Part shown: positions 1-64,000 of the stretch, one piece after another | Numbering within the stretch: position 1 is the stretch's first letter | Layout: each line of letters begins with the position of its first letter | Assembly (NCBI RefSeq): GCF_021026375.1 | Contig: NZ_JAJNDB010000001.1 | Location: 2,046,001 to 2,110,000, forward strand | Direction of reading: 5' to 3' | DNA: 64,000 nucleotides | Origin: Actinomycetospora endophytica | GTDB lineage: Bacteria > Actinomycetota > Actinomycetes > Mycobacteriales > Pseudonocardiaceae | Notes under the pieces: generated by a model | Databases searched by the model: none | What the model was told of the DNA's origin: nothing | The model's input: only the letters and a program-made list of their open reading frames with translations | Translations under genes and position numbers: made by a program

Positions 1-816
1 CAGGTCACCCTGGTCCAGCACGGTGACCGCCTGATCCCCGCGACCGAGGCCGAGGCCGGCCGTCGGGTCCAGGCCGCCCTGGAGGCGGACGGCGTCGACG
101 TCCGGCTGGGGACGTCGATGACGGCGGTGCGCCGGGACGGGGCAGACGTCGTGGCGACGCTGGACGACGGCTCCGAGGTGCGCGGCGCGGAACTGCTCGT
201 CGCCGCGGGCCGCCGGTCCACCACCGACGACCTGGGCCTCGAGACGGTGGGCCTGCCGCCGGGCCGCCCGCTCGGCGCCGACGACACCACGACGGTGCTG
301 GGCGACTGGCTCTACGCCGTCGGCGACGCCAGCACGGGCGCGAAGCTGACCCACATGGGCAAGTACCAGGCGCGGATCTGCGCGGACGTGATCGTCGCGC
401 GGGCGCACGGCAAGGAGCTCGGCGGCCGGTACTCCCACCACGCCGCGACGGCCGAGCACACCGCCGTCCCGCAGGTGATCTTCACGGATCCGCAGGTCGC
501 CGCGGTCGGCCACAGCGAGGCGTCCGCCCGGGACTCCGGCCTGCCGGTCCGCGCGGTGAGCTTCGAGATCGGCAACACCGCGGGCGGGTCCCTGCAGGCC
601 GACGGGTACGACGGGTTCGCGTCGATCGTCGTCGACACCGAGCGCGAGGTGATCGTCGGCGCGACCTTCGTCGGTCAGGACGTCGCGGACATGGTCCACG
701 GCGCGACGATCGCGATCGTCGGCGAGGTCCCGCTGTCGCGGCTGTGGCACGCGGTGCCCTCGTTCCCGACGATGAGCGAGGTCTGGCTCCGGCTGTTGGA
801 GACGTACGGGCTGTAG
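1..816 (+). CDS. FAD/NAD(P)-dependent disulfide-type oxidoreductase, C-terminal part
   Basis: The frame is open from the first base, so the N-terminus, including the FAD GxGxxG and the redox-active cysteines, lies outside the window. What remains is the end of the NAD(P) domain, the second FAD contact (YAVGDAS around base 315) and the dimerisation domain, with the family signature FTDPQVAAVG. This is the mercuric reductase/dihydrolipoamide dehydrogenase/mycothione reductase superfamily. The substrate cannot be told without the missing half. A related complete enzyme lies at 14779-16152. The stop codon abuts a long palindrome at 816-887. Confidence 0.85.
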   Translation, partial: QVTLVQHGDRLIPATEAEAGRRVQAALEADGVDVRLGTSMTAVRRDGADVVATLDDGSEVRGAELLVAAGRRSTTDDLGLETVGLPPGRPLGADDTTTVLGDWLYAVGDASTGAKLTHMGKYQARICADVIVARAHGKELGGRYSHHAATAEHTAVPQVIFTDPQVAAVGHSEASARDSGLPVRAVSFEIGNTAGGSLQADGYDGFASIVVDTEREVIVGATFVGQDVADMVHGATIAIVGEVPLSRLWHAVPSFPTMSEVWLRLLETYGL

Positions 817-887
817 GTGCGCTCCGCGCCTGTGAGCACTAATTGACGCTATGGCATCAATTTGTGCTCACGAGCGCGCAGCGCACC
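816..887. repeat. Long imperfect palindrome at a convergent gene junction
   Basis: The left arm starts at the last base of the TAG stop of the upstream gene (GGTGCGCTCCGCGC, then TGTGAGCAC, then AATTGA). The right arm ends at 887 and is its near-perfect complement. The tip holds about eight unpaired bases. The right arm also encodes the last codons and stop of the opposite-strand methyltransferase. There is no T-run, so it could work as a bidirectional terminator, but it also resembles the other palindromes in this window. Confidence 0.75.
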
Positions 888-1485
888 TCCCCAGGACGAC
901 GTGGTTCAGCACCGAAGGCCCCGGGATGGCCACCGCCTCCAGCGAGGTGAAGGTGAACCCGGCCCGCTCCACCCGTCCGGCGATGTCCCGCTCCAGGTGG
1001 CAACCGGCGAACAGCCGCTGCTGCATCCCGGTGAGCCGGTGCTGCCAGCGGGCCACGGCCGGGTTCGGCGAGAGCCCGTGGTCGAGGATCAGGAACACCC
1101 CGTCCGGGCGCAGGACCCGCCGCACCTCGGCCAGCGCGGTGTCCAGGTCGGGGATGGTGCACAGCGTGAAGGTGCTGACGACGGTGTCGGCCGCGTCGTC
1201 GGCCAGCGGCAGCGCGGCCCCGTCGAGCCCGACGTGCTCCACCGGGACGGCCGCCGCCGCGATCCGCGGTGCAGCCAGCCGCCGCGCCGTCGTCGAGGGC
1301 TCGACCGCGAGCACCCGGGTGACCGCGGGCGGCAGCAGCGGCAGGTTCGGCGCGGACCCCGAGCCGAGGTCCACGACGACGCTGTGCGCCGGGGCCAGCG
1401 CCCGCTCGCGCAGCCGGCGGACCGGCGGGCGGCCCAGCGCGAGGTCGGTGACACGGGGGACGACCTGCTCGGACCAGACACCCAC
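868..1485 (-). CDS. Class I SAM-dependent methyltransferase
   Basis: About 205 residues with a Rossmann-type methyltransferase core. Motif I is VVDLGSGSAPNL, the acidic loop is LAVEPS, and the later strands are ADTVVSTFTLCTI and VLRPDGVFLILDHG. This layout matches UbiE/MenG- and Methyltransf_11-type small-molecule methyltransferases; the substrate is unknown. The frame is open upstream to 1740, but I place the start at GTG 1485 because a TAGCGT box lies seven bases before it on the minus strand, as in a leaderless transcript. GTG 1494 is the alternative. It is divergent from the serine hydrolase, and its last codons lie within the palindrome at 816-887. Confidence 0.8.
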   Translation of the reverse strand: MGVWSEQVVPRVTDLALGRPPVRRLRERALAPAHSVVVDLGSGSAPNLPLLPPAVTRVLAVEPSTTARRLAAPRIAAAAVPVEHVGLDGAALPLADDAADTVVSTFTLCTIPDLDTALAEVRRVLRPDGVFLILDHGLSPNPAVARWQHRLTGMQQRLFAGCHLERDIAGRVERAGFTFTSLEAVAIPGPSVLNHVVLGRCAARS

Positions 1486-1492
1486 GCCGTCC

Positions 1493-1498
1493 ACGCTA
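1493..1498 (-). promoter_or_regulatory. Candidate -10 box (TAGCGT) of a leaderless mRNA
   Basis: A TANNNT hexamer sits seven bases upstream of GTG 1485 on the minus strand, with no Shine-Dalgarno sequence between. This is the usual arrangement for actinobacterial leaderless genes. The role is inferred from spacing only. Confidence 0.4.
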
Positions 1499-1555
1499 AC
1501 GGTCGGTCCGGCGCGCCTATGATCACGCCGCTCACCGCCGGTGGAGGGACGCCCG

Positions 1556-2899
1556 ATGCTCGACAGCACCGCCCACGCGCTGGACCACCGGCTCGCCGTC
1601 GAGCAGTCCCGGGGGCGCGCGCCGTCGATGGCCGGGGCCGTGGTGCGCGGCGGCAAGACGGTGTGGACCGGCGCCCGCGGCCGCGTCGACGGCGCCGTCC
1701 CGACGCCGGACACCCAGTACCGGATCGGGTCGATCACCAAGACCTTCGTCGCCGTGCTCGTGCTGCGCCTGCGTGAGGAGGGGCTGCTGGGTCTCGACGA
1801 TCCGCTGGGTCGCCACCTCCCCGACGCGCCGCTGACCGACCCGACGATCGCACAGCTGCTCGCGCACTCCTCCGGGCTCGCCGCCGAGACCGGGACGCCG
1901 TGGTGGGAACGCTCCGACGGCGCCGTCCGCCCGGACCTCGCGAGCCTCGTCGCGGTGCCGCCGCTCCGGGGGCCCGGTCGGCGGCACCACTACTCGAACG
2001 TCGGGTTCGCGCTGCTCGGGGCGCTGGTCGGGCGGCTGCGCGGCGGCTCCTGGACCGAGGCGCTGCAGACGGAGATCCTCGACCCGCTCGGGATGGGGCG
2101 CACCACCTACGACCCGGCGGCGCCGCACGCGTCGGGCTGGGCGGTGCACCCGTGGGCGGACGCGCTGCTCCCCGAGCCCGCCGAGGACGCCGGGCTGATG
2201 GCGCCCGCCGGGCAGCTGTGGTCCACCACCGCCGACCTCGGCCGCTACGGCGCCTTCCTGCTGCACGGCGACGACCGGGTCCTGCCGCCCGCCGTCCTCG
2301 AGGAGATGCGCGCCCCGTCGTCACCCTCGGAGCCCGGCTCGCCGCTGTCCTCCCAGGGCCTCGGGCTCCAGCTGCTGCGCCACGGCTCCCGGGACCTCGC
2401 GGGCCACACCGGGTCGATGCCCGGCTTCCTCGCCACGCTGTGGGTCGACCCGGCCGAGGACCTCGCCGGCGTGGTGTTCGCCAACGCCACCTCGGGGCCG
2501 GCGATCGGGACGACGGTGGCGGAGCTGCTCGCCACGGTCGCCGATCGTGAGCCCCGACTGCCCGCGGAGTGGGTGCCCGCCGCCCCCGATCCGGCGCTGC
2601 TGGCGCTGACCGGCCCCTGGTACTGGGGCTCGGCGCCGGTCGCGCTGCGGGCGCAGGGCACCGACCAGCTCACGATCGGCGGGCTGGGCGGCGGCGGGCG
2701 GGCCTCGCGCTTCCGGCGCGGCGCCGACGGGAGCTGGATCGGGCTGGACGGCTACTACGCGGGCGAGACCCTGCGGGTGGTCCACGACCCCGACGGGTCG
2801 GTGAGCCACCTCGACCTCGGCAGCTTCGTGTTCACCCGCGAGCCCTACGCGCCTGCGGACGTGGTGCCCGGTGAGGTGGATCCGGCCGGCTGGCGATGA
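1556..2899 (+). CDS. Beta-lactamase-fold serine hydrolase (class C/CubicO family)
   Basis: 447 residues. All three active-site elements of the class C beta-lactamase/DD-peptidase/esterase family are present: SxxK as SITK at residues 59-62 (nucleophile Ser59), the Tyr-x-Asn motif as YSN, and HTG near residue 290 in place of KTG. About 110 residues follow the catalytic domain and look like a small beta-sandwich. No signal peptide is evident, so a cytoplasmic esterase or peptidase role is more likely than antibiotic resistance. The start is ATG 1556, with GGAGGG eight bases upstream. GTG 1541 is also in frame but lies before that ribosome site. The stop codon lies in the palindrome at 2896-2979. 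Confidence 0.85.
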   Translation: MLDSTAHALDHRLAVEQSRGRAPSMAGAVVRGGKTVWTGARGRVDGAVPTPDTQYRIGSITKTFVAVLVLRLREEGLLGLDDPLGRHLPDAPLTDPTIAQLLAHSSGLAAETGTPWWERSDGAVRPDLASLVAVPPLRGPGRRHHYSNVGFALLGALVGRLRGGSWTEALQTEILDPLGMGRTTYDPAAPHASGWAVHPWADALLPEPAEDAGLMAPAGQLWSTTADLGRYGAFLLHGDDRVLPPAVLEEMRAPSSPSEPGSPLSSQGLGLQLLRHGSRDLAGHTGSMPGFLATLWVDPAEDLAGVVFANATSGPAIGTTVAELLATVADREPRLPAEWVPAAPDPALLALTGPWYWGSAPVALRAQGTDQLTIGGLGGGGRASRFRRGADGSWIGLDGYYAGETLRVVHDPDGSVSHLDLGSFVFTREPYAPADVVPGEVDPAGWR

Positions 2900-2979
2900 G
2901 TTCGGCCTCCGGCCCTGTGCGTGCGTTTCCGTGTTCAGACACGGAAACGCACGCACGAGGCCGGAGGCCGAACGCTCAT
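2896..2979. repeat. Long palindrome overlapping a stop codon
   Basis: Two arms of about 40 bases are almost perfect complements around a TCAG loop (2935-2938). The arms carry TTCGGCCTCCGGCC and GTGCGTGCGTTTCCGTGT. The stop codon of the upstream serine hydrolase is inside the left arm. The second segment of the arm recurs in the palindrome at 12201-12288, so the two are related. A terminator role is likely, although no T-run follows. Confidence 0.8.
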
Positions 2980-3054
2980 CCCGTGGGGGTGAGCGTGCTC
3001 CCTCCTTCGGTCCGTGGCCCCCGATCCGCGCCCCACTCTTGATACGACTTCCTG

Positions 3055-4284
3055 ATGGACCCGACCGCCGTGCCACGGACCCAGGACCGGATGAGCCACG
3101 ACGTGTGGCTGCCGGACGAGACCGTGGAGCTCCGGGGCCGGGCGCGGGAGGCCGTCGAGAAGCACCTCGCGCCGGTGGCCCGCGAGATCGGGGCACGGGA
3201 GGAGTCGCGGGACTCGTTCGCCTGGGACGCCTTCCGGGGGCTCGCGTCGGAAGGGCTGTTCGCGGTGCCCTTCGCCGAACCGTTCGGTCCCGGACTCGAT
3301 CACCCGATGCTCGGGGTCTGCACGGTCACCGAGGAGATCGCCTACCACTCGTCGTCGATGGCCGGTGTCTACGACGGCCAGGCGATCCTCGTCCCGCAGA
3401 CACTGCACCACGCCGCCCCGGAGCTGCGCGAGCGTCTCATCCCTCAGCTGACCTCGGGAGAGACGTCGTTCTCGTTCGCGACCACCGAGCCCGAGACCAG
3501 CTCCGATCTCACGGCGGAGCGGATGACGACGGTGGCCACCCGCACCGACGACGGGTTCCGGGTCAGCGGGCGGAAGCGCTGGATCACCAACAGCGTCGTC
3601 GCGGGCTGGGTGTCGGTGCTGGTCCGCGCCGAGGAGACCGACCGGGCGGCGATGCTGCTGGTCGACCTGGGATCGCCCGGGATCCGGATCGGCGAGCCGG
3701 ACCTGAAGATGGGTCATCGCGGGCAGATCACCGCGGACATCGTGTTCGACGACGTGCACGTGCCGGCCGCGAACCTGCTCGGCGAGTGGGGCAACGGGCT
3801 CGGGGTCGCGCTGGGGTCACTGGTCCGGGGCCGGATCGGTATCGGGGCCGCCGGGGTTGGGGTCGCGCAGGCCGCGCTCGACCTCGCCGTCGAACGGCTC
3901 CGCACCCGGCAGGTCTTCGGGGGCCCGCTCGGGGCGATGCAGCACTGGCAGTTCACGCTCGCGCGGCGCGCCACCGAGATCGAGTCCGCCCGGACGCTGT
4001 ACCAGAAGGCGGCCACGCTGCTCGACCGCGGCGACCGCTCCGCGATGCCCGAGGCGGCGATGGCCAAGGAGGCCGGCACGCGGCTGGCCAACGACCTGGT
4101 CCGCGAGGCCATCCAGATCCACGGCGCCGTCGGGTTCGCCCGTCAGGTCTCCGAGAGCGGCGAGTCGGTGCGGCTCGAGGAGATGTACCGCGACGCCAAG
4201 ATTCTCGAGATCTTCGAGGGCGCCAACGAGCTGCAGAACTGGATCATCGCCCGTCAGCTCATCGGCCGGGACGTCACCGGGTGA
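3055..4284 (+). CDS. Acyl-CoA dehydrogenase family protein
   Basis: 409 residues with the full acyl-CoA dehydrogenase plan: an N-terminal helical domain, a middle beta domain (SFATTEPETSSD and RKRWITN), and a C-terminal four-helix domain with RQVFGGPLGAMQHWQ and the FEGANELQ segment. The enzyme oxidises an acyl-CoA or related thioester with FAD. The exact substrate and the catalytic base position are not assignable by eye. ATG 3055 has little ribosome-site complementarity but has TACGAC six bases upstream, a near-TANNNT box. ATG 3091, preceded by AGGA, is an alternative start. The stop overlaps the start of the TetR gene by GTGA, which suggests one transcript. Confidence 0.85.
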   Translation: MDPTAVPRTQDRMSHDVWLPDETVELRGRAREAVEKHLAPVAREIGAREESRDSFAWDAFRGLASEGLFAVPFAEPFGPGLDHPMLGVCTVTEEIAYHSSSMAGVYDGQAILVPQTLHHAAPELRERLIPQLTSGETSFSFATTEPETSSDLTAERMTTVATRTDDGFRVSGRKRWITNSVVAGWVSVLVRAEETDRAAMLLVDLGSPGIRIGEPDLKMGHRGQITADIVFDDVHVPAANLLGEWGNGLGVALGSLVRGRIGIGAAGVGVAQAALDLAVERLRTRQVFGGPLGAMQHWQFTLARRATEIESARTLYQKAATLLDRGDRSAMPEAAMAKEAGTRLANDLVREAIQIHGAVGFARQVSESGESVRLEEMYRDAKILEIFEGANELQNWIIARQLIGRDVTG

Positions 4285-4931
4285 GCCTGGCGCCCGGCGG
4301 CGCGACGCGGGCGGCACTGCTGGACGCCGCCGAGACCTGCCTGGAGCGGTTCGGCGCCGAGAAGATGCTGATGAACGACGTCGCCCGCGAGGCGGGATTC
4401 TCCCGGCCGACGCTGTACCGCTACTTCGCCGACCGCGAAGCGCTGATCCGGGGCGTGCGCTCGAGGCACTCGGAGCGCGTCGCCCGGCGGGCTCTCCGGC
4501 ACATCGCGAGGCAGCGAACGCTGGAGGACAAGATCGTCGAGGGGCTCATGTTCCTCATCGAGCACGGTCGCGCCGGTGCCCACCTCCCGGCGAACCCCGG
4601 GACGGCCCGGGCGATCGCGGACCGGGTCTGGATCCCGGTGCTCGGTGAAGCAGGTCTCGGCGACGACGACCACCTCGACGAGGCGCTGGACTGGCTGGCC
4701 CATCTGAACCTGCAGATGGCTGCGCACGTCGAGGGTCACGACGACACGGATGCCCGGGTCCGTGTCCGCGCCCTGATCCGGCGCTTCGTGCTGCCGGCGT
4801 TCATCGCCCCTCCCCCGGAGGCCCTCCCCGGAACTCCTCACCGTCTGCCGGGCCGTACTCGGTCGGGCCGAGGTCACAGCGGCCCGCAGTCGTGCGTGTC
4901 CGGTCACCGCCGGTCGTTCCATCCCCCGTGA
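4281..4931 (+). CDS. TetR/AcrR-family transcriptional regulator
   Basis: 216 residues starting at GTG 4281, which overlaps the stop of the acyl-CoA dehydrogenase by four bases. The N-terminal helix-turn-helix is typical: RAALLDAAETCLERFG, then DVAREAGFSRPTLYRYFADR. The C-terminal half is the usual variable ligand-binding helical domain. The gene pairing suggests it controls the neighbouring dehydrogenase in response to an acyl-CoA or related ligand. The last 28 bases overlap the end of the convergent phosphofructokinase gene. Confidence 0.85.
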   Translation: MSLAPGGATRAALLDAAETCLERFGAEKMLMNDVAREAGFSRPTLYRYFADREALIRGVRSRHSERVARRALRHIARQRTLEDKIVEGLMFLIEHGRAGAHLPANPGTARAIADRVWIPVLGEAGLGDDDHLDEALDWLAHLNLQMAAHVEGHDDTDARVRVRALIRRFVLPAFIAPPPEALPGTPHRLPGRTRSGRGHSGPQSCVSGHRRSFHPP

Positions 4932-6262
4932 TGGGTGTCGATGCGGATGCCGTGCTCGTCGAGCCGGGTCGGTTGACGGGTCGCCTCGAGTACCGAGGCC
5001 CAGAGCTCGCCGGCGGGGTCGACGCGATGCGGTACCTCGGTCATCAGTGTCATGGGGACGAGTACGTACCGGCCTCGCCAGCGTGCGACCACGGCGCCGG
5101 TGCGCCCGGACATCGCGGCGTGGACCGCGGCGTGTGCGAGCAGCACGCAGTAGACGCTGTCGTAGGTGTCGGCGCGTACCGAGCGGATCGCGTAGCTCGG
5201 ATCGAGGTAGCGCATGACCGGCGAGTAACCGTGTGCGGTCAGGTCGGCCGTGACCCGGTCACGGACGAGCGGGCCGATGTCCTCGCCCTCGGCCCGGTGT
5301 TCCGGTCCGGCGCCCTCGGCGACCACCACCAGCGCGCGGCCCCGCCGATCGACGCAGTCGCGCACGGCGGCGAGGAGCCCGTTCTCGCCGGTCCAGGCGA
5401 AGGGGACCTCGGGGATGAGGACGAGGTCGACGTCGTTGACCGCGATGGCGGCGTAACAGGCGACGAAGCCGGCGTGGCGTCCCATCAGCTTCACGACCGA
5501 CACCCCGTGCCGGACGGAGAGGGCCTCGGCGTGCGCGGCATGCACGGTGTCCGCGGCGCGGGTGACGGCCGTGAGGAACCCGAAGCTCTGATCGATGAAG
5601 GGCAGGTCGTTGTCGATGGTCTTGGGCAGACCGACGACGGCGATGTCGCGGTCGCGACGCTCGATCTCCCCGACGATCTCCCGGGCCCCGGTCATGGTGC
5701 CGTCCCCGCCGATGACGAACAGCACGTCGATGCCGAGATGCTCGAGCGCGTCGACCATCTCGGACGGGTCCTGACGATCGCGTGAGGTGCCCAGGAACGT
5801 CCCGCCGGCTTGGTGGATCTCCTGCACCATCGACCCGGACAGCTCCACCGCGTCGTCACGGTAGGCCCGGGTGAGCCCGAGGTAGCCGTGTCGGATCCCG
5901 AGGATCCGTTCGACGCCGTACTGGCGCCGGAGCTGCTGCACCAGCCCGCGGATGACGTCGTTGAGGCCGGGGCAGAGACCCCCGCAGGTCACGATCGCGG
6001 CGGTGGTCGCCGCCGGGTCGAAGTAGATCTGACGGCGCGCGCGGGCGGGCTCGAAGCTCGGCGGCGGCCCCGCCGCGGGATCGCGTCCGGCGACCGCCCA
6101 CTCGGTGTCCTCCAGGAGCACCCGGTCATCGGGGTCGACGTGGCCCACCGGGCCGCCCTGCTCGAAGGCCTCGAACACCGGCGCCAGGGGCGATTCGACC
6201 GAGCAGGGTCCGAGAGTGGTGATCTCGCAGTCCGTGCGGGCGGGCGTCGGGCTGCTCGGCAC
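4904..6262 (-). CDS. 6-phosphofructokinase family protein (PfkA superfamily, long type)
   Basis: 452 residues, longer than the 320-residue E. coli enzyme. The nucleotide-binding glycines are CGGLCPGLN, and the phosphoryl-donor motif reads GGDGT, the version linked to ATP use (PPi enzymes usually have GGDD). The next motif is PKTIDND, with the lysine found in PPi and plant/trypanosome-type enzymes in place of the bacterial PGTIDND. MGRHAGF is the fructose 6-phosphate region. It therefore resembles the long ATP-dependent group. It phosphorylates fructose 6-phosphate in glycolysis, with the donor inferred from residues only. The start is GTG 6262, with GAGGGAG upstream. Confidence 0.85.
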   Translation of the reverse strand: MPSSPTPARTDCEITTLGPCSVESPLAPVFEAFEQGGPVGHVDPDDRVLLEDTEWAVAGRDPAAGPPPSFEPARARRQIYFDPAATTAAIVTCGGLCPGLNDVIRGLVQQLRRQYGVERILGIRHGYLGLTRAYRDDAVELSGSMVQEIHQAGGTFLGTSRDRQDPSEMVDALEHLGIDVLFVIGGDGTMTGAREIVGEIERRDRDIAVVGLPKTIDNDLPFIDQSFGFLTAVTRAADTVHAAHAEALSVRHGVSVVKLMGRHAGFVACYAAIAVNDVDLVLIPEVPFAWTGENGLLAAVRDCVDRRGRALVVVAEGAGPEHRAEGEDIGPLVRDRVTADLTAHGYSPVMRYLDPSYAIRSVRADTYDSVYCVLLAHAAVHAAMSGRTGAVVARWRGRYVLVPMTLMTEVPHRVDPAGELWASVLEATRQPTRLDEHGIRIDTHHGGWNDRR

Positions 6263-6386
6263 CGTTGTCGTCTCCCTCGTCGAACGTTCCGTCGTCCATC
6301 GCGACGCAACGGGAGCGGCACCATAGAACGGCCGGCAGGGCTACAAGGGATGACCACCGACCGCTCGTTCGGGAGATTCGGGCGAG

Positions 6387-7964
6387 TCAGAACCGGTCCG
6401 GATCGGCGCGCTCCCAGTCGTCGACCCATCCCATCGGCGGCTCCGCCAAGAGCTGACCGGGCCGCAGCCACTCGTAGAGCTCCGCGTAGGAGCGGGTGTC
6501 GGTGGGGGAGACCCGGCGACGGAGCATCCGCGGGTGCAGCTCGCCGGGGCACGTCGCGCCGAGCGAGGCCATCATCCGGGTCGCCTCGGCGACGGTCGCC
6601 CGCTGGTAGCGGTGCACCCGGTGGGTCTTGTCCTCCACGTCGAGCGCCCGCGCCCGCTTCGGGTCCTGGGTGGCGACGCCGACCGGGCAGTGGTTGGTGT
6701 GGCACCGCTGCGACTGGATGCAGCCGGTCGCCATCATCATCGCCCGCGCGGCGTTCGTGTAGTCCGCGCCCTGGATGATCCGCTTCACGACGTCCGAGCC
6801 CGTCGCGACCTTCCCCGCGGCCCCCACCCGCACCCGGTCGCGCAGCCCGGCGCCGACCAGGGCGTTGTGCACCAGCATCAGGCCTTCGGTGAGCGGGGTC
6901 CCGACGTGGTCCTCGTACTCCAGCGGCGCCGCACCGGTCCCGCCCTCGGAGCCGTCGACGACGATGAAGTCCGGTTCCGTCCCCTCGTCGAGCATCGCCT
7001 TCACGACGGCGAGGACGTCGACCCGGGTGCCGACGCACAGCTTGATCCCGGCAGGCTTCCCGCCCGCCAGCTCGCGGATCCGGGCCACGAACCGGATCAG
7101 CTCGCGCGGCGTCGCGAACGCGGGATGCCGCGACGGGCTGGTCACGGTCTTCCCGATCGGCACACCACGGGCCTCGGCGATCTCCGCGGTGACCTTCGCG
7201 CCGGGCAGCACGCCCCCGATCCCCGGCTTGGCGCCCTGCGAGAGCTTGAGCGACACGGCCTTGACCGCGTCGTGGGATGCCTTGTCGGCGAACTGGTCCG
7301 CGTCGAACCCGCCGTCGGGAAGGCGGGCCCCGAAGTAGCCGCTGCCGAGCTCCCAGATCAGGTCACCGCCGGCCTCGAGGTGGTAGCGCGACAGGCCGCC
7401 CTCGCCGGTGTCCTGGCAGAACCCGCCGAGCGCCGCGCCGCCGTTCATCGCCCGCACCGCGTTGGCCGAGAGGGAGCCGAAGCTCATCGCGGAGACGTTG
7501 AGCAGCGCCATGTCGTAGGGCTGCGAGCAGTCCGGACCGCCGACGCGGACCCGGGGCGGCCGCGGCGGCTCGTCGGCCGGGGCGGCGGAGTGGACGAGGA
7601 ACTCGTAGCCGACCGCGTTGACGTCGAGCTCCGTGCCGAAGGCCTTCTCCCCGGCGATGCCCTTGGCCCGCTCGTAGACGATCGTGCGGGTGTCGCGGTC
7701 GAACGGCCGGCCGTCGACATTGCGCTCGATGAAGTACTGCTGCAGCTCGGGCCGGATGCGCTCGAGCAGGAAGCGCAGGTGCCCGACGACGGGGTAGTTG
7801 CGCAGGAGCGAGTGCCGCCGCTGGAGCACGTCGTACACGCCGACGAGCAGCAGGACCCCGACCACGCCGAGGAGCACCCACCACGCCGCCGACCCGACCG
7901 CCGCCGCCAGCACGGTCAGCGCGCCGAGCACCACCAGGGTGCCGAGGATGAAGAAGGCGAGCAC
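6387..7964 (-). CDS. FMN-binding glutamate synthase-like protein (GltB2 domain), membrane-anchored
   Basis: 525 residues. Two hydrophobic segments fill residues 1-45, followed by a domain equivalent to the synthase domain of the large glutamate synthase subunit: SAMSFGSLS, CQDTGEGGLS, KLSQGAKPGIGG and DGSEGGTGAAP for FMN and substrate binding. Three cysteines in CIQSQRCHTNHCPVG fit a 3Fe-4S cluster. The glutaminase domain is absent, so it is one of the stand-alone FMN/Fe-S proteins of unknown electron partner found in many bacteria. The start is GTG 7964, preceded by TAGCGT and a six-base spacer without a ribosome site. It is followed 125 bases later by the phosphofructokinase gene on the same strand. 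Confidence 0.85.
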   Translation of the reverse strand: MLAFFILGTLVVLGALTVLAAAVGSAAWWVLLGVVGVLLLVGVYDVLQRRHSLLRNYPVVGHLRFLLERIRPELQQYFIERNVDGRPFDRDTRTIVYERAKGIAGEKAFGTELDVNAVGYEFLVHSAAPADEPPRPPRVRVGGPDCSQPYDMALLNVSAMSFGSLSANAVRAMNGGAALGGFCQDTGEGGLSRYHLEAGGDLIWELGSGYFGARLPDGGFDADQFADKASHDAVKAVSLKLSQGAKPGIGGVLPGAKVTAEIAEARGVPIGKTVTSPSRHPAFATPRELIRFVARIRELAGGKPAGIKLCVGTRVDVLAVVKAMLDEGTEPDFIVVDGSEGGTGAAPLEYEDHVGTPLTEGLMLVHNALVGAGLRDRVRVGAAGKVATGSDVVKRIIQGADYTNAARAMMMATGCIQSQRCHTNHCPVGVATQDPKRARALDVEDKTHRVHRYQRATVAEATRMMASLGATCPGELHPRMLRRRVSPTDTRSYAELYEWLRPGQLLAEPPMGWVDDWERADPDRF

Positions 7965-7970
7965 GTGATC

Positions 7971-7976
7971 ACGCTA
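7971..7976 (-). promoter_or_regulatory. Candidate -10 box (TAGCGT) of a leaderless mRNA
   Basis: On the minus strand TAGCGT is followed by GATCAC and then GTG 7964. The spacing fits transcription starting at or next to the start codon. It has the same layout as the boxes at 9498, 37233 and 49373. Confidence 0.45.
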
Positions 7977-8049
7977 GGGCCGGTACCGGCGGTGCCGCGC
8001 GGCGGAGCGGGGTCGCCCTGACGCCGGGCTCACGGGATCGCGGGCGGGG

Positions 8050-8349
8050 TCAGAAGTCCTGGCTGCTCTCGTAGGACGCGTCCGGGCCCGAGATCCGTGT
8101 GAGGTGCACCCGGCGGGACAGCCGGATGATCGGCCGGATCAGCAGTTCGACCGAGCCGGCGAGGAAGCACCAGGTGCCCGCGATCGTCGTCGAGTCCGAG
8201 AAGAACAGGACGCTGCCGACGATGAACCAGAGCGCGACGAAGATGTCGTTGACGATCGACAGCACCTCGTAGCGCCTGCGGATGATCAGCTCGTCGCGGC
8301 CGATGTGGATCGTCAGGGGACCCGGACCCGTGGTCATGGGCGCACGCAT
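8050..8349 (-). CDS. YrhK-domain small membrane protein
   Basis: About 99 residues. The motif IIRRRYEVLSIVNDIFVALW, followed by a second hydrophobic stretch (WCFLAGSVELLI), is characteristic of the YrhK domain family of two-helix membrane proteins, whose function is unknown. The frame stays open upstream through a palindrome to 8451, but that extension encodes no recognisable domain. I therefore start at ATG 8349, with GGGAG close upstream; ATG 8337 is an alternative. About 340 bases without a gene follow upstream (8350-8693) and consist largely of palindromes. Confidence 0.75.
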   Translation of the reverse strand: MRAPMTTGPGPLTIHIGRDELIIRRRYEVLSIVNDIFVALWFIVGSVLFFSDSTTIAGTWCFLAGSVELLIRPIIRLSRRVHLTRISGPDASYESSQDF

Positions 8350-8413
8350 GCTCCCGGCGGGCGCTCGTGGAGGGTTCCCTGCCCGTCGGTGCGTCGCGAT
8401 GATCGAGATCCGC

Positions 8414-8449
8414 GCGGCGGAACGCATCAGATCTGACGCGTTCCGCCGC
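8414..8449. repeat. Perfect 12-bp-arm palindrome upstream of the YrhK gene
   Basis: GCGGCGGAACGC and its exact complement flank a 12-base centre that contains TCAGATCTGA, itself a palindrome. It lies in the untranslated region before the YrhK gene and is weakly extended outward by GATC-rich sequence. Confidence 0.7.
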
Positions 8450-8505
8450 ACACTTCGGGATCACGATCTCGTGGCGGGCGCAGAGGGGCCGCTGACATCA
8501 CCGGC

Positions 8506-8662
8506 TCATGATCAGGGGCACGTGGCGCATCGGCGTCCGGCGTGGGACGTGCGTGGAGTGCCCCTCGTGATCGGGCTCGGCGAACTCGACTTGATCAGCA
8601 GCACGTGGCGCAGGATTCGAGCGTCTCGGCGCTGCCTGACGTGCCCCTCGTCGTCGGGCGGC
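8506..8662. repeat. Tandem pair of related inverted repeats in a gene-free stretch
   Basis: Two copies of a 60-70 base unit lie side by side. Each begins with GATCAG..GCACGTGGCGCA (at about 8510 and 8593) and ends with GTGCCCCTCGT (at about 8558 and 8641), which is partly complementary to the beginning. The result is one inverted repeat duplicated in tandem. I see no open frame of coding character in 8350-8693. Confidence 0.6.
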
Positions 8663-8693
8663 GGCACGCGGCGCCCCGGCACCAAGCCAGCCC

Positions 8694-9440
8694 TCAACCC
8701 CGCCCGAGATACGGCATCGTCGTCGCCATGACCGTCAGGAACGGGACGTTCGCGTCCAGCGGCAGCCCGACCATGTAGCGCACGGCGTCCGCGACGTGCA
8801 CGGGGTCGAACGTCGGCTCCACCATGCGCTCACCGTTCGGCTGCACGATCCCCTCGCGCATCCGCGCGGTCATGTCGGTCGCGGCGTTCCCGACGTCGAA
8901 CTGCCCGCACGCGATCCCGAACGGCCGACCGTCGAGCGCGATCGACTTCGTCAGCCCGGTGATCGCGTGCTTCGTCGAGGTGTACGCGATCCCGCCCGGA
9001 CGGCCGGTGTGCGCCGCGATCGACCCGTTGTTGACGATGCGTCCGCCCTGCGGCTCCTGCGCCCGCATGATCGCGAACGCCTCGCGGGCGCACAGGAATG
9101 AGCCGGTGAGGTTCACGCCCACGGTGGCCTGCCAGCCGTCGACGTCGACCTGGTCGGGCGTGCCGACCGGCCCGGTCATGCCCGCGTTGTTGACCAGCAG
9201 GTCGAGCCGGCCCCAGGCGTCGGTGGCGGCGCCGAACAGCGCGGCCACCGCGTCGGCGTCGGCGACGTCGGTGGGGACCACCAGCGCGCCCTCCGACTCA
9301 GCGGCCGTCTCCCGCAGCGCGTCCTCCCGACGCCCCGCCAGGGCGACCCGCCACCCGTCGTCGAGCAGGGCCCGGGAGATCACCCGGCCGAGGCCGGATC
9401 CGGCTCCGGTGACGACGGCGGTGCCGGGCTCGGTGCGCAT
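8694..9440 (-). CDS. Short-chain dehydrogenase/reductase (SDR)
   Basis: 248 residues of classical SDR type. The cofactor glycines are TGAGSGLG at the N-terminus, followed by NNAG, the active-site Ser in NGSIAAHTG and the YTSTK tetrad Tyr/Lys. The first strand ends with an arginine-rich GRRED segment, which fits NADP preference. The substrate is unknown. The start is ATG 9440, which has AGGGTGAGG upstream. It is divergent from the DUF3224 gene, with 69 bases between them. Confidence 0.85.
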
Positions 9441-9497
9441 GGGCCTCACCCTGGCACGGCGTCGCGATTCTTCAATCCACCGCCGACCGCACGGCCC

Positions 9498-9503
9498 TAG
9501 CCT
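9498..9503 (+). promoter_or_regulatory. Candidate -10 box (TAGCCT) of a leaderless mRNA
   Basis: TAGCCT is followed by GCCGTC and then ATG 9510, with no Shine-Dalgarno sequence. The spacing is six bases, as in the boxes before 7964, 37245 and 49385. Confidence 0.45.
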
Positions 9504-9509
9504 GCCGTC

Positions 9510-9932
9510 ATGCGGACCTCGGGCACCTTCAGCGTCGCCTCCTTCGAGCCCACCGACGTCACCGGCGAGCCGGCGATCACCACCGCCCTGCCGATCGGGG
9601 TCGCCAGGATGGAGAAGTCCTACGAGGGCGACGTCCGCGGCCGCTCGGCGACGCTGTTCACCGCCGCGTTCGACCAGGCCACCGGGCAGGGGACCTACCT
9701 CGCGATGGAGGCGTTCGAGGGCAGCCTCGGCGGGCGCGAGGGCACGTTCGCCTACGTGCACTCGGCGACGACGTCGGGCACGGACCGCAGCCACGAGTTC
9801 TTCCTCGTCGTCCCGGGCAGCGGGACCGGGGCGCTGGCCGGGATCTCGGGCGGCGGCAGCATGGGCGTCGACGCGGACGGCACCCACCGGATCGCCTTCG
9901 ACTACGAGCTGGAGCCCGCCGAGCTGGGGTGA
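9510..9932 (+). CDS. DUF3224 family protein
   Basis: 140 residues with the compact beta-barrel pattern of the DUF3224 family: an early strand with GTFSV, a repeated [13 protein letters not shown] segment, and a glycine-rich [14 protein letters not shown] loop near the end. Members are stand-alone cytoplasmic proteins of unknown function, distantly like allene oxide cyclase barrels. The ATG at 9510 is probably translated from a leaderless mRNA. Confidence 0.75.
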
Positions 9933-10044
9933 TGCCCGGAACGACATGCCGGGTGCGCATCGCGCATTGGATCCCGGACGGCGGGCGGGACGACGCTGGA
10001 ACCCGTGCACCGGGCGACGGACCCCGGGCCGCCGGGAGGACGCG

Positions 10045-11109
10045 ATGAGCGGGATCTGGATCGTCGGGGCCACGGGGCGGACGGGACGCGCTCTCGCCGC
10101 CCGGCTCGCCGGGGACCACGAGGTCGTCCTCGTCGGCCGTGACGCGACCCGGTTGCAGGCGCTGGCGGACCCGCTCGGCGCGCGGGTCCGCGCCATCGGA
10201 TCGATCGACAGGGTCCCCGCCGCGGTGCGGGGCGGGGACGCGGCCGTCGTCGTCAACCTCGTCGGGCCCTACCCGACGACGGGTCCGCGGCTCGCGAGTG
10301 CGTGCCCACCGGGCACGCACTACGTCGACCTCGCGAACGAGCTCGACGGCGTCCGCGGGCTCCTCGCCACGCACGACGAGGCGGTGGCCACCCGACGGAC
10401 GGTCGTCACCGGGGCGGGCTTCGGCGTGCTCGCGACGGAGAGCGTCGCGCGGAGGCTGTGCACCGGCCGTCCGGCACCGGCGGCGATCCGCGTCGACGGG
10501 CTGCCCTCGGTGCGCAGCGAGCCCGGACCGGTCGGCGAGGCCCTGGCTGCCACGGTGGTCGAAGGCATGGCGGCGGGCGGCCGGCGCTACGACGGCGGGC
10601 GGCTGGTGCCCGCGCCGCCCGCGAGCGACGTCGAGGACCTCGTCCTGCCCGACGGGACCACCGCCCGCACCGCGGGCATGCCCTCCGGCGAGCTCGAGGC
10701 CGCGTATCGGGCGAGCGGCGCGCCCCGGGTCGTCGCCGCCTCCGCGCTCGCCCCCTCCGGGCCGGCGGCCCGCGTGCTGCTGCCGGCCGTGGCGACGGTG
10801 CTCGGGGTGCCGCTCGTGCGGCGGGCGGCCATCCCCGCGCTGGCCCGGTTGCGGCTCCCGGACCGGCCCCCGGCCCGTGACGTGTCCTGGGCCCGGGCGC
10901 GCGTGCGGGAGGTCGACGGGACGGTCCGCACCGCCTGGCTGCGGGCCGGCGACGCGATGGACTTCACGATCGCGGCGGCCGCCGAGGTCACCGAGCGGCT
11001 GGCCCGCGGCGAGGGCGAGCCCGGGGCCTGCACGCCCGCCGCCGCGTTCGGTCCGGAGCTGGCCACCGCGGCCGGCGCCCGCTTCGTGCTCGACGACGAG
11101 ACGGTCTGA
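10045..11109 (+). CDS. Saccharopine dehydrogenase-like NAD(P)-binding protein
   Basis: 354 residues. The N-terminus has a Rossmann fold with [11 protein letters not shown] and LVGRDATRL, followed by VVNLVGPY and HYVDLANE, typical of saccharopine dehydrogenase-like and trans-acting enoyl reductase-like proteins. These are NAD(P)-dependent oxidoreductases without an agreed substrate. ATG 10045 has GGGAGGA four bases upstream. The convergent ICMT-like gene ends only four bases past its stop. Confidence 0.75.
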
Positions 11110-11113
11110 GTGC

Positions 11114-11653
11114 TCACGCGCGGTCGGACGTCGCGGCGATCGCGGCGGCTACGTCGATCCGCTCGACCCGGGCCTCGACGCCCTGCAGCCCCACCAGGCT
11201 GACCAGGGCGAACAGCAGGTAGACCGCGTCGGCCTCGCGCAGGGTGAGGCTGACGAAGCTGAGCGTGTAGGCGACGTACATCGGGTCGGCGAGCACCGCG
11301 TAGATGCCGCCGTCGGCGAAGCGCGCGCGGCCGAAGAAGTTCCCGTTGAACAGCGCCTGGGCCCCGAGCGCCCGGATCGCCAGGCCGAAGATCACCGAGG
11401 CGGCGACGGTGACGACGAGCCCGAACGGCCGGACCCAGGTCGGCAGCGGCCAGGAGAGCTCGGGGCCTCCGAGAACCAGCACGACGATCAGCGCGATGGC
11501 CGCGCCCCACACGACGACGAGCAGGGCGATGTGCGCGGTCCAGGCCCGTCCACCGAAGACCCGGTCGTAGAACCGGTGCCGCTTCTGGGCCCACACCGCC
11601 GCGGAGTTGATCGCGATGGCCGCGGCGAGGGCGGCCAGGGCGGTCCACAGCAT
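11114..11653 (-). CDS. Isoprenylcysteine/phospholipid methyltransferase-like membrane protein
   Basis: 179 residues with about five hydrophobic segments. The C-terminal part, GIYAVLADPMYVAYTLSFVS followed by an E-R pair, resembles the SAM-binding region of the ICMT/PEMT membrane methyltransferase superfamily, where the usual motif is RHPxY. Here the His-Pro is replaced by Asp-Pro, so catalytic activity is uncertain. The start ATG 11653 is preceded by GGTGGGGGA on the minus strand. It is divergent from the peroxiredoxin gene. Confidence 0.6.
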   Translation of the reverse strand: MLWTALAALAAAIAINSAAVWAQKRHRFYDRVFGGRAWTAHIALLVVVWGAAIALIVVLVLGGPELSWPLPTWVRPFGLVVTVAASVIFGLAIRALGAQALFNGNFFGRARFADGGIYAVLADPMYVAYTLSFVSLTLREADAVYLLFALVSLVGLQGVEARVERIDVAAAIAATSDRA

Positions 11654-11697
11654 CGGTCGTCCCCCACCGGGTCGAGGGCCTCGTGGGCCGGTCGGTC

Positions 11698-11703
11698 TAT
11701 CGT
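11698..11703 (+). promoter_or_regulatory. Candidate -10 box (TATCGT) of a leaderless mRNA
   Basis: TATCGT lies eight bases before GTG 11712 with no ribosome site between. This matches the leaderless layout seen elsewhere in the window, with a slightly longer spacer. Confidence 0.35.
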
Positions 11704-11711
11704 CCACCGCC

Positions 11712-12167
11712 GTGACGCTCGTCGCGGAGGTGGGGCAGCCGGCCCCCGACTTCACGCTCGAGGGCACGGACGGCCCCTTCACGCTGTCCGAGCACCGTGG
11801 CGAGCGGGTGGTGCTGCTCTTCTACACGATGGACCGGGGCTCGGTCTGCGCGCGGCAGTTCCGCTCGTACTCGGTCAACCAGGCCGCCCTCGGCGAGCTC
11901 GGCGCGACCGTGGTCGGCATCAACGGGCAGGGGCTCGAGTCGCACCGTCGCTTCCAGCGCCGCGACGGCATCCCGATCCCGCTGTTGTCCGATCCCGGGC
12001 TCACGGTGGCCTCGGCGTACGGCGCCGCGATCCCGGTGGTCGGGACGCGGCGCTCGGTGATGGTCGTCGACGAGCAGGGCGTGCTGCGCCATCGCCACGT
12101 CCACACCGTCGGGGTCACCTTCGCCAGCGTCGCCGACCTGCGGCGGGTGCTCGACGAGGTCGGCTGA
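11712..12167 (+). CDS. Peroxiredoxin-like (AhpC/TSA) protein
   Basis: 151 residues of thioredoxin fold: VGQPAPDFTLEGTDG at the N-terminus, then VVLLFYTMDRGSVCARQF, where the cysteine sits at the peroxidatic position of 1-Cys/BCP peroxiredoxins. GINGQGLESHRRFQRRDGI and FPLLSDP-like segments follow. The usual Pro/Thr before the cysteine are replaced (GSVC), so activity needs proof. The start GTG 11712 is chosen because the family begins just before VGQPAPDF; an upstream TATCGT fits a leaderless mRNA. It ends 79 bases before the selenoprotein operon and is not clearly part of it. Confidence 0.75.
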   Translation: MTLVAEVGQPAPDFTLEGTDGPFTLSEHRGERVVLLFYTMDRGSVCARQFRSYSVNQAALGELGATVVGINGQGLESHRRFQRRDGIPIPLLSDPGLTVASAYGAAIPVVGTRRSVMVVDEQGVLRHRHVHTVGVTFASVADLRRVLDEVG

Positions 12168-12200
12168 GCCGGCGGGAACCGCCTACGGTGGGCGCGTGAG

Positions 12201-12288
12201 TTCGGCTCCGCCTCGTGCGTGCGTTTCCGTGTCCGAGGACGGCCGATGACACAGCACGCCGATAGGGCACGCACGAGGCGGAGCCGAA
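12201..12288 (+). promoter_or_regulatory. 22-bp perfect stem whose loop holds the ribosome site and start codon
   Basis: Bases 12201-12222 and 12267-12288 are exact complements (TTCGGCTCCG... with ...CGGAGCCGAA). The 44-base loop contains GAGGAC (12235-12240) and the ATG at 12246. The right arm is translated as residues 8-14 of the protein. Part of the left arm (CGTGCGTGCGTTTCCGTGT) recurs in the palindrome at 2896-2979. It could be a translation control element, or a dispersed palindrome that landed at a gene start. Confidence 0.7.
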
Positions 12289-13943
12289 TCGCGCTGTGCG
12301 GCGGGATCTACTCGAACCCGTACGCCCTGCGCGCCTTCGTCGCCGACGCGCGCCGCCGCGGGGCCGACCGCCTGATCTGCCTCGGAGACTTCGGCGCGTA
12401 CGGCGCCGAGCCGGAGGCGGTGTGGCCTCTGTTGGACGAGCACGGGATCGAGTGCATCGCCGGCAACTACGAGGTCGCGATCGGGTCCCGCCAGGCCGAC
12501 TGCCTGTGCGGCTACACCGACGACACCGACAACGCCTTCGGCCAGATCGCCTACGACTACACCTTCGCGCACACCTCCGAGGCCTTCGCCGCGTGGATGG
12601 CGACGCTCCCGATCGAGCGGCGCTTCGACGTCGACGGCGTCGCGGTGCACCTGGTCCACGGCTCACCGCTTCAGCTCAACGACTTCTGGTGGGAGTCCCT
12701 CGACGACGACGCCCATCGCATGCGCGCCGACGCCTCGGGCGCGGACGTCGTGTGCTGCACCCACTCCGGCCTGCCCTGGACGCGGCGGATCACCCGGTCC
12801 GACGGCGGCGAGACGCTCGCCGTCAACGTCGGGGTGCTCGGTCGTCCGGCCAACGACGGCGAGCGCCACGTCTGGTACGCGCTGCTCGACCTCGACGACG
12901 GGGCCGCGTCGGCCGAGCTCGTGCCGCTCGACTACGACTGGCGGGCGCAGGCGGCGTCGATCCGGGCGGCGGGTCTGCCCGAGTCGTTCGCCGAGGTGAT
13001 CGAGACCGGCTGGTGGACCTCCTGCCTGGAGATCCTCCCGCCCGCGGAGCGCTCCCGCGGCCGGTTCCAGCTCTACCGGTCGGTGCTCGCGCAACTCTCC
13101 GGTGTGGATCCGACCCCTGGCGATCGGCCCGTCGTGCCGCTGTTCGGCTCGGAGCTCTTCCCTCCCCGGCTCTGGATCTACACCAACTTCGACTGCAACC
13201 TGGCCTGCTCCTACTGCTCGGTGGCCTCGTCCCCGCAGGCCCCGCGCCGGCGGCTGGGCCTCGGGCGGTTCACCGCGCTGGTCGACGAGGCCCTGGACGC
13301 CGGCGTCACCGAGGTCTACGTGACCGGCGGCGAGCCGTTCCTGGAGAACGACCTGGTCGAGATGCTGCTCTACGCCGCCGAGCGCCTCGAGGTGGTCTGC
13401 CTGACCAACGGGATGCTCTACCGCGGCCGGCGCCGCGCCGAGCTCGAACGGCTCGCGGGGCATCCGGGCCTGACGCTGCAGACCTCCCTCGACGGCTCCG
13501 AGGGGGCGCACGACGCGCAACGTGGCCGCGGGACCTGGGCCCGGGCGATGGAGGGCGTCGACATCGCCCGCTCGCTCGGCCTGCCGGTGCGGGTCGGGAT
13601 GACCGAGACCAGCGGGAACGCCGGGCAGGGCGACGCCCTGCGCACGATCCTGGCCGACCACGACGTGGCGCCCGAACAGGTCGCGGTCCGGCCCCTGGTG
13701 GCCCGGGGGAACTCGGCCGAGGGTGTCCTCGTCGCCCCGGAGAACACCGTTCCGGAGCTGACCGTCGCCGCCGACGGCTGGTTCTGGCACCCGGCGGGGG
13801 CCGACCGGGCGACCTCGCCCGACATGCTGATCGGCAGTCCCGAGGTCGGGCTCGTCGAGGCCCGCCGCCGCGTCGTCGAGCGGTTCCTGACGATGCGCCA
13901 GCGTGACGGGTCGTTGCCGACGATCTACCAGTGCGCGGTCTGA
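12246..13943 (+). CDS. Metallophosphoesterase-like/radical SAM fusion protein
   Basis: 565 residues. Residues 15-240 follow the calcineurin-like phosphoesterase plan (CLGDFGAYG, GNYE, HLVHGSP, CCTHSG). Two metal-ligand motifs are altered: SDIHGN-type is GGIYSN and GNHD is GNYE. Residues 310-565 are a radical SAM domain with Cys317, Cys321 and Cys324 in CNLACSYC for the 4Fe-4S cluster and TGGEP at 360-364 for SAM. Phosphoesterase, radical SAM and type-2 transferase genes are a known rSAM/selenodomain association; the fused form and the substrate are unknown to me. ATG 12246 has GAGGAC upstream inside a hairpin loop. It is the first gene of the 12.2-18.1 kb operon. Confidence 0.8.
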   Translation: MTQHADRARTRRSRIALCGGIYSNPYALRAFVADARRRGADRLICLGDFGAYGAEPEAVWPLLDEHGIECIAGNYEVAIGSRQADCLCGYTDDTDNAFGQIAYDYTFAHTSEAFAAWMATLPIERRFDVDGVAVHLVHGSPLQLNDFWWESLDDDAHRMRADASGADVVCCTHSGLPWTRRITRSDGGETLAVNVGVLGRPANDGERHVWYALLDLDDGAASAELVPLDYDWRAQAASIRAAGLPESFAEVIETGWWTSCLEILPPAERSRGRFQLYRSVLAQLSGVDPTPGDRPVVPLFGSELFPPRLWIYTNFDCNLACSYCSVASSPQAPRRRLGLGRFTALVDEALDAGVTEVYVTGGEPFLENDLVEMLLYAAERLEVVCLTNGMLYRGRRRAELERLAGHPGLTLQTSLDGSEGAHDAQRGRGTWARAMEGVDIARSLGLPVRVGMTETSGNAGQGDALRTILADHDVAPEQVAVRPLVARGNSAEGVLVAPENTVPELTVAADGWFWHPAGADRATSPDMLIGSPEVGLVEARRRVVERFLTMRQRDGSLPTIYQCAV

Positions 13944-14782
13944 GGCGGGGCGCGGTCATCGGGGCCCGGCGCTCTGGGACGAACGACTCGTTCGTGGCGT
14001 CTACGTGCACGAACGAGTCGTTCGTCCCGAACGGCGAGGGGGACGGCGAGGGGGCCGGCGACGGGGTCGGCGAGCAGCACGGCGGAGGTCCCGACGGCGA
14101 GCTCAGCGTCTCGATCATCGTCCCGGTCCGCGACGAGGAGGCCGGGATCGAGACGACGCTTCGGGCGCTGCGGACGGCGTTCGGGGACTGCGAGCTGATC
14201 GTCGTCGACGGCGGCAGCCGTGACGCCACCGTCGCGCGGGCCGAGCCGCACGCGACGGTGCTGCACGCCGACGGCGGCCGCGGGCCACAGCTCAACGCCG
14301 GCGCGGCCGCCGCCCGGGGCGATGTCCTCTGGTTCGTGCACGCCGACGCCCAGCTCGACCCGGGAGCGCTCCCGGCCCTGCGCGCGGCGCTGGCCGACGA
14401 GCGCGTGGTCGGCGGCGGCTGCCGGCTGCGGTTCGACCGCACCGGCCCGGTGCTGCGGTGGCTGCAGTGGACCTCGAACCTGCGGGCCCGGCACCTGCAC
14501 TGGATCTTCGGGGACCAGGCGATGTTCGTGCGCCGGAGCACCTTCGACGAGGTCGGCGGCTTCCCCGAGATCCCGATCATGGAGGATCTGGAGATGTCGC
14601 GCCGCCTGGCCCGCCGTGGACGCCTCGCGGTCCTGCCGACGCCGTGCACGGCCTCCGCCCGCCGCCTCGTCGACCAGGGCCCGGCCCGGATGCTGGTCCT
14701 CATGCAGCTCTACAAGCTGCAGTACTTCCTCGGCGTCGACCCGCACACCATCCGACGCCGGTACGAAGCGAGACACCGATGA
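13931..14782 (+). CDS. Glycosyltransferase family 2, TIGR04283-like (rSAM/selenodomain-associated)
   Basis: 283 residues. A GT2 domain starts near residue 58 with SVSIIVPVRDEEAGIETTL, followed by VVDGGSRD, GRGPQLNAGA, WFVHADAQLD (metal-binding DxD-like) and FGDQAMFVRR. This pattern is that of the transferase named for association with radical SAM/selenodomain pathways (also annotated as arsenosugar-type). The donor and acceptor are unknown here. No ATG/GTG lies next to the domain. GTG 13931, overlapping the upstream stop, gives a leader of about 57 residues, partly encoded by a palindrome and rich in Gly/Glu/Asp. GTG 13997 is an alternative start. It ends in an ATGA overlap with the next gene. 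Confidence 0.75.
   Translation: MRGLRRGAVIGARRSGTNDSFVASTCTNESFVPNGEGDGEGAGDGVGEQHGGGPDGELSVSIIVPVRDEEAGIETTLRALRTAFGDCELIVVDGGSRDATVARAEPHATVLHADGGRGPQLNAGAAAARGDVLWFVHADAQLDPGALPALRAALADERVVGGGCRLRFDRTGPVLRWLQWTSNLRARHLHWIFGDQAMFVRRSTFDEVGGFPEIPIMEDLEMSRRLARRGRLAVLPTPCTASARRLVDQGPARMLVLMQLYKLQYFLGVDPHTIRRRYEARHR
13976..14028. repeat. Perfect 21-bp-arm palindrome inside the start of the glycosyltransferase gene
   Basis: Bases 13976-13996 and 14008-14028 are exact complements around an 11-base loop. Each arm is itself palindromic around its centre (CGAACGA C TCGTTCG), so the element holds four copies of one core. If GTG 13931 is the true start it is translated. If translation starts later, it is a structured 5' leader. 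Confidence 0.75.
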
Positions 14783-16152
14783 GCCACGACCTCCTCGTGA
14801 TCGGCGCCGGCGCCGGCGGGCTCTCCGCCGCCCGTGCCGGCGTCCGGGCGCGGCTGGCGACCGCACTGGTCACCGACGGACCGATCGGCGGCGACTGCAC
14901 GTTCACCGGCTGCGTCCCGTCGAAGACACTCCTCGCCGCGGCGGCGGCCGGCGCCTCGGCGACGGACGCGCTCGCCCGCGTCCGCGCCACGGTCGCCCGC
15001 GTCGCCGCCACCGAGACACCGGAGGCGCTCCGCGACGAGGGCGTCGACGTCGTCGAAGGACGGGCCCGGTTCGCCGGGCCGGGCGCGCTGGTCCTGGACG
15101 ACGGCCGGACGTTGGCCGCCCCCCGCATCGTCCTCGCCACCGGCGCGACGCCGCTGCTGCCCGACCTGCCGGGGCTCGCCGCCGCCGACCCGCTGACCAC
15201 CGACACCGTGTTCGACCTCGACGGCACCCCGGGCTCGTTGATCGTGCTCGGGGCGGGCCCGGCCGGGTGCGAGCTTGCTCAGGCGTTCGCCCGCCTCGGG
15301 ACCGCCGTCACGCTCGTCGACCGGGCGGACCGCGTGCTGCCCGGCCTGGACGCCGACGTGAGCGCGGTGGTGGCCGACGCGCTGCGCCGCGAGGGCGTGG
15401 ACGTGCGGCTCGGTACCGGACCCGCCGACGTCGAGGCGCTCGGTGACGGCCGGCTACGGCTTCACGACGTCGAAGCCGACCGCCTCCTCGTCGTGACCGG
15501 CCGCCGCCCGGCCACCGCCGATCTCGACTTGGACCGGGCCGGCATCGGGATCGGCGCCGACGGTGCCGTCGTCATCAACGACCACCTCGCGACGACGACG
15601 GCGGGCGTGTTCGCCGTCGGTGACGTGGCCGGGACCCAGCACACCCACGCGGCCGACGAGATGGGGCGGATCGCGGTGGCGAATGCCGGGCGACCGGCGT
15701 GGCGGCGGCGCCGGTTCCGGCCGCACCTCGTGCCCCGCGTGGTATTCACCGACCCGGAGGTGGCGACGATCGGGCTGAGCGAGTCCGAGGCCGGGCCTGA
15801 CGCCTGGGTCGCGGAGATCCCGATGAGCGCGGTCGACCGCGCCGTGACGGCCGGACGCGAGGAGGGGTTCGTGCGGCTGGTGGCCGGCCCGCCTCCCGGA
15901 ACGAGGCGCCTCACCCGCGACGGGCTGCGGAAGGTCGGTGGCGGACGTCTGGTCGGCGCCACGATCGTCGCCGAGCGCGCGGGGGAGATGATCGCGGAGG
16001 TGGGACTGGCGATGCGGACCGGCGCGCTCACCGGTCGGCTCGCCCAGACCGTGCACGCCTACCCGACGTGGTCGCTCGCGGTGCGCCAGGCCGCGGCGGC
16101 GCTGGCCACCGGCGCGAGCCCCGGGGTCACGGTTCGGAGGGCAGTCCGGTGA
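14779..16152 (+). CDS. Mercuric reductase/dihydrolipoamide dehydrogenase-like flavoprotein
   Basis: 457 residues, full length for the family. It has FAD motif VIGAGAGGLSAA, redox cysteines Cys40 and Cys45 in GDCTFTGCVPSKT, NAD(P) motif VLGAGPAGCELAQAF, second FAD motif FAVGDVAGT and dimerisation segment VVFTDPEVATIGLSE. It should pass electrons from NAD(P)H through FAD to a disulfide or similar acceptor. The C-terminal Cys pair of true mercuric reductases is not seen, and the lipoamide-type His-Glu pair is not obvious (HAYPTW is present). Its place between the transferase and the second radical SAM gene suggests it reduces a pathway protein, perhaps the selenoprotein. ATGA and GTGA overlaps join it to both neighbours. 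Confidence 0.85.
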   Translation: MSHDLLVIGAGAGGLSAARAGVRARLATALVTDGPIGGDCTFTGCVPSKTLLAAAAAGASATDALARVRATVARVAATETPEALRDEGVDVVEGRARFAGPGALVLDDGRTLAAPRIVLATGATPLLPDLPGLAAADPLTTDTVFDLDGTPGSLIVLGAGPAGCELAQAFARLGTAVTLVDRADRVLPGLDADVSAVVADALRREGVDVRLGTGPADVEALGDGRLRLHDVEADRLLVVTGRRPATADLDLDRAGIGIGADGAVVINDHLATTTAGVFAVGDVAGTQHTHAADEMGRIAVANAGRPAWRRRRFRPHLVPRVVFTDPEVATIGLSESEAGPDAWVAEIPMSAVDRAVTAGREEGFVRLVAGPPPGTRRLTRDGLRKVGGGRLVGATIVAERAGEMIAEVGLAMRTGALTGRLAQTVHAYPTWSLAVRQAAAALATGASPGVTVRRAVR

Positions 16153-17525
16153 GTCTCAGGACCTGGTGGCGCCGCACCCGCCCCACCGACCCGGAATTCG
16201 TCGCCGCCCTGGCCCGCCGCTGGGCGGAACTCCCGGCCGTGGCCCGGACGAGGGCGCAGGTCATCGGGCGGCACGCGGTCGGCTGCGAGGGCACCCACGG
16301 CGTCTTCCCGCGCTGCAACCTGTCCTGCGCCCCCTGCTACCACTCGCGCGACGCCAACCGGGTGCGCGTCGACGGGGAGCACACCGTCCGCGAGGTCGAT
16401 GCGCAGATGTCGCTGCTGCGCCAGCGCCGAGGACCGGTGGCCCACGCCCAGCTCATCGGCGGCGAGGTGACCCTGCTCGACCCCGACGACCACGCCGCGG
16501 CCCTGCTCGCCATGCGCGCCCACGGCCGCGAGCCGATGAGCATGACCCACGGCGACATGGACGACGACTACCTCGAGCGGCTCGCCCTCGGGCCCGACGG
16601 CCGCCGTCGGCTGCACCGGATCTCGTTCGCCGGCCACTTCGACTCGCTGATGACCGGCCGCCGCGGCATCCCCCGGCCGCCCGACGAGGCGTCGCTGAAC
16701 CCGTACCGGCGGGCCTTCGTCGCACGGTTCGAGCGCCTGCGCCGCGAGCACCGGGTGCGGTACTTCGTCGCGCACACCATGACGGTCTCGCCGGCCAACG
16801 TCGCCGAGGTCGCCGGCGTGACCCGCGACGCCGGCCGGATGGGCTTCGGGATGCTCGCGTTCCAGCCCGCCGCGTTCGTCGGGGACCATCGCCGCTGGCA
16901 CGAGCCGTACCGCGCGATGACCGACGACGACGTCTGGGCGGAGATCGCGCGGGGGATCGGCGCCCGGCTGGACCACACGTTCGTCCAGCACGGCGACCTG
17001 CGGTGCAACCGCGTGGTCTACGGCTTCTGGGTGGGCGCCCGGTGGCATCCGATCGCCGACGGCGACGACCCGCGCGACGTCGCCGCCCGCGACGCGTTCC
17101 TGGACTGGTTCGGGCCGGTGAACTTCATCGGCTCGTCGGCGCCGGTCCTGCTCGTCAAGATCGCCCGGGTGGTCGCGCGGCACCCGCGGGCGGTGCCGAT
17201 CGCGCTCGGCTGGGTGCGGCGCCGACTGCGGGCGGTGGGGCTTCGCGCCGTGCTGCGGCACGGGGTCCGGCCGATGTCGGTGGTCATGCACTCGTTCATG
17301 GACGCCGCCGACGTCGCGCCGGCGTGGGCTGCGACGCAGCGCGGGGAGGTCGCCGACGACGAGGCGGTGCGCGCGACCCAGGAGCGGCTCGCCGCCTGCC
17401 ACTACACGATGGCCCACCCGTCGACGGGCGAGCTGGTGCCGGCCTGCGTCCAGCACGCCGTGCTCGACCCCGCCGAGAACGTCGAGCTGCGGCGCCTGCT
17501 CCCGATCGCGGAGGTGCGTCGCTGA
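16149..17525 (+). CDS. Radical SAM protein, partner of the selenoprotein
   Basis: 458 residues. The radical SAM cluster cysteines are Cys56, Cys60 and Cys63 in RCNLSCAPCY. The usual GGE is seen as LIGGEVTLL. The middle is helical and lacks obvious known accessory domains. Near the C-terminus LAACHYTMAHPSTGELVPAC brings two more cysteines and histidines together and could bind a second cluster or the substrate. It differs clearly from the radical SAM half of the first gene, so two distinct radical steps are likely. The start GTG 16149 overlaps the upstream stop as GTGA, and the stop overlaps the selenoprotein start as TGATG. Confidence 0.8.
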   Translation: MSLRTWWRRTRPTDPEFVAALARRWAELPAVARTRAQVIGRHAVGCEGTHGVFPRCNLSCAPCYHSRDANRVRVDGEHTVREVDAQMSLLRQRRGPVAHAQLIGGEVTLLDPDDHAAALLAMRAHGREPMSMTHGDMDDDYLERLALGPDGRRRLHRISFAGHFDSLMTGRRGIPRPPDEASLNPYRRAFVARFERLRREHRVRYFVAHTMTVSPANVAEVAGVTRDAGRMGFGMLAFQPAAFVGDHRRWHEPYRAMTDDDVWAEIARGIGARLDHTFVQHGDLRCNRVVYGFWVGARWHPIADGDDPRDVAARDAFLDWFGPVNFIGSSAPVLLVKIARVVARHPRAVPIALGWVRRRLRAVGLRAVLRHGVRPMSVVMHSFMDAADVAPAWAATQRGEVADDEAVRATQERLAACHYTMAHPSTGELVPACVQHAVLDPAENVELRRLLPIAEVRR

Positions 17526-18103
17526 TGCCCCGGCTGGTGACCGACCCGGTCGCTCTCACCGGCCTGGTGCTCCCCGACGCGCGGGATGGCCGCGCGGTCG
17601 ATCTCGGGGCGTTGCCGGGTCCGGCCGTGCTCGTCGCGATCCGCCACCGGCATTGACTGCCCTGCCGACGCCACCTGGTCCAGGTGGCCAGCGCCGCCGG
17701 TGACGCCGTGCCCGTCGTGGCGGTGGGGTTCGACCGCGCCGATCACCTCGGCCCGCTGGCCGACCATCTCGGCTGGTCGGCGCCGTTCCTCGCCGACGAG
17801 GACCGCCGGCTGTACGCCCGGCTCGGGATGCGGCGGGCGCCGTGGTGGCGGGTGTTCTCGCCGCGCACGCTCGCGTTCTACCGCCGCGCGGTCCGCGGCG
17901 AACCGGTCCCTGAGCCCGATGATCCGGCGCCGGTCGACGTGTTCCAGATGGGCGGCGACGCGGTGGTCGTCGGCGGCGTGGCCGTGCGGCGCTGGTTGCC
18001 GCGGACGCCGGTCGACCGGGTCGCCCCCGAGGTGGTCGTGGCCGCGGCCAGGGGCGAGCGCAGCGACGGGGAAGCGGGCGGGGCCTACACCGAGAGCATG
18101 TAG
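17525..18103 (+). CDS. Selenocysteine-containing AhpC/TSA-like thioredoxin-fold protein
   Basis: 192 residues if TGA 17654-17656 is read as selenocysteine (residue 44). The frame before and after the TGA is the same and forms one thioredoxin-fold protein: LPGPAVLVAIRHRH, then Sec44-Leu-Pro-Cys47-Arg, then VVAVGFDRADHLGPLADHLG and FLADEDRRLYARLGM. The Sec replaces the first Cys of the CPxCR-type site of AhpC-TSA_2/PRX-like2 proteins. A SECIS-like hairpin follows at 17670-17688. It is the last gene of the coupled operon. Its likely role is a thiol/selenol redox or peroxidase step on the product of the radical SAM pathway. The alternative is a nonsense mutation, which I consider unlikely. Its end overlaps the convergent gene by 19 bases. 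Confidence 0.8.
17654..17688 (+). promoter_or_regulatory. In-frame UGA and bacterial SECIS-like hairpin
   Basis: TGA (17654-17656) is followed after 13 bases by GCCACCTG-GTC-CAGGTGGC (17670-17688). This is a perfect 8-bp stem with a 3-base loop, or 7 bp with loop GGTCC. A short stem about 11-14 bases after the UGA, with G and U in the apical loop, is the known requirement for SelB-directed Sec insertion in bacteria. Confidence 0.75.
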
Positions 18104-18678
18104 AGCATCCCGAGCGCGAGCACGGCCAGGGCGATCGGCACGACGGCGTCCGCCCGGGCCGAGGTCTCGACCGCTGCGTCGTCCGACGCCGGATGACCGC
18201 CCGGGTCGACGAGGCGGCGCGACGAGCGCTGGGGTGCGCCGCGCAGTGCCCGGACGGCGACGGTCACGCGGAGCGCGACCTGCACGGCCAGGTAGCAGGC
18301 GAACAGCACGCAGATGATCACTGGCCGGACGTCGGCGGGGATCTGGATGTAGGCGAGGGTGACCATGTCGACGGTCGCGACCAGCCACGACGCGGGCGGC
18401 CGGGCCCGGACCGCCATCGCGGCGGTCGCGACGACACCGACCAGCCCAATGACGAAGACGATCAGCGCCGGGCCGTTGAAGCCCGGGGTGTCCATCGGGT
18501 TGGCCGCGTACATGACGACCATCCCCACGGCCATGACGACGTACGCCGCGTGCCACCACCGCGCGGGCCCGGATGCCGTGGCGGCTGCCCGGCCGAGCAC
18601 GAGGACCACCCCGAGGAGCAGGACCACCCAGATCGCGCGCCACCAGGTGGGGAGGAGCTCGGCCGCCGTGGGATACAT
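18085..18678 (-). CDS. DUF5134-like multi-pass membrane protein
   Basis: 197 residues with about six membrane segments: RAIWVVLLLGVVLVLG, then AAYVVMAVGMVVMYA, a GPALIVFVIGLVGVV helix, VRPVIICVLFACYLAVQVAL and a C-terminal helix. The early WWHAAYVVMAVGMVVMY with a GMxxMY pattern resembles DUF5134 proteins, whose function is unknown. The start ATG 18678 has GAAGGGACG upstream. A TAGGTT box about 40 bases upstream may be its -10. It converges on the selenoprotein gene with a 19-base overlap. Confidence 0.65.
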   Translation of the reverse strand: MYPTAAELLPTWWRAIWVVLLLGVVLVLGRAAATASGPARWWHAAYVVMAVGMVVMYAANPMDTPGFNGPALIVFVIGLVGVVATAAMAVRARPPASWLVATVDMVTLAYIQIPADVRPVIICVLFACYLAVQVALRVTVAVRALRGAPQRSSRRLVDPGGHPASDDAAVETSARADAVVPIALAVLALGMLYMLSV

Positions 18679-18766
18679 CGTCGTCCCTTCGCTCGCGCCC
18701 GCCGAAGACAGCGGAACCTAGCAAACCGGACGCGGGAGTCCGTTCGGCGCGGACCGTCGAGCCCGA

Positions 18767-19492
18767 CTAGTGGCGCCCACCCTCGCGGAGCGCCCGGACG
18801 CCGAGGGCCGCCGTGATCACCACCAGCAGACCACCGCCGGCGGCCCAGAGGATCGTGCCGCCCCGGTGCACGTCGTCGGGCGCGAAGGTCGGCGCCGAAC
18901 CCGCGGACGACGACGCGAGGATCCCGCCGACCGCGATCGTCACGACCGTTGCGGCCGTGAGCAGCGAGAACCGGACGGTGTACGAGGGGGCGAGCGCGGC
19001 ACGGAAGAACAGCAGCCCGGCGCCCAGCCACACGAGCTGCTGCAGCACCGAGAGCACCGGGCTCGCCGCGACCGCGACGGGGAACGTCGTGAGCCGGGTG
19101 AGCACCACGACCAGCGCGTAGACCACCAGCGCGACCGCCGGACCGGCCACCGTCCGAGCGATGCGCCCGAGCTGGTCGAGCCGGGACGCCGTTCGCTCGG
19201 AGCACCCCCTGCGGACGAGCTCGACCGGTCGACCCGCCACCCACAGCGCCGGTACCACGACGGTCAGCAGCAGCTGCAGGACGACGCCCACCGCGAATGA
19301 CCGCGGCGCGCGGATGCCGACGCCGGAGTCGACCGCGACGACAGCGGCCACCAGCGCCGCCATCGCCGACACGGTCCGGATCAGCGGCCAACCACCGACG
19401 TGCAGGACGGACCGGAGGTACAGCGCGGCCAGCGCGGTCACGACGAGCTCGGCGCCCCAGGTGGTGCGCCACGTGGTGAGCAACGCGCTCAC
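18767..19492 (-). CDS. Multi-pass membrane protein of unknown function
   Basis: 241 residues with six or seven hydrophobic helices and a conserved-looking loop with RTASRLDQLGRIARTVAGP between them. I do not recognise a family. The start GTG 19492 overlaps the stop of the upstream gene as GTGA, so the two are translationally coupled. It ends 88 bases from the start of the DUF5134-like gene on the same strand. Confidence 0.65.
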   Translation of the reverse strand: MSALLTTWRTTWGAELVVTALAALYLRSVLHVGGWPLIRTVSAMAALVAAVVAVDSGVGIRAPRSFAVGVVLQLLLTVVVPALWVAGRPVELVRRGCSERTASRLDQLGRIARTVAGPAVALVVYALVVVLTRLTTFPVAVAASPVLSVLQQLVWLGAGLLFFRAALAPSYTVRFSLLTAATVVTIAVGGILASSSAGSAPTFAPDDVHRGGTILWAAGGGLLVVITAALGVRALREGGRH

Positions 19493-19929
19493 GGCAGGAG
19501 CGCCTGGAACCGCTGCATCCGCTTGCGACCCGGGTTGAGGCTGGTGTGGGACGGCATCCGCATCACCGAGATCCGCCGGGTCGCGACGCCGCCCGGACGA
19601 CCGGCGAGGGTGACGACCTCGGTGATCTCGTCGGCGGTCGACCCCTCGAACGGGCGCGCCTGCGGATGCGGGTGGCAGAAGTAGATCCGGTAGATGCGGC
19701 CGTCGACCGCGAGGTCGCAGACCGGCAGCTCGATGCGCTCGGGCCAGGAGTACCCGACCCGTCCGAGATCGCCGGAGCAGATCACCTCGTGGCCACTGGC
19801 GAGGACGAACTCGGTGCCCCGCACCAGGAACAGGCACGGCTCGAACGAGCGGGCGTCGAGCACGACCCGCCGGACCTTCGGGTCCCACCAGACCGGCGAC
19901 TCGAAGTCGTAGTCCCCGTCGCCCTCCAT
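19489..19929 (-). CDS. Conserved-looking soluble protein of unknown function
   Basis: 146 residues, acidic at the N-terminus (MEGDGDYDFESPVWWDPKVR) and beta-rich, with CLFLVRGTEFVLASG, YRIYFCHPHPQARPFEG and a basic C-terminus. I do not recognise it. The cysteines are scattered and there is no signal peptide or membrane helix. The start ATG 19929 has GAGGAG seven bases upstream. It overlaps the following membrane protein gene by four bases, which suggests that the two products work together. Confidence 0.6.
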   Translation of the reverse strand: MEGDGDYDFESPVWWDPKVRRVVLDARSFEPCLFLVRGTEFVLASGHEVICSGDLGRVGYSWPERIELPVCDLAVDGRIYRIYFCHPHPQARPFEGSTADEITEVVTLAGRPGGVATRRISVMRMPSHTSLNPGRKRMQRFQALLP

Positions 19930-20131
19930 GCCCCGCTCCTCGAGGTCGGTGCTGCCCGCCGTCGGGTGGGGTGACAGCGTGCCAGCCTCCCCGGTCCGGG
20001 TCCTGCGCGGTCGCCTGGGAACCGAAGGGAGGAGGCACCCACCCTCCAGGACCGATGCCGGAGGGCGCACCCACCGGGATCGTCGAGCGTTCACCACAAG
20101 AGCGAGGCATCCGACCCGAGGAGGAATCCCG

Positions 20132-20392
20132 TTGACCGCAGCGGCCGTCGGTCAGGGTGTCCTGATGGGCCTGGTGTCCGATCCCGGTGCGCCCTGCTGG
20201 GCACGTTCGGCCGTGGGGATCGGGGTGGCGGCCATCTGCTGGTTCGGCTACCTCGGGGCCCGGGCCTCGTACCGACACCACCGGGACGGGCGGATCAGCG
20301 CCGCCCGGCTGACCGGGGCCGCGGTGACCGTGGGGGTCCTCGGTGCGCTGGCCCTGCTGTGGGTCGGTTTCTCGAGCGCTTTCCCCACCTGA
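20132..20392 (+). CDS. Small two-helix membrane protein with TTG start
   Basis: 86 residues. Two hydrophobic stretches, SAVGIGVAAICWFGYLGA and LTGAAVTVGVLGALALLWVG, are separated by a basic loop (RASYRHHRDGR). TTG 20132 is chosen because CGAGGAGGAAT lies about seven bases upstream, an almost ideal ribosome site. ATG 20165 would cut into the first conserved segment. The function is unknown. Confidence 0.55.
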   Translation: MTAAAVGQGVLMGLVSDPGAPCWARSAVGIGVAAICWFGYLGARASYRHHRDGRISAARLTGAAVTVGVLGALALLWVGFSSAFPT

Positions 20393-20740
20393 GCGGACAC
20401 ATCCCCGGAGATCCCCCCTACGGACGTGTCATGTCCTCCCTGAGGTTGATGCCCGCTACTCCGTTCGACACCAGCATGAGTCGGTGATGACCCGTGACCG
20501 CCGGCACGCCGCGCCACCCGAATCCGGGTGGCGCGGCGTGCCGGCGGCGACCGGTCCCGACCGGAGGCCGAGGTCCTGGGAGCCAGGCGCCTCGGTCCTC
20601 CAGGGGGCCGACACTCCCCCCGAGGGCGGGGGTCTGTCCCTCTTTCGGCAGGGGTCCCGTGTCGTCGGCATCAACCAGACGTTGAGCGCTGCACCAGTAC
20701 GCCCAGCGTCCGAATGGGTCTCTCGAAGGGAGGAAGCCCG
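20393..20740. other. Gene-free leader region before the mce operon
   Basis: I see no open frame of coding character here. It holds the perfect 23-bp hairpin at 20498-20547 and, just before the first permease gene, the strong ribosome site AAGGGAGGAAG (20726-20736). The promoter of the operon must lie here or upstream. I could not pick a convincing -35/-10 pair. Confidence 0.5.
20498..20547. terminator. Perfect 23-bp stem-loop, possible terminator or leader structure
   Basis: Bases 20498-20520 and 20525-20547 are exact complements with a four-base AATC loop. The tip of the stem is CCACCCG/CGGGTGG. It has no T-run after it. It could terminate the short gene at 20132-20392, which ends about 105 bases before, or structure the 5' leader of the mce operon. 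Confidence 0.6.
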
Positions 20741-21628
20741 GTGAGCACCGACACCAGCAGGCTGGACAGCGGTGCGTCGCCCGGGAGCGCGGGGTCGATC
20801 CCCGACACCCGGGAGCGCAGCAAGACGCTGACCCCGCCGCGATGGCTCGGCCAGGCCGGCGAACCCCTCGTCATCGTCGGAGAGATCTTCCGCCTGGGCT
20901 TCCAGGTCTTCGCGATGGCGATCAAGCAGCCCTACGGCTACTGGGCCGACACCCGCGACCAGTGCTACAGCGCGCTCAAGCTGTGCTGGTTCCCGATGGC
21001 GGTGGCGACGTTCGCGTTCGGGTTCGGTGCGCCGGGCCTGTCCGGCGGCGCGATCTTCCACATCTTCGGCATCCCGTCCCGTCTGGGCTCGTTCTTCCAG
21101 TTCGCGAGCATCCGGGAGTTCGCTCCCTTCATCGACGGGATGGTGGTCGCCGGCGTCGTCGGTACGGCCGTCACGGCCGATCTGGGCGCCCGCAAGATTC
21201 GCGAGGAACTCGACGCGATGGAGGTCCTCGGCGTCGATCCGATCCGCTCGCTGGTCATCCCGCGCGTCCTGTCGATCACCTTCATGACGGCGATCTTCGA
21301 CATCATGGCCCTGATCATGGGTCTGATCAGCGGTTATCTCGCCGCCGGCCCGGTGTTCGGCGCGGACCTGCCCGCCTACACCGCGAGCCTGTACGACCTG
21401 CTCAACGTCCCGGACGTGATCGGCAGCCTGGCCAAGGCCGCGTGCTTCGGTCTCGTGATCGGCGTCGTGTCCTGCTACATGGGCCTCAACGTCAAGGGCG
21501 GCTCCATCGGCGTGGGCCGTGCGGTGAACCAGTCCGTGGTCATCGCCTTCGCGGGTGTGTGGATCGTGAACTTCGTCTTCACGAGCATGCTGCTCGGCCT
21601 CAGCCCGTCGCTCTACGTCTTCAAGTAA
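20741..21628 (+). CDS. yrbEA: MlaE/YrbE-family ABC transporter permease (first of pair)
   Basis: 295 residues. After a polar N-terminus it has the MlaE permease core of five to six helices, with the coupling segment REELDAMEVLGVDPIRSL that contacts the ATPase and VVAGVVGTAVTADLGARKI before it. With YrbEB it forms the inner-membrane channel of the mce lipid importer. The start GTG 20741 follows AAGGGAGGAAG. It is the first gene of the operon, and the gap of 14 bases to the second permease implies co-transcription. Confidence 0.9.
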   Translation: MSTDTSRLDSGASPGSAGSIPDTRERSKTLTPPRWLGQAGEPLVIVGEIFRLGFQVFAMAIKQPYGYWADTRDQCYSALKLCWFPMAVATFAFGFGAPGLSGGAIFHIFGIPSRLGSFFQFASIREFAPFIDGMVVAGVVGTAVTADLGARKIREELDAMEVLGVDPIRSLVIPRVLSITFMTAIFDIMALIMGLISGYLAAGPVFGADLPAYTASLYDLLNVPDVIGSLAKAACFGLVIGVVSCYMGLNVKGGSIGVGRAVNQSVVIAFAGVWIVNFVFTSMLLGLSPSLYVFK

Positions 21629-21642
21629 GGGGGCGGCCGAAG

Positions 21643-22521
21643 ATGTCCGTCGACGACGACACCAAGCAGTACGACACGTCGAAGGCGCCGATGAAGGCGC
21701 CGGAGCCGCAGCCGATCTACCTCGGCTTCTCGACGTTCAAGGAGAAGGTCCGCGCCGGCCTCTACACCTCCGGTGAGATCGGCGTCTTCATCCAGGGCAC
21801 GATCCGGGACTTCCCGGACATGCTGCGGCGCTACATCCCGGAGATGTTCCGCCAGCTCGGCCTCCTCATCATCGGCAGCGCCCTGGTGCTCTGGATGATG
21901 ATGTTCATCATGGGCCTGGAGTGCGGCCTCGAGGCCGGCTACGTGCTCAAGCAGATCGGTGCCCCGCTGTACTCCGGCGTCTTCAACGCCTACTGCGGGC
22001 TCCGTGAGTGCTCGGTCTACATGTGGGGCTGGATCCTCGCGGCGAAGGTCGGCTGCGGCTACGTCGCCGAGATCGGCTCGATGCGGATCTCCGACGAGAT
22101 CGACGCCATGGAGGTCATGGGCGTCAAGTCGAAGAGCTACCTGGTCGGCACCCGCATCATGTCGGCCCTGATCGCCTTCCCGTTCCTGTGGGCCACCGGG
22201 CTGGGCATGCTCTACCTCGGCCAGTACCTCATGACGGTCGTGAACATCGGTGAGGTCTCGCCCGGCGGGTACTTCTACATCTTCTGGCTCTACCAGAGCC
22301 CGTACGATCTGGTCGCCTCACTCATCAAGGTGATGGTGGAATCGCTCGCCATATGCGGAGTGGGTCTCTATTACGGCTATCACGCCGGTGGAGGACCAGT
22401 CGGTGTGGGTCAGGCGACGGCAAAATCAATGATTCTCAACATGGTGCTGATATCCGTCATCGGGGCCCTCGGGACACTGTTCTTCTGGGGCATCGACGTG
22501 AACGCACCCATCTCCAACTGA
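21643..22521 (+). CDS. yrbEB: MlaE/YrbE-family ABC transporter permease (second of pair)
   Basis: 292 residues of MlaE type. A polar N-terminus of about 45 residues is followed by the membrane core with MRISDEIDAMEVMGVKSKSY, the ATPase-coupling motif equivalent to that in YrbEA. The two permeases differ in sequence, as in mycobacterial mce loci where both subunits are needed. The ATG at 21643 has AAGGGGGC upstream. A strong terminator follows 33 bases after the stop, an unusual place for the middle of an mce operon. Confidence 0.9.
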   Translation: MSVDDDTKQYDTSKAPMKAPEPQPIYLGFSTFKEKVRAGLYTSGEIGVFIQGTIRDFPDMLRRYIPEMFRQLGLLIIGSALVLWMMMFIMGLECGLEAGYVLKQIGAPLYSGVFNAYCGLRECSVYMWGWILAAKVGCGYVAEIGSMRISDEIDAMEVMGVKSKSYLVGTRIMSALIAFPFLWATGLGMLYLGQYLMTVVNIGEVSPGGYFYIFWLYQSPYDLVASLIKVMVESLAICGVGLYYGYHAGGGPVGVGQATAKSMILNMVLISVIGALGTLFFWGIDVNAPISN

Positions 22522-22553
22522 ACCGGTCGAGGAACCGGGCGCCGACGTAGCCG

Positions 22554-22600
22554 AAACTCGACCCCAGCGCTCCCGTGGGGCGCTGGGGTCGAGTTTTCTG
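22554..22600 (+). terminator. Rho-independent terminator inside the mce operon
   Basis: AAACTCGACCCCAGCGC (22554-22570) pairs perfectly with 22580-22596, around a nine-base loop. TTTT follows immediately. This is the most classical intrinsic terminator in the window. It separates the permease pair from the ATPase and MCE genes. Confidence 0.85.
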
Positions 22601-22703
22601 TGCCCGCTCGACAATCGTCGGTGCCCGCACTACCCGCGTTATTTTCCCGTAACCCTCGCCGTCCCTCGTCGTTTGAGGTGTAAAGGCGCCCCGGAGGTCA
22701 GTC

Positions 22704-23543
22704 GTGTCGGAAACCGAACCCATCGCCATCAACGCGGCCCAGGACCAGCAGCGGGGCGCCTCGGAGACGAGTGGTAGCGGGATCAGCAGCGCCACCAAGC
22801 TGCAGGTGCACAACCTGTCGAAGTCGTTCGGCTCGTCGCAGGTCATGAAGAACATCAACTTCGACTTCGCCGACAACGCGATCACGACGGTTCTCGGGCC
22901 GTCGGGTACCGGCAAGAGCGTGCTGATCAAGCACCTCGTCGGCCTGCTCGAGCCCGACACCGGCGAGGTCCTGGTGGACGGCGACGACATCTGGGCGATG
23001 ACCGAGGACGAGCGCTACTCGATGCGGACCCGGTTCGGGGTGTGCTGGCAGGACGGCGCGCTGTTCGGTTCCATGAACCTCTACGACAACACCGCGTTCC
23101 CGCTCCGGACCCACACCAAGATGTCCGAGAAGGAGATCGAGGAGAAGGTCATGCGCCTTCTCGAGGAAGTGGGTCTCGGACACTCGGCGCACAAGGCTCC
23201 GAATGAGATCTCCGGTGGCATGAAGAAGCGCGCCGGATTCGCCCGGGCCATGGTCATGGACCCCGAGTTCGTCATCTTCGACGAGCCGGACTCGGGTCTC
23301 GACCCGGTCCGGACCAGCCTGCTCTGCGACATCATCCTGGACGTCCACCAGAAGCACGGCGGGACGTACCTGCTGGTCACGCACGACATGGCCACCGCCC
23401 GGAAGGTCAGCGACTACATCGGACTGATCTGGCAGGGCGAGGTCGTGCACTACGGCCCGGCCAAGGAAGCGTTCGAGAACGAGGACCCGTTCGTGAAGCA
23501 GTTCCTCGCCGGAGAGTCGGCCGGACCCCTCGGAATGGATTAA
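22704..23543 (+). CDS. mkl: Mkl/MlaF-type ABC transporter ATPase of the mce system
   Basis: 279 residues with an intact nucleotide-binding domain: Walker A GPSGTGKS, Q-loop CWQDGALF, signature EISGGMKKR, Walker B FVIFDEPDSGLDP and switch histidine LLVTHD. A polar leader of about 30 residues precedes it. It powers lipid import through the YrbE pair. GTG 22704 has GGAGG upstream. It sits 103 bases past an intrinsic terminator, so it may have its own promoter; TATTTT at 22640-22645 is one candidate -10. The first MCE gene starts five bases after its stop. Confidence 0.9.
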   Translation: MSETEPIAINAAQDQQRGASETSGSGISSATKLQVHNLSKSFGSSQVMKNINFDFADNAITTVLGPSGTGKSVLIKHLVGLLEPDTGEVLVDGDDIWAMTEDERYSMRTRFGVCWQDGALFGSMNLYDNTAFPLRTHTKMSEKEIEEKVMRLLEEVGLGHSAHKAPNEISGGMKKRAGFARAMVMDPEFVIFDEPDSGLDPVRTSLLCDIILDVHQKHGGTYLLVTHDMATARKVSDYIGLIWQGEVVHYGPAKEAFENEDPFVKQFLAGESAGPLGMD

Positions 23544-23548
23544 AAACC

Positions 23549-24820
23549 ATGCGTTTCACGCCCACCCGCGTCCTCGTGGGGGTGGTCATTCTTCTGCTCA
23601 TCGCCGGTGGCATCGTTCTCATCACGACGCCCACCGGGTACAAGGCGACGGCTTTCCTCCCCGCCGGTAACCCGAACATCATCGAGGGCGCCCCCGTCCT
23701 GATCAACGGCTTCCCCAAGGGCAAGGTCGACAAACTCGTCCCGGAGGGTCAGGGAGCGGAGATCACGATCGCGACGGACAGCGACGTCGCTCCCCTCCAC
23801 GCCGGCGCGGTGGTCTTCGTGCAGTGGAGCGCCGCCGTCGGTGAGCGCCTCATCCAGGTGAACGACGGGCCCCCCTCGAACCCCGAGATCCCGGACGGCG
23901 GCCGCATCGAGGGCAACATGCCCAAGCCGATGGAGCTCAGCGACGTCCTCGCCGCCCTCGACCCGGCCACCCGCAGCCGCCTCGGCCCGGTGATCCAGCA
24001 GCTCCAGGGAACCCTCGCGGGTCACGAGCAGGACCTGAACAACACGCTCGCGACGGCCGGTCCGGCCTTCACCGCGATCGGCAACGTCTTCCGCGGGGTC
24101 GCCATCGACGAGCCGGCGATCAACCAGCTGGTCACCGACACGAACAACCTGGTGACCCGGGCCGGCTCCCACGACCAGGACATCTCCGGGATCGTGAACG
24201 ACCTGTCCGTGAGCACCCACGACACGGCGCAGCAGCGCGAGGCGCTGCGGCAGGTCCTGCAGAAGCTTCCCCCGACCCTCGACCAGGCGCGGTCGACGCT
24301 GGGCAAGGTCCCGGGGACGACGGACGCGGCGGTGCCGCTGCTCGAGGACGCGAAGACGACCACCGCCAAGCTCCCCTCGGTGGCCGGTCACCTCGCGCCG
24401 GTGCTCGCGGACCTCCGGCCGACCATCGCGCAGCTCAAGCCCACCCTCGAGGCGGCCTCGCAGCTGCTCGACGAGACGCCGGGCCTGCTCGACGCGGGCG
24501 ACACGACGATCCCGAAGGTCGGCGACACCTTCGGGAAGCTCTCGCCGGCCCTGCACGATCTCCAGCCGTTCACCCCGTGCGTCGTCGGCTTCCTCTCCAC
24601 CTGGGGTTCGGCGGCCGCCTACCACGACCTCAACGGCGGATACGTCCACATCCCGATCCGCGAGGGCCCGGAGAGCGTCGACGAGACCCCGGTCAACCTC
24701 GGGACCGGCGCCAACAAGCCGGTCCCGCGCAACTGTGACGCGGTCTCGCAGGGCGATGCCGGTGGAACGGCGACCGGCGGGGCCAACCCGGTGTCGGCGG
24801 GACTTGGAGGACTGAACTGA
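23549..24820 (+). CDS. MCE/MlaD family protein (first of six)
   Basis: 423 residues. An N-terminal membrane anchor (VLVGVVILLLIAGGIVLI) is followed by the MCE domain from about residue 30 to 125 (VLINGFPKGKVDKL, GERLIQVNDG). A long helical region rich in Leu/Thr/Gln, probably part of the tunnel-forming coiled coil, and a short polar tail follow. MCE proteins assemble as hexamers that carry lipids across the envelope. It overlaps the next gene by one base (TGATG). Confidence 0.9.
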   Translation: MRFTPTRVLVGVVILLLIAGGIVLITTPTGYKATAFLPAGNPNIIEGAPVLINGFPKGKVDKLVPEGQGAEITIATDSDVAPLHAGAVVFVQWSAAVGERLIQVNDGPPSNPEIPDGGRIEGNMPKPMELSDVLAALDPATRSRLGPVIQQLQGTLAGHEQDLNNTLATAGPAFTAIGNVFRGVAIDEPAINQLVTDTNNLVTRAGSHDQDISGIVNDLSVSTHDTAQQREALRQVLQKLPPTLDQARSTLGKVPGTTDAAVPLLEDAKTTTAKLPSVAGHLAPVLADLRPTIAQLKPTLEAASQLLDETPGLLDAGDTTIPKVGDTFGKLSPALHDLQPFTPCVVGFLSTWGSAAAYHDLNGGYVHIPIREGPESVDETPVNLGTGANKPVPRNCDAVSQGDAGGTATGGANPVSAGLGGLN

Positions 24821-26232
24821 TGGCCCGGTCCTCGGCGAGCACCAACTCCGGCCCGAACCCGTTCCGGGGGGTCGGCAAGGTCCACATCCTGTTCCTCGCG
24901 CTGGTGGCCCTCCTCGGGGCCACCGCGATGACGACGGCGGTCACCGCGAAGCAGGGTGACGGCCAGACGGTCGTCGCCGACTTCGCGAACATCGGCGCGA
25001 TGACCAGCCAGGCGCAGGTCAAGATCGGCGGCGTCGTGGTCGGCACGACCGGCTCCCCGACGGTCGACCCGGACCGCAAGGTCGCGCTGGTGCCCATGAA
25101 CCTGGAGCAGAAGGCGCTGCCGCTGCACGTCGACGCCACGGCGACGATCCGCCAGCTCTCCCTCATCGGCGAGAAGTACGTCGACCTGAACCCCGGCACG
25201 CCGTCGGCCCCGATCCTGGAGCCCGGACAGGGGCTGTCGGTGAAGCAGACCAGCTTCGCCGAGGACTACCAGAACATCGTCCAGGCACTGAACGACCCGA
25301 CGGCGGCCGGCCTCTCCTCGATCCTGCGCACGCTCGGCGGCGGGATCGCGAACCGCGGCCAGAACGTCCAGGACATCATGCGCGAGCTGAAGCCCGCCTT
25401 CGGTGACACCTCGGCGCTCGCCGCCTCGCTGAGCCGGCAGAACCAGCTGCTCGGCCAGGTGATCGACCAGGTCCAGCCGGTGACGAACGGCCTGGCGGCC
25501 GACCAGGGCAAGACCCTGGACAACACCGTCGGCTCGGCCACCAACCTGCTCGGCACCACCGCGGCGAACGAGCAGCAGCTGCGGGACACGCTGGCCGAGC
25601 TCCCTTCGACCCTGTCCGCGGCGCAGAAGACCCTCGACGACCTCACCGGCACCGCCGGGGCGACCCAGAAGACCCTCGGTGCCCTGCGCCCGACCGCGGA
25701 CAACCTGGCCGCGATCTCCGGGGAGATCAACACGTTCACCGACTCGGCCCAGCCGGCGCTCGAGGCGGCGAACCCGCTCCTCGACAAGGCCAACACCCTG
25801 CTGGACGAGGCCCGGCCGCTGGCCGCGGAGGCGAAGACCACCGGCAAGCCGCTCTACGACACGGTGCACGGCGCCCGTCCGATCGTGGACTCGCTGACCA
25901 ACAACCTCGGCGGGCCGTACGGCTCCGGCAAGGACCAGATCTGCGGCGGCACGGACCCGAACGCGTGCAACAACGACCGCATCCAGGGCGTGCTCGGCTT
26001 CCTGCACAACTGGGCGCTCACGACCAACGGCGGTGACGCCCTGAGCCACTACTTCCGGGTCTTCTTCGTCGCCGACACCCAGAACCTGACCGGCGGCGCC
26101 GGCCTGCCCAACCTCATCCCCGGGGCGAACAACACCCTGCTCAAGGGCCAGCCCGCGCCGGACGGCAGCGCCACGGGCCTCACCCCCACGCAGGAGCAGA
26201 GCGCGCTGGGCACCCTCATGGGAGGACGCTGA
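24820..26232 (+). CDS. MCE/MlaD family protein (second of six)
   Basis: 470 residues, with an N-terminal anchor (VHILFLALVALLGATAMTTAV) and an MCE domain with IGAMTSQAQVKIGGVVVGT and LIGEKYVDLNPG. Long predicted helices follow to about residue 370. The tail has two cysteines (QICGGTDPNACNNDR) that may form a disulfide outside the membrane. It is joined to both neighbours by TGATG overlaps. It forms part of the hexameric lipid conduit by analogy with mycobacterial Mce. Confidence 0.9.
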   Translation: MARSSASTNSGPNPFRGVGKVHILFLALVALLGATAMTTAVTAKQGDGQTVVADFANIGAMTSQAQVKIGGVVVGTTGSPTVDPDRKVALVPMNLEQKALPLHVDATATIRQLSLIGEKYVDLNPGTPSAPILEPGQGLSVKQTSFAEDYQNIVQALNDPTAAGLSSILRTLGGGIANRGQNVQDIMRELKPAFGDTSALAASLSRQNQLLGQVIDQVQPVTNGLAADQGKTLDNTVGSATNLLGTTAANEQQLRDTLAELPSTLSAAQKTLDDLTGTAGATQKTLGALRPTADNLAAISGEINTFTDSAQPALEAANPLLDKANTLLDEARPLAAEAKTTGKPLYDTVHGARPIVDSLTNNLGGPYGSGKDQICGGTDPNACNNDRIQGVLGFLHNWALTTNGGDALSHYFRVFFVADTQNLTGGAGLPNLIPGANNTLLKGQPAPDGSATGLTPTQEQSALGTLMGGR

Positions 26233-27590
26233 TGGCCGGCAAGAAGAAGCGGTCGGCGCGCTTCGGTTCCGGCGTCATCGGCCTCGTGGTCGTCGTGGCG
26301 TCGGCGCTGATCGCCCTGTTCGCGCTCAACTCGGCGAAGGGCTTCCCGGGCGAGTCCCACACCTACGTCGAGGCACAGTTCACCAACACCGGTGACCTCC
26401 ACGTCGACGACGACGTCCGCGAGGCGGACGTCCGGGTCGGGCGCGTGGACCGCATCGACTACGAGGGCAACGGCGTCGGGACCGTGCGCCTGCAGTTCGA
26501 CGACGACAACCCGGTGTTCAAGAACGCCACCGCCCAGGTCGTCTCGCGGTCCGGTCTGGGCCAGAAGTACATCAACATCACCCGGGGCGACGCCGCGGCC
26601 GGTGCCCTGCCGACCGACGGCGTCATCCCCGCCGCCCAGACGCAGCCCGCGGTCGAGATCCTGGACCTGGCCGGCGTCTTCGACCCGAAGACGACGACCG
26701 CCGCGCAGAACGCGCTCGGGCAGCTGGGCGGCGGCCTCGAGGGCCACGCCAAGGACCTGTCCGACGCGGTCGACGCGGTCCCGAGCAACCTCCCGAAGCT
26801 GGGCACGGTCGCCCGGGCGCTGAACAACAACAACGGCGCGGACATCCAGACCGTCCTGACCTCGCTGCGCGACCTGAGCTCCTCGTTCCAGGGCAAGCAG
26901 CAGCAGATCACCGACCTCAACCGCCAGCTGGCGACCACCTTCGACGCGGTGAACGTCAACCAGGGGAGATCGCTGGCCGACCTGCTCAAGGTGGCGCCGG
27001 GCGCCTTCGCCGACGTGCGCAAGGCGCTGGTCGACCTCCAGCAGCCGCTGGAGACGACGACCCAGGCGGTCACCGCCATCCGGCCCGGGGTCGGCGCCCT
27101 CGCCGCGGCCACCCCGGACCTGCGGGGCGTCCTGCGGGAGTCGCCGCGTCCGCTCGACAAGGTCCCGGGCGTCTCCGACGTCGGGCAGCCCGCGTTCGAG
27201 GCCCTGACCCCGGCCCTGCACGACCTGCGGCCGCTGGTCACGGACATCCGCACCGGGGCCCAGAACGCCCGGCTACCGCTGGCCTGCCTCGCGCCCCTCG
27301 ACGTCGGCCACGTGTTCACCAACCTCGCGATCCTGGTCCGCCAGGGCGACGCCACCGGCAACGCGGCGAGGTTCGTGCTCGTCCCGCAGGGCGGGATCAT
27401 CGGCGGCGTCCCGACGAAGACCGAGCTCAGCCAGGTCAACAACACGCGCTGCCCGCAGCCGAACTTCGACGACGGCGACCACTGGGGCGACCACGGCAAC
27501 GGTTCCTGGGGCGACCAGCACGGCGGTGACCAGGGCAAGGACGACCCCGACAACCAGCCCGTCGTCGACCGGAGCGGAGGGAACCGATGA
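26232..27590 (+). CDS. MCE/MlaD family protein (third of six)
   Basis: 452 residues, with a basic leader (KKKRSARF), an anchor helix and an MCE domain with DDVREADVRVGRVDRIDY and SGLGQKYINITRG. A long helical tunnel region follows. The C-terminus is a His/Gly/Asp-rich disordered tail that could bind metal (GDHWGDHGNGSWGDQHGG). The tail is peculiar to this paralogue among the six. Overlaps on both sides are of 1-4 bases. Confidence 0.9.
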   Translation: MAGKKKRSARFGSGVIGLVVVVASALIALFALNSAKGFPGESHTYVEAQFTNTGDLHVDDDVREADVRVGRVDRIDYEGNGVGTVRLQFDDDNPVFKNATAQVVSRSGLGQKYINITRGDAAAGALPTDGVIPAAQTQPAVEILDLAGVFDPKTTTAAQNALGQLGGGLEGHAKDLSDAVDAVPSNLPKLGTVARALNNNNGADIQTVLTSLRDLSSSFQGKQQQITDLNRQLATTFDAVNVNQGRSLADLLKVAPGAFADVRKALVDLQQPLETTTQAVTAIRPGVGALAAATPDLRGVLRESPRPLDKVPGVSDVGQPAFEALTPALHDLRPLVTDIRTGAQNARLPLACLAPLDVGHVFTNLAILVRQGDATGNAARFVLVPQGGIIGGVPTKTELSQVNNTRCPQPNFDDGDHWGDHGNGSWGDQHGGDQGKDDPDNQPVVDRSGGNR

Positions 27591-29059
27591 AGCTCAGCTC
27601 CGCCCTGCCGGGCAAGGGAGACGGCGGTAACGGCAAGGACAGCGGGAACGGGGACGGCTCGACCAAGCGGCCGAACGTCCGCAAGGTCAACTACGCCCTC
27701 GTGGGCACGATCGTGGTGGCCGTGCTCACCCTCGGGCTGCTGGCCGGCATCACGAAGTCGGAGTGGCAGCAGTACCTGCAGTGGGGCTTCACGACCCGTG
27801 ACATCCACACCACCGGCGACTACTTCACGCTCGCGAACTCCAGCAAGGTGAAGGTCGGCGGGGTCGAGGTCGGGCGCATCGACTCGGTCGAGCGCGAGCC
27901 CGACGGGTCCGCGGTCATGCACCTGCGCATCGAGTCGGACGTGCCGGACAAGGTGGGGTCCGCGCCGTCGGCCAACGTCCGGCCGGTCAGCCTTCTGGGC
28001 GGTGTCATCTACGTCGACATCATCCCCGGCGGGGACCGGACGCAGCCCTGGACCGACGACATCCCGGTGCAGCGCACGCAACTGCCGACCGAGCTCAGCC
28101 AGGTCGTCCAGGGGATCCAGCCCGACGCGGTCAAGGGCATCCCGGCCTCGATCAACGGCCTCGACCGGGCGCTGAAGGCCGGGTCCGGCCAGGCGATCCA
28201 GGGCCTGGCCAAGGACGCCCCCGCGGCCCTCGGCCCGGGCGCCGGCGTGATCGACGCCCTGCAGGGCACCAACCCGGGCAACGACCTGCCCGCGGTGGTG
28301 GACGGCCTGCAGCGCACGACGGCGGTGCTGTCCCGCCAGGACGGGCAGATCGAGTCCGTTCTCACGAACCTGCACACCACAACCTCGGCGTTCCGGGACT
28401 CGAGCAAGAACACCGTGCAGGCGATCCACGACCTGCCCGACGCCCTCGACACCGCCCGGCCCGGCCTCGCCCGCCTCGGCGGATCGCTGGACAAGCTGCG
28501 GGACACCGCCGGGCCCGCCCGGCCCGTCGTGCAGCAGGCAGGCGTGCTCCTCGACCACCTCGACCCGGTGCTGGTGAAGGCCCGTCCGGTGGTGAGCGAC
28601 CTGCGGGCCGCTCTCGAGCAGACCCGCCCGGTCGTGCAGGGCCTGATCCCGGCGAGCAAGGACCTGACGACGGTCTTCAACGGGCTCAACACCCCGCTGG
28701 ACCGTGTGAACGGCCCGATCGTCGACACCCTCGAGTCCGGCTACAGCCCGAACCAGGGTGCTGACGCGGGTCGCCGGCACGCCGACGTGCCCGGCGAGCA
28801 CGCCGACAAGCTCCGCGAGGAGATCGGTCCGATGTTCCGCGGCCTCAACGGGGTCGCCGGCTACAACGACGCGAACGGCCACGGCATCGCGTTCAACGTC
28901 GGTGGCGGGACCGGGACGATCGCCGGGAACCCCGGCATCTCGCTGCCCACGCTGTACGCGCTGCTGAACCCGGCCGGCTCGGCGCTCCCCATGGCCTCCC
29001 AGGCCGCACTCCCCGCCCCCGTCGCCGGCCTGCTGCCCCAGACCGGAGGGAACCGATGA
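27587..29059 (+). CDS. MCE/MlaD family protein (fourth of six)
   Basis: 490 residues, the longest of the six. A Gly/Asp/Lys-rich cytoplasmic leader of about 40 residues precedes the anchor helix (YALVGTIVVAVLTLGLLAGI). The MCE domain follows (SSKVKVGGVEVGRIDSVE, SLLGGVIYVDIIPGG), then the helical region and a Pro/Ala tail. The start ATG overlaps the previous stop as ATGA. The stop overlaps the next start in the same way. Confidence 0.9.
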   Translation: MKLSSALPGKGDGGNGKDSGNGDGSTKRPNVRKVNYALVGTIVVAVLTLGLLAGITKSEWQQYLQWGFTTRDIHTTGDYFTLANSSKVKVGGVEVGRIDSVEREPDGSAVMHLRIESDVPDKVGSAPSANVRPVSLLGGVIYVDIIPGGDRTQPWTDDIPVQRTQLPTELSQVVQGIQPDAVKGIPASINGLDRALKAGSGQAIQGLAKDAPAALGPGAGVIDALQGTNPGNDLPAVVDGLQRTTAVLSRQDGQIESVLTNLHTTTSAFRDSSKNTVQAIHDLPDALDTARPGLARLGGSLDKLRDTAGPARPVVQQAGVLLDHLDPVLVKARPVVSDLRAALEQTRPVVQGLIPASKDLTTVFNGLNTPLDRVNGPIVDTLESGYSPNQGADAGRRHADVPGEHADKLREEIGPMFRGLNGVAGYNDANGHGIAFNVGGGTGTIAGNPGISLPTLYALLNPAGSALPMASQAALPAPVAGLLPQTGGNR

Positions 29060-30399
29060 GCGCGCAGAACCCCGGCCGGATCCGCCGGGCGGTGCACTTC
29101 GTCCGGACCGAGCCCGGCCTGCTGCGCAACGTCATCGCCATCGTGGTGGTGGTGGCCCTGGGTCTCGGGATCGGCGGCACGGTGCTGGCCAACCAGCGCT
29201 TCACCCCGCCGTGGCAGGGACGCACCGAGGTCTGGGCCACTTTCGCCGAGGCGGCCTCGGTGGCACCGGGTCTCGGTCAGAGCGTGCAGGTCAACGGGGT
29301 CGAGGTCGGGCAGATCGCCGACGCGAAGATCGACAACAAGGGCCACGCCCTCGTGCTCATGTCGATCAACCAGAGCAGCTACGACCGGCCGATCTACCAG
29401 AACGCCACGGTCGTGATGCGCCCGACGACGCCGCTGAACACGATGTACATCGAGCTGGACCCGGGCGGTCCGCCCGCCCAGGAGGTGCCGGACCAGGGCG
29501 TCCTCCCGCTGGGCAGCAGCCAGTCGCCGGTCGAGATCGACCAGCCGCTGAGCCACCTCGACGAGAACACCCGGGAGGCGACGCGGTCGCTGCTGAGCCA
29601 GGCCGACACGGCCCTCGCCCGGGCCGGCCAGGATCTGCCGGGTGGTGTCAACGCGGTCGACGACTTCACCAAGCAGGTGCAGCCGCTGGTCGACCAGCTC
29701 GACCAGCGCCGCGACAAGATCAGGCAACTGATCACCGCCGTCGGCCAGCTGTCGCAGGCCGTGGGCGGCAACGACGTGCGCCTGACCAACCTGGCGAACT
29801 CGCTGCAGACCACGCTCCAGGCGGTGTCCGACCGCAACGACCAGCTGCGGGACAGCTTCAACCAGCTGCCGGGCGTCACCGACAAGCTCAAGGCGAGCAC
29901 CGGTGCGGTCCAGGGACTGTCGGACCAGCTCGACCCGACCCTGAACGACGTCAAGCAGGCCAGCGACACGCTGCCCGACTCGCTGGGCAAGCTCAGCGAC
30001 ACGGTGGACACCGCGAGCAGCACGGTCGACAAGCTCGCCCCGGTGGCCCAGAAGCTGAAGCCCACGGCCGCCGACCTGCGGCCGTTCGTGAACGACGTGA
30101 ACCGGACGCTGCCCGACCTCAAGCCGATCGTGCGCGACCTCGACCCGATCACGGGGAACCTGCTCCCCTACCTGCCGGACCTCACGGCGTTCGTCTACCA
30201 GACCCGGTCGGTCACCGACCTCGGGGACAACAACGGCAGGAACAGCGCCCGCGCGCTGCTGCAGTTCGGCACGTGCTCGGTGCCGGTGCCGAACCCGCTC
30301 TGCGCCGAGACGCCCGTCCCGAAGTACCCGGGCAGCCCGAAGCCCACGTGGGGGCAGGACAAGACCAAGTCCATCTCCAAGCAGAACAACGGCGGATAG
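29056..30399 (+). CDS. MCE/MlaD family protein (fifth of six)
   Basis: 447 residues with anchor NVIAIVVVVALGLGIGGTVL and an MCE domain with VQVNGVEVGQIADAK and MYIELDPGG. A long Gln/Asp/Leu helical region with heptad-like spacing follows, then a short tail with two cysteines. In mycobacteria the fifth protein is usually a lipoprotein. No lipobox cysteine is present here, so the order-based equivalence does not hold for that feature. Confidence 0.9.
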   Translation: MSAQNPGRIRRAVHFVRTEPGLLRNVIAIVVVVALGLGIGGTVLANQRFTPPWQGRTEVWATFAEAASVAPGLGQSVQVNGVEVGQIADAKIDNKGHALVLMSINQSSYDRPIYQNATVVMRPTTPLNTMYIELDPGGPPAQEVPDQGVLPLGSSQSPVEIDQPLSHLDENTREATRSLLSQADTALARAGQDLPGGVNAVDDFTKQVQPLVDQLDQRRDKIRQLITAVGQLSQAVGGNDVRLTNLANSLQTTLQAVSDRNDQLRDSFNQLPGVTDKLKASTGAVQGLSDQLDPTLNDVKQASDTLPDSLGKLSDTVDTASSTVDKLAPVAQKLKPTAADLRPFVNDVNRTLPDLKPIVRDLDPITGNLLPYLPDLTAFVYQTRSVTDLGDNNGRNSARALLQFGTCSVPVPNPLCAETPVPKYPGSPKPTWGQDKTKSISKQNNGG

Positions 30400-30409
30400 G
30401 GGCTCCACG

Positions 30410-31714
30410 GTGAAGATTCCCCAGAAAGCGCTCCCGTGGATCCAGACCACGATCCTGCTGCTGTTCGTCGTGGTGAGCCTGGTCTTCTACGCGGTGTTCT
30501 TCGTGGGCGCCGGCGGGAAGCTCCCGCCGTTCACGTCCACGCCGTACTCGGTGGTCTTCCAGTCGCCGATCAACAAGAACCTGGTCAACCAGAGCCAGGT
30601 GACGTTGAACGGGGTGCCGGTCGGCCGCGTCCTCGACCTGTCGGTGGTCAACGGCGTGGCCCAGATCCGAGCCGGCCTCGGTGACCACCCGGAGTTCGCC
30701 CCGCTCCACCAGGGCGTCCACGCGGCGGTCAAGACGAAGACGCTCATCAACGAGACCTACGTCGACATCACCGACGGCAACGGCCCGCCGCTGCCCGACC
30801 AGGCGGTCATCCCGATGGGCAGCGTCAGCCCGCCGGTCGACACCGACGAGCTCGTCCGCGCCCTGCCGGAGTCCGACCGGAAGAACCTCGGCGGCACGCT
30901 GCAGTCGCTGGACAAGGTCACGCAGGGCAACCAGTCCGGCATCTCGCAGACGGTGGGCAGCCTCGGTGAGCCCACCCGCTACGTGCCGGCCGCCCTGACC
31001 GCGCTGAGCCGGCAGGAGATGGCGCTGCGCCAGCTCTCGACGAACACCGCGAAGGTCCTCGACGCGCTCGACACGCGACAGGGCCAGATCGCCCAGCTGG
31101 TCGGTGACGCGGACGACGTCACCAAGGTGACCGCCGGGAGCTCCGACGACCTGAAGGCGGTCATCTCGAAGCTGGCGCCGACCCTGTCGACGGCCCAGGA
31201 CGCCAGCGGCGACCTCTCGCGGCTCGGTGGGGCACTGCAGCCGGTGGCGCAGAACCTCAACGACGCGTCCGGCCCGCTCAACGACGCGCTCCGTCAGCTG
31301 CCGGGGGCGTCGAAGGACCTGCGCGGGCTGCTGCCCGCGCTGGACGAGACCCTGCAGAAGGCACCGGCCACGCTGCAGCGGGTGCCGGAGTTCGCCGGGG
31401 ACGTCCAGGACATGGTGCCCAACGGACGGCAGTTCTTCGGCGAGCTCAACCCGATCCTCGCCTACCTGAAGCCGTGCGGGCCGAACGTCGCGCCGTTCTT
31501 CACCAACTTCGCGGCCGGCATCGTCCGCTCGACGCAGGCTCCGAACGGCCCGGTCGGTGGTGTGGCGCCGCAGTTCGGCTACGACAGCCTCGCGCCGCCG
31601 GCGGCGCTCCCGCCGTTCCTTCCCCCGGTCGGCCCGTTCAAGTACGACGTGGGGAACCCGCCCGGAGGGACCAACGCGCGCTGCAACACCCCGCTGGTTC
31701 CTTACACCCGGTGA
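30410..31714 (+). CDS. MCE/MlaD family protein (sixth of six)
   Basis: 434 residues with anchor TTILLLFVVVSLVFYAVFFVG and an MCE domain with VTLNGVPVGRVLDLSV and ETYVDITDG. A helical region follows, then a Pro-rich end with two cysteines (LKPCGPNVAPFF and ARCNTP). The start is GTG 30410, with GGGGCTCCACG upstream. It is the last MCE gene; the MMPL transporter starts 19 bases later. Confidence 0.9.
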   Translation: MKIPQKALPWIQTTILLLFVVVSLVFYAVFFVGAGGKLPPFTSTPYSVVFQSPINKNLVNQSQVTLNGVPVGRVLDLSVVNGVAQIRAGLGDHPEFAPLHQGVHAAVKTKTLINETYVDITDGNGPPLPDQAVIPMGSVSPPVDTDELVRALPESDRKNLGGTLQSLDKVTQGNQSGISQTVGSLGEPTRYVPAALTALSRQEMALRQLSTNTAKVLDALDTRQGQIAQLVGDADDVTKVTAGSSDDLKAVISKLAPTLSTAQDASGDLSRLGGALQPVAQNLNDASGPLNDALRQLPGASKDLRGLLPALDETLQKAPATLQRVPEFAGDVQDMVPNGRQFFGELNPILAYLKPCGPNVAPFFTNFAAGIVRSTQAPNGPVGGVAPQFGYDSLAPPAALPPFLPPVGPFKYDVGNPPGGTNARCNTPLVPYTR

Positions 31715-31733
31715 CTGGACAGAATCGCTCCGT

Positions 31734-34154
31734 ATGAGGATGGCCTGGATCACACGGCGGGGAGCCCGCGGCGACGCGGGCGCCCCGCCGCGGGAATCCC
31801 TCCGTGAACGCTCGGCGCGGGCGCGGCGGCGGGTGCTCCACCCGAGCCGGCACGACCTCGTCGCCGTGATCGCGGGGCTGCTCGTGGCGGCGTTCCTCGG
31901 GGGCGGGCTGGCCCAGGTGAAGGTCGAGACCGGGGTGGACTCGTTCCTCCCGTCGAACGATCCGTCGCTGGCCCAGCTGAACGAGCTCGGGCGGTCGTTC
32001 GGCGGGGACCCGATCGTCGTCCTGCTCCAGAACCCGCAGCCGCGGGCGATGCTGCAGACGAACCAGCTCCCGGGGGTGCTCGACCTCGAGAAGCAGCTCG
32101 GGAACGAGCCCGACACCGCGGCGCTCTACGGGCCGGTCGGCACCCTGAACAACATCGCCGGCCAGGCCCAGCTCGTGGTCGCCGAGCTGCTCGGTCGCCG
32201 GGACGGGCTGGTGAACGCGGCGCGGCAGGACGCCCAGAAGCGCGGCGCCGCTCCGGCCGACGTCGACGCGGCGGGCGCCCGGGCCCAGGCGGAGTTCGAC
32301 AACCGGTACGCGCCGTCGATCATCCAGGCGCTGCCGACCGGGCTCCCCACGCTGAAGAACCCCCGGTTCGTCGAGAACGTGGTGTTCGACTCGACGGGCG
32401 AGGTCAAGGCCCGCTGGCACTACGTCATCCCGAACGCGAACTCGCTGGCGATCCTCGTCCGCCCGCGCGCCGGTCTCGACCAGGCCGGGACCCAGCGGTT
32501 GGTCGACAACGTCACGCAGGCCGCTCACAGCGCCGCGCTGCCACCGGGCACGACGGTGACCGTGTCCGGGGTGCCGACGATCGTCGCGGGCCTCGGTCAG
32601 TCGGTCGACACCCAGATCCCGATCATCGGCGTGATCGCCGTCGCGGCGATCGGGCTGGCCCTGTTCCTGGTCCCCTGGACCCGGCGACGACGTCGCCTCC
32701 TGCCGCTGGCGGTGACCCTCCTGGCCACCGGGATGACGGTGGCCGGGCTCGGGTGGATCGGCCACCCCCTCTCACTCGGCGTGCTCGCCTTCCTCCCGGT
32801 CCTGCTGGGGCTGGGCAGCTACTACCCGACCTATTTCGCGCAACGGGCACGCAGCCGGGTCGTGTTCGTGGTCGCGGCCGGGTCGGCGTGCAGCTTCGCG
32901 ACCCTGGCCCTCACGCCGCTCGCCTTCGTGCGCGACCTGGGCATCACCCTCGCCGTCGGGATCGCCTTCGCCGTCGGCCTCGGTGCGCTGCTGGTGCGCC
33001 GCGGCGCGGACGCCCCGACGGTGCCGGAGCCCCGGCCCGCCGAGCGCCCTCAGCGCACGCTGTTCCCCGCCGCGACCCGGCGGGTCCGGCTCGGCGTCGG
33101 TGCGGGCGTGCTGGCCCTGGCCCTGGCCGGATGGGCACTGCTGGCGACCATGCCGCTGCAGACCAACATCCAGGACCTCGCCCGGGGCCTGCCGGCGATG
33201 GCCGACGCCGACCACGTCCAGGACGTCATCGGCACCAACGGCGAGCTCAACGTCGTGCTGCGCGCGAACGCCCCCGCGCCGGGGGCGCCGCCGGCCGACG
33301 TCCGCAGCCCACAGGCGTGGCAGTGGATGCAGAACGCCAACCAGCGGATCGTCGTCAACCACGGTGACGCGATGAACCCGGTGCTCTCGCTGCCCGGCCT
33401 GCTGGACTTCCTCGGCAACAACCCCACGGCCGACCAGATCCAGGCCGGCATGCGGCTGATGCCCGAGTCGCTGACCAGCTCGGTGGTGCGCGGTGACGGC
33501 CAGGTGGCGAACATGTCGTACGGCGTCTCGCTGAACGACCTCGGTGAGCTCGCCGCGGTGACCGGGCAGGTGCAGGCGGAGCTCCCGCCGCCCCCGCCGG
33601 GCATGACGGCCGAGCTCACGGGCCTGCCCATGGTCGCCGTGCGCGGCTACCAGGTCGTGTCGTCCGACCGCTACCTGGCGAGCGTCGCCGGCGTCGTGGC
33701 CGCCGGGCTGGTCCTGGCGCTCGGCCTGCGACGGCGGGTGGACGCGCTCCGCGCCGTCGTCGCCGCGGTGATCGCGACCGGCGGCTCGCTGGTGCTGCTC
33801 TGGGCGACCGGGACCGCGCTCAGTCCGCTGACGGTGGCCCTCGGCTCGCTGACCGCGGCGGTCGGCTGCGAGTTCACGGTCATGGTGTCCCAGTCCGTCC
33901 GGCAGGCCGACCGCAGCCTGCGCCGCGCGGTGGCGCTCGCCGCGGGCACCTCCGCCATCGGCTACGCGGTCCTGGCCGTCTCCCCGCTCGCGCTGATGCG
34001 GGAGTTCGGCCTGCTCCTCGCGGCGTCGGTGGGTCTCTCCTACGTCGCCGCGCTCTTCGTCGTGTGGGTGTGGCCCCCGGCCACGCCCGCCCCCGCCGTC
34101 CCCGAGGCGCCCGAGCCTGCCCCCCGAGCTCCAGTGACCATGGGAGTGTCCTAG
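31734..34154 (+). CDS. MMPL/RND-type membrane transporter
   Basis: 806 residues. An N-terminal helix (LVAVIAGLLVAAFLGGGL) and a large extracytoplasmic loop containing VDSFLPSNDPSLAQL are followed by a bundle of five or six helices. A second single helix and loop lead to a final bundle (residues 640-790). This is the two-fold repeat of RND exporters of the MMPL group, which move lipids using the proton gradient. Being inside an mce operon, it may supply or remove the lipid handled by the MCE conduit. ATG 31734 and ATG 31740 are both possible starts. The prolyl isomerase gene begins at the next base after the stop. Confidence 0.85.
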   Translation: MRMAWITRRGARGDAGAPPRESLRERSARARRRVLHPSRHDLVAVIAGLLVAAFLGGGLAQVKVETGVDSFLPSNDPSLAQLNELGRSFGGDPIVVLLQNPQPRAMLQTNQLPGVLDLEKQLGNEPDTAALYGPVGTLNNIAGQAQLVVAELLGRRDGLVNAARQDAQKRGAAPADVDAAGARAQAEFDNRYAPSIIQALPTGLPTLKNPRFVENVVFDSTGEVKARWHYVIPNANSLAILVRPRAGLDQAGTQRLVDNVTQAAHSAALPPGTTVTVSGVPTIVAGLGQSVDTQIPIIGVIAVAAIGLALFLVPWTRRRRRLLPLAVTLLATGMTVAGLGWIGHPLSLGVLAFLPVLLGLGSYYPTYFAQRARSRVVFVVAAGSACSFATLALTPLAFVRDLGITLAVGIAFAVGLGALLVRRGADAPTVPEPRPAERPQRTLFPAATRRVRLGVGAGVLALALAGWALLATMPLQTNIQDLARGLPAMADADHVQDVIGTNGELNVVLRANAPAPGAPPADVRSPQAWQWMQNANQRIVVNHGDAMNPVLSLPGLLDFLGNNPTADQIQAGMRLMPESLTSSVVRGDGQVANMSYGVSLNDLGELAAVTGQVQAELPPPPPGMTAELTGLPMVAVRGYQVVSSDRYLASVAGVVAAGLVLALGLRRRVDALRAVVAAVIATGGSLVLLWATGTALSPLTVALGSLTAAVGCEFTVMVSQSVRQADRSLRRAVALAAGTSAIGYAVLAVSPLALMREFGLLLAASVGLSYVAALFVVWVWPPATPAPAVPEAPEPAPRAPVTMGVS

Positions 34155-35264
34155 ATGCTGACCCTCGAGCGACCGCGCGCGGCGTCGACCGTCGAGAAGT
34201 TCCGCAGCCCGAAGCCGCCCCGGACCCGGCTGCGTCGGGTGCTCGTCGGAATCCTGGTCGCGCTGGTGACCCTGGCGTCCGCGCTGGGCGTGCCGGCCCT
34301 CATGGGCGCCTTCCCCTCGGTGTACACGCCGCCGCTGCCCGACGGGGCCGCGTTCGCGGTCGGGGGCCGGGTCATCACCACCGCCGAGTACGACAAGCGG
34401 CTCAAGACGATCCAGGCGCTCTACGGGGCCCAGGCCCCGACCGACCCGGCCGGGGCGGACCGGTTCCGGCGCGACGCCGCGAAGGCCATGGCGGTCGCGG
34501 ACGTCATGGAGAACGCCGAGGCCGACCGCAACATCGTCATCCCCGACACCAAGGTCCGCCAGCAGCTGACCGACATGATCAGCGCGCAGTACGGGCCCGG
34601 CCCCGACGGCTACCAGAAGTTCACCGCCGGGCTGGCCCAGGCCGGGTCCTCCGAGCCCGAGGTGCTCGACGAGCTCCGCCAGCAGTACGCCTCCGCCGAG
34701 CTGATCAAGCAGGTGACCGATCCCGTCCAGGTCCAGGACAGCGAGCTGCCCGCGGAGTTCCCGAAGTACGCCGCGCGGCTCGGCTCCCCGGAGCAGCGCA
34801 AGCTCAGCAACATCGTCGTGCCGACCCAGGACCAGGCGAACGACATCCTGAACCAGGTGCGCGGCGGCGCCCCGTTCGCCGACCTCGCCCGCAGCCAGAG
34901 CCTGGACGGCGCCACCAAGGCGGCCGGCGGCGACCTCGGCGACCCGATCACCGCCGACAAGCTCCAGACGTCCTACGCCCAGGCGGCCTTCGCGGCCCCG
35001 AAGGGCCAGCCGTTCGGTCCGGTGCAGACCTCGCAGGGCTGGAACGTCGGCCTGGTCACCGACGTCATCCCGGGCAAGCCCGCCGACTTCGCCCAGTCGC
35101 AGCTCCAGCTCAAGCAGGCCGTGCTGAACGACCGGAAGATCGCGGCCTGGAGCTCGTGGCTGCAGAGCACGCTGCGCAGCGCCGGCATCCGCTACGCCGA
35201 CCCGTACCGGCCCGCCGACCCCGACGGCGCCCCCGCCGGCCTCGGCGGGACGCCCGGCCAGTGA
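34155..35264 (+). CDS. Membrane-anchored SurA/PrsA-like peptidyl-prolyl isomerase
   Basis: 369 residues. A basic leader and one helix (LVGILVALVTLASALGVPAL) anchor it with the bulk outside. Residues 60-210 form a SurA_N-like helical chaperone region, and residues 215-310 a parvulin/PpiC rotamase domain (IVVPTQDQANDILNQVRGG, GGDLGDPI, GPVQTSQGWNVGLV). It probably folds the exported parts of the MCE or MMPL proteins, because it starts directly after the MMPL stop and overlaps the next gene by four bases (GTGA). Confidence 0.8.
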   Translation: MLTLERPRAASTVEKFRSPKPPRTRLRRVLVGILVALVTLASALGVPALMGAFPSVYTPPLPDGAAFAVGGRVITTAEYDKRLKTIQALYGAQAPTDPAGADRFRRDAAKAMAVADVMENAEADRNIVIPDTKVRQQLTDMISAQYGPGPDGYQKFTAGLAQAGSSEPEVLDELRQQYASAELIKQVTDPVQVQDSELPAEFPKYAARLGSPEQRKLSNIVVPTQDQANDILNQVRGGAPFADLARSQSLDGATKAAGGDLGDPITADKLQTSYAQAAFAAPKGQPFGPVQTSQGWNVGLVTDVIPGKPADFAQSQLQLKQAVLNDRKIAAWSSWLQSTLRSAGIRYADPYRPADPDGAPAGLGGTPGQ

Positions 35265-35473
35265 CGATCAGCGTCCTCTGGTTCCTGGTCCCGATCGTCC
35301 TGCTCGTGGTCGTCGGGGTCTGGGGCTGGCGCAACGCGGACGCCCTGGCGGCGGCGATGCCGCTCGACGAGCGCACCAAGCAGAAGCGTCGGCGCGTCTA
35401 CCTGCGCGGCTCGGTCGCGTGCCTGGTCGTCGCCGTCCTGTTCGTCGTGCTGATCGTCGTGTCCTTCCTCTGA
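35261..35473 (+). CDS. Small two-helix membrane protein of the mce operon
   Basis: 70 residues. Helix one is LWFLVPIVLLVVVGVWGW, helix two LRGSVACLVVAVLFVVLIVV. A polar, basic loop with LDERTKQKRRR lies between them. I do not recognise a family. GTG 35261 overlaps the stop of the isomerase gene, so it is probably co-translated and could be an accessory subunit. Confidence 0.65.
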   Translation: MTISVLWFLVPIVLLVVVGVWGWRNADALAAAMPLDERTKQKRRRVYLRGSVACLVVAVLFVVLIVVSFL

Positions 35474-35510
35474 AGACGCCCCGTACCGAGACACCCGACC
35501 TGGAGGACCC

Positions 35511-36056
35511 ATGACCGTGACCGTGCGGGGAGACGTCGTCAGGCGAGCCGCGGCGCTGCCCGTCCTCCTCGTCGCCGTGGCCGCCCTGACGGCCTGCGGC
35601 GCCCAGGTGGACGAAGGTCCGAAGGCGGAGCTCTCCGGCTCCGACACCACGCTGCAGGTCCGGCCGAGCCTCTACGGCGCCGCGCTGGCCGACGGCGCGG
35701 GCCACATCCTCTACCAGTTCAGCGCCGACCGGCCGGGCTCGGCCACCTGCGCCGACGCCTGCGCGACCGTCTGGCGCCCGTACATCGCCACCGGCGAGCC
35801 CGGGGCGAAGGACGGGAACACGAACTCGCTCGACGACGACCAGATCGCCACGGTCACCCGCGCCGACGGCCGGCAGCAGGTCACCTACGCCGGCCACCCG
35901 CTGTACTACTACGCGAACGACGCCGCCCCGGGTGACCCGGACCGCGTCGACGACATCCGTGGCGCCGGCCTGGTGCAGTACGGGGGGACCTGGGCGGCGG
36001 TGAGCGCGGCGGGGGCGCCCGTCGTCCCGAACGGGCCCCTCGTCCCGCCGACCTGA
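35511..36056 (+). CDS. Lipoprotein with secreted-repeat (Lipoprotein_15-like) domain
   Basis: 181 residues with a signal peptide ending in lipobox LTAC (Cys29). The mature part has GAGHILYQFSADRPGSATC with CADACATVWRPY, and later YAGHPLYYYANDAAPGD. This is the duplicated pattern of secreted-repeat proteins (PF03640-like), whose function is unknown. It is 37 bases after the small membrane gene, probably the last gene of the mce operon. A hairpin between converging genes follows. Confidence 0.8.
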   Translation: MTVTVRGDVVRRAAALPVLLVAVAALTACGAQVDEGPKAELSGSDTTLQVRPSLYGAALADGAGHILYQFSADRPGSATCADACATVWRPYIATGEPGAKDGNTNSLDDDQIATVTRADGRQQVTYAGHPLYYYANDAAPGDPDRVDDIRGAGLVQYGGTWAAVSAAGAPVVPNGPLVPPT

Positions 36057-36069
36057 TCCGGCTCCCGCG

Positions 36070-36095
36070 CGCCGGGCACCCGTCGGTGCCCGGCG
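36070..36095. terminator. Hairpin between convergent genes
   Basis: CGCCGGGCACC and its exact complement flank a CGTC loop. It sits between the end of the lipoprotein gene (+) and the end of the ABC-like gene (-) and has no T-run. It probably terminates both directions. Confidence 0.6.
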
Positions 36096-36104
36096 GCGAC
36101 GGGC

Positions 36105-37067
36105 TCAGAGCACGTGCGCGAGCGCCAGGGTCATGATCACCAGGGTGACGACGACGACGCCGATGATCGCCGCCCGGACCATGGCCGGGTCGATCGTGAG
36201 GCGCAGCTTCACGCCACCCCGGGACGTCTCGTCGTCGGCCTCGATGTCCTCCATCCGGGGCGGCCCGAGGAAGTCCGAGATCTGGAACCGGTGGTCGAAC
36301 TGCTCGTTGGTCTCGATCCCGTTCAGGAGCTCCGCCGCGCTGCCGGTCGTGATGATCCGCCCGTTGCACAGGATCGCCAGGTGATCGCCCAGTTCACGGG
36401 CCAGCCCGATCTTGTGCGTGGTGATCAGGAGCGTGCCGTGGGTGCGCTCGCGCCAGTTCGCCAGCGCCGCGAGGATGCGGTGCGAGTGTGCGGCGTCCAG
36501 GCAGACGTCGATGTCGTCGAGGATGAGCGCAGGAGCGTCGGTCACCAGCGCCCGCGCCAGGCCGAGCCGACGCCGGGCGTGGGCCGGCATCGCCTCCGGG
36601 CGCTGCTCGGCGACGTCGCCGAGCGCCAGCTCCTCCAGCCGGGCCATCGCCCGGCGCCGACGTTCCGCCTCGCCGACCCGGTGGTGCTTGAGGGAGTACT
36701 CGAGGTTCTCGAAGGCGGTCATCGACGCGAACAACGACGAGTCGAACAGCGACGACCCGCCGAGCAGGACACCCATCCCGTTGCGGATCTCCCGGAGGCC
36801 GGCCGGATCGGCCTCCCAGACATCCCGGCCTCCGATCTCGACGGTGCCCCGGTCGGGCTCGAGCAGGCCGACGAGGTGGCGGACCAGGGTGGTCTTCCCG
36901 GCGCCGGAGGGCCCCATCAGGACCGTGATCTCACCGGCGGGCACGTCGAGCATCAGCCGGTGCAGCACGGGGGAGTCGTCGAGGACGGTCGTGATGCCCA
37001 TCAGGCGCATCCCCGGCGCGTCCACCTGGTCGTCGACCGGGCTCATCCGGTCGCTCTCGCCGCGCAT
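36105..37067 (-). CDS. Degenerate ABC ATPase with C-terminal membrane anchor (paralogue 1)
   Basis: 320 residues. The Mkl/MlaF-like ATPase fold is clear, with intact Walker A GPSGAGKT. Other motifs are changed: the Q-loop Gln is replaced (VLLGGSSLF instead of CWQDGALF), the LSGG signature reads MPAHARR, and the catalytic Glu after Walker B is Asp (LILDDID). The switch His (LITTHK) remains. Residues 295-315 form a membrane helix, unusual for an ABC ATPase. It shares this plan with 39223-40200. It may be a regulator or structural partner of the mce transporter. ATG 37067 has AGGAGAC upstream. Confidence 0.75.
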   Translation of the reverse strand: MRGESDRMSPVDDQVDAPGMRLMGITTVLDDSPVLHRLMLDVPAGEITVLMGPSGAGKTTLVRHLVGLLEPDRGTVEIGGRDVWEADPAGLREIRNGMGVLLGGSSLFDSSLFASMTAFENLEYSLKHHRVGEAERRRRAMARLEELALGDVAEQRPEAMPAHARRRLGLARALVTDAPALILDDIDVCLDAAHSHRILAALANWRERTHGTLLITTHKIGLARELGDHLAILCNGRIITTGSAAELLNGIETNEQFDHRFQISDFLGPPRMEDIEADDETSRGGVKLRLTIDPAMVRAAIIGVVVVTLVIMTLALAHVL

Positions 37068-37232
37068 CGTGTCTCCTGACCTCGCCGATCAGTCGCCGCG
37101 GCTCCACCGGCACGCGCGAAGGGGACACCCTAGGAGGTGGTCGGTTCCGCGGGGGGAATCGCCGGAAACCATGCCCCGACGAGAGAGGCGGGTGCCTCGC
37201 GCGGGGGACGCGGGCGCCGCGGGGCGGTCTCC

Positions 37233-37238
37233 TATCAT
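37233..37238 (+). promoter_or_regulatory. Candidate -10 box (TATCAT) of a leaderless mRNA
   Basis: TATCAT is followed by GAGTCG and ATG 37245, with no Shine-Dalgarno sequence. It lies in the 177-base gap between divergent genes, and the spacing fits a leaderless transcript. Confidence 0.45.
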
Positions 37239-37244
37239 GAGTCG

Positions 37245-37748
37245 ATGATTCCGCCCAAGGTGACGCGCCCCATGGCCGCTGTCGCCCAGGACTGGAAGCA
37301 CGGCCGCTACCCGTGGCAGCTCGTGGTCGCCGGTGTGTGCTGGGTCGTGGTGGCCGTCTCGCTGCTGATCTCGCGGGTCGGTGTGCCGGAGCCGACGGAC
37401 GCCGACGCCCAGCGCGACTCGCTCAACGGGGTCGTCCCGGTCGTGGGGACCAACGCCCAGGACAACTGGTTCGCGCCCCTCCTGCCCTGGCTCGGCGTCG
37501 TGGTCCTGCTCATCGCCGTGGCGCTGCTGCTCGGCCAGGGCTGGGCACGGATCGTGCTCGCCGCATGCGGGCTCGTCGGCGTGGTCGGCCTGGCGATGGC
37601 CGCCCAGTGGCAGGTGTTCCCCGCGTTCGTCGGTTTCCTCGTCGGCGCGGTGTTCGGGGTCCTGCTCCCGACCCACCGCTACCTCCAGCGCCCCCACGGG
37701 GACGACTCCGCGGCCGAGTCCGCGACCGAGAGGACCGTGATCTCCTGA
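37245..37748 (+). CDS. Multi-pass membrane protein of unknown function
   Basis: 167 residues with four hydrophobic helices: LVVAGVCWVVVAVSLLI, WLGVVVLLIAVALLL, IVLAACGLVGVVGLAM and FPAFVGFLVGAVFGVLL. I do not recognise a family. The start ATG 37245 is chosen for the TATCAT box six bases before it. It overlaps the next gene by one base (TGATG). It is flanked by the two degenerate ABC proteins, so a role in the same membrane complex is possible. Confidence 0.6.
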   Translation: MIPPKVTRPMAAVAQDWKHGRYPWQLVVAGVCWVVVAVSLLISRVGVPEPTDADAQRDSLNGVVPVVGTNAQDNWFAPLLPWLGVVVLLIAVALLLGQGWARIVLAACGLVGVVGLAMAAQWQVFPAFVGFLVGAVFGVLLPTHRYLQRPHGDDSAAESATERTVIS

Positions 37749-38227
37749 TGGCGTCCAAGCCCGCCTCGAAGGCCCCGGGGAAGCCCCCGAAGGGCGCGAC
37801 GACGCCGCCGAAGTCGCCGGCCACGCCGTCGTCGGCCCGGAGCACGTCGACGACGGGCAGCGCGTCGACCCAGGTCGACGTCGGCGCGGTCGCCCGGGCC
37901 GTCAGCACCGGATTCATGATCCTGGTCTTCGGCGGGCTCATCCAGCCGATCGTCAGCACCTACGTACCGGTCATCGGCATGTTCTGGCTGATCATCGTGG
38001 CCGTGACGGCGTTCGCGTCCGCCGGCGCCCGGGTGGGCCTCGCCTGCCCCAACCCGCCGTTGCACGGTGCCGGCGCGGCCGTCATCAGCTACCTGCTCGT
38101 GGTGCCGCTGATGTTCCTGCAGGGCACCTTCAACCCGCTGTACACCGTCTTCTCCTTCGCGGCGGCCGCCGTCGTGGGTGCGGCGGCCGGGCACATCGCC
38201 GGCCGCTCGAAGACCACCGGGAACTGA
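37748..38227 (+). CDS. Membrane protein with basic Ser/Thr/Pro-rich N-terminus
   Basis: 159 residues. Residues 1-45 are Lys/Ser/Thr/Pro-rich and probably disordered, residues 50-150 hold three or four helices (FMILVFGGLIQPIV, IGMFWLIIVAVTAFA, AVISYLLVVPLMFL). The function is unknown. It is coupled to the upstream gene by TGATG. Confidence 0.6.
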   Translation: MASKPASKAPGKPPKGATTPPKSPATPSSARSTSTTGSASTQVDVGAVARAVSTGFMILVFGGLIQPIVSTYVPVIGMFWLIIVAVTAFASAGARVGLACPNPPLHGAGAAVISYLLVVPLMFLQGTFNPLYTVFSFAAAAVVGAAAGHIAGRSKTTGN

Positions 38228-38343
38228 GGTCCGGGTCGTCCGGTTCCGGACGACGACGGACGGCCGCCGGTCGGCCCGCGGAGAGCGGGCGATAGCATGC
38301 CGGGGCCCGGAACGCGAGTCCACCACAGGAGGACCTTCGTCTC

Positions 38344-38979
38344 ATGCTCATCGGTGCACTCCTGGTCCTGGCCGCGGCGCTGCTCATCAGCGCCTTCCTC
38401 ACCGGCACGACGATGTTGGCCGGTGCGGCGCTCCTGGTCAGCCTCATCGCCGCAGTGCTCTACCTGATGCTGCTGCGTCAGGCTCCGGACGACGCCGACG
38501 CGAGGGCGGAGCACGGCGAGGCCGAGCTCGCCGCCGACGGGACGGAGACGACGGAGGCCGCGGAGAGCGCTCCGAGGACGACGACGGACCCCGAGCCCGT
38601 CGAGGCTGCGGAGGCCTCGGAGACCTCGGAGCCGGCGACGGTGGCCGCGGAGACCTCGGAGCCCGAGCCCGCGAAGGCCTCGGAGCCCGAGCTGGTGACG
38701 GCCGAAGCGGCGGAGGTCGACCCCCCGAAGGCCGAGACCCCGCACCCGGCGCCCGAGCCCACGACGGCCGCCCCGGCCCCCGCGGCGGCCGCGCCCCGCG
38801 GGATCGACGGCACGACGGTCGTGCACGTCGTCCCGGGCCGGATGCGTTATCACGTGGACGGCTGCCAGGTGCTCGACGGCCAGGAGGCCGAGGCCCTGAC
38901 CGTGGACGACGCCCGCGACGAGGGCTTCACCGCCTGCAGCCGGTGCGCGACGCCGGTGCGCTCGCCCGCGACTGCCTGA
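38344..38979 (+). CDS. Membrane protein with acidic repeat linker and CxxC zinc-like tail
   Basis: 211 residues. Two helices at the N-terminus (LLVLAAALLISAF, LAGAALLVSLIAAVLYLML) are followed by about 100 residues of Glu/Ala/Pro/Ser repeats (SETSEPATVAAETSEPEP). The C-terminal 45-residue module with HVDGCQVL and FTACSRCATP supplies a His and three Cys in the spacing of a small zinc site. The start ATG 38344 has AGGAGGAC upstream. A TAGCAT box at 38293-38298 is a candidate -10. The tail may sense or bind metal, but this is not shown. Confidence 0.6.
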   Translation: MLIGALLVLAAALLISAFLTGTTMLAGAALLVSLIAAVLYLMLLRQAPDDADARAEHGEAELAADGTETTEAAESAPRTTTDPEPVEAAEASETSEPATVAAETSEPEPAKASEPELVTAEAAEVDPPKAETPHPAPEPTTAAPAPAAAAPRGIDGTTVVHVVPGRMRYHVDGCQVLDGQEAEALTVDDARDEGFTACSRCATPVRSPATA

Positions 38980-39019
38980 CGGCCTACCGAGGGCGGGCTG
39001 ACGGTCGGCTGTAAGTCGT

Positions 39020-39109
39020 CTTGTCGCGGCGAGATGCTGTCGGTCGCTGCCTTGTCGTTGTGATTCCCAGCGACAAGGCAGCCGGGCTGCCGCGGGAGCC
39101 CGCGACAAG
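39020..39109. repeat. Nested palindrome with repeated CTTGTCG core
   Basis: The outer arms CTTGTCGCGG/CCGCGACAAG (39020-39029, 39100-39109) enclose inner arms GCTGCCTTGTCG/CGACAAGGCAGC (39046-39057, 39071-39082). The core CTTGTCG appears twice in each orientation. It lies in the gap between 38979 and 39223, where I see no gene. Confidence 0.7.
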
Positions 39110-39222
39110 GCGGATCGGGCGACCACGTCGCCGCGATCCGGGCCGGATTCCCGGTCCACGTTGACCCGTCTGAGAAGCTGGCCCGCCGCAGTCGGGGTAG
39201 TGCTGCCCCCCGAAGGAGCCGC

Positions 39223-40200
39223 GTGCAGATGGCGAGGACGAATCGGCCGACCGGAGCCGCGCTGCTGACCACCGCCCCGGCGATCGAGATCGACGACGTC
39301 AGCAAGTCGTTCGAGGGCGACCGGGTGCTCGACGGTGTCTCGTTGACCGTCGCTCCCGGCCGGACGCTCGTGATCATGGGTCCGTCGGGCGTCGGGAAGA
39401 CCACCCTGACCCGGATCCTGCTGGGGCTCGAGACCCCCGACGACGGCTCCGGTGACGTCACGGTCGGCGGGCACGTCGTCCACGATCTCCCTCCCGCGCA
39501 GCTCCGCGATCTCCGTCGCGGCATCGGGGTGCTGCTCGGCGGCACGTCGATCTACGACAGTTCGGTGTTCGGATCGATCTCCGCGTGGGCGAACGTGCGC
39601 TACCCGCTCGAGTCCCGCGGCTACGACGAGGCGGTCATCGAGGACCGTGCCTGGCGGCGGATGGTCGAGTTCGACCTCGCCGACGTCGCCCACCAGCTCC
39701 CCGGCACGCTCTCGTCGGGCACCCGGCGACGGCTCGCGCTCGCGAAGTCGTTCGTCGACGACCCGCACCTGCTCGTCCTGGACGATCCCGGGGCGGCGAT
39801 GGACGTCACGAACCGCCGGACGATCGTCGAGTCGATCCGCCGCGCCCGGGCGGACGTGGACGCGACGATGATCCTCACCTGCCACGACATCGAGATGGCG
39901 AGAGCGCTCGGCGACGACGTCGCGGTGATCCTCGCCGGACGGGTGGTGGCCTTCGGGCCCACGGCCGAGATCCTGGAGGGTGTCGTCGACGCCGACACCT
40001 GGGACGAGCGCTTCGCCTTCCGGGAGTCCTTCGCGCAGACGGACGACCGGAGCCGGAGCACCCTCGACCGGGTGGAGACCGCCCGGCGGGAGACGTCCTC
40101 CTGGCAGTGGGCGACCTACCTCCTCCTCGCGCTCATGGGCCTGGCGACGCTGATCGCCCTGCTCTCGGGAGTGATCGACAACGTGTTCACCTTCCTCTGA
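39223..40200 (+). CDS. Degenerate ABC ATPase with C-terminal membrane anchor (paralogue 2)
   Basis: 325 residues. Walker A GPSGVGKT is intact. The Q-loop glutamine is lost (VLLGGTSIY), the signature is LSSGTRRR, and Walker B is LLVLDDPG with Asp in place of the catalytic Glu. The switch His (LTCHD) is kept. A C-terminal helix (YLLLALMGLATLIALLSG) anchors it. The domain order and most substitutions match paralogue 1 at 36105-37067. GTG 39223 and ATG 39229 both lie near AAGGAG, and either could be used. Confidence 0.75.
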   Translation: MQMARTNRPTGAALLTTAPAIEIDDVSKSFEGDRVLDGVSLTVAPGRTLVIMGPSGVGKTTLTRILLGLETPDDGSGDVTVGGHVVHDLPPAQLRDLRRGIGVLLGGTSIYDSSVFGSISAWANVRYPLESRGYDEAVIEDRAWRRMVEFDLADVAHQLPGTLSSGTRRRLALAKSFVDDPHLLVLDDPGAAMDVTNRRTIVESIRRARADVDATMILTCHDIEMARALGDDVAVILAGRVVAFGPTAEILEGVVDADTWDERFAFRESFAQTDDRSRSTLDRVETARRETSSWQWATYLLLALMGLATLIALLSGVIDNVFTFL

Positions 40201-40320
40201 GACGTCCCCCGGTCGTGTGAACGGCGGGACCTAGTAGGTATCACGGCGTAACAGCCGCTGCTCCGTTCCGATGCACCTGGCGAAGGGCCGGAGCACCGAT
40301 CCGGCCTCCTCGTCGGGGGG

Positions 40321-41259
40321 ATGATCGTCATGGGCCGCTGTCGCTGCGGGGCCGCGCTGGTACCGGACCTGCACTTCTGCGTGGCCTGCGGGGCCCGGGC
40401 CCAGGTGCCGGCGACGGCGGGTGCGCCCGCCGCCGGGGTCCCGACGTCGGGTGCCGCCACCGTCGGCGCCCCCATGTCTGCCGGCCCGATGTCCGGCGGC
40501 CCGGCGTTCGGCCCCGGTGGACCGGCCGGTCGCGCGCCGTACCCCGGTCCCCGCCCGACCCTCCCGCCGTCGTACGCCTACTCCGGCCCCGTGCCGTCGC
40601 CGATGGTGGCCGTCGCCCCGGGCGCTCCCGCCCGCTCGACGGTGCCGTGGATCGTCGCCGGGGTCTCGATCGTCGTGGCGGTCGTGCTCGTCGCGGTCGG
40701 GGTCCTCGTCGCGCGGCCCGCGGTGATCTTCGGCGCCGCGGCGCCGACGCCCGTCGTGACGCCGACCGTGACCGTCGGGGTCCCGGTCCCGGCCCCCGCG
40801 GTCTCGTCGTCCGACACCGGTTCCTTGTCGGGCGGTTCGAGCTCGACCGGCGCGAGCACCACGTCGTCGTCCGGTACCTCCTCGGCCTCCGCCACGCTCG
40901 CGGCCCAGGTCGCGTCGGACCGCTCGACCGTCGAGGGCCTGGTCGGACAGTGGGTGCCGCAGCTGTCGTCGAAGCGCGACGGGACGGTCGCCGACGGCAT
41001 CACCTACGACGACGACTCCATCCTGACCCACTTCTCGTCCCTGCAGGCCCGTGACCCGTCCGCCGTCCTCCTGTACTCGGGCGACTGGCCGGTCTTCAAC
41101 GGCCCCGACTACTGGGTCGTCGTGCACGCGCAGGGCTTCTCGACGGCGGCCGCGGCGAACGCCTGGTGCGACGCGCAGGGCTACTCGACCGACGACTGCC
41201 TCGCCAAGAAGCTCTCCCACACCGGCGGCACGTCCGGGACCACGGTGCCGCGCCACTGA
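40321..41259 (+). CDS. Zinc-ribbon single-pass membrane protein
   Basis: 312 residues. The N-terminal CRCGAALVPDLHFCVACG is a four-cysteine zinc ribbon. A Pro/Gly/Ala-rich region leads to one membrane helix (IVAGVSIVVAVVLVAVGVLV). A Ser/Thr-rich stalk follows, and the outer 100-residue domain has VEGLVGQWVPQLSSK, WPVFNGPDYWVVVHAQGFST and two cysteines, resembling sporulation-related (SPOR-like) repeats. The role is unknown. It may link a cytoplasmic signal with the cell wall. It is followed by a strong hairpin. Confidence 0.65.
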   Translation: MIVMGRCRCGAALVPDLHFCVACGARAQVPATAGAPAAGVPTSGAATVGAPMSAGPMSGGPAFGPGGPAGRAPYPGPRPTLPPSYAYSGPVPSPMVAVAPGAPARSTVPWIVAGVSIVVAVVLVAVGVLVARPAVIFGAAAPTPVVTPTVTVGVPVPAPAVSSSDTGSLSGGSSSTGASTTSSSGTSSASATLAAQVASDRSTVEGLVGQWVPQLSSKRDGTVADGITYDDDSILTHFSSLQARDPSAVLLYSGDWPVFNGPDYWVVVHAQGFSTAAAANAWCDAQGYSTDDCLAKKLSHTGGTSGTTVPRH

Positions 41260-41267
41260 CCCCCGAC

Positions 41268-41312
41268 ACGACGATGCCGGCCCTCCCGCTGGGGGAGGAC
41301 CGGCATCGTCGT
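41268..41312. terminator. Hairpin terminator between convergent genes
   Basis: Bases 41268-41287 pair with 41293-41312, with one mismatch, around a five-base loop; the stem core is GATGCCGG/CCGGCATC. It lies between converging genes 41259 and 41327 and so probably ends both. Confidence 0.7.
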
Positions 41313-41326
41313 CGGTGCGGTACTGC

Positions 41327-42100
41327 TCAGAGCTTCATGTTCATGCCGCTGAGCCAGGAGCGGCTGTCGTGGCTCGAGGCCTTGTCGGCGGCCTTGGAGA
41401 GGTCGTTCTTGGCGGCGTCGGCCTTCTTGGAGTCGGCCTTGCTCGAGTCGGCCTTCTGCGAGGTCGACTTCTTGGCGTCCGAGGCCTTCGAGGTGGCCTT
41501 GGAGCCGGCCTGCGAGAAGAGGCTCTTGGCGTCGCCGGCCTTCGGGGTGGACGCCTGCGGGGTCGACGGCGTGGCGGCCGGAGCGGCGGTGGCCGAGGAG
41601 CCCATCAGCGTGCCGAGCAGGCCGGGCGAGGGCGCGGCCGGCGCGGCGGCGGCCGGCTGGGCGTAGGCGGGCTGCGCGGCGGCGGGCTGCGCGTAGGCCG
41701 GCTGGGCCGCGGCGGGCTGGGCGTACGCGGGCTGGGCCGCGGCGGGCTGGGCGTAGGCGGGCTGCGCGGCGGCGGGCTGCGCGTAGGCCGGCTGGGCCGC
41801 GGCGGGCTGGGCGTAGGCGGGCTGCGCGGCGGCGGGCTGCGCGGCGGCCGGCTGGGCGTACGCGGGCTGAGCCGCAGCCGGCTGCGCGGCGGCGGGCTGC
41901 GCGGCCGCCGGCTGAGCAGCGGCCGGCTGAGCGGCGGCCGGCTGGGCGGCAGCGGGCTGCGCGGCGGCGGGAGCCGGAGCCGCGGCAGGAGCCGGAGCGG
42001 CGGCCGGAGCCGGGGCGGCGAACGCGGTGGCTGCCGGCGACGCGGCGGCCGCGGCGAGCACGCCGATCGTCAGGGCACGGGAGCGTGCAGACAGGGACAC
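41327..42100 (-). CDS. Secreted Ala/Pro/Gln pentapeptide-repeat protein
   Basis: 257 residues. A signal peptide (SRALTIGVLAAAAASPAATAFA) is followed by about 21 copies of AAAQP or AYAQP. Next come a short ordered segment (GLLGTLMGSS) and a Lys/Ser/Ala/Asp-rich C-terminal region that could bind acidic wall polymers or form a helix. The tandem array is encoded by 15-base units and is likely to vary in length between strains. GTG 42100 is chosen for the GGAGG seven bases upstream; an earlier ATG would spoil the signal peptide. I do not know its function; a wall-associated or adhesive role is a guess. Confidence 0.65.
   Translation of the reverse strand: MSLSARSRALTIGVLAAAAASPAATAFAAPAPAAAPAPAAAPAPAAAQPAAAQPAAAQPAAAQPAAAQPAAAQPAAAQPAYAQPAAAQPAAAQPAYAQPAAAQPAYAQPAAAQPAYAQPAAAQPAYAQPAAAQPAYAQPAAAQPAYAQPAAAAPAAPSPGLLGTLMGSSATAAPAATPSTPQASTPKAGDAKSLFSQAGSKATSKASDAKKSTSQKADSSKADSKKADAAKNDLSKAADKASSHDSRSWLSGMNMKL
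41654..41970. repeat. 15-base tandem repeats within the secreted repeat gene
   Basis: About 21 units like GGCTGCGCGGCGGCG and GGCTGGGCGTAGGCG alternate, encoding AAAQP and AYAQP. The units are in frame and there are no unique spacers. The near-identity of adjacent units suggests recent expansion. Confidence 0.8.
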
Positions 42101-42552
42101 GAACGACCTCCACGGGGGAGCGGGGAGCGGGACAGGCGCGCGTGCACCCGTCGGGGGATGTGACCGGCTCAACGACGGGGTGCGCGTAACGATTCGCTCG
42201 CGCGCCGCCGAATCCGCCGGTCGAGAGGTTCAGGTGCCCGCGAGGGGGAAAGCGTGTCGGGCAATTCGGACAGATCGTCGGTCCCGCGCCCACGATGCGT
42301 GCTCTGAATGGGGCACCGGCGTGATCGTCGAGGCGGGGTGTGACGCGCGCTACCCCCGTGACCCATGATGGGTCGGATCGCTCGAGGCGTCGCTCGACGG
42401 TTCGTGCGCCTCCCTCCGGCCAGGGTCGACCCACAGCCCTGCCCTACATCGAAAGGGGCGGGAACCCACCCTCGGCGGACGACGTGGAGCCGGGTGGCAT
42501 GGGTGACCATCCAGCTGCCAGCCGACCATCGAGCCGAGCGAGGACCACCGCC
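42101..42552. other. Divergent regulatory region without genes
   Basis: 452 bases lie between the starts of the repeat-protein gene (-) and the acyl-CoA ligase gene (+). It holds GACCCATGATGGGTC at 42360-42374, a perfect palindrome around one base and a plausible operator. I see no open frame with coding character. The frame of the ligase is open from 42340, but the extra N-terminus looks non-coding. Confidence 0.45.
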
Positions 42553-44106
42553 GTGTATCCCGGAAATCACGCGAGGACGACCCCCGACAAGCCCGCGGTG
42601 GTGATGGCCGACTCCGGGGAGACGCTCACCTATGCGGAGCTCGAGGACCGGTCGATCCGCCTGGCGCATGTCCTGCGCGGTGAGGGACTCGAGCGCGGCG
42701 GCCACGTCGCCCTCATCGCGTCCAACGGGCCGGACGTGTTCGTCTCCTACTGGGCCGCGGTCCGCTCGGGGCTCTACATCACCGCGGTGAACCACCACCT
42801 GTCGGTGCCCGAGGCCGCCTACATCGTCGACGACTGCGGCGCCGAGGTGCTGATCGTGTCGGCCGACCAGGCCGAGCTGGCCACCGGACTCGTCGAACAG
42901 ACCCCGAACGTCCGGCGGCGCCTCGCCTACGGCGGCGCCGTCGCGGGGTACGACTCCTACGAGGACGCCGTCGCCGCCGCGAGTGCCCAGGAGCCCGCCG
43001 ACCAGCCCGCGGGCGCGGACATGCTCTATTCATCGGGCACCACCGGCCGGCCGAAGGGCATCCAGCCGACGCTCGTCGACCGCCAGGTCCACGAGCCGGG
43101 GGAACAGTTCGTGGCTGTGTTCGGCCCGTTGTTCGGCTTCGACGAGAACACCGTCTACTACTCGCCCGCGCCGACGTACCACGCGGCGCCGCTGCGATTC
43201 GGCGGTATGGTCCTGGCCACCGGCGGAACGCTCGTGATGACGGCGGGGTTCGACGCCGAGCAGGCGCTCGGCGTCATCAGCCGGCACGGCGTCACGCACT
43301 CGCAGTGGGTGCCGACGATGTTCGTCCGGATGCTCAAGCTCGACGAGTCGGTGCGGCGCGCCCACGACGTGTCGTCCATGAAGATCGCCATCCACGCGGC
43401 CGCGCCGTGCCCGGTGGACGTCAAGCAGACGATGATGGACTGGTGGGGCCCGGTGCTCTGGGAGTACTACTCCTCCACCGAGGCGAACGGCATCACGCTC
43501 ATCTCCCCGCAGGAGTGGCTGGACCACCCGGGCTCGGTCGGGCAGGCGAAGCTCGGCGTGATCCACATCTGCGACCCGGACGACGAGGACGGCCGGGAGC
43601 TCGCGACCGGTGAGATCGGCACGATCTTCTTCGAGCGCCCCGAGCGGCCGTTCGAGTACCACCACGACCCGGACAAGACGCGCGAGGCGCAGCACCCGCG
43701 GCACGAGAACTGGACGACGACGGGCGACGTCGGCTACGTCGACGAGGACGGTTTCCTCTATCTCACCGACCGGAAGGCCTTCATGATCATCTCCGGCGGG
43801 GTCAACATCTACCCGCAGGAGATCGAGAACTGCCTGACGATGCACCCGGCGGTCTACGACGTCGCCGTCATCGGGGTCCCGGACCGCGAGATGGGCGAGC
43901 AGGTGAAGGCCGTGGTCCAGCTCGCGGCCGGCCACCAGGGCACCGACGAGCTCGCGGGCGAGCTGATCGAGCACGTCAAGGCGACCATCGCCCGGTACAA
44001 GGCGCCGCGCACCGTCGACTTCACCGACGCGTTGCCGCGGACCGCGACGGGCAAGCTCGTCAAGGGCGAGCTCCGCAAGCAGTACACGCAGACGGCGGGG
44101 GTGTAG
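42553..44106 (+). CDS. Acyl-CoA synthetase (AMP-forming, FadD-like)
   Basis: 517 residues. The AMP-binding motif is SSGTTGRPKG, followed by YYSSTEANG, TTGDVGYVDEDGFLYLTDRK and the C-terminal lysine motif TATGKLVKGELRK. The enzyme activates a carboxylic acid as acyl-AMP and joins it to CoA; chain length cannot be read from the sequence. The start GTG 42553 gives the N-terminus YPGNHARTTPDKPAVV that close relatives begin with; ATG 42499 is possible. The acyltransferase gene starts four bases after the stop, so the activated acid may feed directly into glycerolipid synthesis. Confidence 0.85.
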   Translation: MYPGNHARTTPDKPAVVMADSGETLTYAELEDRSIRLAHVLRGEGLERGGHVALIASNGPDVFVSYWAAVRSGLYITAVNHHLSVPEAAYIVDDCGAEVLIVSADQAELATGLVEQTPNVRRRLAYGGAVAGYDSYEDAVAAASAQEPADQPAGADMLYSSGTTGRPKGIQPTLVDRQVHEPGEQFVAVFGPLFGFDENTVYYSPAPTYHAAPLRFGGMVLATGGTLVMTAGFDAEQALGVISRHGVTHSQWVPTMFVRMLKLDESVRRAHDVSSMKIAIHAAAPCPVDVKQTMMDWWGPVLWEYYSSTEANGITLISPQEWLDHPGSVGQAKLGVIHICDPDDEDGRELATGEIGTIFFERPERPFEYHHDPDKTREAQHPRHENWTTTGDVGYVDEDGFLYLTDRKAFMIISGGVNIYPQEIENCLTMHPAVYDVAVIGVPDREMGEQVKAVVQLAAGHQGTDELAGELIEHVKATIARYKAPRTVDFTDALPRTATGKLVKGELRKQYTQTAGV

Positions 44107-44110
44107 GACC

Positions 44111-46423
44111 GTGGCCGTCATCGTCGACGAAGCCGCCAGTACGCCGAGGACGGACCCGCCGGTCGTCGTGCTCGGCGCCGCGCGGACCGCTCCGGAGCGC
44201 GAGCTCCTCACCGACTGGGCCGCCCGGAACCATCCCGAGGCCCCGGTCTGCCTCGACGAGTCCGCCCTGCACCGGGCGCTGCGCGACGCCGACCCGACGA
44301 CGACCGTCGTGCCGGTCCGGGTGACCTGGCTGCCACCGACCCGGGCGGCCGAGTGGGCCGACGGCACCGGGGCTCCGCCCGAGAAGCCGAAGCCCGCCGA
44401 CCTCGTCGCGCTGCTCGGGCCCCGCCGCCCGCCCGGCTTCTGGCAACGCCGTCTGGCGCGGAACTCGCCGGATCGCGTCCGGCTGGTCGAGGGCGAGCCG
44501 GCGACGCTGTCGGACCTGCGGCGCCGGCACGACGCCGAGGCCCGGGAGGACTCCCTGGCGGCCTACGTCCACCGCGCGGGGGTGCTCGCGTGCGAGCGGG
44601 CCGAGCGCGCGCTGATCGGCGACCACTACACCGTGCCGCGGATGGTGGTCGAGCAGATCGTCGCCTCGACGCGCTTCCGGGAGCGGTTGCGCGAGCTCGC
44701 CGGGGAGACCGGGCGCGGTTTCGAGGACCTGCTCGCGGACGCCCGGGCACGCCTGGGCGAGCTGGCGACGGTGCAGAGCCCGGTCGCCATCGACGCCTTC
44801 CGGACCGCGCTCGCGCCGATGCACACCTCGGCGTGGGACGTCGAGGTCGACAGCGAGACGGTCGAGCCGCTGCGCGAGCTGAACCGGACCGCGCCGCTGG
44901 TGTTCCTGCCGACGCACCGCTCCTACGCGGACCCGCTCGTGCTGGCCGAGGTGCTGCGCGCCCACGACCTGCCGCGCAACACCATGCTCGGCGGCAACAA
45001 CATGGCGTTCTGGCCGATCGGGCCGCTGGGCAAGCGCGCCGGCGTCGTGTTCATCCGCCGCACCAGCGGCGACGACCCGGTGTACCGGCTGGCGCTGCGC
45101 GAGTACATCGCGCACCTCGTCTCCAAGCGGTTCAACCTCGAGTGGTACGTCGAGGGCGGCCGGTCGCGCACCGGCAAGCTGCGCCGCCCCCGGATGGGCC
45201 TGCTGAGCTACCTCACCGGCGCCCTCGACGACGGGCGCGCCCCGGACGTGCAGCTCGTGCCGACCTCGCTCGTCTACGACCGGATGTTCGAGGTCGACGC
45301 GATGGCCGCCGAGCAGGGCGGGGAGGGGAAGTCCGCGGAGGGCCTCGGCTGGCTCGCCCGCTACGTCCGCGGCCAGGTGAGCAACTCGGGCACCGCCCGG
45401 GTCCGGTTCGGCGAGCCGTTCTCGCTCCGGGAGGCCCTGGAGGAGGCGGGCGAGGGCAAGGCGCGCCTGGAGAAGGTCGCCTTCACCATCTGCGACGGGA
45501 TCAACCGGGCCACCCCGGCCACCCCGACGGCGTTGGTCACGTTCGCCCTGCTCGGCGCCGGCGGCCGGGCCCTGACGCTCGATCAGATCCGGGTCACCAC
45601 CGAGCCGCTGCTCGACCACCTCGACCGGCTGGGCCGCCCCGGGCCGCGCGAGGGCCTGCGCGGGGAGGGCATCGAGCGGACCCTCGACCGGCTGGTCAGC
45701 GGTCAGGTGGCCGACCGCTACGCCGGCGGCGAGGAGCCGGTGTGGTCGGTGCGCGAGGGGCGCCACCGGGTCGCCGCGTTCTACCGCAACGGCGCCATCC
45801 ACCACTTCGTCAATCGCGCGATCGTCGAGCTCGCGCTGCTCACCGCCTCGCGGGAGCAGCCGGGCCGCGACCCGGTCGACGTCGCCTGGGAGGAGGCGCT
45901 CGCGCTCCGTGACCTGCTGAAGTTCGAGTTCTTCTTCCCGCCGAAGCGGCGCTTCTCCGACGAGATCTCGGCCGAGGCGGCGATGGTCGACGTGGACTGG
46001 CGGGAGCGGGTGCGGGAGGCGGTCGAGGACCCGTCCGCCGCGACGCTGCTGCAGTGGACCCGGTTCCTCGTCGCGCCCCGGACCCTGCGCTCGTTCGTCG
46101 ACGCGCAGTGGGTGGTCGCGACGAAGCTGGCGGAGCTCGACCCGGGGACGGCGGTGGACCGGAAGTCCTTCGTCCGGGAATGCCTCGGGCTCGGCACCCA
46201 GATGCTGCGCCAGGGCCGGGTGGCGCGGCCGGACTCGGTGTCGACCGAGCTCTACGGGTCCGCGCTCGACCTGGCCGACAACCGCGGCCTGCTCGACGCG
46301 GCCACGGGCACGGACGGCGCCGCGGGCCGCGTGGCGTTCCGCGACGAGATCGCCGGGGTCCGCGAGCGGCTCATCGAGCTCGCGCGCATCGAGGACCGAC
46401 TGACCGAGGAGCTGCTCGCATGA
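44111..46423 (+). CDS. plsB: Glycerol-3-phosphate 1-O-acyltransferase (PlsB-like)
   Basis: 770 residues, in the size range of PlsB. The catalytic HX4D is HRSYAD (His269) in FLPTHRSYADPLVL, followed by GVVFIRRT, the glycerol-phosphate block EGGRSRTGKLRRPRMG and LVPTSLVYDR. It transfers an acyl group to position 1 of glycerol 3-phosphate, the first step of phospholipid and triacylglycerol synthesis. GTG 44111 is four bases after the ligase gene. It overlaps the next acyltransferase gene by four bases (ATGA). All four genes here look like one operon. Confidence 0.85.
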   Translation: MAVIVDEAASTPRTDPPVVVLGAARTAPERELLTDWAARNHPEAPVCLDESALHRALRDADPTTTVVPVRVTWLPPTRAAEWADGTGAPPEKPKPADLVALLGPRRPPGFWQRRLARNSPDRVRLVEGEPATLSDLRRRHDAEAREDSLAAYVHRAGVLACERAERALIGDHYTVPRMVVEQIVASTRFRERLRELAGETGRGFEDLLADARARLGELATVQSPVAIDAFRTALAPMHTSAWDVEVDSETVEPLRELNRTAPLVFLPTHRSYADPLVLAEVLRAHDLPRNTMLGGNNMAFWPIGPLGKRAGVVFIRRTSGDDPVYRLALREYIAHLVSKRFNLEWYVEGGRSRTGKLRRPRMGLLSYLTGALDDGRAPDVQLVPTSLVYDRMFEVDAMAAEQGGEGKSAEGLGWLARYVRGQVSNSGTARVRFGEPFSLREALEEAGEGKARLEKVAFTICDGINRATPATPTALVTFALLGAGGRALTLDQIRVTTEPLLDHLDRLGRPGPREGLRGEGIERTLDRLVSGQVADRYAGGEEPVWSVREGRHRVAAFYRNGAIHHFVNRAIVELALLTASREQPGRDPVDVAWEEALALRDLLKFEFFFPPKRRFSDEISAEAAMVDVDWRERVREAVEDPSAATLLQWTRFLVAPRTLRSFVDAQWVVATKLAELDPGTAVDRKSFVRECLGLGTQMLRQGRVARPDSVSTELYGSALDLADNRGLLDAATGTDGAAGRVAFRDEIAGVRERLIELARIEDRLTEELLA

Positions 46424-47862
46424 CACGGGGTGACGCGTTCGGGCCGCACTCGCCCGCCGAGGACTCGCTCGACGAGCGCATCGCCGCGGCGCCGTCGGGA
46501 CCGGTGGTGACCGCGTTCGTCGTCGTGGACGGCGGGCTGCTGGCGGGCTCCCCGCTCGCGCCGTTCGCCGCTCCGGCGTCGTCCTGGGGCCGGTTCGCGG
46601 CCCAGATCCGCTCCGGTGTCGACGGGCCGTCCGAGGTGACCCCGGCCGACGTCGAGCAGGTCGTGCGCTCGCGGCAGGGGCGCCCGGTCGACGAGGTCGC
46701 CAAGGAGGGACGGACGACGTTCCGCTCGACGACCGCGTCCTGGCTGCACCCCGAGGTGTGGCGACTCGCCGTCGGGCACGCCCGCCGTGGGCACCGGGTC
46801 GTGCTGGTCTCCGCGGCCACCACGGCCGAGGTCGAGCCGATCGCCCGGGAGCTGGGCGCCGACGACGTCGTGTGCACCCGGGTGTCGGTCGACGACGGCC
46901 AGGTCGGGGGGATCGCGTCCCCGGTGTGCTCGGGTGGGCCGGCCGCCGACGCGGTCTCCGCCTGGGCGGACGCGCACGACGCCGACCTCACGAGCGCGTT
47001 CGCCTACGGGCCCGCGTCCGAGCGGCCGCTGCTCGACCTCGTCGCGCACTCCGCCGTCGTCGGCGAGCCCGACGAGCTCCGGCCCGCGCTCCCGGTCGCT
47101 CCGCGCGGGTCCGTCCCGCCCGTGGAGGCGCTCGGCGGCACGCTGGGCTTCTACGGCGGGTTCACGGCGGCCACCGCCGTCGGGGTCGCCACCGGCTTCC
47201 TGCACGGGGGCGCGCGGCGCCGACGCGCGTGGACGCTCGCCGGCTCGCTGGGCTCGGAGCTGGGCCTGGGCCTCGCCGGCATCGACGTGGAGGTGGTGTC
47301 GGGGGAGGAGCACCTCTGGTCGGCCCGCCCCGCGGTGTTCGTCTTCAACCACCAGAGCCTGCTCGACGCGATCGTCGTGCTGTCCCTGCTGCGGCGCGAC
47401 TTCACCGGGGTCGCGAAGGCCGAGGCGAAGTCGATGCCGCTGTTCGGTCAGCTCTTCCAGCTCGCCGACGTGGCGTTCGTGGAGCGCGGGAACACGGCCC
47501 AGGCCAGGGAGGCGCTCGCACCGGCCGTCGACCGGCTCCAGGCCGGGACCTCGCTGGCGCTGGCCCCCGAGGGCACCCGCTCGACCACCCCGCGGCCCGG
47601 CCGGTTCAAGAAGGGCGCCTTCCACATGGCGATGCAGGCGGGCGTGCCGATGGTGCCGATCGTGCTGGAGAACACCGGCGAGCTCATGTGGCGCTTCGAC
47701 CGGTCGCTGCGCCCCGGCACCGTGCGGGTGGTCGTCCATCCCCCGGTCGACACGACCGGTTGGCGCCTCGGGACCATGAACGAGCACGTGGCCGACGTGC
47801 GTGGACTGTTCCTCGAAACCCTCGGGCTGGCCGAGGAGAAGGCGGAGGCGCGCGGTGAGTGA
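46420..47862 (+). CDS. HAD-like/PlsC acyltransferase fusion with inactive-looking phosphatase domain
   Basis: 480 residues. Residues 25-230 align with HAD-IB phosphatases, but the nucleophile motif DxDGT reads VVVDGGLL, so the first Asp is lost. The last acidic motif is also changed (AYGPASERPLLD). Residues 300-450 are a 1-acylglycerol-3-phosphate acyltransferase: NHQSLLD with His311 and Asp316, then FVERGN and PEGTRS. HAD-PlsC fusions are known in actinobacteria (Rv2483c type). Here only the acyltransferase half should be active, making phosphatidic acid. ATG 46420 overlaps the plsB stop. Confidence 0.8.
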   Translation: MTRGDAFGPHSPAEDSLDERIAAAPSGPVVTAFVVVDGGLLAGSPLAPFAAPASSWGRFAAQIRSGVDGPSEVTPADVEQVVRSRQGRPVDEVAKEGRTTFRSTTASWLHPEVWRLAVGHARRGHRVVLVSAATTAEVEPIARELGADDVVCTRVSVDDGQVGGIASPVCSGGPAADAVSAWADAHDADLTSAFAYGPASERPLLDLVAHSAVVGEPDELRPALPVAPRGSVPPVEALGGTLGFYGGFTAATAVGVATGFLHGGARRRRAWTLAGSLGSELGLGLAGIDVEVVSGEEHLWSARPAVFVFNHQSLLDAIVVLSLLRRDFTGVAKAEAKSMPLFGQLFQLADVAFVERGNTAQAREALAPAVDRLQAGTSLALAPEGTRSTTPRPGRFKKGAFHMAMQAGVPMVPIVLENTGELMWRFDRSLRPGTVRVVVHPPVDTTGWRLGTMNEHVADVRGLFLETLGLAEEKAEARGE

Positions 47863-49279
47863 GACCGGGCTGGCGTGGGCCGACTCGGACGAGATGTCGC
47901 CGTTCGAGACGCTGATGTGGCGGGCCGAGGCCGATCCCGCGCTGCGCTCGACCATGGTCGCGTTCGCCCTGCTCGACACCGCCCCGGACTGGCCCCGGCT
48001 GGTCGCCGCGCACGACTGGGCCACCCGGATGGTGCCGCGCTTCCGCAAGCGGGTGGTGGAGCCGCCGCTCGGGCTGGGGACGCCGGTGTGGGCCCCGGAC
48101 CCGGATTTCGACCTGTCCCGCCACGTGCGCCGTATCTCGCTCGCCGAGGGCGACGGCTGGCCCGGTGCCCTCGCGGCCGCCGAGCACCTCGCCACCACGC
48201 CGTTCGACCGGCAGCGCCCGCCGTGGGAGGCGCTGCTCATCGAGGGCCTGCCCGACGGGAAGGCCGCCTACCTGCTGAAGCTCCACCACGCCACGACCGA
48301 CGGCATGGGCGGCGTGCAGCTGTTCTCCGGGCTGCTCAACCGGCACCGCGAGACCGACCCGGACAAGCCGCAGCCGCTCCCGCCGCTCGGCGACGGTCCC
48401 GGGCCGTGGACCGCGCTCGGGCGCCAGGTCCGCCACGACGCCGAGGCGCTCGCGTCGGTGCCGACCCACGTGCTGCGTGCGGCCGGTTCGGCGCTGCGCG
48501 ACCCGATCGCGAAGGCCCGGGACGCCGTCGCGTTCGGGATGTCGGCGATCCGGGTCATCGGCGACCCGGGCGGGGCCGCCTCCCCGCTGCTCGCGACGCG
48601 CGGGCCGGACTGGAAGTTCGTGGCGCTCGACCTGCCGTTCGCGCCGCTGCGGGCCGCCGCGAAGGCCGGCGGCGGGACGGTCAACGACGCCTACGTGGCG
48701 GCGCTCCTCGGCGGCTTCCGCCGCTATCACGAGGCCCTGGGCACACCGGCCGAGGAGATCCGGATGGCGATCCCGGTGTCGCTGCGCGCCGCCGACGACC
48801 AGGGCGGCGGCAACAAGATCGCGTCGCTGCGCCTGTCGGGCCGGATCGCCGAGAAGGATCCGGCCGTACGGATGCGGCAGGTCGCCGACGACGTCGCCCG
48901 TGGCCGGGCGGAACCCGCGGCCGACGACATCGGACTGATGTCGCCGCTGTTGGCGCGCCTGCCCGGATCGGCGATCGCCGCCGTCGCGGGCAGCATCACC
49001 AAGGGCAACGACCTGCAGGCCTCCAACGTCCCGGGCATCCGCGAGGACGTCTTCCTGGCCGGCGCCCGCGTGGAGCGGATGTATCCGTACGCGCCCCGCC
49101 CCGGGTGCGCGGCCATGATCACGATGCTGACGCACGGCGACACGTGCTGCGTCGGGGCCAACATCGACCCGGCGGCGATCACCGACCGGGAACTGTTCGG
49201 GCGGTGTCTCGTCGAGGGGTTCACCGAGGTGCTCGCGCTCGGTGGCGACGATGCTCCGGGGCCGACGCTGAGGGACTAG
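47855..49279 (+). CDS. Wax ester synthase/diacylglycerol acyltransferase (WS/DGAT)
   Basis: 474 residues. The active-site HHxxxDG is HHATTDG (His144, His145, Asp149). The C-terminal domain shows the family's NDAYVAALLGGFRRYH and SNVPGIREDVFLAGARV. It joins an acyl-CoA to diacylglycerol or a fatty alcohol. As the last gene after PlsB- and PlsC-like enzymes it fits triacylglycerol formation. GTG 47855 overlaps the upstream gene by eight bases. A palindrome starts 12 bases after the stop. Confidence 0.85.
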   Translation: MSETGLAWADSDEMSPFETLMWRAEADPALRSTMVAFALLDTAPDWPRLVAAHDWATRMVPRFRKRVVEPPLGLGTPVWAPDPDFDLSRHVRRISLAEGDGWPGALAAAEHLATTPFDRQRPPWEALLIEGLPDGKAAYLLKLHHATTDGMGGVQLFSGLLNRHRETDPDKPQPLPPLGDGPGPWTALGRQVRHDAEALASVPTHVLRAAGSALRDPIAKARDAVAFGMSAIRVIGDPGGAASPLLATRGPDWKFVALDLPFAPLRAAAKAGGGTVNDAYVAALLGGFRRYHEALGTPAEEIRMAIPVSLRAADDQGGGNKIASLRLSGRIAEKDPAVRMRQVADDVARGRAEPAADDIGLMSPLLARLPGSAIAAVAGSITKGNDLQASNVPGIREDVFLAGARVERMYPYAPRPGCAAMITMLTHGDTCCVGANIDPAAITDRELFGRCLVEGFTEVLALGGDDAPGPTLRD

Positions 49280-49290
49280 CACTGGCCCCC

Positions 49291-49345
49291 TGTCAGCGAT
49301 GGTCCGTCGCTGACGTCTGACGTCAGCGATGGCGCATCGCTGACA
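49291..49345. repeat. Palindrome built of four copies of a GTCAGCGA core
   Basis: The hairpins GTCAGCGA..TCGCTGAC (49292-49314) and GTCAGCGAT..ATCGCTGAC (49322-49344) are also complementary to each other, so the whole forms one large inverted repeat. It follows the stop of the WS/DGAT gene and precedes the RHH promoter. A terminator role is likely, though no T-run follows. Confidence 0.75.
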
Positions 49346-49363
49346 TGCCTGGTGGCTACCTGT

Positions 49364-49384
49364 CTAGCTTGCTAGCATTCTAGC
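49364..49384 (+). promoter_or_regulatory. Triple CTAGC operator overlapping a leaderless promoter
   Basis: CTAGC occurs three times with three-base spacers in CTAGCTTGCTAGCATTCTAG, and TAGCAT (49373-49378) lies six bases before GTG 49385. The short repeats are the kind of site a ribbon-helix-helix protein binds in tandem, so the gene may repress itself. This is inferred from sequence only. Confidence 0.5.
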
Positions 49385-49552
49385 GTGGCCGACGAGGTCA
49401 AGCAGTTCAACGTCTATCTGCCGGTCGACCTGATCAAGCAGGTCAAGTTCCGCGCGCTCGAGAACGAGCAGTCGCTCTCCGCCCTGGTGGCCGAGGCACT
49501 CCGCGATCACCTCACGCGTCCGGCACCTGACGACGAGGGGAGCGAACCATGA
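49385..49552 (+). CDS. Ribbon-helix-helix (CopG/Arc-type) DNA-binding protein
   Basis: 55 residues. The beta-strand [16 protein letters not shown] and the two helices ([20 protein letters not shown]) match the RHH fold of small repressors and antitoxins. GTG 49385 has no ribosome site but has TAGCAT six bases before it. The stop overlaps the start of the VOC gene as ATGA, so it is translated with it. No toxin-like gene follows, so it is probably a local regulator rather than an antitoxin. Confidence 0.7.
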
Positions 49553-49905
49553 CGAGCACCGTCGAGGGGATCCACGCGGTGATCCTGGAGACCCACAACT
49601 GGGGCCGGACCGCGAAGTTCTTCACCGCGCTCGGCTTCGAGCTGGACTTCGAGACCGACCACCACTCCGGCCAGTTCCGCGCCGACGGCGGCCCGACGGT
49701 CTTCGTGGTCGAGGTGCCGGAGGACGAGCCGACGAGGAGCAGCCTCGTCCTGACGGTCCTCGACGCCGCCACCTATCACCCGGACCCGTCGCTGCAGATC
49801 GAGGAGCCGTTCGCCGACACCCACTACGGGACGCGCGAGATGGTCGTCCGCGACCCCGACGGGCGCTCGTGGACGGTCCGGGCCCCGGGCGGAAGCGCGC
49901 GATGA
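49549..49905 (+). CDS. VOC (glyoxalase/bleomycin resistance-like) family protein
   Basis: 118 residues of the glyoxalase/dioxygenase fold. It has two beta-alpha-beta-beta units, with [20 protein letters not shown] and the metal-position Glu in the terminal [13 protein letters not shown]. The ligand could be a small metabolite or drug; the sequence does not tell. It is coupled by ATGA overlaps to the RHH gene before and the methyltransferase after. Confidence 0.75.
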
Positions 49906-50744
49906 CGAGCGTGGTGCCCGACCACACCGCGGTCCGGGTGGCCCTCTGGCGGGCGCTCCACCTCGAGGTCGACGCGGCCCCACCGGTCATGGACGACACC
50001 CTCGCCCTCGAGCTCGCCGCGCCCGACGACGATTGGCGCGACCGGCCCGACATGGAGCCCGGCACCACGCGCGGAGCCCGCGCCGGGATGGTCGCCCGGG
50101 CCCGGTTCGTCGACGACCTGGTCCTCCAGCGTCACGCCGCCGGCACCACCCAGTACGTCGTCCTCGGCGCCGGCCTGGACACCTTCGCCCTGCGCCATCC
50201 GAACCTCCACGCCGAGGTCTTCGAGGTCGACCAGCCCGACACCTCGGCGTGGAAACGACGACGCATCCCCGAGCTCGGACTCACGCCCCCCGAGAGACTC
50301 CGGTTCGTCCCCGCCGACTTCGAGGCCGAGGGCGCCTGGTGGGACGCCCTGCTCGCGGCCGGGTTCGACCCGGGCAGGCCGGCCGTCGTCTCGTCGACCG
50401 GGGTGAGCATGTACCTCACCCGGGAGGCGAACCGGGCGACCCTGGAACGGCTCGCCGGCCTCGCCGCACACTCCACCGTCGCGATGACGTTCCAGCCGCC
50501 GAGCGAGATGCTCGACGGCACCGCGCGGCACTTCCGCGATCTCTCCGCGGCCGGGGCGGCAGCGGCCGGCACCCCGTTCCTGAGCTACTTCGCGCCCGAC
50601 GAGATCGTCGCGCTGGCCCGCTCCGCTGGGTTCCGGGAGGCGCGTGTCGCCGGAGCGGACGAGCTGAACCGGGCCTACTTCGACGGCCGTGCCGACGGGC
50701 TGCGTGTCACCCCCGCCGAGGAGTTCCTGGTCGCCTCCACCTGA
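49902..50744 (+). CDS. SAM-dependent methyltransferase, TIGR00027/LCMT-like
   Basis: 280 residues of the leucine carboxyl methyltransferase-like group common in actinobacteria. It has TRGARAGMVARARFVDDLV, then the SAM site YVVLGAGLDTFALRHP and FEVDQPDTSAWKRRR. VVSSTGVSMYLTREA follows further on. Substrates of the group are mostly unknown (O-methylation of small molecules in some). ATG 49902 overlaps the VOC stop. It is the last gene of a three-gene operon. Confidence 0.8.
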   Translation: MTSVVPDHTAVRVALWRALHLEVDAAPPVMDDTLALELAAPDDDWRDRPDMEPGTTRGARAGMVARARFVDDLVLQRHAAGTTQYVVLGAGLDTFALRHPNLHAEVFEVDQPDTSAWKRRRIPELGLTPPERLRFVPADFEAEGAWWDALLAAGFDPGRPAVVSSTGVSMYLTREANRATLERLAGLAAHSTVAMTFQPPSEMLDGTARHFRDLSAAGAAAAGTPFLSYFAPDEIVALARSAGFREARVAGADELNRAYFDGRADGLRVTPAEEFLVAST

Positions 50745-50925
50745 GGCCTGCCCGGAAACCCCAGCGAAGGGGGGAGGGGGGTGCCTCCCGGGGGAGGTTC
50801 CCCCCGATCCCGGGCCCCCGACGATGGGTGTCACATCGCGCTGACCAGGGACGGCGCGGACCGCGACCCCGAGCGTCGGTCCGCCTCCCGGGGCGCGCGC
50901 CACACCGGGACGAGGAGTGCGCACG

Positions 50926-51333
50926 ATGGCTTTCTTCAACGACGCGGCCGAGGTCGACACCTACATCGGCGGGGTCTTCCGCGCCGCGAACGACCACCCG
51001 GAGTCCGGCCCCAAGCTCCGCGCGTCGGGCATCTTCCTCAAGGTCTACTACACCGACCCGGCGTGCGAGATGAACATCGTCATGCGCGACCCGGCCATCG
51101 ACGTGACGACCGGGCCGACCGACGAGAAGCCCGACATCACGCTGATGATGAAGTCCGACACCGGCGACAAGTTCTGGCGCGGTGAGTACAACCTCGCGGT
51201 CGGCCTGGCCAAGGGCGAGGTCAAGGCCAAGGGCCCCGTCAACAAGATCCTCAAGCTCGTCCCGCTGACGAAGCCGCTGTTCCCGATCTACCGGGACCTG
51301 GTGGCCGAGAAGGACGCCAAGGTCGCGGGCTGA
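50926..51333 (+). CDS. SCP2 sterol-carrier domain protein
   Basis: 135 residues covering one SCP2 domain: FLKVYYTDPACEMNIVMRDP, then KPDITLMMKSDTGDKFWRGEYNLAVGLAKGEVK and a helix LKLVPLTKPLFPIY. Such domains bind lipids or acyl-CoAs in a hydrophobic pocket. The start ATG 50926 fits the GACGAGGAG ribosome site; GTG 50917 would abut that site with no spacer. It leads an alcohol dehydrogenase, aldehyde dehydrogenase and P450, so it may hold the hydrophobic substrate. Confidence 0.8.
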   Translation: MAFFNDAAEVDTYIGGVFRAANDHPESGPKLRASGIFLKVYYTDPACEMNIVMRDPAIDVTTGPTDEKPDITLMMKSDTGDKFWRGEYNLAVGLAKGEVKAKGPVNKILKLVPLTKPLFPIYRDLVAEKDAKVAG

Positions 51334-51361
51334 GCGACGAGGGATCGGCGAGGAGCACCCC

Positions 51362-52417
51362 ATGGCCACGATGCGCGCGGTCCTGCTGCGCAAGGCCCAC
51401 GACGTCCGCGTCGACGACGTCGAGGTCCCGACGATCACCGACCCCGGTGACGTGCTGCTGAAGGTCGAGAAGACCGCGATCTGCGGCACCGACCTGCACC
51501 CCTACGAGGGTCGTCTCGAGCTCGAGGAGGACGTGGTCCTGGGCCACGAGTTCCTCGGCACCGTCGTCGGGACCGGCGCCTCGGTGACGCAGTTCGAGGA
51601 GGGGGACCGCGCGGTCGCCTCCTGCGTCGTCAGCTGCGGCGCCTGCTACAACTGCCGCCGCTCGCGGCCGGGCCAGTGCCTCGGCACCCGGATCTTCGGC
51701 CTCGGCATCGTGTTCGGGTCGCTCTCGGGTGGCCAGGCCGAGTACGTGGTCGTGCCGAACGCCGACCTGACGATGCGCAAGATCAGCGGCGAGGGCGCGG
51801 GCAACGACGAGGACAAGCTCTTCGTCGGCGACATCATGGCCACCGGCTACGAGGCAGTCCGCAAGGTGATGCGCCCGGGCGACACCGTCGCCGTCGTCGG
51901 CGCCGGTCCCGTGGGCCTGTGCGCCGCAATGGCCGCGAACGTGCTCGGCGCCGGCCAGGTCGCCGTCGTCGACAAGGTCGCCGCCCGGCTGAAGGAGGCC
52001 GAGGCGATCGGCGCGATCGGGGTGGACGCCACCGAGACCGACCCCGCCGAGGCCGTCCAGGACCTCACCGAGTGGCGCGGCGCGGACGTCGTCATCGACG
52101 CCGTCGGGCACCCGTCGGCGCTGCTGTCGGCCTGCTCGCTGGTCGCCTCGGGCGGCGCGCTCTCCATCCCCGGCGTCTACACCGAGGACTCCATCGAGCT
52201 GCCGTTCGGCGAGCTGTACCTCAAGGGCGTGACGATCCACCAGGGCGTCGCGAACATCATCAACTACATGGACGAGACGCTCGCGCTGATCGCGGCGGGC
52301 AAGCTCGACCCGAGCCGGTTCATCTCCCACCGGATGCCGATGTCGGAGGCCGCCGAGGCCTACCGGATGTTCGAGGCCCGCGAGGCCACCAAGATCGTCC
52401 TGGACCCGACGTCATGA
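51362..52417 (+). CDS. Zinc-dependent alcohol dehydrogenase (MDR family)
   Basis: 351 residues with the catalytic zinc ligands in AICGTDLH and GHEF and four structural-zinc cysteines in CGACYNCRRSRPGQC. The cofactor motif is VVGAGPVGLCA, followed by VVDKVAARL. The late Asp in the cofactor strand fits NAD. It oxidises an alcohol whose product is probably taken up by the next enzyme. The start is ATG 51362, 28 bases after the SCP2 gene. It ends in an ATGA overlap with the aldehyde dehydrogenase. Confidence 0.85.
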   Translation: MATMRAVLLRKAHDVRVDDVEVPTITDPGDVLLKVEKTAICGTDLHPYEGRLELEEDVVLGHEFLGTVVGTGASVTQFEEGDRAVASCVVSCGACYNCRRSRPGQCLGTRIFGLGIVFGSLSGGQAEYVVVPNADLTMRKISGEGAGNDEDKLFVGDIMATGYEAVRKVMRPGDTVAVVGAGPVGLCAAMAANVLGAGQVAVVDKVAARLKEAEAIGAIGVDATETDPAEAVQDLTEWRGADVVIDAVGHPSALLSACSLVASGGALSIPGVYTEDSIELPFGELYLKGVTIHQGVANIINYMDETLALIAAGKLDPSRFISHRMPMSEAAEAYRMFEAREATKIVLDPTS

Positions 52418-53967
52418 CGGCCACACAGGACACGGAGCGCAGCGGAGCTGGACCATCGGCGCTGCCTCACCACCCGTTGATCATCGGTGGCGAGAAGGTC
52501 GACACCGACGACAAGCTCGAGATCATCGACCCGTCCAACGGTGAGGTCGTCGCGACGGCGGCCTGCGGGACCGCCGAGCACATCGACCGGGCCGTCGAGG
52601 CCGCGCAGCGGGCGTTCGACGGCGGCGACTGGTCGCGCGCCACACCGGCCGAGCGCGCCGACGTGCTGCGGAAGATGTCGACGCTGCTCGGCGAGCGCCT
52701 CGAGGACATCGTCGAGCTGGAGATCCTCGGCAACGGGGCGACGATCCGGCAGGCCACCGGCTTCCACGTCGGGTACTGCGCGCCGCACCTCGAGTACTTC
52801 GCCGACCTGGCGGCCCGCTACGAGTTCGAGCGGCCCGGGCCCCGCGCCCAGTTCCCGACGCTCGGCCAGAGCTCGGTGCGCCGCGAACCGATCGGTGTGG
52901 TCGGCGCGATCGCCCCGTGGAACTTCCCGCTGCTGCTGTCGCTGTGGAAGTGGGCGCCCGCGCTCGCCGTCGGGAACTCCGTGGTGCTCAAGCCGGACGA
53001 GAAGACGCCGCTCTCGGCGCTCGCCCTGGCCGAGATCGCCCTGGAGTGCGGCATGCCGCCCGGCGTGTTCAACGTCGTCCCGGGGATCGGGGCGGACGCC
53101 GGCTCCCGCCTGGCGTCGCACCCCGGCGTCGGGAAGATCGGGTTCACCGGGTCGACGGCGGTCGGGCGCGAGGTGATGCGCCTGGCGTCGGGCACGGTGA
53201 AGGCGGTGACGCTGGAGCTCGGCGGCAAGTCGCCCGCGGTCGTGCTCGACGACGCCGACCTCGAGACGACCGTCGACGGCGTGCTCTACGGCTGCATGCT
53301 CTACAGCGGTCAGGTCTGCGAGTCGATGACCCGCCTGCTGGTCCCGCGGGAGCGCGAGCAGGAGTTCGTCGACCGGCTCGTGGAGCGGGCCTCGACGATC
53401 CAGCTCGGCGACACCCGCGACTGGGAGACCGACATGGGTCCCCTGGTCAGCGCCAAGCAGCAGGAGCGCGTCCTGGGCTACATCGAGAGCGGCCGGGCCG
53501 AGGGCGCCACGGTGGCCCTCGGTGGCGGCGTTCCCGACGGCGAGCGGTTCACCCACGGCTACTGGGTCGAGCCGACGATCTTCACCGGCGTCCGCAACGA
53601 CATGCGGATCGCCCAGGAGGAGATCTTCGGCCCGGTCCTGTCCGTCATCGCCTACGACGACGAGGACGAGGCCGTCGCCATCGCGAACGACACCGAGTAC
53701 GGCCTGGCCGCCTCGGTGTGGAGCGCCGACAACCAGCGGGCGCTTGAGATCGCGGACCGGATCCGGGCCGGCTCGGTGTGGATCAACGACGCGCACCAGA
53801 TCAACTGCGCGGTGCCGTTCGGCGGCTACAAGCAGAGCGGCACCGGGCGGGAACTCGGGCCGGACGCCCTGGACGCGTTCACCGAGGTCAAGGGCATCCA
53901 CCTCGACCTCTCGGGCAGCCGCGACGCCCGCCCCTACGACGTCCTGCTCAGTCACGCCGGCGACTGA
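52414..53967 (+). CDS. Aldehyde dehydrogenase (NAD(P)-dependent)
   Basis: 517 residues with all family motifs: APWNFPLLL, the cofactor site GFTGSTAVG, Glu in TLELGGKSPAVV and the catalytic Cys in YSGQVCESMTRLLV. EEIFGPVLSVI and PFGGYKQSGTGRE follow. It turns an aldehyde, probably made by the preceding alcohol dehydrogenase, into an acid. ATG 52414 overlaps that gene's stop. Confidence 0.85.
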   Translation: MTATQDTERSGAGPSALPHHPLIIGGEKVDTDDKLEIIDPSNGEVVATAACGTAEHIDRAVEAAQRAFDGGDWSRATPAERADVLRKMSTLLGERLEDIVELEILGNGATIRQATGFHVGYCAPHLEYFADLAARYEFERPGPRAQFPTLGQSSVRREPIGVVGAIAPWNFPLLLSLWKWAPALAVGNSVVLKPDEKTPLSALALAEIALECGMPPGVFNVVPGIGADAGSRLASHPGVGKIGFTGSTAVGREVMRLASGTVKAVTLELGGKSPAVVLDDADLETTVDGVLYGCMLYSGQVCESMTRLLVPREREQEFVDRLVERASTIQLGDTRDWETDMGPLVSAKQQERVLGYIESGRAEGATVALGGGVPDGERFTHGYWVEPTIFTGVRNDMRIAQEEIFGPVLSVIAYDDEDEAVAIANDTEYGLAASVWSADNQRALEIADRIRAGSVWINDAHQINCAVPFGGYKQSGTGRELGPDALDAFTEVKGIHLDLSGSRDARPYDVLLSHAGD

Positions 53968-54057
53968 GCTTCCCCGCGCCCGTGGCCCGCCGTCCACCCC
54001 CGCCGGCGGGCCACGGGACGCCTCGTCCTTCCTGTTTCATCTCCTGGAGGTACACCG

Positions 54058-55410
54058 GTGACCACCGAGACCACGGCGCCCGCCGAGTGGGACGCCATCT
54101 TCGACGACGACGAGTCCGAGGGTCCGGAGTTCCTCCCGGCGACCTCGGACGAGAAGCCCGAGCACAGCGACGTCGACATCTCGTCCAAGGACTTCTGGAA
54201 CCAGACCTCCGAGGAGCGCGAGCACCGGTTCAAGGTGCTGCGCGAGACCGACCCGGTCTCCTGGCAGCGTCCGGTGGAGGACGCGGTCACCCCGGACCCC
54301 GAGGACCCGGGCTACTGGGCGCTGACGAAGCACGAGCACATCGTCAAGGTCAGCCGGGACAACGACACCTTCATCTCCGGCCAGGGCGTGCTGTTCGACC
54401 TGCTGCCCGAGATCTTCCTGCAGATGACGCAGTCGTTCCTCGCGATGGACAACCCGAGGCACGACAAGCTCCGCAAGCTCGTCTCGGCGGCGTTCACCCC
54501 GAAGCAGGTCCGCCGGCTCGAGGAGCAGATCGCGACGGCCGCGCGGGAGATCGTCGACTCCTTCGCCTCGGAGACGGGCGAGATCGACTTCGTGGAGCGC
54601 TGCGGTGAGCGGCTCCCGGAGCGCATCTTCTGCGACATGTTCGGCATCCCCGAGCACATGCGCACGCGCACCGTGAAGGCCGCGGGCGACATCATCGCGT
54701 GGGCCGACCCGGAGCATCTCGCCGGTCGCCCGGCCGACGAGGTGCAGGTCGAGGCCGCCGCCACCCTGCACGAGATCGCCGAGGAGCTCATCGCGCTGCG
54801 CCGCGAGGAGCCGGGCGACGACCTCATGACCGCGCTGCTGAACGCGGAGGTCGACGGCGAGCAGCTCGACGACTTCGACATCGGGGCGTTCCTCGTCCTC
54901 ATGTCGGTGGCGGGCACCGACACCACCAAGCACACCTCGGCGTTCACCGTCCGCGCGATGACCCACCACCCCGAGCAGCGGGAATGGCTCGCGGAGGACT
55001 TCGACGGGCGTATCGACACCGCCGTCGAGGAGTTCGTCCGCTACGCCTCGCCGGTCATGACGTTCCGGCGCACCGCGGTCAAGGAGACCGAGCTCGGCGG
55101 GAAGAAGATCATCCCCGGCGACAAGGTCGTCATGTTCTACCCGTCGGGCAACCAGGACGCGGACGTGTTCACCGAGCCCGAGCGGTTCGACCTCTCGCGC
55201 AAGCCGAACCCGCACGTCGGCTTCGGCGGCGGCGGGGCGCACTTCTGCCTCGGCAACCAGCTCGCGAAGTCGGCCCTCCGGTCGCTGTTCCGTGAACTGC
55301 TCACGCGCATCCCCGACTTCGCGGCGGGGGAGCCCGAGCTCCTGGGCACCAACTTCATGCGCGGCGTGAAGCGGCTCCCGTTCACCTTCACCCCCGAGGC
55401 GAAGGACTGA
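54058..55410 (+). CDS. Cytochrome P450
   Basis: 450 residues. The oxygen-binding helix has VAGTDTTKHTS, the ExxR is not written out but lies in EEFVRYASPV, and the heme ligand is Cys397 in FGGGGAHFCLGN. An acidic leader of about 45 residues precedes the core. The general pattern (PRHDKLRKLVSAAFTP) is like the CYP125/CYP142/CYP124 steroid and terpenoid hydroxylases, but this is weak evidence. It needs ferredoxin and reductase from elsewhere. GTG 54058 has CTGGAGGT upstream. It probably starts a pathway that the dehydrogenases continue. Confidence 0.85.
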   Translation: MTTETTAPAEWDAIFDDDESEGPEFLPATSDEKPEHSDVDISSKDFWNQTSEEREHRFKVLRETDPVSWQRPVEDAVTPDPEDPGYWALTKHEHIVKVSRDNDTFISGQGVLFDLLPEIFLQMTQSFLAMDNPRHDKLRKLVSAAFTPKQVRRLEEQIATAAREIVDSFASETGEIDFVERCGERLPERIFCDMFGIPEHMRTRTVKAAGDIIAWADPEHLAGRPADEVQVEAAATLHEIAEELIALRREEPGDDLMTALLNAEVDGEQLDDFDIGAFLVLMSVAGTDTTKHTSAFTVRAMTHHPEQREWLAEDFDGRIDTAVEEFVRYASPVMTFRRTAVKETELGGKKIIPGDKVVMFYPSGNQDADVFTEPERFDLSRKPNPHVGFGGGGAHFCLGNQLAKSALRSLFRELLTRIPDFAAGEPELLGTNFMRGVKRLPFTFTPEAKD

Positions 55411-55426
55411 GCGGAGGCACCGGCCT

Positions 55427-55460
55427 GCCGGTCGCCGACACGGGGGTGTCGGGGACCGGC
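55427..55460. terminator. Hairpin between convergent P450 and regulator genes
   Basis: GCCGGTC-G-CCGACAC pairs with its complement around a short G-rich loop, with one G-G mismatch. It sits in the 69-base gap between the ends of the two genes and so probably stops both. Confidence 0.6.
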
Positions 55461-55479
55461 GGGTCGGTGCCGCGTCCGG

Positions 55480-56706
55480 TCAGGCGCTGGCGCCCCGGTG
55501 TCCGCGGTCCTGCATCTGCCACCACAGCGACACCGCCTCGGCGCGGTTCGCGGCGCCGAGCTTGCGCAGGATGTGCTTGACGTGCGACTTCACCGTGCCC
55601 TCGGAGATCACGAGCCGGCGCGCGGTCCGGGCGTTGGTGTCGCCCGCCGCCATGTGCCGGAGCACCTCGAGCTCCCGGCGGGTGAGGTCGGCCTTCCCGA
55701 CGGAGCTCGCGGCCTGCGTCCGCGACCCGAAACCGGAGTCCGCCGCGGGGGCGGGCGCGGGAGCCTGCTCCGCGGGCGCCGCGCCGGACCACAGTCCGCG
55801 GAAGGCGTCCGCCGGACCACCGGCGAGGCCGGGCGCCCCGAGACGGGACGCGATGTCGTTCAGGCCGCTGCGCACCGCGCCGACCTGGTCGAGCATCATC
55901 GTCCGGGCGAGCACCTGGCCGAGGCCCTCGGCGAACGTCGCCAGGACCTGACGGTCGGTCTCGTCGAGGTCGCGCTGCTGGTAGTAGCAGTCGCAGTGCA
56001 GGAAGCCGACGACGTCGCCGGCGGTGAGGATCGGGCTCGCGGCGTAGCTGCGGGAGAGCGACGCGTCGGCGATCGGCTTGTGGACGCTCTCGCGCTGCTG
56101 GACGTTCTCGACGACCAGCGACACGCGCCGGCGGAGGATCTCGCTCTCGGGCAGCGCGGCGGTCAGCGTCAGCGGGTTCTCCCGGCCGATGGCGAGGATC
56201 TCGCCCGCCCAGGTCGGGTCCCGCTCGACGACGACGTTCTCGGGAATCCAGACCGCGTCCTCGACGCGGGAGATGATCGCCCGGTCGAACCCGAGCGCGC
56301 AGGCGAGCTGGGGGACCCTGGCGATCAGCGCCGCCGTCGACTGGATGTCCGAGAGTGCCGCGAGGGCCTCCCGCACCCGGTGGAAGAGCTGGTCGCGGGC
56401 CGCGATGTCCCGCCGGAGCAGGGCGTCGTCGACCTCCTTGACCCGCCGCAGCAGGTCGACCGCCGGGGCGGTGACGGTGGGGCTGGTCGACATCACGGAC
56501 AGGAGCTGGTCCCAGGCGAGGTCCAGGGCCCGCCGCGCCGTCCGGTGGTCGCGCACCGCGTCCGCGCCGATGACGGGGAGCGAACCCGTGACCCGGGCGA
56601 CCGCCCCGACCAGGTCCACGACGTCGTCGCGGTCAGCCGGGAGCAGGGCGCCGACCCGGTCCGGGTCCCCGGTCGAGCTCTCCGGCCCGCTCGTCGCCAC
56701 CGCCAT
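55480..56706 (-). CDS. GAF-LuxR family transcriptional regulator
   Basis: 408 residues. Residues 1-125 are helical. Residues 130-290 look like a GAF domain (AALIARVPQLACALGFDRAI, GFLHCDCYYQQRDLDETD). A Pro/Ala linker leads to the LuxR helix-turn-helix at about 340-400 (LTRRELEVLRHMAAGDTNA, VISEGTVKSHVKHILRKLGA). Such proteins activate catabolic operons after binding a small ligand. It faces the P450 gene cluster and is likely to be its regulator. ATG 56706 has GAGGAGG upstream. It is divergent from 56771. Confidence 0.85.
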   Translation of the reverse strand: MAVATSGPESSTGDPDRVGALLPADRDDVVDLVGAVARVTGSLPVIGADAVRDHRTARRALDLAWDQLLSVMSTSPTVTAPAVDLLRRVKEVDDALLRRDIAARDQLFHRVREALAALSDIQSTAALIARVPQLACALGFDRAIISRVEDAVWIPENVVVERDPTWAGEILAIGRENPLTLTAALPESEILRRRVSLVVENVQQRESVHKPIADASLSRSYAASPILTAGDVVGFLHCDCYYQQRDLDETDRQVLATFAEGLGQVLARTMMLDQVGAVRSGLNDIASRLGAPGLAGGPADAFRGLWSGAAPAEQAPAPAPAADSGFGSRTQAASSVGKADLTRRELEVLRHMAAGDTNARTARRLVISEGTVKSHVKHILRKLGAANRAEAVSLWWQMQDRGHRGASA

Positions 56707-56770
56707 TGCGCCTCCTCGCCGAGGTCGATCCCACAGCTGTAACGGCGAACACACCATACCGATACCCTGA

Positions 56771-57367
56771 ATGCGGGGGGCCATGCCCTCGAACCCGGAG
56801 TTGCCGGTGGATGACGTCGAGTCGATGCAGGTCCGTGACCTGCTCGGCGAGGACCTCGATCGCCTCGCCGGTGGCTCGCCGTCCGCCCGGAGCCGCTTCC
56901 TGTCCGAGGTCCAGGAGATGCTCGAGACCCGGGACGACGGCGACCTGCTGGTGATCGGCGCCGACGGCGAGGTGTGGGCCGCGGCGGCCGCCGGGTACGG
57001 CGTCCAGTTCGACGACGCCCGCATCGTCACCGCCCGGGAGCCGCGGGACCTCGGCGCGCTGGGCCGGCTGCTCGCCGACATCGAGGTGCGGACCATCCGG
57101 CGCCGCTGCGCCACGCTCGTCGCCGCCGTCGACGTCACCGACGAGGCGGCCCGGCGCACCTTCGAGCGGCTCGGCTACACGGTCACCGGCGCCGCTGTCG
57201 CGGTCTGGAGCGAGCGGACGGGCGCGGGCCCGCCCGAGTGCGCGGTCGACACCTGGACGGTGCGCAAGGCGGTCGCGTCCTCGGCGTCACGGCGGTCCGC
57301 CGCGGGGGCGCCGCCGTGGTCCCCGGCCGAGGAGGACGGTCTGCCGGACGAGGCCGTCGCGGACTGA
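56771..57367 (+). CDS. Small protein with GNAT-like C-terminal segment, function unknown
   Basis: 198 residues. The segment RRTFERLGYTVTGAAVAVW near residues 130-150 resembles the end of GNAT acetyltransferase folds. The acetyl-CoA loop (RxxGxG/A) is not evident, so I do not assign activity. The N-terminus has LLGEDLDRLAGGSPSARSRF, and the C-terminus is disordered. ATG 56771 and ATG 56783 (with GGGGGG before it) are both possible starts. It is divergent from the GAF-LuxR gene. Confidence 0.5.
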   Translation: MRGAMPSNPELPVDDVESMQVRDLLGEDLDRLAGGSPSARSRFLSEVQEMLETRDDGDLLVIGADGEVWAAAAAGYGVQFDDARIVTAREPRDLGALGRLLADIEVRTIRRRCATLVAAVDVTDEAARRTFERLGYTVTGAAVAVWSERTGAGPPECAVDTWTVRKAVASSASRRSAAGAPPWSPAEEDGLPDEAVAD

Positions 57368-57380
57368 CCGGCCGGGGGCC

Positions 57381-58682
57381 TCAGCGTCGCAGCGCCGCCC
57401 CGACGCGGGCCGCGGCGTGCTCACCGCTGCGGATCGCGCCCTCCACCCACGGGGCGCTCATGTGGTCACCGGCGAGATCGACCCGGCCGGCCGGCAGGTG
57501 CCGCCGCACCTCGGCCAGGCGCCTCACCGATCCCGGCCGGAACGTCGGGGTGTAGGGCTGGTGGCGCATGACCACCCGGTCGGTCACCTCCCCGACGACC
57601 TCGGGGTGCAGCTTCTCGACGTCGGCCTGGAGCCGGTCGGCGAGCTCGTCGTCACCGAGGTCCTCGGCCCGGGCCGCGCGGGCGGCGGTGACCAGCAGCA
57701 TGCCGCCGTCGTCGACCCAGGCGTTCGCCCCGTAGATGCCGCCGATCGTCCGGCCGCCGACCTCCGGGCTCGTGATGACCTCCATGCCCACCGGCCGGCC
57801 TTCGGCGTGCAGCTCCACCGGTCGGCGGGTGCGGAGGTAGACGTAGTCGATGCGGGAGTGGTCCATCGCCCGCACGTGGGCGCGGACCGGTGCGGGGGCG
57901 TCGGGCCAGAGGCCGGCGGCCGCGTCCGCGGGACACGCCAGCACGACCGACCGTGCCCGCAGCGCATCTCCTCCCTCGACCTCCACCCGGACACCGTCCG
58001 GTTCCGGACGGATCGCCGAGACCACTGTCCCGTGCCGGACGTCGGTGCCACCGGCGACGGCCGCGACGAGGCGGCCGATGCCGCCGGAGACCTCCCGCAG
58101 CTCGCCGGTGAACACGTGCAGCTGGAGCGCGAACACGGCGGCCGACAGCTCCGTCGAGGGGACGCCCCAGAGGAACTCGTGCGGCCCGGCCGTCAGGTAG
58201 CCGGCCGTGGCGGCGGACAGGCCCGCCGCGGCGGAGCGGGTGTCGAAGCGGCGCATCGAGGTCAGGTCGCCGAGGTCCGCCGGCCGGGCGAGCAGCATCG
58301 GGCCTGCGACCCGCAGCAGCGAGGCCTTGTCGCGGACACCGAGCAGGCGGGTGAGCAGCGGGCCGGTCACCGAGCCGAGGTCGGCGTGGCGGAAGACCCC
58401 GTCGCGCAGGACGCCCGCGTGGAACCCGGTGGCGGTGGGCCGGGCGGCCTCGGCCAGGCCGTGCTCGGCCAGCAGCCGGCGCATCGAGGTGTAGGCGTGG
58501 GTGTGGAAGATGCCGCCGTGCTCGAGCAGGACGCCGGGCCGGTGCTCGCTGCGGATGCGCCCGCCGCTGTGGTCGTCGCGCTCCAGCACGACGACGTCGA
58601 GCCCTCGCCGCCGGAGCTCCCGGGCGGCGGTGAGACCGGCGATGCCTGCACCGACGACGGCGACGTCCGGGGTGTCGTCCAC
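57381..58682 (-). CDS. FAD-dependent amine oxidase/protoporphyrinogen oxidase-like protein
   Basis: 433 residues. The N-terminal FAD site VVGAGIAGLTAARELRRRG is followed by VVLERDDHSGGRIRSE, the extended motif of the flavin amine oxidase family. The C-terminal FAD contact is DLAGDHMSAPWVEGAIRSGE. Similar bacterial proteins act as phytoene desaturase-like or HemY-like oxidases, and the substrate here is open. The start is GTG 58682. It converges on 56771-57367, with 13 bases between. Confidence 0.8.
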   Translation of the reverse strand: MDDTPDVAVVGAGIAGLTAARELRRRGLDVVVLERDDHSGGRIRSEHRPGVLLEHGGIFHTHAYTSMRRLLAEHGLAEAARPTATGFHAGVLRDGVFRHADLGSVTGPLLTRLLGVRDKASLLRVAGPMLLARPADLGDLTSMRRFDTRSAAAGLSAATAGYLTAGPHEFLWGVPSTELSAAVFALQLHVFTGELREVSGGIGRLVAAVAGGTDVRHGTVVSAIRPEPDGVRVEVEGGDALRARSVVLACPADAAAGLWPDAPAPVRAHVRAMDHSRIDYVYLRTRRPVELHAEGRPVGMEVITSPEVGGRTIGGIYGANAWVDDGGMLLVTAARAARAEDLGDDELADRLQADVEKLHPEVVGEVTDRVVMRHQPYTPTFRPGSVRRLAEVRRHLPAGRVDLAGDHMSAPWVEGAIRSGEHAAARVGAALRR

Positions 58683-58789
58683 GGGCCGACGCTAGCGACG
58701 TACCGCGGGGCGGCGAGTCCTTCGCCGGGGGCGTCCGGCCCCCTCGAAGGAGAGCCGTCCCGACCCCCCTCGGGGAGAGGGCTGCGGGC

Positions 58790-59062
58790 TCAGGCGGCCC
58801 GGCGGCCGAGCCAGCGTCCGAGCAGCCCGGGACGACGACGGGGCGACCCGCCCGTCGAGTCGTCGCAGTCCGGGCAGCGGGCCGCCGGCGGGCTCGCGAG
58901 CGAGGAGGCCCACACCGTCTTCGCGCACGCCGAGAGGTGTGCGCCGGACTCCGGGTCGTGATCGACGACGGCGTGGTCGCGGCCGTCGAGGGCGCACGTG
59001 AGCCAGGTGGCGCGGACCGCCGACGGGGCGGCGCCGCGGCGCGACGCCGGGAGGGTGGTCAT
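58790..59062 (-). CDS. Small Cys-rich protein next to DUF397
   Basis: 90 residues. It has LTCALDGRDHAVVDHDPESG, a lone cysteine in HLSACAKTVW, and CPDCDD near the C-terminus, which together suggest a small metal-binding fold. It ends in a basic Arg-rich tail. Similar small proteins are common next to DUF397 genes, but I do not recognise a named family. The start overlaps the stop of the DUF397 gene (GTGATGA), so the two are coupled. Confidence 0.6.
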   Translation of the reverse strand: MTTLPASRRGAAPSAVRATWLTCALDGRDHAVVDHDPESGAHLSACAKTVWASSLASPPAARCPDCDDSTGGSPRRRPGLLGRWLGRRAA

Positions 59063-59298
59063 CACGCGCCCTCGAGCAGGTCGTCGAAGCCGCCGGCCTT
59101 GACCTCGGCGATCAGTGTGGCGAGCTGCGAGCGGGTCAGCAGCAGGGCGGGCTCGTCCGGGAACCGGGAGTTGCGCACCGCCACGCCCGCGCTCCCGCCG
59201 GTCGAGACCGCCGCGAGCTCGACGCAGTTGCCCTGCGCGCCGCTGTACCGGCTCTTCCGCCACTGCGCGTCGCTCAGATGCGACGCCGAGGTGTGCAT
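59062..59298 (-). CDS. DUF397 domain protein (partner of Scr1-like regulator)
   Basis: 78 residues with the full DUF397 signature: WRKSRYSGAQGNCVELA at the N-terminus and VAVRNSRFPDEPALLLT in the middle. DUF397 proteins are small partners of the XRE/DUF5753 regulators in actinomycetes, an arrangement that has been likened to toxin-antitoxin pairs (Scr1 type). The regulator gene lies upstream at 59436-60329 on the same strand. Confidence 0.85.
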   Translation of the reverse strand: MHTSASHLSDAQWRKSRYSGAQGNCVELAAVSTGGSAGVAVRNSRFPDEPALLLTRSQLATLIAEVKAGGFDDLLEGA

Positions 59299-59435
59299 GG
59301 GTCGGGATCAGCCACCTGTCCGTCTCTCGCACGTGCCGCTTGCTGTGCGAGTGAACGTAACACCGGCCCGGGGCGTCTGCATGTGCAAACGGGCACGCTG
59401 CGCGTGTCGGCGGTCACGCAGCGCCAGAGGAGGGG

Positions 59436-60329
59436 TCAGTCCAGGCCGGAACGGAGCTTGCCGAGCAGGCTCCGGGTCTCCTCCGGGCTGTAGGCGTCGA
59501 TGGTGAGCTGGTCCATGACGCGGGTGTACTCCTCGACCTCGCCCTGCCGGTCGAGGTAGAGCGCGCCGGTGAGGCCCTCGATGTAGGCGATGTCCGGGAC
59601 GTCGGCCTCGGCGAAGCGCAGCATCGTGAACGCCGCCTCGCCGCCGTAGCCGGAGAGCGCATTCGGCACGACCTGCAGGCTGATGCTGGGCCGGCGGGAC
59701 ATCTCCAGGAGGTGGTCGAGCTGGCCGGCCAGGACGGCGGGCCCGCCGATCGGCCGATGCAGGACCGACTCGTCGACGACCGCCCACAGCCGCGGCGCGT
59801 CCGGGCGCGCGAGCAGGCGCTGCCGGTTCATCCGGACGCGGACGCGCTCCTCGGCGAGATGGCCCGCGTTCTCCGGGTGGCCGCGGGTGACGATCGCCCG
59901 GGCGTAGTCCGGGGTCTGCAACAGGCCGGGCACGAAGAGCAGCTCGTAGGTCTGGATGCGCACGGCCGCGGACTCCAGGCCGACGTACTCCGAGAACCAG
60001 TCCGGCACCGCGTCACCGGAGCGCTGCCACCAGCCGGGCTCGTTGCTGCGCTTGGCGATGCCGAGCAGGTGGTCGCGGCGCTCGGTGTCGTGCTCGCCGT
60101 AGAGCGTCAGCAGGTCCTCGACGTCCCGGGGCTTGAAGCCGACCTTGCCGGACTCCATCCGGCTGATCTTGGACTCGCTACCCCGGATGTGGTAGCCGGC
60201 GATCGACCGGGTGACGTCCGCGTTCTCCCGCAGGCGCCGCAGCTGGGCCCCGACGATGATCCGCCGAGCGGTCGGCCCGACGTCGTCACCGGGGGCGTCG
60301 TGCGGATCGGGAGCCTGGTCGCTGGCCAC
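59436..60329 (-). CDS. XRE-family regulator with DUF5753 (Scr1-like) domain
   Basis: 297 residues. Residues 25-80 form an XRE helix-turn-helix (IVGAQLRRLRENADVTRSIA, SKISRMESGKVGF). The rest is the DUF5753/Scr1 effector-type domain, with YELLFVPGLLQTPDYARAIV and ESVLHRPIGG in order. It regulates or pairs with the DUF397 product, often in development or antibiotic control. The start GTG 60329 is preceded by GGAGGACAC. Divergent DNA up to 60539 has no gene. Confidence 0.85.
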   Translation of the reverse strand: MASDQAPDPHDAPGDDVGPTARRIIVGAQLRRLRENADVTRSIAGYHIRGSESKISRMESGKVGFKPRDVEDLLTLYGEHDTERRDHLLGIAKRSNEPGWWQRSGDAVPDWFSEYVGLESAAVRIQTYELLFVPGLLQTPDYARAIVTRGHPENAGHLAEERVRVRMNRQRLLARPDAPRLWAVVDESVLHRPIGGPAVLAGQLDHLLEMSRRPSISLQVVPNALSGYGGEAAFTMLRFAEADVPDIAYIEGLTGALYLDRQGEVEEYTRVMDQLTIDAYSPEETRSLLGKLRSGLD

Positions 60330-60539
60330 GCGTGTCCTCCGGTCGCCCTCGGGGTGGGCCGTCACGGGCCCGACGGTCACGGCCCGGATTCGGGACACTA
60401 CAGGTCGTCGGCGGATTCTCGTACGCTGAGAACCCTGGATCCTCGTCCGCGGCACCCCGGCGCCCAGTGTGCCCGGGCGAGGCGTCATCCCAGGTCGTGA
60501 TGGCCGCCGGTTCGATCGAACGATCAGGTGAGGCAACGC

Positions 60540-61019
60540 ATGGCAGGTACGACCCGGTCGGCGTAGTCGACTACCGAGGGTCCGGTCCGGGTCGACCGGG
60601 ACACGGCGAGCATCGCCCACAGTCGGGCGCTGCTCGAGGAGAACGAGCAGACGATGATCGCGCTCTTCCTGCTCGGGGTGCTGCACCACTACGACGGCAC
60701 CCCGACGCCGGCCGAGATCGTCGCCGAATACGTCGACGCCCTGCCGTCGGGCTCCTACCTCGCGCTCACCCACTTCTACGACCCGCAGGACGACGACAGC
60801 GTCGTCGCCCGCCGGATCGAGGAGGTCATGGTGAACAGCCCGATGGGCACCGGCCTCTTCCGCACGCGCGCCGAGATCGAGGCGTTGATCCCGCCGGAGC
60901 TCGAGATCATCGACCCGGGCCTGGTCCGGCTCGCCGACTGGTGGCCGGACGGGCCGCGGCTGCGTGAGCTCGAGCCGGCGCAGCGGTGCGCGCTCGGAGT
61001 GGTGGCCCGCAAGCGTTAG
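60540..61019 (+). pseudogene. Decayed SAM-dependent methyltransferase (PF04672-like)
   Basis: The last 121 residues (from 60654) read LFLLGVLHHYDGTPTPAEIV and LPSGSYLALTHFYDPQ, typical of the C-terminal half of the PF04672 methyltransferases common in actinomycetes. Upstream in the same frame VRVDRDTASIAHSRALLEEN is the middle motif, but the segment between it and the last strands is deleted. A piece before it (DPVGVVDY, about 60550) is in another frame. The N-terminal SAM-binding half is missing. It therefore looks truncated and frameshifted. Neighbouring Scr1-like genes often have such a methyltransferase next to them. Confidence 0.65.
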
Positions 61020-62224
61020 GTCAGTGCGGCGCGGCGCCGGGCCAGCAGCGCCCGCTCGGCCGGGTTCGCGGTGCCGTCGAGGGCCGCGTCGAGCGCCTCC
61101 CGGGCCTCGTCGGGCCGGTCCAGCCGCGTGAGCAGGTCCGCGCGGACGGCGTCGCGCAGGTGGTGGTGGGGCAGATCGAGGCCGTCGACGACGGCGAGGG
61201 CGGGCCCCGGCCCGTCGACCTCCGCGAGCGCGACGGCCCGGTTCAGCGCGACGACCGGGCCCGGGTCGAGGGCCGCGAGCTGGTCGTACAGGGCGAGGAT
61301 CTGCCGCCAGTCGGTCGCGGCCGCCGTCGGGGCGTCGGTGTGCACGGCGTTGATCGCCGCCTGGATCTGGTAGACGCCGGGAGCGCCCCGTCGCAGGCAG
61401 CGGCGCACCAGCTCGTGCCCCTCGGCGATCGAGGCCGCGTCCCAGCGGGATCGGTCCTGCTCGGCCAGCGGCACCAGCGACCCGTCATCGGTCACCCGCG
61501 CGGGACGGCGGGCGTCGGTGAGCAGCAGCAACGCCAGCAGCCCGAGGGCCTCCGGCTCGTCGGGCATCAGCTCGGTCGCCAGCCGGGCCAGCCGGACGGC
61601 CTCGGCGGCGAGGTCGGGCCGGTCGGCGGCGCCCGACGTCGCGGTGTGTCCCTCGGTGAAGATCAGGTAGACGACGGCGAGGACCGCGGACAGCCGGTCG
61701 GGGAGGTCGGCGTCCCGGGGCACCCGGTAGGGCACGTTCGCGTCGCGGATCTTCGCCTTCGCCCGGACCAGCCGCTGCGCCATCGTCGTCTCCGGGACCA
61801 GGAACGCCCGCGCGATCGCCGGGGTGTCCAGGCCGCCGAGCAGCCGCAGCGTCAGCGCGACCCGCGCCGGAGCGGCCAGCGCCGGGTGGCAGCAGGTGAA
61901 CAGCAGCCGGAGCCGGTCGTCCGCCACCGGGCCCACCTCCTCGGGAGGGTCGTCGCCCTCGACGGCCAGCCGGGCCACCGCGACCTGCCTGCCCTCACGC
62001 GCCGCGTCCCGTCGCATCCGGTCGATCGCCCGACGGCGGGCGGTGGTGACGATCCAGCCGCCCGGGTTGGGCGGCAGGCCGCCGTCCAGGTCCGGCCAGC
62101 GCTCGACGGCGACCCCGAAGGCGTCCGCGACCGCCTCCTCGGCGCGGTCGATGTCGCCGAGGAGGCGGGTGAGCGTGGCGACGCAGCGTCCGTACTCCCG
62201 GGCGAACACCTCGGCGACGGTCAC
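61016..62224 (-). CDS. ECF42-type RNA polymerase sigma factor with C-terminal extension
   Basis: 402 residues. The sigma-2 region ([42 protein letters not shown]) and sigma-4 region ([22 protein letters not shown]) are followed by an extension of about 200 residues with helical repeats ([40 protein letters not shown]). That plan is ECF group 42, known to be linked to YCII/DGPF proteins, as here. The start GTG 62224 has GAGGAG close upstream. It is the last gene of the three-gene operon. Its target genes are unknown. Confidence 0.85.
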
Positions 62225-62242
62225 GGGGCTCCTCGGTCCTCG

Positions 62243-62605
62243 TCAGTCCTGGAAGGGCCGGACCTCGATCGGCAGCGGATGGATGGCCCGCGCGAGCCGG
62301 CCCGCCCAGTGCAGCGCCGCGTCGAGGTCCTCCGCGTCGAGGATCGTCAGCCCGCCGATCTGCTCCTTGCCCTCGGCGTACGGGCCGTCGGTGAGCAGCA
62401 CCTCGTCGCCGCGGGTGCGCACCACCGTCGCGGAGCTCCCCGAGTGCAGACCCCCGGAGAACACCCACACCCCGGCGTCGACCATGTCCTGCCGGACGGC
62501 CTCGACGTCGCGCATGATCGCCGCGAGGCGCTCGGGCCCGGGACGCTGCGCGTCGGGGGCGGTGGGGTCGTCGGGCTGCTGGATCGCGAGCAGGTAGCGG
62601 GTCAT
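62243..62605 (-). CDS. YCII/DGPF-domain protein, partner of the ECF42 sigma factor
   Basis: 120 residues with the DGPF-type motif TDGPYAEGKEQIGG. YLLAIQQPDDPTAPD forms the first strand and a middle helix leads to VFSGGLHSGSSATVV. Such proteins are found next to ECF42 sigma factors and may control them or act as small enzymes. ATG 62605 overlaps the stop of the methyltransferase gene by four bases; the sigma gene begins 18 bases after its stop. Confidence 0.8.
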   Translation of the reverse strand: MTRYLLAIQQPDDPTAPDAQRPGPERLAAIMRDVEAVRQDMVDAGVWVFSGGLHSGSSATVVRTRGDEVLLTDGPYAEGKEQIGGLTILDAEDLDAALHWAGRLARAIHPLPIEVRPFQD

Positions 62606-63453
62606 CGTCGTCCTCCTGTGTCGGCCCCCGCGGGCCGTCGCACCCTCCACGCCGCGTCGGCCCCGGGATCGACAGGATCGCCGGGCACTTGTGCTGTGAG
62701 CTGGACCACACCGGGCCGGTAGGGCTCCATGCCCGGGGCGACCGCTGCCAGTGCCTCGGCTCTGATCGCCGAACGTGTCCGTGGGTCGAGGCCGGCGAGC
62801 CAGTCCGCGAACTGCGCCTGCCCGAGGCGGTAGTCGACGAGCGCCGCGGGGTCGGTGAGCCCGAGGTCGGCCGGGGCCTCCTCGACGCGCACCGCCACCA
62901 GACCCGCCTCGTGCGCCGCCCGGGCCATCCGGTCCGCCGAGCCCAGCAGCGGGGCCTGCTCCCCGGTCAGCTCGGCGTACCAGTCGGGCGGGGTGAAGCC
63001 GTGCGCGCGGGCCACGACGTCGATCCGGTCGCGGACCGGGCTGCTGTTCCCGGCCGACATCACCGTGGCGAGCACGGCCCCGTCCGGCCGGACGACGCGG
63101 GCCAGTTCGGCGAGGGCCGCCACCGGGGCATGCACGTGGTTGAGGACGAACGCGGCGACGGCGTCGTCCATCGCGGCGTCGGCCAGGGGCAGGGCGAGCA
63201 CCGAGCCGACCACCCGCGGCTGGTCGCCGGGCACGGCGGTCAGCATCGGCGCCGAGACGTCCAGGGCGACCGGCCGCGCACCCGCCGTCGTGAGCGCGTC
63301 GCCGGCGAGGCCGGTGCCGGCCCCGGCGTCGAGCACCCGGCGGCCCGCCAGCGGGTGCGGCGCGGCGTCGACGAGGGCGCGGGCGAGCGGTCCGTAGACG
63401 TGGGCGGCGCCGGCGGCCCAGCCCGGCGCGGCCCGGGCATAACGGTCGAGCAC
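62602..63453 (-). CDS. Class I SAM-dependent methyltransferase
   Basis: 283 residues. The SAM site is VLDAGAGTGLAGDAL, followed by VALDVSAPML, LPLADAAMDDAVAAFVLNHV and VVRPDGAVLATVMS, a standard Methyltransf_11 core. The substrate is not known. GTG 63453 is a weak start (GGTGG upstream), but the domain begins a few residues later. It heads the operon with the YCII and sigma genes, so its activity may be tied to the sigma response. It is divergent from the MFS gene. Confidence 0.75.
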   Translation of the reverse strand: MLDRYARAAPGWAAGAAHVYGPLARALVDAAPHPLAGRRVLDAGAGTGLAGDALTTAGARPVALDVSAPMLTAVPGDQPRVVGSVLALPLADAAMDDAVAAFVLNHVHAPVAALAELARVVRPDGAVLATVMSAGNSSPVRDRIDVVARAHGFTPPDWYAELTGEQAPLLGSADRMARAAHEAGLVAVRVEEAPADLGLTDPAALVDYRLGQAQFADWLAGLDPRTRSAIRAEALAAVAPGMEPYRPGVVQLTAQVPGDPVDPGADAAWRVRRPAGADTGGRR

Positions 63454-63501
63454 GGCGCCACCGTACGGCCGGGCGTCGCGCCCGCCCGCGACGTAGCGTC
63501 G

Positions 63502-64000
63502 GTGGACGTGGACGACGGCGGGGTGGGCGTCCCTCACGGGAGCTGGCGCGACCTCCTCTCGGCGGGGCGGCGGCCGACCGTGGCCGTCCTCTGCGGCGGG
63601 GTGCTGCTCTTCGCCACCGACACCTACGTCACCGCGAGCCTGCTGCCCTCGGCCGTCGCCGAGATCGGGGGCGAGCGCTTCTACGCCTGGGTCACCACCG
63701 TCTACCTGCTCACCGCGGTCGTCTCGTCCGCGCTGGTCGGGCGGGTGCTCGCCGCGTGGCCCGCGCGCCGCGCGTACGCCTTCGCGCTCGCTGCGTTCGG
63801 GGTGGGCACCGCGATCGACGCGGTCGCGCCGGACATGGGGGTGCTGCTCGTCGGGCGGGCTGTGCAGGGCATCGGGGGCGGACTGCTCGCGGGCCTGGCC
63901 TACGCGTTGATCCGGACGGCGTTGCCGCGGCGGCTCTGGACGCGGGCGAGCGCGTCGATCTCGACGATGTGGGGTGTCGGGCTGCTGGTCGGACCCACGC
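63502..64000 (+). CDS. MFS transporter, N-terminal part
   Basis: The frame is open from GTG 63502 (or GTG 63508) to the edge of the window, so the C-terminal part is outside. It has a short polar leader, then helices TVAVLCGGVLLFATDTYVTA, WVTTVYLLTAVVSSALVGRV and the MFS motif-like GRAVQGIGGGLLAGLAYALI, as in DHA2-type 14-helix drug exporters. The substrate is unknown. Confidence 0.75.
   Translation, partial: MDVDDGGVGVPHGSWRDLLSAGRRPTVAVLCGGVLLFATDTYVTASLLPSAVAEIGGERFYAWVTTVYLLTAVVSSALVGRVLAAWPARRAYAFALAAFGVGTAIDAVAPDMGVLLVGRAVQGIGGGLLAGLAYALIRTALPRRLWTRASASISTMWGVGLLVGPT

What the first reader, a model, noticed from the sequence alone, without database searches (positions are those of the whole stretch)
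12246..18103. Five-gene radical SAM/selenoprotein pathway of unknown product
Five genes overlap by 1-13 bases and must be co-translated: a phosphoesterase-radical SAM fusion, a TIGR04283-like glycosyltransferase, a mercuric-reductase-like flavoprotein, a second radical SAM enzyme and a selenoprotein. Phosphoesterase, type-2 transferase and radical SAM genes are a known rSAM/selenodomain association. Here that set is joined to a second, different radical SAM and a stand-alone selenoprotein with its own reductase candidate. Inference: this is a pathway making a sugar-linked sulfur, arsenic or selenium metabolite, with a redox relay from flavoprotein to selenoprotein.
Basis: partly seen in the sequence, partly recalled or inferred. 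Interest (0 to 1): 0.9.

Follow-up and report, generated by a model that had tools for sequence, protein, structure and literature searches.

The report
Two-radical-SAM selenoprotein gene cassette, product unknown
A set of neighbouring genes shared in varying combinations by many soil actinobacteria, including a genuine selenium-containing protein and two unusual radical enzymes, probably builds a sugar- or lipid-linked metabolite, perhaps containing arsenic, that has not been identified.

The parts
11607..12167 (+). AhpC/TSA peroxiredoxin-like gene just upstream (start codon unsure); possible first gene of the unit
   Evidence: PF00578 97.7 bits; found by tblastn only in L038 and L065, both the same genus, among the loci
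12201..12288 (.). perfect 22-bp inverted repeat (12201-12222 / 12267-12288) at the start of the fusion gene
   Evidence: absent at this place in L038 and L065
12246..13943 (+). fusion of a calcineurin-fold (metallophosphoesterase-like) domain and radical SAM domain 1 (MPE-rSAM1); an upstream in-frame GTG at 12219 is also possible
13976..14028 (.). twin palindromic element, a dispersed repeat, at the start of the glycosyltransferase gene
   Evidence: 32 palindrome sites in own genome; also in L065, absent at this junction in L038
13931..14782 (+). TIGR04283 family 2 glycosyltransferase; true start uncertain (homology to L038 starts at residue 59)
   Evidence: 228.5 bits, cut-off 182
14779..16152 (+). 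MerA/lipoamide-dehydrogenase-like flavoprotein (Flav) with a CxxxxC active-site motif
   Evidence: most cluster copies group apart from the own-genome paralogues
16149..17525 (+). radical SAM enzyme 2 (rSAM2), Tes-like fold by VIA-align, 7 invariant Cys
17525..18103 (+). selenoprotein (Sel), AhpC-TSA_2/SelL-related, motif RHRH-U-LPC
17654..17656 (+). TGA codon read as selenocysteine
   Evidence: stop at this site in 12 of 12 homologues; TAG with a CUA tRNA-Sec in G257
17670..17688 (+). candidate SECIS hairpin GCCACCUGGUCCAGGUGGC
   Evidence: similar sequence in homologues, but folding energy no better than shuffles (z 0.16)

Best explanation
This is the Actinomycetospora form of a modular actinobacterial biosynthetic cassette whose chemistry is arsenosugar-like. 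Radical SAM enzymes make an unusual bond from a 5'-deoxyadenosyl radical, a TIGR04283 glycosyltransferase adds a sugar, and a dedicated disulfide redox chain keeps thiol- or metalloid-reactive intermediates reduced: NAD(P)H to the FAD flavoprotein, then to the selenoprotein's Sec-Cys pair. Shown here by computation: gene content, modular conservation, selenocysteine decoding by comparative evidence, and the altered metal site of the phosphoesterase domain. Inferred: electron flow Flav to Sel; that the five invariant Cys of the phosphoesterase fold form a soft-metal or thiolate site; that rSAM2 acts on an alkyl or lipid-like substrate; and that the product is an arsenosugar- or arsenolipid-type compound in Streptomyces and a related compound here.
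For: GT over the arsenosugar GT cut-off. GT and MPE-rSAM1 together in 33 loci, alone in 2 and 1. ArsM (532-699 bits to a Streptomyces query) in 16 of 80 loci, 16 of 16 with the phosphorylase and 15 of 16 with MPE-rSAM1; in L083 ArsM lies between Flav and rSAM2. MPE-rSAM1, GT, a Flav homologue and a phosphorylase together without rSAM2 in L185. Sel directly next to rSAM2 or Flav in 9 of 13 Sel-bearing loci: the window, L038, L065, L067, L069, L073, L076, L120 and L137; Sel-Flav pair without the rSAMs in L192. Sec decoding. Five invariant Cys and loss of DxH in the phosphoesterase domain, 27 of 27, against DIH in SapH. In 396 phylum genomes rSAM2 (10, E up to 1e-40) and MPE-rSAM1 (7, E up to 1e-60) coincide in 4, Fisher p 7e-6, or 1.6e-4 without the own genome.
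Against: In the own genome no ArsM or phosphorylase orthologue was found (best hits 44.8 and 21.2 bits); 10 of 16 other genomes tested lack ArsM at E 1e-20, and one of the 6 that have it is the query's own. Neither rSAM passes the ArsS model (P0001 33.9 bits, cut-off 300). A phosphorylase beside an rSAM could merely clear 5'-deoxyadenosine. 56 of 66 Flav-bearing loci lack Sel; Sel is not next to rSAM2 or Flav in L048, L085, L089 and L143; the Flav copies beside Sel in L067, L069 and L137 are a separate long branch. G505, with the Sel-Flav pair, has no tRNA-Sec over the cut-off (46.3 against 47). The Tes-like fold points to lipids rather than sugars. No product or assay exists.
Confidence: 0.35

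Rival explanations
1. Lipid pathway: rSAM2 is a tetraether-synthase-like enzyme that abstracts hydrogen from alkyl chains and joins or modifies lipid tails; the glycosyltransferase or (in the other cluster type) a CDP-alcohol phosphatidyltransferase makes the head group, and Flav supplies electrons. No arsenic is involved.
Against: Foldseek alone ranks SkfB and DesII first and 7tol is not in its 50 rows shown; 18% identity; the CDP-alcohol gene is depleted where MPE-rSAM1 is present (5 of 34 loci against 27 of 46); ArsM and the phosphorylase are unexplained.
Confidence: 0.27
2. Selenium or sulfur sugar pathway: the selenoprotein handles selenide or thiols and the product carries Se or S.
For: Selenoprotein and selenocysteine machinery in the same genome; glycosyltransferase present.
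Against: The selenoprotein is absent from most clusters (found in 10 of 80), and the two Streptomyces genomes tested have no tRNA-Sec over the cut-off, so the shared chemistry does not need selenoproteins; the family scans of the window's unit named no Se-incorporating enzyme.
Confidence: 0.12
3. The phosphorylase only clears 5'-deoxyadenosine and the cluster makes an ordinary radical-SAM-modified small molecule, such as a sugar or nucleoside antibiotic, with Flav and Sel as general reductants.
For: rSAM1 resembles SkfB and BlsE; MTAP-family proteins act on 5'-deoxyadenosine (recalled); ECF sigma, MFS and regulator genes in the neighbourhood look like a secondary-metabolite cluster.
Against: Does not explain ArsM inside Streptomyces clusters or the arsenosugar-type GT.
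Confidence: 0.18
4. Two or more unrelated modules (rSAM2-Flav; MPE-rSAM1-GT; Sel) that merely sit together in some genomes.
For: rSAM2 and Flav occur without MPE-rSAM1 and GT in many loci; MPE-rSAM1 matched without an rSAM2 match in G394, G425 and G591.
Against: Repeated co-location in rearranged orders in distant actinobacteria.
Confidence: 0.08

Closest known systems
Arsenosugar biosynthesis gene sets (ArsM, ArsS, TIGR04283 GT)
   Same: GT passes the family cut-off; radical SAM enzymes; in Streptomyces relatives an ArsM and a nucleoside-phosphorylase relative in the same cluster
   Different: No ArsS by the curated model, no ArsM found in the window's genome, a phosphoesterase-like fusion, a Tes-like second rSAM, and a stand-alone selenoprotein instead of a selenodomain on the rSAM
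Tetraether synthase Tes / GDGT-MAS (PDB 7tol, 7tom)
   Different: 18% identity, far under the curated cut-off, not in Foldseek's own 50 rows, different genomic context, only four invariant Cys beyond the rSAM motif
TrsS radical SAM (seleno)protein family
   Same: Best, though weak, NCBIfam match of rSAM2 (19.0 bits); also a selenoprotein-linked system
   Different: Far under the cut-off of 490; here Sec is in a separate protein
SelL-related / Prx-like selenoproteins (NF040769, PF13911)
   Same: UxxC motif in a thioredoxin-type fold family
   Different: 77 bits against a cut-off of 120; own conserved motif RHRx-U-[LI]PC
SapH/PH1004 metallophosphoesterases
   Different: DxH replaced by GxY, the GHxH region by C[T/S]H[S/T]G, and five invariant Cys
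Rv1681 (MoeX) family radical SAM
   Same: rSAM1 domain aligns to positions 72-326 of its 326 (262 bits)
   Different: Under the cut-off of 380; here fused to the phosphoesterase-like domain

Membership tests
Selenoprotein | in-frame stop at a conserved site with coding conservation on both sides | tested here: met
   12 of 12 homologues; 12 TGA and 1 TAG with the window included
Selenoprotein | tRNA-Sec matching the codon, SelA, SelB in the genome | tested here: met
   own tRNA-Sec 70.3 bits over cut-off 47, UCA anticodon; selA 407.8 (cut-off 267.9), selB 273.3 (cut-off 242.25); CUA in TAG-bearing G257
Selenoprotein | SelD present | not tested
   no search made
Selenoprotein | stable bacterial SECIS hairpin | tested here: inconclusive
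   hairpin seen and similar sequence in homologues, but energy z 0.16 against shuffles
TIGR04283 arsenosugar-type glycosyltransferase | score over the curated cut-off | tested here: met
   228.5 against 182
Arsenosugar pathway | ArsM in the genome | tested here: not met
   best own-genome hit 44.8 bits with a Streptomyces ArsM query; the assembly is 96.67% complete
Arsenosugar pathway | ArsS radical SAM (TIGR04167) | tested here: not met
   MPE-rSAM1 33.9 bits against 300; ArsS is not among the matches of rSAM2 at E up to 0.01
MerA mercuric reductase | TIGR02053 cut-off | tested here: not met
   301.4 against 454.45; protein ends in VTVRRAVR without the C-terminal Cys pair (the pair as a MerA hallmark is recalled)
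Tetraether synthase Tes | curated model cut-off | tested here: not met
   17.6 against 450
Tetraether synthase Tes | fold of solved GDGT-MAS | tested here: met
TrsS | curated model cut-off | tested here: not met
   19.0 against 490
SelL-related redox protein NF040769 | curated cut-off | tested here: not met
   77 against 120; PF13911 34.4 over 27
Catalytic metallophosphoesterase | DxH and GHxH metal ligands | tested here: not met
   GxY in 27 of 27 and C[T/S]H[S/T]G in 27 of 27 sequences of A3; SapH has DIH
Rv1681 family radical SAM | curated cut-off | tested here: not met
   262.4 against 380

The most novel reading that the evidence does not exclude
The cassette makes an arsenic-carbon (or other metalloid-carbon) compound by a new route: a calcineurin-fold domain turned into a cysteine-lined metalloid site is fused to one radical SAM enzyme, a tetraether-synthase-like radical SAM couples the element to an alkyl or ribosyl chain, and a selenoprotein reduced by its own MerA-like flavoprotein is the metalloid reductase. 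It would be a widespread actinobacterial arsenolipid or arsenosugar pathway not built on ArsS.
Probability: 0.15. Interest if true: 0.87.

Novelty: new variant of a known kind. Interest (0 to 1): 0.62.

Why it matters
If right, it gives soil actinobacteria a pathway for unusual sugar- or lipid-linked metabolites, with several enzyme types that no model used here names: a Tes-like radical SAM family, a phosphoesterase fold with a cysteine site, and a selenoprotein whose Sec codon changes with the tRNA anticodon. The Streptomyces members are directly testable, because ArsM in their clusters predicts which element to look for.

Tried and rejected
Taken up and set aside. (a) Selenocysteine at the TGA ending the fusion gene (CAV-TGA): all 37 full-length relatives examined also end in CA[VI]-TGA, but the letters after it are not alike and often run into stops, and two Streptomyces genomes tested have no tRNA-Sec over the cut-off, so it is read as a true stop; why it is TGA every time is unexplained. 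(b) rSAM2 as a selenoprotein: the TGA reported in G225 lies after the conserved C-terminus; the TGA reported for G590 is not within the aligned stretch, residues 8-444. (c) MerA proper: under the cut-off. (d) Literature: no paper on this cluster surfaced in searches (open-licence PMC only); Haft and Tolstoy 2025, PMC12013261, a likely place, is not held. (e) Rfam found no family in the window at gathering scores. (f) Foldseek alone does not list GDGT-MAS in its 50 rows; the Tes likeness rests on VIA-align and a weak profile hit.

Rows left out. A1 left out L057, whose translation held a stop. A2 used the window plus 43 of the 80 genome-contig loci; A3 the window plus 26 of the 36 such loci listed with a match. 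The 80 loci are the best of 256 relatives, so counts of k of 80 describe close relatives, many with short flanks (45 of 80 are 19 kb or longer). The score thresholds were set by me. tRNA-Sec anticodons were read for 10 of the 13 Sel-bearing genomes (those of L065, L076 and L137 not tested). That Geodermatophilaceae are known to use UAG for Sec (Mukai and others 2016) is recalled, not seen.
Full report
WHAT IS THERE. The window lies in a 6.98-Mb genome of 17 contigs. The nearest named relative of its rSAM2 is Actinomycetospora sp. TBRC 11914, 92% identical. The five genes are present: a calcineurin-fold/radical SAM fusion, a TIGR04283 glycosyltransferase (GT), a MerA-like flavoprotein (Flav), a second radical SAM enzyme (rSAM2) and a protein with an in-frame TGA (Sel). 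GT/Flav and Flav/rSAM2 overlap by 4 bases and rSAM2/Sel by 1; the same three overlaps are seen in L038 and L065. The fusion/GT overlap of 13 bases requires the GTG at 13931. Homology of GT to L038 starts at residue 59, and the stretch between holds twin palindromes that occur as a dispersed repeat, 32 sites in the genome, present at this junction in L065 and missing in L038. A perfect 22-bp inverted repeat sits at the start of the fusion gene in the window but not in L038 or L065.

THE SELENOPROTEIN IS REAL BY COMPARISON. All 12 Sel homologues found in the loci searched have a stop codon at the Sec site within RHRx-*-[LI]PC. Reading codons, 12 of 13 rows (window included) have TGA and L048 has TAG. 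tRNA-Sec of ten of the 13 Sel-bearing genomes was read: nine have anticodon UCA, and G257, the genome of L048, has CUA. A second candidate selenoprotein, an ArsM-like methyltransferase, has TGA in G300 and TAG in G257 at the same WTG-stop-IAG site. The own genome has tRNA-Sec with selA and selB within about 9 kb of it. A hairpin with a GGUC loop follows the TGA and its sequence recurs in most homologues, but folding energy alone does not distinguish it from shuffles.

CONSERVATION. rSAM2 occurs in 26 of 298 genomes sampled from the order and 10 of 396 from the phylum (E up to 1e-40); the fusion in 7 of 396 (E up to 1e-60); both in 4 (own, G406, G449, G678; in G449 on different contigs), Fisher p 7e-6, or 1.6e-4 without the own genome. 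Sel was found in 2 of 396 at E 1e-12. In 80 named loci around rSAM2 (the best of 256 relatives) the counts are Flav 66, GT 35, MPE-rSAM1 34, CDP-alcohol phosphatidyltransferase 32, phosphorylase 28, methyltransferase MT5 28, YnjB-type binding protein 23, ArsM 16, Sel 10. GT and MPE-rSAM1 occur together in 33, alone in 2 and 1. All five window genes occur together in 6 of the 80 and in L038. Two broad cluster types appear: one with MPE-rSAM1 and GT, and one with a YnjBCD-like ABC importer and a CDP-alcohol phosphatidyltransferase; 5 loci carry both MPE-rSAM1 and the latter gene. In a quick tree of 117 rows most cluster flavoproteins group apart from the own-genome paralogues; those of L067, L069 and L137 are a long separate branch. 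In G394 the fusion, GT, a Flav homologue (34%) and a phosphorylase occur together, and no rSAM2 was matched in that genome. In G505 Sel (with TGA) and Flav form a divergent pair in a 9-kb stretch without the two radical SAM genes, though its best tRNA-Sec match is just under the cut-off.

WHAT IT PROBABLY DOES. In Streptomyces, ArsM sits in the cluster, in L083 between Flav and rSAM2. All 16 ArsM loci also have the phosphorylase and 15 have MPE-rSAM1. Methylation, radical adenosylation, removal of adenine and glycosylation are what an arsenosugar route needs: adenosylation of arsenic by a radical SAM enzyme is described in the review passages read in PMC12159101; the adenine-removal step is recalled. 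In the window's genome no ArsM or phosphorylase orthologue was found, and 10 of 16 other genomes tested lack ArsM at E 1e-20. I therefore hold an arsenosugar- or arsenolipid-like product at about one in three, a purely lipid product at about one in four, and leave the remainder to other small molecules. The relay NAD(P)H to Flav to Sel is plausible from adjacency (Sel next to rSAM2 or Flav in 9 of 13 loci) but unproven; because 56 of 66 Flav loci lack Sel within the fetched flanks, Flav must have another role too.

LITERATURE. Passages were read in PMC13188914 (selenoproteome review), PMC12159101, PMC9385802 and PMC11868695; other papers were seen only in search listings. No paper on this cluster surfaced in the ten searches made, which cover open-licence PMC papers only.

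Noticed in passing
window 13976-14028: Twin 17-bp palindromes 30 bases apart, a dispersed repeat with 32 palindrome sites in the genome.
   Followed up: partly
window 12201-12288: Perfect 22-bp inverted repeat overlapping the start of the fusion gene; not at this place in L038 or L065.
   Followed up: partly
window 13932-13943 and 37 relatives: The fusion protein ends in Cys-Ala-Val/Ile followed by TGA in 37 of 37 full-length relatives, with no likeness beyond; the invariant C-terminal Cys and the single stop codon used are unexplained.
   Followed up: partly
L158 and L160: tRNA-Sec genes with CUA anticodons (G257 and Geodermatophilus obscurus); ARAGORN labels them tRNA-Pyl.
   Followed up: yes
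L212 and L213: ArsM-like methyltransferase with an in-frame TGA (G300) or TAG (G257) at the same WTG-stop-IAG site: a second candidate selenoprotein following the codon switch.
   Followed up: partly
L046, L111, L142 and similar loci: rSAM2 and Flav with a YnjB-type binding protein, permease, ATPase and a CDP-alcohol phosphatidyltransferase, recalling the uncharacterised E. coli ynj operon (likeness recalled).
   Followed up: partly
L064: Own-genome selenocysteine locus: selA, selB, tRNA-Sec and a formate dehydrogenase close together.
   Followed up: partly
L192:2-5400: Divergent Sel-Flav pair beside a ResA-like thioredoxin, an ECF sigma factor and an anti-sigma factor.
   Followed up: partly
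window 11607-12167: AhpC/TSA peroxiredoxin-like gene upstream, found at the same place only in two other Actinomycetospora-group genomes among the loci searched.
   Followed up: no
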